Assembly: GCA_946480705.1 (NCBI GenBank)
Contig: CAMLLF010000103.1
Coordinates: forward strand, 1-9,355
Source of the DNA: an uncultured Lysobacteraceae bacterium
GTDB lineage: Bacteria > Pseudomonadota > Gammaproteobacteria > Xanthomonadales > Rhodanobacteraceae
Reading direction: 5' to 3'
DNA length: 9,355 nt
Part shown: positions 1 to 9,355 of the stretch, piece by piece
How positions within the stretch are numbered: position 1 is the stretch's first letter
How the letters are laid out: each line of letters starts with the position of its first letter
Notes under the pieces: model-generated
The model's input: only the letters and a program-made list of their open reading frames with translations
The model's database searches: none
What the model was told of the DNA's origin: nothing
Program-made: the position numbers and the translations under genes

Positions 1-1140
1 GGTGTTGTTCGAGCCGAGGTCGATCCGCGTCACACGGGCCGGGAAGCGCCGCGCGGGCGGCGTACCGGCGCGCTGATCCCGGCTTCGAACACGATTTCGG
101 AGAAGCGCCGCACGCGCCTGCGCATCGGCCGGATCCGCGCGCACCTTCTGCAGCGCCGCGTAGGCCTGCATGCCGCTGCGGATCCGCACTTCATGTTCGG
201 CGACGAGATCCTTGAGCCCCGTGACGGGTTCGGTCACCGAGCGCGTCGCGATAAGCCCCATGAGCCACGGAATCTCGATCGCGTGGTTCGTCGTCATGTT
301 CTCCTGGTCGATGAAGCCGACGACGGTGAACGGTGCGGGCGGCTCGTGCGTTTCCCACATCGCCTCGATCGCGGCGAGCTTCACCTTCTGAACGTGGCCG
401 AGCTCGTAGCCCGACTCGTCGCCGAGCGTGATGACCGACAGCGTCGCGGCGAGGCCGAACGCCGACGCGATCGCGAACGAACGCTGCGCGAATGCGACGT
501 GACGCCGCTTGAGCAGATACCAGGCGCTGATGCCCAGTACGAAGCAGGCGCCCGTGACATAGCCCGCCGACACGGTGTGCACGAACTTCACCTGTGCGAC
601 CGGGCTGAAGAACACCTGGCTGAAGCTCGTGAGTTCCATGCGCAGCGTGTCGGGATTGAACTCCGCGCCGACCGGATACTGCATCCAGCCGTTCGCGACG
701 AGTATCCACAACGCGGAAAAATTCGAGCCGAGCGCGACGAGCCAGGTCACCATCAGGTGCTTGACCTTGCTGAGCCGGTCCCAGCCGAAGAAGAACAGTC
801 CCACGAAGGTCGATTCGAGGAAGAAGGCCATGAGGCCTTCGATCGCGAGCGGCGTGCCGAAGATATCGCCGACATATTGCGAGTAGTACGACCAGTTCGT
901 GCCGAACTGGAATTCCATCGTGATGCCGGTCGCGACGCCGAGCGCGAAGTTGATGCCGAACAGCTTGCCCCAGAACTTCGTCATCTGCTTGTAGATCTCG
1001 TTGCCGGTCATCACGTAGACCGACTCCATGATCGCGAGCAGGAACGACAGCCCGAGCGTCAGCGGAACGAAGAGGAAGTGATACAGCACGGTGATCGCGA
1101 ACTGCAGACGCGACAGCTCCACGACGGTGTCGGAGATCAT
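1..1140 (-). CDS. cydA: Cytochrome bd ubiquinol oxidase subunit I, N-terminal ~380 codons (cut by window edge)
   Basis: Subunit I of the membrane-bound bd-type quinol oxidase, which oxidises ubiquinol and reduces O2 to water with high oxygen affinity. The start at 1140 gives [15 protein letters not shown] and has a strong AGGAGGT ribosome site 6 nt upstream. The protein follows E. coli CydA almost residue for residue with a +2 offset: H21 (E. coli H19, heme b595 ligand), E101 and E109 (E99, E107), H188 (H186, heme b558 ligand), and the Q-loop K254 and E259 (K252, E257) in [20 protein letters not shown]. The membrane segments are hydrophobic as expected, and the long-Q-loop E. coli class is implied. 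The second half, including the M393 ligand, lies outside the window; cydB would be expected beyond it. After about residue 342 the sequence diverges and the conserved GYGLLLKR stretch is not found in frame (see findings). Identification is very secure; integrity of the last ~40 codons is not. Confidence 0.96.
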
Positions 1141-1146
1141 CGACGA

Positions 1147-1153
1147 ACCTCCT
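1147..1153 (-). promoter_or_regulatory. Ribosome binding site of cydA
   Basis: The minus strand reads AGGAGGT, a near-perfect Shine-Dalgarno sequence, 6 nt before the ATG at 1140. It fixes the start of cydA against longer readings of other frames on this strand. It is the strongest ribosome site noticed in the window. Confidence 0.85.
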
Positions 1154-1575
1154 GCGGACTGGCATGGCGGAAGCGGACCGACCGCGCCGCGCGATGCCCG
1201 ACGGCACCGGCGCGCTCACATCGCGCAATTGTCACAAAGCACTGCGGTCGCGCCAAGCGGCGGAATGCGGCGCGGCTCGCCGCTCGGCGGGACGCCGGCA
1301 GCGGGATCGCCGGCGCGGAAGAATGGGAAATCATGCGGACGAGCTTAGCCGTGCGCAGTTGCCACGCGATGGCCTGTGTCAAAACGCCGCGCAGCGCGGA
1401 CGCGCTGCGCCTATGCCGGAAAACCGCGACACGGCGGCGTTTCCGCACCGCGAGCGCACGCGCGCCGCGACAATCCGACGCAGCGGCGGAAAGCGCATCG
1501 CGATCATCGGGGCGCGGTCACGCGAACAGGGTGCAGCGGCCGGAACGAACCGGGCTTCGATGGCTGCGTCGAGAA
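1154..1575. other. Intergenic region between the membrane-protein gene and cydA
   Basis: About 420 bp without a convincing gene; the open frames crossing it are arginine- and alanine-rich GC shadows. It must hold the cydA promoter on the minus strand. An exact TTGACA (plus TGTCAA at 1377-1382) occurs on the minus strand, but no acceptable -10 lies 16-18 nt from it. No FNR/ANR-type dyad and no copy of the GTAAC arrays found elsewhere in the window were seen. The only clear structure is the perfect inverted repeat at 1389-1410. Confidence 0.6.
1389..1410 (-). terminator. Perfect 10-bp inverted repeat, possible terminator
   Basis: GCGCAGCGCG and CGCGCTGCGC are exact reverse complements separated by 2 nt. 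In RNA this could fold as a very stable GC stem with a small loop. Reading on the minus strand, the stem is followed after about 4 nt by a short TTTT run. It lies 166 nt downstream of the stop of the membrane-protein gene and about 250 nt before cydA, where an insulating terminator would make sense. The T-run is short and offset, so it could equally be a protein-binding palindrome. Confidence 0.35.
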
Positions 1576-3021
1576 CTATTGTCCCGTGGCGGGCAGATCG
1601 TGCGTGCGTCGATGCGCGCGCCACAGCAGCAATCCGGCGAACGTGCAGATCAACGGCAGCAGCCACGCGCCGTGCGCGGTCATGGCAGCGACGAGCGCGC
1701 GTTGCGCCCGCACGAGCGGCGCCGGTTCGGGTCGCGTGCCGACGCGATCGCCGAGAACGAATCGCACGTCGCTCGCGTCGACGAGCGCGAGCAGGCGCTC
1801 GCGCTGCGGATAGGCCAGCTCGCCGCCCGCCGCACCGGCGAGCGCGCTGCGCTCGCCGGCACGGATGTAGCGTTCGAGCCGCTGCGCCTGGTCGTGCTGC
1901 GCGTCGGCACGCACGCGCGTCCAGTGCCACGCAAACGGCGCGAGCAGCAGCGCAGCGACGATGCTCGCGGCCAGCGCCGCGTGCGCGAGCCGCGGCCATG
2001 GCGGCGCAGTGCCGTGCAGCGAAAGCCGGCACAGGCAGGCGAGATTCGCGAAGCCGCCGAGCGCGAGCACTTCGACATAGCGCGAGATCGGATACCAGAG
2101 CCGGAATTGAGGCCGGCCGAGCAGGATGGCGACGAGCTGCAGCAGCCCCCAGAGCGCGAGACAGGCAAACGCGACGTCCACGCCGTCGCCGCGTCCGCGC
2201 AGCAGGCGCAGGAACGCCAGCCATGTCGGCCACCACAGGACGATCAGCAGCGCGAGTTCGCCGGACTGGCGCGGCCCCCAGACCGTCGTTGCGGACGCCG
2301 CGGGCAGCGCGAAGGCGACGATCGGCGCGATCGCGGCAAGCACTGCGAGCGCCGTGGCCAGCGCCGGGCGCGGGGACAGATCGCCGATATGCCGGCGCAG
2401 CGCGATCGCGAGCAGTGCGACGACGCCGGCGGCCGCGCCCGACCCCATCGAGACGCCGGCTGCGAGCGCACACAGCGCGAGCGGGACGCTGCCGGCGGCC
2501 GTGCGCAGCCGCGCCGCAAGCACGACCGTCCCGGCGCTGAAACCGACGAGGAAGTAGTACGGATTGCCCCAGCCCATCGCGATGTTTTCCCAGCCATAGG
2601 GCAGTACGGCGACGAGACCCGCGGCGAGCGCGAAGGCCGGAGCGTACGCGCCGAGATGACGCGTCGCGGCGGCGATCAGCCAGGCGGCCATCGCGGCGTA
2701 GAGGCACTGGCTGGCCAGGCAGACGCTGACGTTGTCGAACTGGAGGTCCGCGAGGCGCAGCTGCGCGTAGCTCAGCAGCCGCGTCCACAGCAGCAGATGT
2801 TCGTTGTGGAGTTGAAGCAGCGTCGATGCGTCGAAACGGCCGGCGAGCAGCGGCCGCGCCATCAGTTCGATGACGCCGTCCCACTCGTCGTAATACGGCG
2901 TCTCGGGCGCGAACAGCGCGACGAGCATCATGCGCACCGAGGCGATCAGCAGGAACAGGCCGGCGGCGAAAGCGAGGATCGACGTGGACGGCGCGAGGCC
3001 GGCCGGCAGGGGGCGAAGCAT
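1576..3021 (-). CDS. Polytopic membrane protein, GT-C glycosyltransferase-like
   Basis: A 481-residue integral membrane protein with roughly ten or more hydrophobic segments, the first at about residues 12-38 and the last at about 452-468. An acidic motif YYDEWDG (residues 43-49) directly follows the first membrane segment, then LHNEHLLLWTR (71-81) sits in the first large loop, and WYPISRY (309-315) lies between later segments. An acidic first outer loop plus a multi-spanning body is characteristic of GT-C enzymes, which transfer sugars from polyprenyl-phosphate donors; a role in surface-glycan modification is inferred only from this layout. The start at 3021 was chosen because the upstream extension in the same frame is arginine-rich and non-membrane; its ribosome site is weak. 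It stands alone, with no glycan or transport genes beside it. I do not recognise a named family, and substrate is unknown. Confidence 0.8.
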   Translation of the reverse strand: MLRPLPAGLAPSTSILAFAAGLFLLIASVRMMLVALFAPETPYYDEWDGVIELMARPLLAGRFDASTLLQLHNEHLLLWTRLLSYAQLRLADLQFDNVSVCLASQCLYAAMAAWLIAAATRHLGAYAPAFALAAGLVAVLPYGWENIAMGWGNPYYFLVGFSAGTVVLAARLRTAAGSVPLALCALAAGVSMGSGAAAGVVALLAIALRRHIGDLSPRPALATALAVLAAIAPIVAFALPAASATTVWGPRQSGELALLIVLWWPTWLAFLRLLRGRGDGVDVAFACLALWGLLQLVAILLGRPQFRLWYPISRYVEVLALGGFANLACLCRLSLHGTAPPWPRLAHAALAASIVAALLLAPFAWHWTRVRADAQHDQAQRLERYIRAGERSALAGAAGGELAYPQRERLLALVDASDVRFVLGDRVGTRPEPAPLVRAQRALVAAMTAHGAWLLPLICTFAGLLLWRAHRRTHDLPATGQ

Positions 3022-3212
3022 CGGTCGTCGTCTCGGCGATACGGTCGAAGGCCGCAGTATCGCAGCCCGGTACGGCAATTCGCTGCCGCCCGGGCGCGCA
3101 CCGCACGACCGACGCACCCGGTGCGCCGCCTGGTCCGCGCCAATACGCGCGTCCCGCCGTTGTTCGAGCCGCCGGCACATCTGCCGGATCGAGGAGCCCG
3201 CCCACGACCGCC

Positions 3213-3660
3213 CTGCCCTGCAGGTCCCTGACCGCAGCCAACGATGCCGAAGGCTTTACCGCCGACTCTTTCAGCCGATCCGATGCAGCCGTCCGTGCAC
3301 GGCGCTATCGCTGCCTCGGCCAGGTCGCGCATCCGGGCGACGCGCTGATCGCGCAGTTGACCGACGTCGACTTTGTCCACGATGTCGCATTCGTCGCCAT
3401 CGCCGACGGCGACCGCGAGACCGGCGTCGCGCGCTACGGCACGACCGCCGACGGCAGCCGCTGCAAGTGCGGCGGCGGTCGGCGATGCGTTCAGGGCCGC
3501 GGCCTCGGCATGCCGACGCGCTGGCTCATCGAACGGGCGCGCGGGATTCGCGAACTGGTGTCGGTCGACCTCGCCGGCAACACGGCCGGGCGCGCTCGAC
3601 GTCACGCGCTCGCCCGATCCGTCCGGCGCCGCACAGGTCGCGCATCGCCTGAGGCTGTGA
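3213..3660 (+). pseudogene. GNAT-family N-acetyltransferase, broken by several frame disruptions
   Basis: Remains of a GNAT acetyltransferase like those found alone or fused to acyl-CoA synthetases. In one frame (codons starting at multiples of 3) it reads LTAANDAEGF, then ALIAQLTDVDFVHDVAFVAI and GVARYGTTADGSRCK, ending near 3467. The continuation AAAVGDAF is one frame over. The acetyl-CoA loop motif QGRGLG and then LIERARGIRELVSVDLAGNTA are back in the first frame. The C-terminus DVTRSPDPSGAAQVAHRLRL with its stop at 3658-3660 is again in the other frame. The simplest repair needs a lost 2 bp near 3468, a lost base near 3492, and a lost segment of roughly 20 bp near 3597 that removes the LARSLGF-like part. 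No in-frame start codon with a ribosome site was found upstream. The product would have used acetyl-CoA to acetylate a protein or small molecule. It is divergent from the membrane-protein gene. Confidence 0.8.
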
Positions 3661-3694
3661 TCGCGCACGGACCTCGCGACACGCGGCCCGCGGC

Positions 3695-4117
3695 TCAGCG
3701 CACGATCAGCAGCGGCGTGCGGCAGCTCTGCAGCACCTTCGCGACGACGGATCCCAGCAGCAAGTTGCGCAGCACGCCGCGCCCGTGCGAGCCCATGACG
3801 AGCAGGTCGTAGCGGCCGCGCGTCGCCAGGTGCGCGATCAGCTCGGCCGGATCGCCGACCAGGCAATGCTCGGCGAAAGCGATGCCGGTCTTGTGGAGAT
3901 AGCTCCGCGCATAGCGCAGCGCGTCGCGCGCGTTCTCGTCGTGAAACCGCTTCGTATCGGCCTGGCCGAGCGCCGCGGCGACGCGCGGCGTCAGCGGCGG
4001 ATCGACATGGACGAGTTCGAGCGCGGCGTGCGGCGCAAACTGCGCCCAGTGCTTCACGACATGCTTCACGGCGAGGCGGCTGTGGTCGCTTCCATCGACG
4101 GCGAGCAGGATCTTCAT
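3695..4117 (-). CDS. Universal stress protein, UspA family
   Basis: A 140-residue single-domain universal stress protein, the usual length for the family. It opens with MKILLAVDGSDHS, the first strand and the Asp-containing nucleotide loop, and ends with the ATP-binding signature G-x2-G-x9-G-S (G109, G112, G122, S123) in MGSHGRGVLRNLLLGSV, followed by the last strand PLLIVR. The signature is complete, which suggests the ATP-binding subclass. Such proteins are small cytoplasmic dimers that help cells survive stress, starvation or oxygen limitation; the exact partner is unknown. The start at 4117 matches the family N-terminus exactly; longer readings in this frame run into the divergent promoter region. 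It is transcribed away from the two-component operon, with a promoter/operator module at 4165-4227 that closely matches the one in front of the crp/fnr gene, so the two are probably co-regulated. Confidence 0.93.
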   Translation of the reverse strand: MKILLAVDGSDHSRLAVKHVVKHWAQFAPHAALELVHVDPPLTPRVAAALGQADTKRFHDENARDALRYARSYLHKTGIAFAEHCLVGDPAELIAHLATRGRYDLLVMGSHGRGVLRNLLLGSVVAKVLQSCRTPLLIVR

Positions 4118-4164
4118 GGCGGCTCCGGCGGCAGTGGCGCGCCGGGACTTGGCGCGATATGGCC

Positions 4165-4197
4165 ATCCTAGCGAGGTCCGGAACGGCACCGACCACG
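4165..4197 (-). promoter_or_regulatory. Putative usp promoter with conserved GACCACG element
   Basis: On the minus strand a -10-like TAGGAT (plus strand 4165-4170, 4 of 6 consensus bases) lies downstream of CGTGGTC (plus GACCACG, 4191-4197), which falls about where a -35 element would be. There is no good -35 hexamer, as expected for an activator-dependent promoter. The same GACCACG element, at the same 5-nt distance from a GCAAC/GTAAC array, precedes the crp/fnr gene. Start site and activity are inferred. Confidence 0.5.
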
Positions 4198-4202
4198 CGG
4201 CA

Positions 4203-4227
4203 GCAACGATCGGTAACGGCGTGTAAC
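4203..4227. promoter_or_regulatory. Operator array A: GCAAC-N5-GTAAC-N5-GTAAC
   Basis: Three 5-mers in exact 10-bp phase: GCAAC at 4203-4207, GTAAC at 4213-4217 and 4223-4227. The array lies between divergent usp and the response-regulator operon, about 86 bp upstream of the usp start and 113 bp upstream of the regulator start. Tandem direct repeats in helical phase are typical binding sites of OmpR-family regulators (compare the CpxR GTAAA-N5-GTAAA box). The matching array at 7882-7916 supports function. Confidence 0.72.
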
Positions 4228-4281
4228 GGCCCGAATACCGGGGGAAACGCGGCATGATCGCCCGCGACCCGCGCCTCGCTG

Positions 4282-4309
4282 GTGACGCAGCCGTACGAAA
4301 ACGTATCAT
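4282..4309 (+). promoter_or_regulatory. Putative sigma-70-type promoter of the two-component operon
   Basis: GTGACG (4282-4287, 4 of 6 to TTGACA) and TATCAT (4304-4309, 5 of 6 to TATAAT) are separated by 16 bp. Transcription would start near 4316, leaving a short leader before the ATG at 4340. The small inverted repeat TACG-AAAA-CGTA overlaps the spacer and the -10. This is the best promoter-like match in the 222-bp divergent gap on the plus strand. Confidence 0.5.
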
Positions 4310-4339
4310 GCGTGGACCGCGCGCCGACCCGTCGAAAAA

Positions 4340-5074
4340 ATGGAAATTGAGATACAGCACCTGCTCTGTGTCGACGACGACGACCAGATCCGCGATCTGA
4401 TCGCGCGCTATTTCCGCGGACAGGGTTTCCGCGTGAGCGGCGCGCGCAACGGCGCCGAACTGCGCGAGACGATTGCGCGCGAACCGGTCGATCTCGTGCT
4501 GCTGGATCTCGGCCTGCCCGGCGAGGACGGCCTCGCGCTGACGCGCCACCTGCGCGAACACTGGCGTGGCGCGGTCATCATCGTCACCGGCCGCGGCGAT
4601 TCCGTCGACCGTGTCGTCGGACTCGAACTCGGCGCCGACGACTACGTGACCAAACCGTTCGATCTGCGCGAGCTGCTCGCGCGCGTACGCAGCGTGCTGC
4701 GCCGCAGCGGCTCCGCCGCGGCACCGGCGTCCGGCTCTGTTCCTGCCGCGCGCTCGCGCCTGGGTTTTGCGGGCTTCGTGCTCGATCTCGCGACGCGCAG
4801 CCTGTTCGATCGCGACGGCAATCCGGTCGCGCTGACCAGCGGCGAGTTCGACCTGCTACTCGCGTTCGTCGAACGGCCCAACCGCGTGCTGTCGCGCGAC
4901 ACGCTGATGAACAGCCTGCATGGGCGCGAAGCCGGTCCCTACGACCGCGCGATCGACATGCAGATCGGCCGGCTGCGCCGCAAGATCGAAACCGCTCCGG
5001 AACAGCCGGCGCTGATCAAGGCCGTGCGCGGAGCGGGCTATCTGTTTGCCGCTTCCGTGGAGCCCGTCGCGTGA
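4340..5074 (+). CDS. OmpR/PhoB-family response regulator
   Basis: A 244-residue DNA-binding response regulator of normal length. The receiver domain (about residues 6-118) has the acidic pocket D12/D13, the phospho-acceptor D56 in LVLLDLGLPGEDG, T83 in IIVTGRGD and K105 in DYVTKPFD, so all catalytic residues are present. A linker of about 20 residues rich in Ala, Ser and Pro leads to a winged-helix effector domain (about 140-238) with the family landmarks LTSGEFDLLLAFVERPNRVLSRDTL and the C-terminal hairpin IKAVRGAGYLF. The start at 4340 follows an A-rich stretch without a clear ribosome site. The stop overlaps the GTG start of the kinase, so the two are almost certainly translated together and form a pair. 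It probably binds tandem direct repeats; arrays A and B in this window are candidate targets. Regulon and signal cannot be named from sequence. Confidence 0.93.
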   Translation: MEIEIQHLLCVDDDDQIRDLIARYFRGQGFRVSGARNGAELRETIAREPVDLVLLDLGLPGEDGLALTRHLREHWRGAVIIVTGRGDSVDRVVGLELGADDYVTKPFDLRELLARVRSVLRRSGSAAAPASGSVPAARSRLGFAGFVLDLATRSLFDRDGNPVALTSGEFDLLLAFVERPNRVLSRDTLMNSLHGREAGPYDRAIDMQIGRLRRKIETAPEQPALIKAVRGAGYLFAASVEPVA

Positions 5075-7083
5075 CGGGCCGGGAGACCGTGTCCGGCGAT
5101 CTGTATCGCGCGCTGTTCGACACGGCGCCCGACGCGATGGTCGTCGTCGCGATCGACGGACGCATCCGGCTCGCCAATCCGCAGGCGACGCGCCTGTTCG
5201 GCTACACCGAAGACGAACTGATAGGCCAGCCGGTCGAGCTGCTGATGCCGGAATCCGTGCGCGCCGCGCACCACGGCTATCGCGACGGCTATATGCAGCG
5301 GCCGCGCGTCAGGCCCATGGGCGCCGGGCAGGAACTCGTCGGCCGCCGCGCCGACGGCGTGCAGTTTCCGGTCGAGATCGCGCTGAGTCCGATCGCGGCC
5401 GGCACGGAAACACTGTTCGCCGCGTCGATCCGCGATATTTCGGAAACGCGACGTCAGCGCCAGGCGCTGCGGCGTGCGCGCTTCGACGCCTGCGTCGCGC
5501 GCATCGGCCAGCTCGCGCTCGAAGCGCGCGACGTCGACGCGTTCGCCGAACAGGTCAGCGCGCTCGTGCTCGATGCGATGCGCGCGGTCGCGGCCGGCAT
5601 CGCGCTGATGCGTTCGCCGCGCGACCAGACCTTGAACTCCGCGGTCGGTCCCGGCGCCGATCGCGATCTCGTCGAGCAGTTGTTCGCCGCGCTCGACGTC
5701 GCCGACGCGACGACGCTGGCGCAGCCGCCGTTCGACCTCGACGCCTGGCTGCAGTCGCCCGAGCGACGCGAGGACTGGCAGCACGCCGGCATCGGCGGCG
5801 GCCGCATCGTGCCGGTGCTCGATCACGCGCGTCCGCTCGGCGTGCTCGTCGTGCTGACGACGGCGCCCCTCGGCGACGACCGCGACGCGGCGCATTTCCT
5901 CGGTGTCGTCGCGAACGTGCTGACGACGGCCGCGTTGCGCCAGCACACGCAGGAACAGCTCGCCCACTCGCTGCGCCTCGAGGCCGTCGGCCAGCTGACC
6001 GGCGGCATCGCGCACGATTTCAACAATCTGCTGACCGTGATCTCCGGCAACCTGCAGCTGCTCGAGGCCGACTATGCCGAGGATCCGAATGCCGCCGATT
6101 CGATCGCCGGCGCGCTGCGCGCAGTCGGCCGCGGCGCCGAACTCACGCGCAAGCTGCTCGCGTTCGCGCGGCGCCAGCGACTGAGCCCGGCTGCGGTCGC
6201 GCCCGCGGCGCTGCTCGGCGAACTCGGTCGCATGCTCGAACGCACGCTCGGCGAAGCCGTGCAGGTCCGGCTGGACTGCGCACCTGATCTGCCGCCGGTC
6301 TACGCGGATGCGGCACAGCTGGAGAGCGCGCTGCTGAATCTCGCGCTGAACGCGCGCGACGCGATGCCGCGCGGCGGGCGGCTCACGATCGCAGCAGGCG
6401 AACTGACGATCGCGCCGGACTCCGAAGAGATCGAACTGCCGGACGGCCGCTATATCCGCTTCACCGTGACCGACACCGGGCTCGGCATGCCGCCCGAGGT
6501 GCTCGCGCGCGCGTTCGAACCGTTCTTCACGACCAAGGAAGCCGGCAAAGGCAGCGGCCTCGGACTCAGCATGGTCTACGGCTTCGTCAAGCAGTCCGGC
6601 GGGCATCTCGACGCGCGCAGCCAGCTCGGCTACGGCACGCAGATCGATCTCATACTGCCGGTCGCGATGCAGGCCGCAGCGGCGGCCGGCCGCGCACGTC
6701 CGGCGAATCTGCCGCGCGGGAGCGGTACCGTGCTCGTCGTGGAAGACGAACCCGAAGTGCGCGGACTCGCGGTCGCATTCCTGCGCGGGCTTGGCTACGA
6801 CGTGCTCGAAGCGGCCGACGCCGAGGAAGCGCTGACGCGGCTGCGCGCGGCGGAACCGATCGCACTGTTGTTCAGCGACGTCGTGCTCGGCAGCGGCGAC
6901 AACGGCATCGAGCTCGCGCAGAAGGCACGGGCGTTGCGCCCGGGCCTGCCCGTGCTGCTCGCGTCGGGCTATGAATTCGGCGGCGCGGCCACGCCACACG
7001 GCTTTCCGCTGCTGCCCAAGCCCTATCGCCGCGAGGAACTCGCGGCGGCGGCGCAGGCCGCGCTGCGCGGCGAGCGCGGTTGA
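5071..7083 (+). CDS. Soluble hybrid histidine kinase, PAS-GAF-HisKA-HATPase-REC
   Basis: A 670-residue sensor kinase with no membrane segment or signal peptide, so a cytoplasmic sensor. Domains in order: PAS (about 10-128, with the ending ASIRDISETRRQ), a divergent GAF-like domain (about 135-290), phospho-acceptor helix with H315 in GGIAHDFNNLL (the NtrB/HPK4-like type), ATPase domain with N box N427, DTGLGM (468-473) and GKGSGLGLS (492-500), then a C-terminal receiver (about 553-665) with E558/D559, D603 and K650. All phosphotransfer residues are present. The PAS region resembles FixL around VRAAHHGYRDGY, where H67 aligns with the heme-ligand histidine of FixL. The GTG start at 5071 overlaps the regulator's stop (GTGA), indicating translational coupling. 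No Hpt domain is encoded here, so the C-terminal receiver may modulate the kinase or act as a phosphate sink. A redox, oxygen or energy signal is inferred from neighbours. Confidence 0.93.
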   Translation: MTGRETVSGDLYRALFDTAPDAMVVVAIDGRIRLANPQATRLFGYTEDELIGQPVELLMPESVRAAHHGYRDGYMQRPRVRPMGAGQELVGRRADGVQFPVEIALSPIAAGTETLFAASIRDISETRRQRQALRRARFDACVARIGQLALEARDVDAFAEQVSALVLDAMRAVAAGIALMRSPRDQTLNSAVGPGADRDLVEQLFAALDVADATTLAQPPFDLDAWLQSPERREDWQHAGIGGGRIVPVLDHARPLGVLVVLTTAPLGDDRDAAHFLGVVANVLTTAALRQHTQEQLAHSLRLEAVGQLTGGIAHDFNNLLTVISGNLQLLEADYAEDPNAADSIAGALRAVGRGAELTRKLLAFARRQRLSPAAVAPAALLGELGRMLERTLGEAVQVRLDCAPDLPPVYADAAQLESALLNLALNARDAMPRGGRLTIAAGELTIAPDSEEIELPDGRYIRFTVTDTGLGMPPEVLARAFEPFFTTKEAGKGSGLGLSMVYGFVKQSGGHLDARSQLGYGTQIDLILPVAMQAAAAAGRARPANLPRGSGTVLVVEDEPEVRGLAVAFLRGLGYDVLEAADAEEALTRLRAAEPIALLFSDVVLGSGDNGIELAQKARALRPGLPVLLASGYEFGGAATPHGFPLLPKPYRREELAAAAQAALRGERG

Positions 7084-7086
7084 GGT

Positions 7087-7806
7087 TCACGCGGCGCAGC
7101 GCGCCGGTTCGTCGCCTTCTGCACACTGCTGCAGATCGTCCGGCGACAGCACGCGGATTTCGCGCCGCTCGACCGCGATGACGCCGCGCGCGGCGAGCTG
7201 CGACAGCGCGCGCGTGACGGTTTCGTGCTTGATGCCGAGGAAGCTCGCGATGTCGACGCGACTCATGCGCAGCAGGAAATGGCAGGCCGAAAAGCCGAGC
7301 GCGCGATGGCGCCGCGACAGGTCGAGCAGGAACGCCGCGACACGCTGTTCGGCCGTCAGCGTGCCGAGCGTCAGCATCCAGTAGTGATCGCGGCGCAACT
7401 CGAGCGCAAGCGAGCGAGTCACCAGGGCCTGGAGCGAGGCCATGGCCGCGCAGGCGGCCATCACGGCCGGATACGGCAGTTCGAGCACTTCGCAGGCATC
7501 GAGCGCGACGATATCGACGGTGTGCGTGTCGCTGCCGATGGCTTCCACGCCGAGCAGGTCGCCGCGCATCGGGAACCCGGTGACCTGCTGGCGGCCGTCG
7601 CTGCTCGACACGCTCGCACGCAGGAAGCCGGCGTGGACGAGATACAGCGCATTGAATCGCTGCCCGGCGCGATACAGGTGCTCGCCCGCGCGCAGGCGGC
7701 GTCGCGTGACCGGCACATAGGTCGACAGCGTCGCGATGTCGATCAGTTCGTCGACGCCGCGCAGTGGCGGCAGCGGCAGGGAGTGCACGGCGGCGGTCGT
7801 GGTCAT
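7087..7806 (-). CDS. Crp/Fnr-family transcriptional regulator lacking N-terminal Fe-S cysteines
   Basis: A 239-residue regulator of normal family length. The N-terminal cyclic-nucleotide-binding-like beta-roll spans about residues 20-135, with the FNR-type stretch GDLLGVEAIGSDTH (82-95). A long dimer helix follows, then a winged helix-turn-helix: MSRVDIASFLGIKHETVTRALSQLAARGVI-like region at 181-210. The recognition helix carries E195, T198 and R199, corresponding to FNR E209, S212 and R213, so a TTGA-type half-site is expected. FNR's N-terminal cysteine cluster is absent: the only cysteines are C105, C119, C175, C228 and C237. It therefore resembles FixK/DNR-like members that are controlled by expression or another ligand. 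The start at 7806 was chosen because upstream codons in this frame run through the promoter and operator. It converges on the kinase gene with a 3-bp gap and is preceded by array B. Confidence 0.92.
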   Translation of the reverse strand: MTTTAAVHSLPLPPLRGVDELIDIATLSTYVPVTRRRLRAGEHLYRAGQRFNALYLVHAGFLRASVSSSDGRQQVTGFPMRGDLLGVEAIGSDTHTVDIVALDACEVLELPYPAVMAACAAMASLQALVTRSLALELRRDHYWMLTLGTLTAEQRVAAFLLDLSRRHRALGFSACHFLLRMSRVDIASFLGIKHETVTRALSQLAARGVIAVERREIRVLSPDDLQQCAEGDEPARCAA

Positions 7807-7842
7807 GGCGGTTTCACTCGGCAGGGTTGCGGCGACGGCTGC

Positions 7843-7876
7843 ACGGTAGCGAGCGAGCCGCTGCTGCTTGACCACG
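7843..7876 (-). promoter_or_regulatory. Putative crp/fnr promoter with conserved GACCACG element
   Basis: On the minus strand CGTGGTC (plus GACCACG, 7870-7876) is followed by CTCGCTACCGT, whose TACCGT (plus 7843-7848) is a poor -10-like match. Spacing from GACCACG to this hexamer differs by only one base from the usp promoter, and CTCGCTA is shared between the two. The absence of good hexamers fits an activator-dependent promoter. Evidence rests mainly on the match to the usp upstream region. Confidence 0.42.
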
Positions 7877-7881
7877 TCCGC

Positions 7882-7916
7882 GCAACGGTCGGTAACGATG
7901 CGTAACTGCCGGTAAC
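7882..7916. promoter_or_regulatory. Operator array B: GCAAC-N5-GTAAC-N5-GTAAC-N5-GTAAC
   Basis: Four 5-mers in perfect 10-bp phase: GCAAC at 7882-7886 and GTAAC at 7892-7896, 7902-7906 and 7912-7916. The first three units match array A in order and orientation, with extra agreement in the spacers (GCAACGRTCGGTAAC in both). The array is about 76 bp upstream of the crp/fnr start on the minus strand and 60 bp upstream of the RNR-like gene on the plus strand, so it could serve both. Confidence 0.75.
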
Positions 7917-7927
7917 CCGAGCGGGAA

Positions 7928-7941
7928 TTGACCTGCCTCAA
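7928..7941. promoter_or_regulatory. FNR/ANR-type dyad TTGAC-N4-CTCAA
   Basis: TTGACCTGCCTCAA preserves the TTGA and TCAA halves of the FNR consensus TTGAT-N4-ATCAA at the correct 14-bp length. Its centre lies 41.5 bp before the ATG of the RNR-like gene, the classic distance from an FNR-activated transcription start, so transcription could begin at or close to that ATG. It may be a target of the adjacent Crp/Fnr protein or of another FNR-family regulator. Relative to the crp/fnr gene it lies beyond array B. Confidence 0.6.
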
Positions 7942-7975
7942 GACCGCTGCGCCGCGGCCGCGCGACAGTGGTGCC

Positions 7976-9004
7976 ATGGACTTCGGTTTCCGCTATCGCA
8001 ACGGCGTGCACGCCACGCAGGCTTCCTTCGTCGACCCCGCCGCGGTCGAGGCGTGGGACGCGTGGTTTCGCTGGCGCGAAGGCAACGAACTGCGCGACAT
8101 GACGATCGACACGACTTGGTCGCGCGTCACGCAGGCGCTGTGCGAACTCGAACCCGGCCTGCCCGCACGACACGAGCAACTCGTCGGCGAAGCGATCAGC
8201 AGCTGGCGGCTGCTCGTCGACGCGCGGGCTCTCGCGGGCGCGGGACGCCGAAATTTCAGCTGGCCCGCGGACCGCTTCTGCGCGTCGATCAACCTCGCCC
8301 GCTTCGTGAGCCTGCCGTTCACGCCGAAGGCGGCGTTCCAGCGCCACGCGCTCGACGCGACGGTCCGTCTTGCCGTGCGCCTCATCGACAATGTCCGCCT
8401 GACCACGCCGCAGGACGGCACGCCGCCGCGGCTCGGCGTGATCGGACTCGCCGACGCGCTGGCCATGCTCGGCCTCGACTACGCCTCGGAACACACCGCG
8501 CGCGCTGCGGCGCAGATCGCGCGCGACTTCGCGCGCGCCGTGCTCGACGCGACGAACGAACTCGCGCGCGAACGCGGCAGCCGCGCCGATCGTCACGAAG
8601 TCGACCGCGCGGTCGCACGCGCCGACGCGCTCGGCGAAGGCGCGGATCTCGGCCTTCGCATCCGGCGCCACGGCCTGCGTATCGGACCGCTGACCGCGAT
8701 CGACCGCCAGCCGCAGCTCGCACTCGTCGCGAACAACGTCGCCGACGCGATCTCGCCGCTACGCGGGGAAAAAGCCGTCTACATCATCCGCAATGCCGAC
8801 GGCGAACGCCGCATCGCGGCATCGGGCTTTGCGATCACGCTGTGGCACCAGCTCGGCGCCCGCGCCAACGACACGACATTTCCGCAGAGCACCGCGGCAA
8901 CCGCCGGCGATGCCGGCGTCGCGAACATCCGCGCCGCGATGCTGCCGTGGTTCGACCACGCGGCCGAAACGGCAGCAGAACCCGTCGACATCGTTACCGC
9001 GTAG
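7976..9004 (+). CDS. Ribonucleotide reductase large-chain-like protein without the catalytic core
   Basis: A 342-residue protein with two blocks resembling ribonucleotide reductase alpha chains. Residues about 45-90 (TTWSRVTQAL, SSWRLLVDARALAGAG) resemble the N-terminal block that ends in the W-R-F-L-P-x-G-R-x-L-A-G-A-G region. Residues about 101-201 (FCASINLARFV, TVRLAVRLIDNV, RLGVIGLADALAMLGLDY, NELARERG) match the C-terminal part after the active site. A weak match to the final phosphate-loop region follows (QPQLALVANNVADAISPL, 245-262), with its P-T-G residues lost. The intervening barrel with the radical cysteine and substrate site is missing; only C56 and C102 remain, C102 aligning with one of the redox-active cysteines. 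Family chains are usually about 600-1000 residues. Catalysis is therefore unlikely; a regulatory or binding role is possible. The ATG at 7976 is preferred because an upstream TTG in the same frame is inside the FNR-type box. Confidence 0.72.
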   Translation: MDFGFRYRNGVHATQASFVDPAAVEAWDAWFRWREGNELRDMTIDTTWSRVTQALCELEPGLPARHEQLVGEAISSWRLLVDARALAGAGRRNFSWPADRFCASINLARFVSLPFTPKAAFQRHALDATVRLAVRLIDNVRLTTPQDGTPPRLGVIGLADALAMLGLDYASEHTARAAAQIARDFARAVLDATNELARERGSRADRHEVDRAVARADALGEGADLGLRIRRHGLRIGPLTAIDRQPQLALVANNVADAISPLRGEKAVYIIRNADGERRIAASGFAITLWHQLGARANDTTFPQSTAATAGDAGVANIRAAMLPWFDHAAETAAEPVDIVTA

Positions 9005-9057
9005 GCGCGTCGCCGCGATCGCGCAGTCGTGATGCTTGCGATAGAGCTGGATCGATG

Positions 9058-9132
9058 TGGTGGGCCGTGATGGACTCGAACCATCGACCAACGGATTAAA
9101 AGTCCGATGCTCTACCACTGAGCTAACGGCCC
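9058..9132 (-). tRNA. tRNA-Lys (anticodon UUU)
   Basis: The minus strand folds as a full cloverleaf: acceptor GGGCCGT pairs with ACGGCCC, the D arm is GCTCAGTGGTAGAGC, the anticodon loop is CTTTTAA (anticodon TTT), and the T arm is GATGG-TTCGAGT-CCATC. The discriminator A is followed by an encoded CCA (plus strand 9058-9060). The anticodon stem has one T-T mismatch at its outer pair. The D loop is one base shorter than usual for this tRNA. It converges with the RNR-like gene, 53 bp from its stop. Confidence 0.97.
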
Positions 9133-9183
9133 ACAGGAAGGTGTTGCTGGGCGCTGGCGAGGGCCGGCGCGCGAGGGACGCGA

Positions 9184-9212
9184 AGTTTAGAGCCTGGACT
9201 GGGAGCAGACAA
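9184..9212 (-). promoter_or_regulatory. Putative promoter of tRNA-Lys
   Basis: On the minus strand TTGTCT (plus 9207-9212, 4 of 6 to TTGACA) and TAAACT (plus 9184-9189, 4 of 6 to TATAAT) are 17 bp apart, the optimal spacing. Transcription would start near 9177, about 45 nt before the mature tRNA. The rest of the gap 9133-9267 shows nothing else. Confidence 0.5.
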
Positions 9213-9267
9213 GTCCGCCATTCCGCCGGCCGTCGCAGCTCGAAAGCGGCGCGAAGAAGGGTCCGCT

Positions 9268-9355
9268 TCAGCGATACCGCGTCGGGTCGGGAAGCCCCGC
9301 ATCGCGAAAGCCTTCGGCGCGGCAGGCGACGCGGATGGACGTCGGCGCCGCGCTG
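9268..9355 (-). CDS. C-terminal end of an unidentified minus-strand gene (partial)
   Basis: An open frame enters from the right edge and ends at a TGA (plus strand 9268-9270). The visible 28 residues end in GFRDAGLPDPTRYR. Third codon positions are G or C in about 24 of 28 codons, which matches the real genes in the window and argues for coding. Too little is visible to assign a family. It would lie upstream of tRNA-Lys on the same strand, though the tRNA appears to have its own promoter. Confidence 0.45.
   Translation of the reverse strand, partial: SAAPTSIRVACRAEGFRDAGLPDPTRYR

Follow-up and report, generated by a model that had tools for sequence, protein, structure and literature searches.

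Phased GTTAC arrays before usp and crp/fnr genes of a Tahibacter-like bacterium suggest a gammaproteobacterial form of the rhizobial K-box

Gene content of the locus and structure of the two arrays

The stretch of DNA analysed here (the window, 9355 bases) carries, in this order, cydA, a 534-residue reading frame, usp, a gene for an OmpR-type regulator, a hybrid kinase gene, crp/fnr, a gene for an RNR-barrel-like protein and tRNA-Lys (Table 1). The Crp/Fnr protein shows full-length identity to a protein named Tahibacter sp. (MAG), and by its sequence the window is Tahibacter-like.

Table 1 Genes and regulatory features of the window.
Feature	Position	Strand	Remarks
cydA		-	cut by the window edge
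534-residue reading frame		-	without Pfam match
usp, universal stress protein	3698..4117	-	PF00582
-10 hexamer TAGGAT, usp promoter	4165..4170	-	offset 57 from first GTTAC, kept in relatives
Candidate K-box array 1, usp promoter	4191..4227	-	exact frame match; weight-matrix score 38.7
Array 1 units	GTTAC 4227-4223, GTTAC 4217-4213, GTTGC 4207-4203	-	
Array 1 degenerate in-phase unit	inside CGTGGTC 4197-4191	-	
OmpR-type response regulator	4340..5074	+	receiver and Trans_reg_C; FxkR-like; proposed binder of both arrays
Hybrid kinase	5071..7083	+	PAS-HisKA-HATPase-receiver; hFixL-like
crp/fnr	7087..7806	-	without N-terminal cysteine cluster (FixK-like); recognition helix HETVTR
-10 hexamer TACCGT, crp/fnr promoter	7843..7848	-	offset 58 from unit at 7906
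Candidate K-box array 2, crp/fnr promoter	7870..7916	-	exact frame match; weight-matrix score 37.4
Array 2 units	GTTAC 7916-7912, 7906-7902, 7896-7892; GTTGC 7886-7882; CGTGGTC 7876-7870	-	
Anaerobox-like palindrome TTGA-CCTGCC-TCAA	7928..7941	.	FNR/FixK type; between crp/fnr and divergent RNR-like gene
RNR-barrel-like protein	7976..9004	+	function not assigned; divergent from crp/fnr; possible Crp/Fnr target
tRNA-Lys		-	last in gene order

The initial annotation had described two matching modules upstream of usp and crp/fnr, with a 10-bp phase and the same GACCACG-to-GCAAC spacing in both. Both are present where it placed them, and their match lies far above shuffle expectation. The pair GYAAC-N5-GTAAC occurs five times in the window (4203, 4213, 7882, 7892 and 7902), compared to 0.01 expected from 200 dinucleotide shuffles. 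Two exact copies of the composite frame GACCACG-N5-GCAAC-N5-GTAAC-N5-GTAAC are present (4191-4227 and 7870-7906), and shuffles gave none even with three mismatches. Array 2 features a fourth GTAAC unit (7912-7916). As usp and crp/fnr both lie on the minus strand, the working orientation is GTTAC...GTTGC...CGTGGTC...-10; in this reading both arrays consist of GTTAC-N5-GTTAC-N5-GTTGC-N5-CGTGGTC, with one extra GTTAC in front of the crp array. The spacers of the two modules differ, and the units and their phase are kept.

By hand count, the -10-like hexamers lie 20 bp (TAGGAT, 4170-4165) and 21 bp (TACCGT, 7848-7843) from CGTGGTC. CGTGG is in 10-bp phase with the GTTRC units and sits at the expected position of a -35 hexamer, so that the array overlaps this position and does not end upstream of it. 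The same geometry is seen in 46 distinct exact-array sites aligned from relatives (44 upstream of crp and three in the vicinity of usp, with one duplicate dropped; three sites located elsewhere were omitted). These sites share GTTAC units, A-rich spacers, a weaker in-phase fourth unit with the consensus GACGTC at offsets 31-36, which coincides with the -35 position, and a sharp TAnnnT at offsets 57-62, corresponding to the -10 hexamer. An activator-like array just upstream of the -35 region had been proposed. The activator-like placement is borne out by the fixed offset between the array and the conserved -10, but "just upstream" has to be corrected, as the promoter-proximal unit overlaps the -35 position. 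A consensus sigma-70 -35/-10 pair was looked for at both array promoters and rejected, as none was found; this is expected if these promoters are activator-dependent. One plus-strand sigma-70 match precedes the regulator gene (4282-4309).

Conservation and predicted targets of the arrays in Lysobacterales

In a sample of the order comprising 398 Lysobacterales genomes, the pattern GTTACN5GTTACN5GTTRC gave 50 matches in 45 genomes, compared to 11 with the reversed control. Forty-four of these arrays precede a crp/fnr orthologue, three precede gene sets containing a Usp gene, and three lie elsewhere (G336 contig 2, G163 and G294). The regulator was found at 55-83% identity (E 7.4e-72 or better) in 61 of the 398 genomes, a number defined by an identity threshold chosen after the hit list was seen; their make-up, judged from named proteins, includes Tahibacter, Frateuria, Rhodanobacter, Dyella and Rudaea. 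All 61 carry an array before crp/fnr, including those in which crp/fnr is relocated. Conservation upstream of crp/fnr orthologues is thereby confirmed for the sampled genomes with the regulator, and the OmpR-type regulator is upheld as the candidate binder.

The array is exact in 42 of the 61, and in 17 it is a weight-matrix match before crp (scores 17.8-44.1). The last two, with crp 17 kb away (G295) and on another contig (G081), score 36.5 and 21.4, respectively. The best background score was 13.1, from five shuffles (230 kb) of non-overlapping base pairs on one strand. Four clusters with regulators of lower identity (G074, G254, G285 and G038) have an exact two-unit box before crp; the G038 box scores 12.7, below the best shuffle, with the exact two-unit pair present. 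A crp/fnr orthologue of at least 47% identity occurs in 57 genomes, all among the 61 except G392, which has an exact array and no regulator found, its contig ending inside the kinase gene. Because linked genes are co-inherited, the co-occurrence of regulator and array is weaker evidence than its count; unlinked cases are few (G295, G290, G081, G038 and the second crp of G268).

The first array set was found with a pattern that fixes the 10-bp spacing. With spacing left free, the GTTAC-GTTAC distances in 61 distinct crp upstream regions were 10 bp in 76 pairs, 20 bp in 16 and 11 bp in two, and no GTTAC pairs were found on the other strand of these regions. Among 18 crp regions selected without the exact pattern, 17 of 21 GTTAC pairs were spaced by 10 bp.

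Arrays near usp-type genes were found in only three genomes, all Tahibacter-like (G020, G299 and G336). In G020 the array is followed immediately by the Usp gene, and in G336 Usp is encoded by the first long frame. In G299 the Usp gene comes second, after a gene to which no Pfam family could be matched. All three genomes share the arrangement of the window, with the regulator and kinase genes flanked by two array sites that lie 3.6-3.7 kb apart. The expectation that the motif is kept before both genes therefore holds for crp/fnr, and for usp within the Tahibacter-like clade only; usp as an ancestral target is rejected on the same count of three genomes. A one-mismatch scan for three-unit sites covered 24 genomes chosen for having an exact array, 23 of which carry the regulator (within the 61). 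It returned 32 matches, 29 exact and three with one mismatch, with 14 in the reversed control. As only three sites were added, the three-unit operator is nearly unique per genome. In these array-bearing genomes the scan speaks against a large regulon of three-unit sites and agrees with the small regulon first envisaged. The predicted targets of the three-unit operator are crp in all genomes, plus usp in the Tahibacter-like ones.

Regulator, kinase and Crp/Fnr protein in a proposed cascade

The operator had been thought possibly undescribed. It is, however, of the same kind as the K-box, GTTACA-N4-GTTACA, which is bound by FxkR before fixK in R. etli and R. leguminosarum, a result of Zamorano-Sanchez 2012 as given in PMC7888657 and PMC4999443. 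The GTTAC-N5-GTTAC array of the window thus suggests a gammaproteobacterial form of the rhizobial K-box. FxkR9 and the window regulator share 49.6% identity over 236 residues, and the best match of FxkR9 was this regulator in all five Lysobacterales genomes tested. In a tree of 113 regulators (103 different), rhizobial FxkR is sister to the Crp- and/or kinase-linked regulators with support of 94/77, below the strong mark. Orthology of the window regulator with FxkR is likely.

Beyond the order, a class-level search of 321 genomes gave regulator matches of 46-55% identity in 23 genomes, with no crp within the approximately 3.7 kb examined around these loci. Regulator and kinase also occur together at two betaproteobacterial loci (L001 and L002), where no K-box was found in the stretch examined. 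In a separate search for relatives of the locus, the matches listed (at least 80) are mostly distant OmpR paralogues. Exact GTTAC-N5-GTTAC pairs occur near other OmpR-type regulators at six of 24 loci of the class-level set, and at L215, L220 and L221 among 20 loci in which L216 is a member, compared to one of 65 distant loci. The half-site is therefore common to a wider subfamily and not diagnostic of FxkR.

The kinase follows the domain order of the hybrid hFixL type, with a single PAS domain. It is 37% identical over 665 residues to the kinase of a second R. leguminosarum cluster and 46% over 392 residues to hFixL9. Among solved structures, the closest matches of its PAS domain are the heme domains of FixL (E 2.3e-23); no Pfam family was matched by the stretch that separates PAS from HisKA. 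In the heme PAS domain of FixL, a proximal His binds the heme and an Arg occupies the distal side. All 33 kinases examined carry His in the column of this heme ligand. The distal Arg column holds Gln in the window and Arg in one of the 33, in a column made less sure by a nearby gap.

The Crp/Fnr protein of the window lacks an N-terminal CxxC, as do 63 of the 66 Crp sequences examined, the window included; the motif is present in three from deep branches (L186, L216 and L231). In deep-branching carriers, a CxxC-type Crp/Fnr gene thus lies behind the same kind of K-box. The window protein is 27-31% identical to three rhizobial FixK proteins and scores 128 bits with the NCBIfam Fnr model and 74 with that of Caulobacter FixK, both below cut-off.

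TTGA-N6-TCAA anaeroboxes are enriched around these loci, with 47 against 0.5 in shuffles (17 loci) and 69 against 1.2 in a second set, the control in both cases consisting of shuffles of the loci and not of other regions of the same genomes. Three loci without crp had none. Upstream of the RNR-like gene, 15 of 17 loci have a box, located between -28 and -42. For usp the count is 8 of 13 loci, with nine boxes between -63 and -141, and for crp it is 22 of 34, which in part are the same intergenic boxes. The corresponding counts are 2 of 5 for cydA, 6 of 33 for the regulator and 0 of 33 for the kinase, with a baseline of 432 in 7800 pieces drawn at random from these loci. In the window, a single exact anaerobox (7928-7941) is centred approximately 41 bp before the start of the RNR-like gene, and none lies before usp or cydA. 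Given the boxes before usp in relatives, usp is probably reached through Crp in many of them; a direct route from the K-box regulator to usp may exist in the Tahibacter-like clade.

We postulate that the arrays are extended K-boxes bound by the FxkR-like regulator, in a cascade running from the PAS kinase through this regulator to crp/fnr and, in the window, usp, and we hold this reading as a whole to be highly probable. The hFixL-like kinase would respond to low oxygen or a redox cue and phosphorylate the regulator. Phosphorylated regulator would then bind the GTTAC half-sites that recur every 10 bp along the same face of the helix. Its dimers would occupy the phased units as far as the -35 position and recruit RNA polymerase, with the -10 fixed approximately 20 bp further on. 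Expression of the cysteine-less Crp/Fnr gene would thus be raised, giving its product the role of FixK, and a second tier of genes would be controlled by this product through TTGA-N6-TCAA anaeroboxes. Direct activation by the regulator would extend to usp in the Tahibacter-like clade, and perhaps to the divergent gene of the regulator itself. What we observe are the arrays, with their conservation, phasing, fixed promoter offset and co-occurrence with the regulator, and the agreement of operator and gene set with the rhizobial K-box system. That the regulator binds and activates, that oxygen is the signal and which genes lie downstream are predictions from sequence.

The part of this reading most open to a competitor is the signal. 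The kinase may sense something other than oxygen, such as redox state, NO, light or a metabolite, although we think this somewhat doubtful: the distal Arg of FixL is mostly not kept and the stretch between PAS and HisKA matches no Pfam family, but the PAS domain resembles FixL heme domains most closely, the heme His is invariant, cydA lies in the window and anaeroboxes are enriched. Repression, with dimers over the -35 position blocking RNA polymerase at crp and usp, is unlikely. The overlap of the last unit with this position would suit it, as would the R. leguminosarum K-box at +6 of fxkR9, for which the authors suggest repression of fxkR9 (PMC7888657). Against it, the array lies upstream of a conserved -10 with no consensus -35/-10 pair found, as would be typical of a promoter at which an activator takes over from the -35, and induction of fixK is the role ascribed to the rhizobial fixK K-boxes (PMC7888657).

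It is quite unlikely that the arrays are bound by another OmpR-family regulator of the cell, for instance an OmpR/TorR-like paralogue, and not by the adjacent one. Such a binder would fit the pairs found near related paralogues, given a half-site common to the wider subfamily, and the NCBIfam models nearest to the window regulator are indeed OmpR and TorR, below their cut-offs. The array precedes crp, however, in every one of the 61 genomes with this regulator, and FxkR9 finds this regulator as its best match each time. Only three of the 45 exact-array genomes lack it at that level: G392, with its truncated contig, and G163 and G294, whose arrays are not near crp. That the two modules match by chance or through a recent functionless duplication is so improbable as to be negligible. 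The window holds just two of them, but chance similarity is ruled out by the zero expected from shuffling, the array is conserved before crp in 61 genomes, and the modules differ in their spacers with units and phase kept.

Relation to known regulatory systems

CpxR, PhoP and Pho boxes of the OmpR family consist of half-sites repeated in tandem at intervals of one helical turn, close to the -35 region or across it. The arrays share this layout and differ in half-site and gene context. FixJ is a NarL/FixJ-type regulator. The FixLJ-FixK system is similar in that an oxygen-type PAS kinase drives a cysteine-less FNR-family regulator. Membership in it is rejected, as the window regulator has Trans_reg_C in place of a NarL/FixJ-type response regulator, and the arrays are direct repeats, in contrast to the palindromic FixJ site (PMC4999443).

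The closest counterpart is hFixL-FxkR-FixK, a cascade for low-oxygen gene control in nitrogen-fixing rhizobia. Both systems cluster an OmpR-type regulator, a hybrid PAS kinase and a cysteine-less FNR-family gene and place 10-bp-spaced GTTAC units before the fixK-type gene, and both would have an anaerobox second tier. For comparison we used pRL9 of strain 3841, whose coordinates agree with fxkR9, fixK9a, fixK9b and hfixL9 of PMC7888657, and the second cluster, from another R. leguminosarum strain. When a matrix built from Lysobacterales only is run along the pRL9 stretch, its two top scores (25.2 and 24.5) fall on the two fixK K-boxes. The core GTTACAAACTGTTAC of one relative (G153) is identical to the core of both pRL9 boxes, which by eye have further degenerate in-phase units.

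The present system differs in being gammaproteobacterial and in its units, which are more numerous and of better quality, with GTTGC and CGTCGTC/CGTGGTC closing the series. Its promoter seems approximately 8 bp nearer the box than on pRL9, a hand estimate that assumes a start 7 nt after the -10 and uses the start sites in Table 1 of PMC7888657. Further differences are one PAS domain as opposed to two in both hFixL proteins examined, the mostly absent distal Arg, usp as a predicted extra target, cydA nearby instead of a fixNOQP oxidase, and a Crp/Fnr protein closer to Fnr than to FixK by model score.

We found no description of an FxkR/K-box cascade outside Rhizobiales, or in Lysobacterales, among the open-licence papers listed. 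For low-oxygen control in Lysobacterales, the locus offers an operator, a regulator and predicted targets that lend themselves to testing, and with a three-unit operator nearly unique per genome the cascade is simple enough to dissect. Whether FxkR/K-box is an older or cross-class oxygen module and not a rhizobial invention, with this near-unique operator, an FNR-family target that lost its iron-sulphur cysteines and a direct usp shortcut added in Tahibacter, we regard as evenly balanced. The comparison extends to gammaproteobacteria a regulatory module known from legume symbiosis, and this phylogenetic reach would revise the view, given in PMC4999443, that the hFixL-FxkR-FixK cascade arose in the ancestor of the Rhizobiaceae.

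Variation around crp/fnr

The RNR-barrel-like protein encoded divergently from crp/fnr resembles ribonucleotide reductase large subunits in their barrel part only, and its NCBIfam scores lie far under the cut-offs. The divergent arrangement recurs in many relatives, with an anaerobox (TTGA-N6-TCAA) positioned at -28 to -42 of the RNR-barrel-like gene in 15 of 17 loci. Deep-branching Crp/Fnr proteins at three compared loci (L186, L216, L231), whose genes are also under the K-box (a 10-bp-spaced GTTAC array), carry an N-terminal CxxC cluster and are possibly intermediate between the FNR and FixK types. In one genome, G268, two crp/fnr paralogues (L133, L134) are each accompanied by a separate K-box.

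Genes on the usp side

A sequence that looks like an acetyltransferase-type gene remnant, broken up over different frames, is flanked by usp and a membrane-protein-like frame. The unmatched genes of the usp-side K-box unit in two Tahibacter-like genomes encode products that are 43% identical.

Features of the window and of compared loci
Feature	Location	Strand	Basis
Frame, 534 residues, membrane-protein-like	1579-3180	-	by eye; no match in Pfam or NCBIfam searches
Putative acetyltransferase-type gene remnant	3232-3660	+	by eye
RNR-barrel-like protein, 342 residues	7976-9004	+	PF02867
Gene, usp-side K-box transcription unit, Tahibacter-like genome	L119 5404-6108		no match in Pfam search
Gene, usp-side K-box transcription unit, Tahibacter-like genome	L121 10391-11014		no match in Pfam search
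FxkR-FixK-hFixL-like cluster, Rhizobium leguminosarum pRL23b5	L166 1-12300		

Wider regulators and the rhizobial cluster

GTTAC-N5-GTTAC pairs are also located near other OmpR-type regulators (loci L238, L243, L247, L250, L252, L254, L215, L220, L221), and the GTTAC half-site thus marks a wider regulator subfamily. The rhizobial cluster adjoins genes for usp, Hsp20, BON, acetate kinase, and alcohol dehydrogenase, a neighbourhood resembling a low-oxygen stress island.
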